From positions 1 to 8,235 of the forward strand of contig JAMDCS010000115.1 of the NCBI GenBank assembly GCA_023488835.1: DNA of 8,235 bases. The letters are read 5' to 3'. Position numbers and translations under genes: made by a program. The first letter of the stretch is position 1. Every line of letters starts with the position of its first letter. Shown here piece after piece: positions 1-8,235 of the stretch. Source of the stretch: Candidatus Bathyarchaeota archaeon (GTDB lineage: Archaea > Thermoproteota > Bathyarchaeia > Bathyarchaeales > UBA233). The notes below the pieces were generated by a model. That model saw nothing but the letters and a program-made list of their open reading frames with translations. It searched no databases and was not told where the DNA came from.

Positions 1-1
1 C

Positions 2-2452
2 AATGAAGAATTAACCACTCTAAATGACGAATTAAAGAACCGCAATCAAGCTCTCGCCAGACTAAACGACAACCTATCGAACCTAACCAGAAATGTTGAT
101 CCAGCCGTAGTGATGGTGGATGGTAACCTAAAGATTAGACTTTTCACGCCCTCCGCTCAAAAGATTCTAAATCTTGTTCCTTCTGACACTGGGCTGCCAA
201 TATCTAACGTGCATCTTGCCATTTCGGTTCCAGATTTGGAAAAAACCATCTCAGAAGTAATTGCAACGCTTGGCGCAGTGAATATGGAAGTTAGTGACGA
301 GAAGGGACGCTTTTATGAAATGCGGGTTCGACCATACATTACTGAAGAAAACAGAATTGACGGTGCGGTTTTATCATTCATAGATGTTGATGTGATGAAG
401 AAACATGAAGGTGAAGTGCAGGTCGAAAAGGAAAAGTACAGAACTCTTGCAGAAAACTCACCAGATATCATTGCGCGGATTGACAGAAACATGCGCTACT
501 TGTACGTCAATTCAGCTGTTGAAAAAATAAATGGGATATCTCCATCGGCATTAGCAACCCATCCAAACGAAGAAATTGGTTTGCCAAAGAAACTGGCTGA
601 AACATGGAATAAACTTCTGCAGAACGTCATCCAAGCTGGAAAAGAAGAAAAAGGCGAAATTGAGTTTCCAAGCCTAACAGGAACCAGAATTTATCAATAT
701 GTTATCGTTCCCGAATTTTCCATCAATGGTGCCGTCGAAACTACACTGTCCTTATTCAAAGATACCACCGAGGGCAAGAAAGCAATGGATACGGCGCGGG
801 CAAGTTTGGAGCGTTACCGGTCTTTTGTGGAAGTTTCAGGAGAGTTGGGATGGGTTGCTAATGCCGATGGAGAAGTTTTAGAAGACATACCCTCATGGAG
901 GAAGTTTACCGGCCAGACCTATGAAGAGGTTAAGGGCTGGGGCTGGTCCAACGCACTGCACCCCGACGACCTTGAACACACAACACAAGTTTGGAATCGA
1001 ACCATTAAAACAAAAAGCAGATATGAAGTCGAATATCGGGTCCGCAGATATGACGGCGTTTATCGTCTTTTTGCAGTGCACGGTGTTCCAGTGTTCAAGA
1101 AAGATGGAAGCGTCCTTGAATGGGTTGGCACTTGCATAGACATTACTGAGAGCAGAGACATGGAGCAGGGGCTAACTATTTCTCTTGGAAAATCGCGGAC
1201 ACGTGAATCTGAAATTGCAGCCCTTTTGAAAGCATCAAGATCAGTTTTGCAGAACAAGAAATTTCAGTATTCGGCAAGGGCCATATTTGATGTCTGCAAA
1301 GAACTGCTCGGAGCAACAGCTGGCTATGTTGCCCTCTTAAGCAACGATGGAAAAGAAAACGAGGTTTTGTTTTTGGATTCAGGCATGCTTCCTTGCACGG
1401 TTGATCCTTCGCTTCCGATGCCTATTCGAGGACTCCGAGCCGAAGTATATCGCTCTGGGAAAGTGGCGATTGAGAATAACTTTAAGCAAAGCGAATGGAA
1501 AAAATTTATGCCTCCAGGACATGTCCATCTCAAAAACGTATTATTTGCACCATTAATGGTTGAACAGCGAACGGTTGGAGTAATCGGGTTAGCTAATAAA
1601 GCAGGAGATTTCACCAAACGCGATGCTGAAATGGCAATGGCATTTGGAGAAATTGCCTCAGTTGCCCTAGCCAACAGCCAAATGCTGGAAAAGTTGGAAG
1701 AAAACGAAAAAGAGTTGAAGGCACACTCTGAACATTTGGAAGCGCTCGTTGAAGAACGAACCAAGAAGCTTCGGGACTCTGAACGGTTGGCAGCCATCGG
1801 CGAGACGGCAGGCATGGTTGGTCATGACATTCGCAATCCACTCCAATCCATCATCGGCGAACTCTACTTGGCAAGAAATAACCTTGAATCGTTGCCTGAT
1901 AGCCACGCTAAAGAAGATGTAAAGGAAAGCATCGGCTACATTGAGGAACAGCTAATCTACGTGAACAAAATCGTGCAAGATCTCCAAGACTATGCAAAAA
2001 TGCCTAAGCCCCAATTGCAGGAAACTAACCTTGAAAAAACCGTTCAAGATGTTTTTTCGTCGATGAATGTTCCCGATACTATTACTGTTTCTTATTCTTT
2101 GGAAGAGGGCTTTCCGAAAATTATCACTGACCCGCTGTACGTGAAAAGGATAATTACAAACCTGACCTCAAATGCTGTACAAGCCATGCCCAACGGAGGA
2201 AAACTGGACATAACTGGGACATGCAAATCCAAGAAAGTGATCATCACAGTTGCAGACACGGGTGAAGGCATATCTGACGATGCGAAAGAAAAGCTCTTCA
2301 AGCCATTGTTCACCACCAAATCCAAGGGTCAAGGCTTTGGCTTAGCTGTAGTCAAGAAGCTAACTGAAGCATTAGAGGGCAAAGTGACCGTTGAAAGCAC
2401 AGTTGGAAAGGGGACACGATTCACCTTAGAATTCCCAATGACCCAGAATTAA
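2..2452 (+). CDS. Sensor histidine kinase with PAS and GAF domains, probably the C-terminal part of a CheB/CheR-PAS-kinase fusion (5' partial)
   Basis: The frame is open from base 2, so the gene runs off the left edge; an ATG at 110 lies inside a conserved domain and is not the start. Counting codons from base 2, the first ~25 form an Asn/Glu/Leu-rich coiled coil (NEELTTLNDELKNRNQAL). A PAS domain follows (~26-131, with FTPSAQKILNLVPSDTG). This linker-PAS pair is characteristic of proteins that carry CheB methylesterase and CheR methyltransferase domains upstream. Next come a PAS (~146-261), a PAS with PAC end WVGTCIDITE (~265-390), a GAF (~413-560), a coiled coil, and a HisKA H-box GHDIRNP with the phosphoacceptor His at 1823-1825. 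The ATPase domain shows the N-box (Asn 2171-2173), DTGEGI (Asp 2255-2257) and GQGFGL (2327-2344). No membrane segment or receiver domain is visible, so it is probably a cytoplasmic sensor that phosphorylates an unlinked partner. The kinase is certain; the CheB/CheR part is inferred from the linker. Confidence 0.93.
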   Translation, partial: NEELTTLNDELKNRNQALARLNDNLSNLTRNVDPAVVMVDGNLKIRLFTPSAQKILNLVPSDTGLPISNVHLAISVPDLEKTISEVIATLGAVNMEVSDEKGRFYEMRVRPYITEENRIDGAVLSFIDVDVMKKHEGEVQVEKEKYRTLAENSPDIIARIDRNMRYLYVNSAVEKINGISPSALATHPNEEIGLPKKLAETWNKLLQNVIQAGKEEKGEIEFPSLTGTRIYQYVIVPEFSINGAVETTLSLFKDTTEGKKAMDTARASLERYRSFVEVSGELGWVANADGEVLEDIPSWRKFTGQTYEEVKGWGWSNALHPDDLEHTTQVWNRTIKTKSRYEVEYRVRRYDGVYRLFAVHGVPVFKKDGSVLEWVGTCIDITESRDMEQGLTISLGKSRTRESEIAALLKASRSVLQNKKFQYSARAIFDVCKELLGATAGYVALLSNDGKENEVLFLDSGMLPCTVDPSLPMPIRGLRAEVYRSGKVAIENNFKQSEWKKFMPPGHVHLKNVLFAPLMVEQRTVGVIGLANKAGDFTKRDAEMAMAFGEIASVALANSQMLEKLEENEKELKAHSEHLEALVEERTKKLRDSERLAAIGETAGMVGHDIRNPLQSIIGELYLARNNLESLPDSHAKEDVKESIGYIEEQLIYVNKIVQDLQDYAKMPKPQLQETNLEKTVQDVFSSMNVPDTITVSYSLEEGFPKIITDPLYVKRIITNLTSNAVQAMPNGGKLDITGTCKSKKVIITVADTGEGISDDAKEKLFKPLFTTKSKGQGFGLAVVKKLTEALEGKVTVESTVGKGTRFTLEFPMTQN

Positions 2453-2464
2453 TGGTAAACGAAT

Positions 2465-2968
2465 TTATGATTTATGTTGTTTGATGAGTTTGGATAGGTT
2501 GATGACTTCGAGGTCGCCGCTACATCTGGGGCAGGTGCTTTGGATTTGGGGTGCTTTTGCGCCGATTTTCATTGGTGCTCCACAGTGGCAACAGTAATAC
2601 GTCAGGGTTTGTCCTTTTTCCGAGAGGGTTTTGACGAGGGCAGCTGCTTCTTTTTGCTCTTCAGTTAATTCATTTTTCTTTTTTGAGCTTGCTTTTTGTT
2701 CGGTGGAATAATTTCTGCAGGTTTCCGCTTGAACAAAATATGTGTTAAACCCAACTTTCACAGGCACCAACGCTTTCCCAATTTTCTCGCAGGATTCCTC
2801 ATCGAAGTAACCGCAATCTTCACAGGTCTTCTTCTGAGCATACTCCTTCTGGAGTTTCCATAGGCAATCCGCACAATAAGTCTGCTCCTCACCGTTTAGA
2901 CTCACAATCAAGCCTTTACCGGAGAAGGATTTCTTGCAACCATAACATTCAGACCGCATGGTGTTCAC
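2465..2968 (-). CDS. Cys-rich small protein with three predicted zinc-binding sites
   Basis: This is a 167-residue soluble protein with 13 cysteines. They fall into three sets of four. C8/C11 with C32/C35 resemble a treble-clef or LIM-like knuckle. C49/C52 with C60 and C84 form a CxxC-x7-C-x23-C set. C126/C129 with C146/C149 form a classical zinc ribbon (CCHC...CPRC). C127 is extra. A Lys/Glu-rich helix (~90-118) separates the middle site from the ribbon. I do not recognise a named family. Zinc ribbons of this type mediate nucleic-acid or protein contacts, but no partner can be named. The start is GTG 2968 or ATG 2959; a TATA-like box near 2997 suits a leaderless or nearly leaderless start at the GTG. 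The gene is convergent with the kinase gene, 12 bases apart, and may be the last gene of a run with the MarC gene, 125 bases upstream. Confidence 0.8.
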   Translation of the reverse strand: MNTMRSECYGCKKSFSGKGLIVSLNGEEQTYCADCLWKLQKEYAQKKTCEDCGYFDEESCEKIGKALVPVKVGFNTYFVQAETCRNYSTEQKASSKKKNELTEEQKEAAALVKTLSEKGQTLTYYCCHCGAPMKIGAKAPQIQSTCPRCSGDLEVINLSKLIKQHKS

Positions 2969-2990
2969 GTTGGAAATTACACTTGGATAA

Positions 2991-3003
2991 GGTTTTATTT
3001 ATG
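2991..3003 (-). promoter_or_regulatory. Possible TATA box of the zinc-protein gene
   Basis: On the minus strand the sequence reads ATAAATAAAACC, centred near 2997, about 29 bases before GTG 2968. Archaeal transcription usually starts about 25 bases after the TATA centre, which would give an almost leaderless mRNA. The 125-base gap after the MarC gene leaves room for a separate promoter. The match is loose. Confidence 0.35.
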
Positions 3004-3093
3004 GTTGATGGGCTTTGGTGGAAATTTCTTACTATAGGTTACAGTGGGAATTCACCCATCTAAAAACCAATATGTTCAACCCTGAAATTACGG

Positions 3094-3744
3094 TTATACG
3101 ACAAAATGAGTTACCCCCGTCAAGATGTACTGGATTGCGATGGCTGCAATGAGTAACGCCATGACCCTTGCTATTACCAATGACCCTGTTTTGCCTAAAA
3201 ACCTGTAAATCTTGTTTATGAACCTTAGAATGACCCATGTTAAAGATAACACAATTACTACTGCCAGAATCGCTGCTACGGTGCCGTAGGCTTGAAGGTT
3301 AAATATGGTTGTAGTTATGGCTCCAGGACCCACCAGCAGCGGAATAGCGATGGGAACTGCGCCCATGCTTTCAGGAGATTCAACGTTTTCATGCATACTT
3401 CCCGAAATCAAAATCCTAATCGAAATAATGAGCAGTAGTAAGCCGCCTGCAACTTCAAAACTGTAAATGGACAAACCAAAAATATTCAGAATCTCTTGCC
3501 CCGTGAATGCAAAAACCAAAAGCAAAATGAAGCTGACCAGCGTTGCAACGTTGTAAACTTTCTTCCTTGGGGCATCTGCCATTTTGTCGGTTAAGCCCAT
3601 GAAAATGGGAATGTTGCCAAACGGATCAACGATGATGAAAAGCGCTATTACAGCTTTACCTAATTCCGATATAAAATCCAACGTGTCAACCCCAAATTCT
3701 CTGCATAACAGCTTACTCGGGATTCGATAAAAACATAACGGCAT
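3094..3744 (-). CDS. MarC family (UPF0056) integral membrane protein
   Basis: This 216-residue protein has about six membrane segments (roughly 27-50, 63-81, 90-113, 118-135, 145-166, 180-201). It carries the MarC-family marks: IVDPFGNIPIFMGLT (~38-52, replacing the common NPxGNxP), VPIAIPLLVGPGAITTTI (~120-137), and a closing helix ARVMALLIAAIAIQYILTG. The family was named from the E. coli mar region, but a role in antibiotic resistance has not been upheld and the substrate is unknown. The first ~21 residues are hydrophilic and not family-like. A TTG at 3681-3679 (before DFISELGKAV) would give the usual N-terminus, so the true start may lie downstream of ATG 3744. The gene lies 36 bases after the hydrolase-like gene on the same strand and may be cotranscribed with it. 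Confidence 0.9.
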   Translation of the reverse strand: MPLCFYRIPSKLLCREFGVDTLDFISELGKAVIALFIIVDPFGNIPIFMGLTDKMADAPRKKVYNVATLVSFILLLVFAFTGQEILNIFGLSIYSFEVAGGLLLLIISIRILISGSMHENVESPESMGAVPIAIPLLVGPGAITTTIFNLQAYGTVAAILAVVIVLSLTWVILRFINKIYRFLGKTGSLVIARVMALLIAAIAIQYILTGVTHFVV

Positions 3745-3755
3745 GCGATGGGAAT

Positions 3756-3777
3756 GCTAAAAAATTAAAGTTTAAGG
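3756..3777 (-). promoter_or_regulatory. T-rich spacer before the MarC gene: weak TATA-like box or termination tract
   Basis: On the minus strand the 36-base spacer reads TTAAACTTTAATTTTTTAGC. It could be a TATA-like element serving a leaderless MarC start, or a T-tract that partly terminates transcripts from the upstream gene. The sequence alone does not separate these readings. Confidence 0.25.
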
Positions 3778-3780
3778 AAA

Positions 3781-4689
3781 TTATTTGATGATTTTTTCCC
3801 AGCTTGCAACCCGATCAAGGACTTCCTGCACTGGTTTTCCACCGTAACTCTTAAGCCGCTCTCTGAGTTGGGTGTTTTCGACGGATGCTTTCTGAAAATC
3901 CAGCATCTGGCTGGCGCCGTCAGTTAAATAGAGGAATCCGTCTGAACCTGCGCGTGCACAGCGAACCGTAACCGTCAGCAACTCCTCGGTAGTTGGCACA
4001 TCCTTGGGGTTGTCGCCTGGACCGAAAACGTACAGGCTGATGTAGAAGGGTTTTTTGAGCAGCTTCTTGAAGCCGCGTGCAAGCATCTCCCAGTACCAGG
4101 GTGTGGCATAGTTTTTGCTGAACATCACAACATTGAAGGCGTCAGCGTACTTGGCTAAATCGTCAAAGTCTACGCCGTAACGTTCACAGGAGGTTATGGG
4201 GTCAGGTTGGAGGCTTAAGACGAGTTCTTTTTTGACTGCATCTCGAATTTGGGCAATGTAGTCGGTGACTTCTTTTCTGCGCCATTCAAACCAGTTAAGA
4301 CCGCTCTTTTTCCATAGCTCGTTGCATCGAGGGCATGTACAGTGGTCATGGTCAGCGAAATATTGGCTATTTAACCATATCCCCGGCGATTGTCTATCCA
4401 CATCCGCGATGTATTTGAGTTGTTCCTCTCGATATTCCGGATGCGTCGCGCACACGACACTCCAGTAGATGTTGAAGTTGTTGTTTCCAAATTTGGCGGG
4501 ACCCAGAGGGGATTGGGAAACCCAGTCAGGATGGTTTTGTACGGTTAGAGTGTCTGCGAAGACGGCGATGTTGCTGTACATGTCTTGCACTGGCGGAAGC
4601 CTTATGCCTGTTTCTGGTTTGACCCGCAGAACGTGGAAGTCGAAACCTTGGGGTTTTTGGGGTTGAAACGTGAATGAGCCAAACTTCAT
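3781..4689 (-). CDS. Putative TIM-barrel glycoside-hydrolase-like protein, function unknown
   Basis: This is a 302-residue protein without signal peptide or membrane segments, so it is probably cytoplasmic. Alternating hydrophobic strands and amphipathic helices suggest a (beta/alpha) barrel. The central block, PGIWLNSQYFADHDHCTCPRC (102-122) then WFEWRRKEVTDYIAQIRDAV (133-152), resembles uncharacterised glycosyl-hydrolase-like families. In those, a strand ending in acidic residues precedes a Cys-x-Cys-x-x-Cys loop and a W-x-x-W-R helix. Acidic or His candidates for a catalytic or metal site are D113, H114, D115, H116 and E135, with C117/C119/C122 beside them. Later strands include ELVLSLQPDP, AFNVVMFSKNY, PFYISLYVFGPGD and GFLYLTDGAS. 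No catalytic pair can be assigned with confidence. It starts at ATG 4689, about 43 bases after a TATA-like box, and leads the minus-strand run. The fold assignment is moderate; the substrate is unknown. Confidence 0.75.
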   Translation of the reverse strand: MKFGSFTFQPQKPQGFDFHVLRVKPETGIRLPPVQDMYSNIAVFADTLTVQNHPDWVSQSPLGPAKFGNNNFNIYWSVVCATHPEYREEQLKYIADVDRQSPGIWLNSQYFADHDHCTCPRCNELWKKSGLNWFEWRRKEVTDYIAQIRDAVKKELVLSLQPDPITSCERYGVDFDDLAKYADAFNVVMFSKNYATPWYWEMLARGFKKLLKKPFYISLYVFGPGDNPKDVPTTEELLTVTVRCARAGSDGFLYLTDGASQMLDFQKASVENTQLRERLKSYGGKPVQEVLDRVASWEKIIK

Positions 4690-4726
4690 AATCTGGTGCG
4701 CCTTTTACGCAAAGAAGCGATTGTGT

Positions 4727-4738
4727 CGTTATAAGGTT
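4727..4738 (-). promoter_or_regulatory. Possible TATA box for the hydrolase-like gene
   Basis: On the minus strand the sequence reads AACCTTATAACG, centred near 4732. Starting 25 bases on would place the mRNA 5' end near 4707, with a leader of about 18 bases containing AAAGGCG, a weak ribosome-binding match, before ATG 4689. Confidence 0.4.
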
Positions 4739-5118
4739 TTTGTGCAAAGGGCGCTGTTTCTTAATTGTTTAGTTTTATGATGCGTTAGTCTCCTTTTTTG
4801 GAAATAATTGCGCTCTGAGCGCTGCCTGTGGCAACCTGCACAACCAGAAAGCAACGGACACCTCAATCTGATGACAAAAAGCAATCTTTATCGCATTCCA
4901 CTGGTTGTTGATGTGGTATAGGGACTTTTCTGCCACAACTACTAAAGAAAAAGCAAACATTAAGAACTAAACATCTCTGAAACCCAAGAAACTAGAAACT
5001 GAACTGCGCTGGGGAATTTATGTGTGGTTTGGCTCTTTAGAGCTGTTTTAAGAAACATTGAGAGAAAATGTGGTTAAACAAGTGAATAGGCTGATTGTGT
5101 TTTTATGTTCAACTGGGT

Positions 5119-5131
5119 AGTTTTAAATACT
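5119..5131 (+). promoter_or_regulatory. Probable TATA box of the Lrp-type gene
   Basis: AGTTTTAAATACT is a fair archaeal TATA box. It predicts a start near 5150 and a leader of about 125 bases before GTG 5277, long for an archaeal mRNA. Just downstream lie TTGC-GT-GCAA (5131-5140) and a repeated GTGCA, which could be a regulatory site at the start region. Confidence 0.45.
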
Positions 5132-5267
5132 TGCGTGCAATAAGTGTGCAGTAAAAGGCAAAAATAACCAAACAGACGTTAAACAACCTTGAGAGCGAGA
5201 ATCATGCAACCGAGCAAAGAACCCAGCCATCTTAACTTAACCCCAATTGCATAAGCTACTTTACGAA

Positions 5268-5273
5268 GAGGTC
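5268..5273 (+). promoter_or_regulatory. Ribosome binding site that sets the start of the Lrp-type gene at GTG 5277
   Basis: GAGGTC complements the 3' end of archaeal 16S rRNA and sits four bases from its GAGGT core to GTG 5277. The longer in-frame TTG at 5247 has no such site and would place this element inside the coding region, so GTG 5277 is preferred. Confidence 0.65.
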
Positions 5274-5276
5274 CAT

Positions 5277-5747
5277 GTGAGAAAAAAACTAAACCAAAAA
5301 TCGGAAATCGACAAAGTTGATCTCCAAATTCTAAGTCTACTGCAGGAAGATTGCCATTTAAGCTTCCGAAAACTAGCTGACAAAATACATATCTCAGGCG
5401 TCATGGCGGCGTCAAGAATCGAAAACCTTGAGGACAAAAGCATAGTAAAGGGCTATACTACAATTCTCGACCCAATTAAGTTAGGGTATGATTTAACGGC
5501 TGTAATTTTCATTCAAACTGAGGGCGGGTACATTAAGGATTTAGAAAATGAGTTGTCACAAATAGCTAACGTTATTGCTATTTATGAAATTACGGGGGAC
5601 TTTGATGTAGTGGCGATTGTTAAGCTTAAAGATAGGGATAGTTTGAATACTTTGATTAAGAATTTGCTTGTGACTCCACACATCAAGAAAACGATGACTA
5701 ACATTACGCTTAATGTTGTGAAAGAGGACTTTAAGATAGAGCTGTGA
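5277..5747 (+). CDS. Lrp/AsnC family transcriptional regulator
   Basis: From GTG 5277 this encodes 156 residues, the usual length for the family. Residues ~11-60 form the winged helix-turn-helix (IDKVDLQILSLLQED, then FRKLADKIHIS and SRIENLEDKSIVKGY). The linker TTILDPIKLGYDLTAVIFIQ follows. Residues ~70-150 form the RAM ligand-binding and dimerisation domain, with the conserved turn YEITGDFDVVAIVKLKD (103-119). Such proteins form dimers or octamers that bind amino acids and repress or activate transcription; in archaea the Lrp-type Ptr2 activates from sites just upstream of the TATA box. The gene lies 162 bases upstream of amt on the same strand, which makes it a candidate regulator of nitrogen transport, by position only. 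A TTG start at 5247 would add ten residues but lacks a ribosome binding site. Confidence 0.93.
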   Translation: MRKKLNQKSEIDKVDLQILSLLQEDCHLSFRKLADKIHISGVMAASRIENLEDKSIVKGYTTILDPIKLGYDLTAVIFIQTEGGYIKDLENELSQIANVIAIYEITGDFDVVAIVKLKDRDSLNTLIKNLLVTPHIKKTMTNITLNVVKEDFKIEL

Positions 5748-5753
5748 TTTTTA

Positions 5754-5763
5754 AACAATTGTT
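5754..5763. repeat. Palindrome AACAATTGTT upstream of amt (copy 1)
   Basis: This perfect 10-base palindrome starts seven bases after the stop codon of the Lrp-type gene. The same sequence, with a preceding A, occurs at 7530-7540 upstream of the permease gene. It has no loop, so it is more likely a protein-binding site than an RNA hairpin. It could be chance in A/T-rich DNA. Confidence 0.45.
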
Positions 5764-5840
5764 AGGATAATTTTTATTCATCAGTTAATATATGCATTTT
5801 ATTGCGTAATTTATGTAAATATTTCCACTTTTTCGTAAAA

Positions 5841-5859
5841 GTTATGAACAAATCACAAC
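5841..5859. promoter_or_regulatory. Putative operator upstream of amt: GTTATGA-N5-TCACAAC
   Basis: This inverted repeat has 7-base arms, a 5-base spacer (ACAAA) and one mismatch. It matches the perfect copy at 7587-7605; the identical core TAAAAGTTATGAACAAATCA spans 5836-5855 and 7582-7601, preceded by TTTTTC in both. It ends five bases before the TTATAT box, the position used by archaeal activators next to the BRE. The binding protein is unknown; the adjacent Lrp-type protein is a candidate. Confidence 0.75.
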
Positions 5860-5861
5860 TA

Positions 5862-5872
5862 CACTTATATTA
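5862..5872 (+). promoter_or_regulatory. TATA box of amt
   Basis: CACTTATATTA is a strong archaeal TATA box. TTATAT starts at 5865, 45 bases before ATG 5910, predicting a short leader of about 18 bases. It lies 24 bases after the first base of the operator, the same as in the permease promoter. Confidence 0.7.
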
Positions 5873-5899
5873 CATACGTTCTAATCGTCTTATAAAAAT

Positions 5900-5904
5900 G
5901 GTGA
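5900..5904 (+). promoter_or_regulatory. Ribosome binding site of amt
   Basis: GGTGA matches the GGTGA of the archaeal Shine-Dalgarno consensus and lies five bases before ATG 5910. This supports the longer N-terminus over the internal ATG at 5985, which has no such site. Confidence 0.6.
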
Positions 5905-5909
5905 AATAA

Positions 5910-7457
5910 ATGAGAAAAAGACGAATACTAACCAAAGCATCAAACTTAGCGCAAAAAGCACTAGAAAGACACTCAGCAATCTTCATGAAAAAGAAGTTCT
6001 TTATCCTCGCAGGCATACTAGTTACTTGCTTAGCATTGAGCATCGGTCGAGCATATGCACAAACAGGCGACCCCCTAACAGACACAGGCACAGCCGTAAG
6101 CATCGGTTGGACCCTAGCCATGGGTGGCTTAGTCTGGTTCATGCAGCTTGGCTTTGCTTTCCTCGGTGCAGGCTACATCAGACAGAAAAACCAAGTCAAC
6201 TACTGGTCCAAAAGCTACATCGACTTTAGCATCGGTGTAGTCATCTTCGCATTACTCGGTTTCGGCTTAATGTTCGGTGGTTCACACGCAGCTTTCCCAA
6301 CAGGCATTGATTCTGCAGGCGCAGTTATCTACACACCCATCAAAGGCATAGACGCAGGCAACTCATTCATTGGCTGGAGTGGCTTCGCCCTAACTGGTGA
6401 CGCTTACAACGGCTTGACATTGGTGTACTTCTTCTGGGAAGCGGTCTTCGCAGCTACCTCAGTTACAATCGTAGCAGGCATGGTTGCAGAACGCCTAAAG
6501 TTCCAAGCATACCTAATCTACACGGTACTGATCAACATCTTAATCTACCCTGTTTATGGCCACTGGGTCTGGGGTGGAGGATGGTTAGCAACACTGCCCT
6601 TAGGTGTCGGTGTCAGAGACTTCGCAGGTTCAGGAGTTGTGCACGCGGTCGGTGGCTTCACAGGATTAGCTGCATGTCTGCTCGTGGGTCCAAGAATAGG
6701 TAAGTATGACAAAAACGGCAAACCACGGTCTTTCGGCTACACCAACGTACCCTACATCGTTATGGGCACAATGATTCTGTTCCTAGGTTGGTTCGGTTTC
6801 AACCCAGGAAGTACACTTAGCCCGCTTGACTTCAGAACACCCTTAGTCGCAGTCACCACGTATCTGGCCGGCGGGATGGGAGCAACAATGGCAGTCGCCA
6901 TCACATACCTAGACAAGAAGAACTTTAAGGGCGCGGACATTCAGGCAATCTGCACTGGAGCCTTAGCAGGACTCGTCGCTGTCACGGCATCGACCGCATA
7001 CATTGCTCCATGGGCATCGTTAATCATCGGACTCATCGCTGCTCCACTGGCAATCTACGGAAACTTCTTCGTGGAACGCAAACTCAAAATTGACGATCCA
7101 GTTGGTGCATTCGGCATACACGGACTCAACGGTATATTTGGGTTGCTTGCAGTAGGCTTGTTTGCAGACGGAACATATGGCGGAGTAAAGGGTATCTTCA
7201 TGAACGGTGCTGCGGGCTTAGGACAGTTAGCTGCTCAGTTGGTGGACATTGCGGTCGTTGCAGGCTTTAGCTTCGGTATGGGTCTATTGATCTTTGGTAT
7301 AATCAAGTACACAATCGGCTTACGCGCGCCAGTCAAGGATGAAGTTGAAGGACTCGATATAACTGAACATGGATTCACTGCTTACCCAGAAGTTGAAATG
7401 AAGCCAGAGGCTCCAGAATGGGTTAACGCTGAAACAGATATAGAGAAGAAGAAATAA
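5910..7457 (+). CDS. amt: Amt family ammonium transporter
   Basis: This is a 515-residue ammonium channel/transporter of the Amt/MEP/Rh family, acting in the cytoplasmic membrane. By motif alignment with E. coli AmtB, the conserved residues are the twin pore histidines H245 and H404 (H168/H318), D237 in DFAG (D160), W221 (W148), F180 and F297 (gate F107/F215) and S301 (S219). AmtB F103 is replaced by W176. About 11 membrane helices follow an N-terminal region with a signal-peptide-like stretch (MKKKFFILAG from residue 26, AYA|Q near 50), itself preceded by 25 basic residues. The C-terminal tail has the Amt motif VEGLDITEHGFTAYP and ~25 further charged residues. AmtB has 428 residues, so both ends are extended. 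ATG 5910 is chosen for its ribosome binding site; ATG 5985 would yield a plain signal peptide. No glnK follows. C-ending Ile/Phe/Tyr codons are favoured, suggesting high expression. Confidence 0.97.
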   Translation: MRKRRILTKASNLAQKALERHSAIFMKKKFFILAGILVTCLALSIGRAYAQTGDPLTDTGTAVSIGWTLAMGGLVWFMQLGFAFLGAGYIRQKNQVNYWSKSYIDFSIGVVIFALLGFGLMFGGSHAAFPTGIDSAGAVIYTPIKGIDAGNSFIGWSGFALTGDAYNGLTLVYFFWEAVFAATSVTIVAGMVAERLKFQAYLIYTVLINILIYPVYGHWVWGGGWLATLPLGVGVRDFAGSGVVHAVGGFTGLAACLLVGPRIGKYDKNGKPRSFGYTNVPYIVMGTMILFLGWFGFNPGSTLSPLDFRTPLVAVTTYLAGGMGATMAVAITYLDKKNFKGADIQAICTGALAGLVAVTASTAYIAPWASLIIGLIAAPLAIYGNFFVERKLKIDDPVGAFGIHGLNGIFGLLAVGLFADGTYGGVKGIFMNGAAGLGQLAAQLVDIAVVAGFSFGMGLLIFGIIKYTIGLRAPVKDEVEGLDITEHGFTAYPEVEMKPEAPEWVNAETDIEKKK

Positions 7458-7483
7458 TAACAAGCCAATCAAAATAAATTCCT

Positions 7484-7507
7484 ACTTTTTCTTTTTTTTA
7501 AAATTTT
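7484..7507 (+). terminator. Oligo-T terminator after amt
   Basis: A pyrimidine-rich run with T5 and T8 tracts (ACTTTTTCTTTTTTTT) followed by AAAATTTT lies 27 bases after a double TAA stop. Archaeal intrinsic termination uses such T-tracts and needs no hairpin, so amt is probably transcribed separately from the permease gene. Confidence 0.65.
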
Positions 7508-7566
7508 AGCTGTACTAATTCATTATCAAAAACAATTGTTTAGTTAAATTCTCTGTAGCTGTACAG
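7507..7566. repeat. Short direct and inverted repeats upstream of the permease gene
   Basis: TAGCTGTAC occurs at 7507-7515 and 7556-7564, 49 bases apart. The second copy lies within CTGTA-GCTG-TACAG (7553-7566), which contains the perfect palindrome CTGTACAG (7559-7566); TTACAG follows at 7569-7574. These may be additional protein-binding sites, but I see no counterpart upstream of amt. Confidence 0.4.
7531..7540. repeat. Palindrome AACAATTGTT upstream of the permease gene (copy 2)
   Basis: This is identical to the palindrome at 5754-5763. Its centre lies about 60 bases before the operator centre, against about 91 upstream of amt, a difference of 31 bases or roughly three helical turns. Confidence 0.45.
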
Positions 7567-7586
7567 GTTTACAGTTTTTCCTAAAA

Positions 7587-7605
7587 GTTATGAACAAATC
7601 ATAAC
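7587..7605. promoter_or_regulatory. Putative operator upstream of the permease gene: GTTATGA-N5-TCATAAC (perfect)
   Basis: This is a perfect inverted repeat with 7-base arms and the same ACAAA spacer as the amt copy. It lies five bases before the TTATAT box and is flanked on the left by the same TTTTTC-TAAAA context. Two conserved copies at the same spacing before two transporter genes indicate shared control. Confidence 0.78.
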
Positions 7606-7607
7606 CA

Positions 7608-7617
7608 ACTTTATATC
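7608..7617 (+). promoter_or_regulatory. TATA box of the permease gene
   Basis: ACTTTATATC contains TTATAT from 7611, 43 bases before ATG 7654 and 24 bases after the operator start. The predicted mRNA starts near 7638 with a leader of about 16 bases. Confidence 0.65.
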
Positions 7618-7653
7618 CAATACAGCCATGGTCAATAAAAACATTGTTCGAGG

Positions 7654-8166
7654 ATGAGTGCACTGCCAATCGATGCCCAAATCATAATTCTGCCCATTTT
7701 CATAGCTTGCTATGCGCTAGCTTTAAGCCGCAAAGTGAAACTCGCCTATGTATCAGTGGGTTCCTTAGCCACGTTAATCATTATCGGCGTTATATCCTGG
7801 CAAGATACAATCTTCAAAGCAATACAGTGGGACGTGCTGGCTGTTATCTGGGGTTTCATGATGGTTTCATTCATATTCTCAGAAAGCAAAATGCCCGAAT
7901 TAATCGCCAACAAAATATTAACTCACATAAAAATTGAAAAATACGCCCTCTTAGCAATCTGTGCCGTCGCAGCATTTCTGTCAGCCTTTATGGCAAACGT
8001 TGCAGTCCTTTTTCTGATGGCGCCCGTGGCTATTCAGATGGCCCGAAAACTTGGCTCGCCACTTTTCCCATACATAGTTTCCGTAGGTGTTTCCGCAAAC
8101 ATGGTTACTACAACCACCAAGCAGAAAGCGCAATCTTTATGCGAAGAGTTTACACTTATCCCTTAA
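7654..8166 (+). CDS. ArsB/NhaD/SLC13-type permease (ion transporter superfamily), N-terminal part, prematurely ended
   Basis: The 170 residues form about five membrane segments (~8-24, 28-47, 58-76, 96-130, 137-152). They match the N-terminal repeat of ion transporter superfamily permeases: QWDVLAVIWGFMMVSFIFSES, then AFLSAFMANVAVLFLMAPVAIQMARKLG, then FPYIVSVGVSANMVTTTT. In intact members (400-450 residues) the last motif continues into a DPP-type loop and the rest of the transporter. Here it changes after about codon 155 (near base 8119) to a polar, unrelated tail, KQKAQSLCEEFTLIP, and stops. No frame after 8120 restores the family, so this is not a simple frameshift. It is probably a disrupted gene, or the join is an assembly fault. 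ATG 7654 is the only in-frame start; GAGG directly abuts it, too close to act. The substrate (arsenite, carboxylate or Na+/H+) cannot be told. Confidence 0.8.
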   Translation: MSALPIDAQIIILPIFIACYALALSRKVKLAYVSVGSLATLIIIGVISWQDTIFKAIQWDVLAVIWGFMMVSFIFSESKMPELIANKILTHIKIEKYALLAICAVAAFLSAFMANVAVLFLMAPVAIQMARKLGSPLFPYIVSVGVSANMVTTTTKQKAQSLCEEFTLIP

Positions 8167-8235
8167 AAAATCCCTAAAATAACAAGTTGAAAAATCGCGA
8201 CCTAAAAAATAGGGCTTGAAGGGTGCAATCAGGCG
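8121..8235. other. Unrecognised sequence after the break in the permease gene
   Basis: This contains CGCA-N7-TGCG (8129-8143), an imperfect tandem ATCCCTTAAAA / ATCCCTAAAA (8158 and 8170, 12-base step), and CCCTA (8172-8176) facing TAGGG (8210-8214). On the minus strand one frame is open from the window end to about 8140 (about 32 codons), with no family I recognise. It could be the edge of a mobile element, a neighbouring gene's 3' end, or a chimeric assembly join. Confidence 0.35.

Follow-up and report, generated by a model that had tools for sequence, protein, structure and literature searches.

The archaeal Lrp activators Ptr2, LysM and Ss-LrpB have their sites, in the available text of the source, a few bases upstream of the BRE/TATA at a constrained distance (PMC2995911), and the promoter element described here lies in the same way. 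In haloarchaea the Lrp gene adjoins nitrogen genes, as it does at this locus (PMC2894021, in the parts accessible). The NrpR regulon of methanogens also covers nitrogen genes, including glnK1/amtB1 in M. mazei, according to the excerpted text of PMC10714827. Among ribbon-helix-helix (RHH) proteins, the NikR operator is given as GTATGA-N16-TCATAC in the available portion of PMC7055735, and oligomerisation of RHH proteins on repeated sites is described in that of PMC5569661.

Two promoters of the window share a three-part element

The window (the whole stretch of DNA analysed) comprises 8235 bases, and its gene content was named by profile searches (Pfam, NCBIfam; Table 1). The nearest named relatives of Lrp1 are in two Bathyarchaeota records, L001 (84%) and L002 (82%), which share the MarC-unknown-Lrp gene order of the window and from which the window is taken to be bathyarchaeal. 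In both records the place of amt behind Lrp1 is taken by Kdp-like potassium-transport genes (identified by eye), with stand-alone RAM-domain ORFs on their flanks. Past about residue 155, at positions 8119-8235 of the window, the permease ORF matches none of the compared loci, and this end may be either a contig-end chimera or a rearrangement.

Table 1 Genes and promoter features of the window
Feature	Position	Strand	Basis or remark
Upstream genes: sensor kinase; small protein; MarC-family protein; 302-residue protein			Small protein without Pfam match; 302-residue protein without match
Lrp1, Lrp/AsnC-family regulator	5277..5747	+	PF01037 and HTH_AsnC; closest solved chain 8q90
Half-site H1 of the amt element, TTCGTAA	5832..5838	+	Sequence
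Palindrome before amt (H2 TTATGAA, 5842-5848; H3 ATCACAA, 5852-5858)	5841..5859	+	Full-matrix score 60.0, 45-mer from 5827
TATA-like TTATAT of amt	5865..5870	+	Sequence
amt, ammonium transporter	5910..7457	+	PF00909, 1.4e-105; TIGR00836 above cut-off
Half-site H1 of the permease element, TTCCTAA	7578..7584	+	Sequence
Palindrome before the permease gene (H2, 7588-7594; H3, 7598-7604)	7587..7605	+	Full-matrix score 59.3, 45-mer from 7573
TATA-like TTATAT of the permease gene	7611..7616	+	Sequence
Start of permease ORF, CitMHS family	7654..8166	+	93% identity to G102 copy over residues 1-155, then diverges

Both copies of the palindrome GTTATGAACAAATCAYAAC were found where the original prediction had placed them, reading GTTATGAACAAATCACAAC before amt and GTTATGAACAAATCATAAC before the permease gene. 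As it had also stated, an identical 20-mer, TAAAAGTTATGAACAAATCA, encloses both palindromes, and in both promoters TTATAT begins 24 bases downstream of where the operator starts. No other place in the window has the exact palindrome. With up to three mismatches allowed, we obtained four matches (two places, both strands) compared with a shuffle mean of 1.19; because 14 of 200 shuffles of the window also reached four, the window by itself offers modest evidence. The two sites scored 58.8 and 58.3 bits with a matrix trained without them, and with the full matrix no other place in the window scored above -3.7.

The consensus of 99 sites with full flanks was TTCATAA-N3-TTATGAA-CAA-ATCWYAA-N6-TTATAT, that is, three TTCATAA-type heptamers in alternating orientation with centres 10 bp apart, the last of which ends six bases before the TATA box. 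Across these sites the mean match to TTCATAA was 5.94/7 for H1, 6.80/7 for H2 and 4.80/7 for H3; flanking controls matched at 2.5 to 3.5 of 7 and a possible fourth heptamer farther upstream at 2.7. H1 matched at this level although it lay outside the longer search pattern that included the TATA box (see below). The palindrome had been taken to be the whole site, bound by a single dimer, which was not borne out: it corresponds to H2 and H3 of the three heptamers, and the upstream third half-site and the asymmetry of the element had been missed. At BRE positions -5/-4, mostly C/T was found in 71 regulon promoters, versus A or T/A in 48 others chosen by their TATA-like match.

The element recurs across the class

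We searched a set of 256 genomes from the class to which G001 belongs, G001 being the genome of record L001. The exact palindrome was present at 16 places in 12 genomes and the reversed control pattern in none of the 256, indicating that the element is real. With the TATA box absent from the query, TTATAT stood at the same offset in 12 of the 16 exact places and was missing from the other four. The TATA box was also at one offset in 66 of 73 core matches; because those regions had been preselected with TATA in the pattern, only the count of 12 in 16 is an unbiased measure of spacing.

A longer pattern that included the TATA box, with up to three mismatches, gave 99 matches in 36 of the 256 genomes compared with about 10 control matches, and a looser pattern reached 54 of the 256, with control matches scattered. 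For scoring, a matrix was built from 70 sites, which themselves score at least 36 bits, and 20 Markov shuffles of 122 kb peaked at 5 bits. At a threshold of 20 bits, the regions examined held 100 sites: the window contributes two, and the other 98 come from 31 genomes. We regard the regulon as almost certainly real. When amt promoters of the window, G102, G101 and G097 were compared, the element was near-unchanged and its flanks had diverged.

Nitrogen genes and small ORFs lie behind the sites

Among the 100 sites, nine precede amt (one of these being the window's), six a KaiC-like gene followed by amt, six the CitMHS-type permease gene, six an amino-acid permease gene that in each case lies behind an ORF of 35-42 aa, four glnA, one asnB, one lrp1 (in G097) and four a gene for a stand-alone RAM-domain protein. 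A further 55 precede small ORFs (65 aa or shorter), of which 36 have a hydrophobic stretch; this count comes from a permissive script, some of whose assignments are weak. Eight sites had no assignable gene, one of them standing at a probable amt start at a contig end (G140). Profile searches with representatives (Pfam, NCBIfam) placed GlnA and asparagine synthase B above cut-off, and the other representatives were named as AA_permease_2, KaiC, AsnC ligand-binding domain, Amt and CitMHS.

Several small ORFs are paired, a predicted soluble peptide of 19-31 aa being followed by a predicted single hydrophobic helix of 34-38 aa. Because they have a promoter element in common with glnA and amt, the short ORFs are marked as likely genes. 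Tiny-ORF families were seen behind sites in L203, L225, L249 and others, as were Cys-rich peptides. Behind the site at 6998 in L211, an early in-frame stop interrupts the glnA-like frame of G002, pointing to either an assembly error or a broken gene. The KaiC-like ATPase gene lies between site and amt in six genomes (L214, L236, L240, L243, L245 and L246), and in G143 a PII gene is located behind the amt that follows the KaiC-like gene.

Looking from the amt genes, we found a co-oriented site at most 1.4 kb upstream for 14 of 56 amt matches, in 14 of the 30 site-bearing genomes with amt; eight of these sites stand directly before amt and six lie on the far side of the KaiC-like gene. The 42 matches with no near site include many from tandem amt pairs and a few gene fragments, suggesting that one amt type is part of the regulon and the other apparently lies outside it. 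NrpR (PF01995) was above cut-off in one of 30 site-bearing genomes (G118), with one weak match below cut-off in G088, and in two of 14 control genomes. PII (PF00543) was found in three of the 30 and in 13 of the 14 control genomes. Both searches covered all site-bearing genomes but G197, the 31st. The window contains no exact GGAA-N6-TTCC; with one mismatch there are five matches compared with 3.91 expected, which does not exceed chance, and none of them is at the two promoters.

These data bear on the remaining claims of the original prediction, which proposed a possibly undescribed nitrogen-control site, unlike that of NrpR, serving two genes. The tie to nitrogen is supported by the sites before amt, the KaiC-like gene with amt, glnA and asnB, and the motif is present in amt promoters of relatives. 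That the element is not of the NrpR type agrees with the absence of an exact GGAA-N6-TTCC from the window and with the single NrpR match above cut-off among the 30 site-bearing genomes. The open-licence literature searched shows no description of the element, and no nitrogen control, promoter element or regulon described for Bathyarchaeia. A regulon of two genes did not hold up, as the 100 sites precede many types of target. We consider that nitrogen is probably the signal, and ammonium or glutamine status would be the obvious form for it to take.

An RHH protein is a candidate reader of the element

A CopG-type RHH protein probably reads the element, judging from gene positions and site architecture. 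In regions taken because they hold sites, all 19 RHH genes found, from 19 genomes, end 45-246 bp ahead of a site in the same orientation, whatever gene follows; the genomes include G090, G096, G098, G100 and G197, all without a close Lrp1. In seven further site-bearing genomes, the RHH gene lies 30-50 bp behind the Lrp1 gene. Three of these Lrp1-RHH pairs (G127, G128 and G132) were known before we predicted the arrangement for G131, G126, G074, G075 and G159, four of which have the RHH gene. Where genomes have no canonical sites, none of the 12 Lrp1 neighbourhoods examined showed an RHH gene beside Lrp1, and the stretches examined around the seven pairs held no sites of at least 10 bits. RHH was located in 26 of the 31 site-bearing genomes by a search that excluded G086, G088, G089, G129, G217 and the window.

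RHH_1 was above the curated Pfam cut-off in all five proteins tested, and the strand residues R6, T8 and A10 are invariant in 28 aligned RHH proteins. The RHH protein encoded at 4267-4812 (- strand) of L188 has a C-terminal half with a predicted fold resembling H-NOX/Bet3/V4R. Across the 99 sites, repeated short half-sites with centres 10 bp apart would lie on one helix face, a CopG-type feature. Such a ten-base pitch of short half-sites fits the cooperative RHH arrays described in the available text of PMC5569661.

Taken as a whole, we lean slightly towards an explanation, with correlated parts, in which some Bathyarchaeia, as a group, have a nitrogen-assimilation regulon whose upstream activating site is this element, read by the RHH protein. 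A CopG-type RHH protein with an H-NOX/V4R-like C-terminal half would bind the heptamers cooperatively along one helix face, its dimers taking the best-kept middle heptamer before spreading to the others. When nitrogen is short, it would help TBP/TFB onto promoters that have an unusual BRE; archaeal Lrp activators, EarA and RHH proteins that oligomerise on repeated sites offer precedents (PMC2995911, PMC5512572, PMC5569661). Lrp1, encoded beside amt or the RHH gene, may add amino-acid sensing, and the small ORFs would encode microproteins for the tuning of transporters or enzymes. Because the spacing is fixed and the BRE unusual, we infer that activation rather than repression is the moderately likely mode. 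It is conceivable, if doubtful, that NrpR/PII-poor Bathyarchaeia use a new one-component activator (RHH plus an H-NOX/V4R-like sensor) whose regulon consists mostly of unannotated microproteins, often a soluble and a single-helix peptide in one operon, replacing PII in tuning transporters and glutamine synthetase.

Alternative explanations

The window holds just two copies of the element, as would be expected from chance or from one recently duplicated promoter, but this explanation has next to no probability across the class: the reversed control pattern found nothing in 256 genomes, and in G099, G102, G131 and G139 the same two genes each have the element before them, in line with the earlier view that a recent promoter duplication was unlikely. 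A general promoter or stress element, with small ORFs as its main targets and nitrogen genes incidental to it, would fit the permissive count of 55 small-ORF sites and the 42 amt matches that have no site. However, 26 of the 100 sites precede amt, permease, KaiC-like gene with amt, glnA or asnB, and we consider this explanation very unlikely. RHH repressors are common, so the sign of regulation may be opposite to the one proposed. The element would then be a repressor operator at which RHH or Lrp1 blocks TBP/TFB until nitrogen is short, and the spacing would reflect overlap with the core promoter; the end of the element just six bases before the TATA box favors such an operator, as does the fact that archaeal viral RHH regulators mostly repress, according to the accessible text of PMC5569661. 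A repressor site need not keep exact spacing, yet 12 of 16 places keep it with TATA not queried, and the BRE differs from that of 48 other promoters, which makes repression somewhat unlikely.

The main rival to RHH as the reader is Lrp1, which is encoded beside amt. Activation would then come from TBP recruitment by Lrp1 dimers on the palindromes, with an amino acid (glutamine or other) as effector, as has been proposed for other Lrp proteins of archaea. Of 104 typed sites, 26 are no more than 5 kb from Lrp1, compared with 0.47 expected, and the count for the paralogue Lrp2 is 0 of 59. Lrp1 also adjoins a glnA-like gene (by eye) in 10 of the 17 loci where Lrp1 has no strong site (L157, L158, L161, L162, L164, L166, L167, L168, L171 and L173), weak variant sites adjoin it in G160 and G169, and a site precedes the Lrp1 gene itself in G097. 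The G160 variant site (21 bits, TTATGAAAAATTTTCAA, at 4302 in L349) is just behind Lrp1, and its core, TGAAAAATTTTCA, resembles the FL11 consensus. In the portions of the literature available, the Lrp protein of haloarchaea is an inducer of its neighbouring glnA gene (PMC2894021), and the binding sites of archaeal Lrp activators directly precede the BRE at a constrained distance (PMC2995911); the element shows this placement, a few bases upstream of the BRE/TATA. However, the recognition helix of Lrp1 has at least three forms across site-bearing genomes while the element is constant, and six of the 31 site-bearing genomes (G090, G096, G098, G100, G129 and G197) have no Lrp1 match better than 1e-31. 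A 10-bp pitch would also be tight for two HTH dimers. We judge Lrp1 to be rather unlikely as the reader and favor the RHH protein.

Comparison with known systems

The element supplies target promoters, candidate regulators (RHH and Lrp1) and a hypothesis on nitrogen control open to in vitro tests that need no cultures. It also suggests a way in which archaea without detected PII and NrpR may regulate ammonium uptake. Small proteins of M. mazei such as sP36 are under nitrogen control, and one acts on the ammonium transporter, as the available parts of PMC10714827 and PMC11456600 describe; this is an analogy only. In the same excerpts, sP36 is a protein of 61 aa with no transmembrane helix that works with GlnK1, whereas many of the ORFs here are shorter and have one hydrophobic stretch, and PII was mostly not found.

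In contrast to the NrpR regulon, GGAA-N6-TTCC, as the original prediction gave that operator, is at neither of the two sites, and NrpR is above cut-off in one of 30 site-bearing genomes. The EarA-dependent fla promoter of Methanococcus is similar in that activator sites lie directly upstream of a weak BRE (PMC5512572, in the text available), but its protein and targets are unrelated to those here. Unlike archaeal Lrp systems, the element has three heptamers at a 10-bp pitch, it stays constant while the Lrp1 helix varies, and an RHH gene lies beside the sites. RHH proteins of the CopG/NikR type and archaeal CdrS (PMC8406309, in part) share with this system the RHH_1 domain, the letters TATGA/TCATA and repeated short half-sites. 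The system described here differs from CopG, NikR and CdrS in its nitrogen and small-ORF targets, in the predicted H-NOX/V4R-like fold of the C-terminal half and in the activation that we propose.
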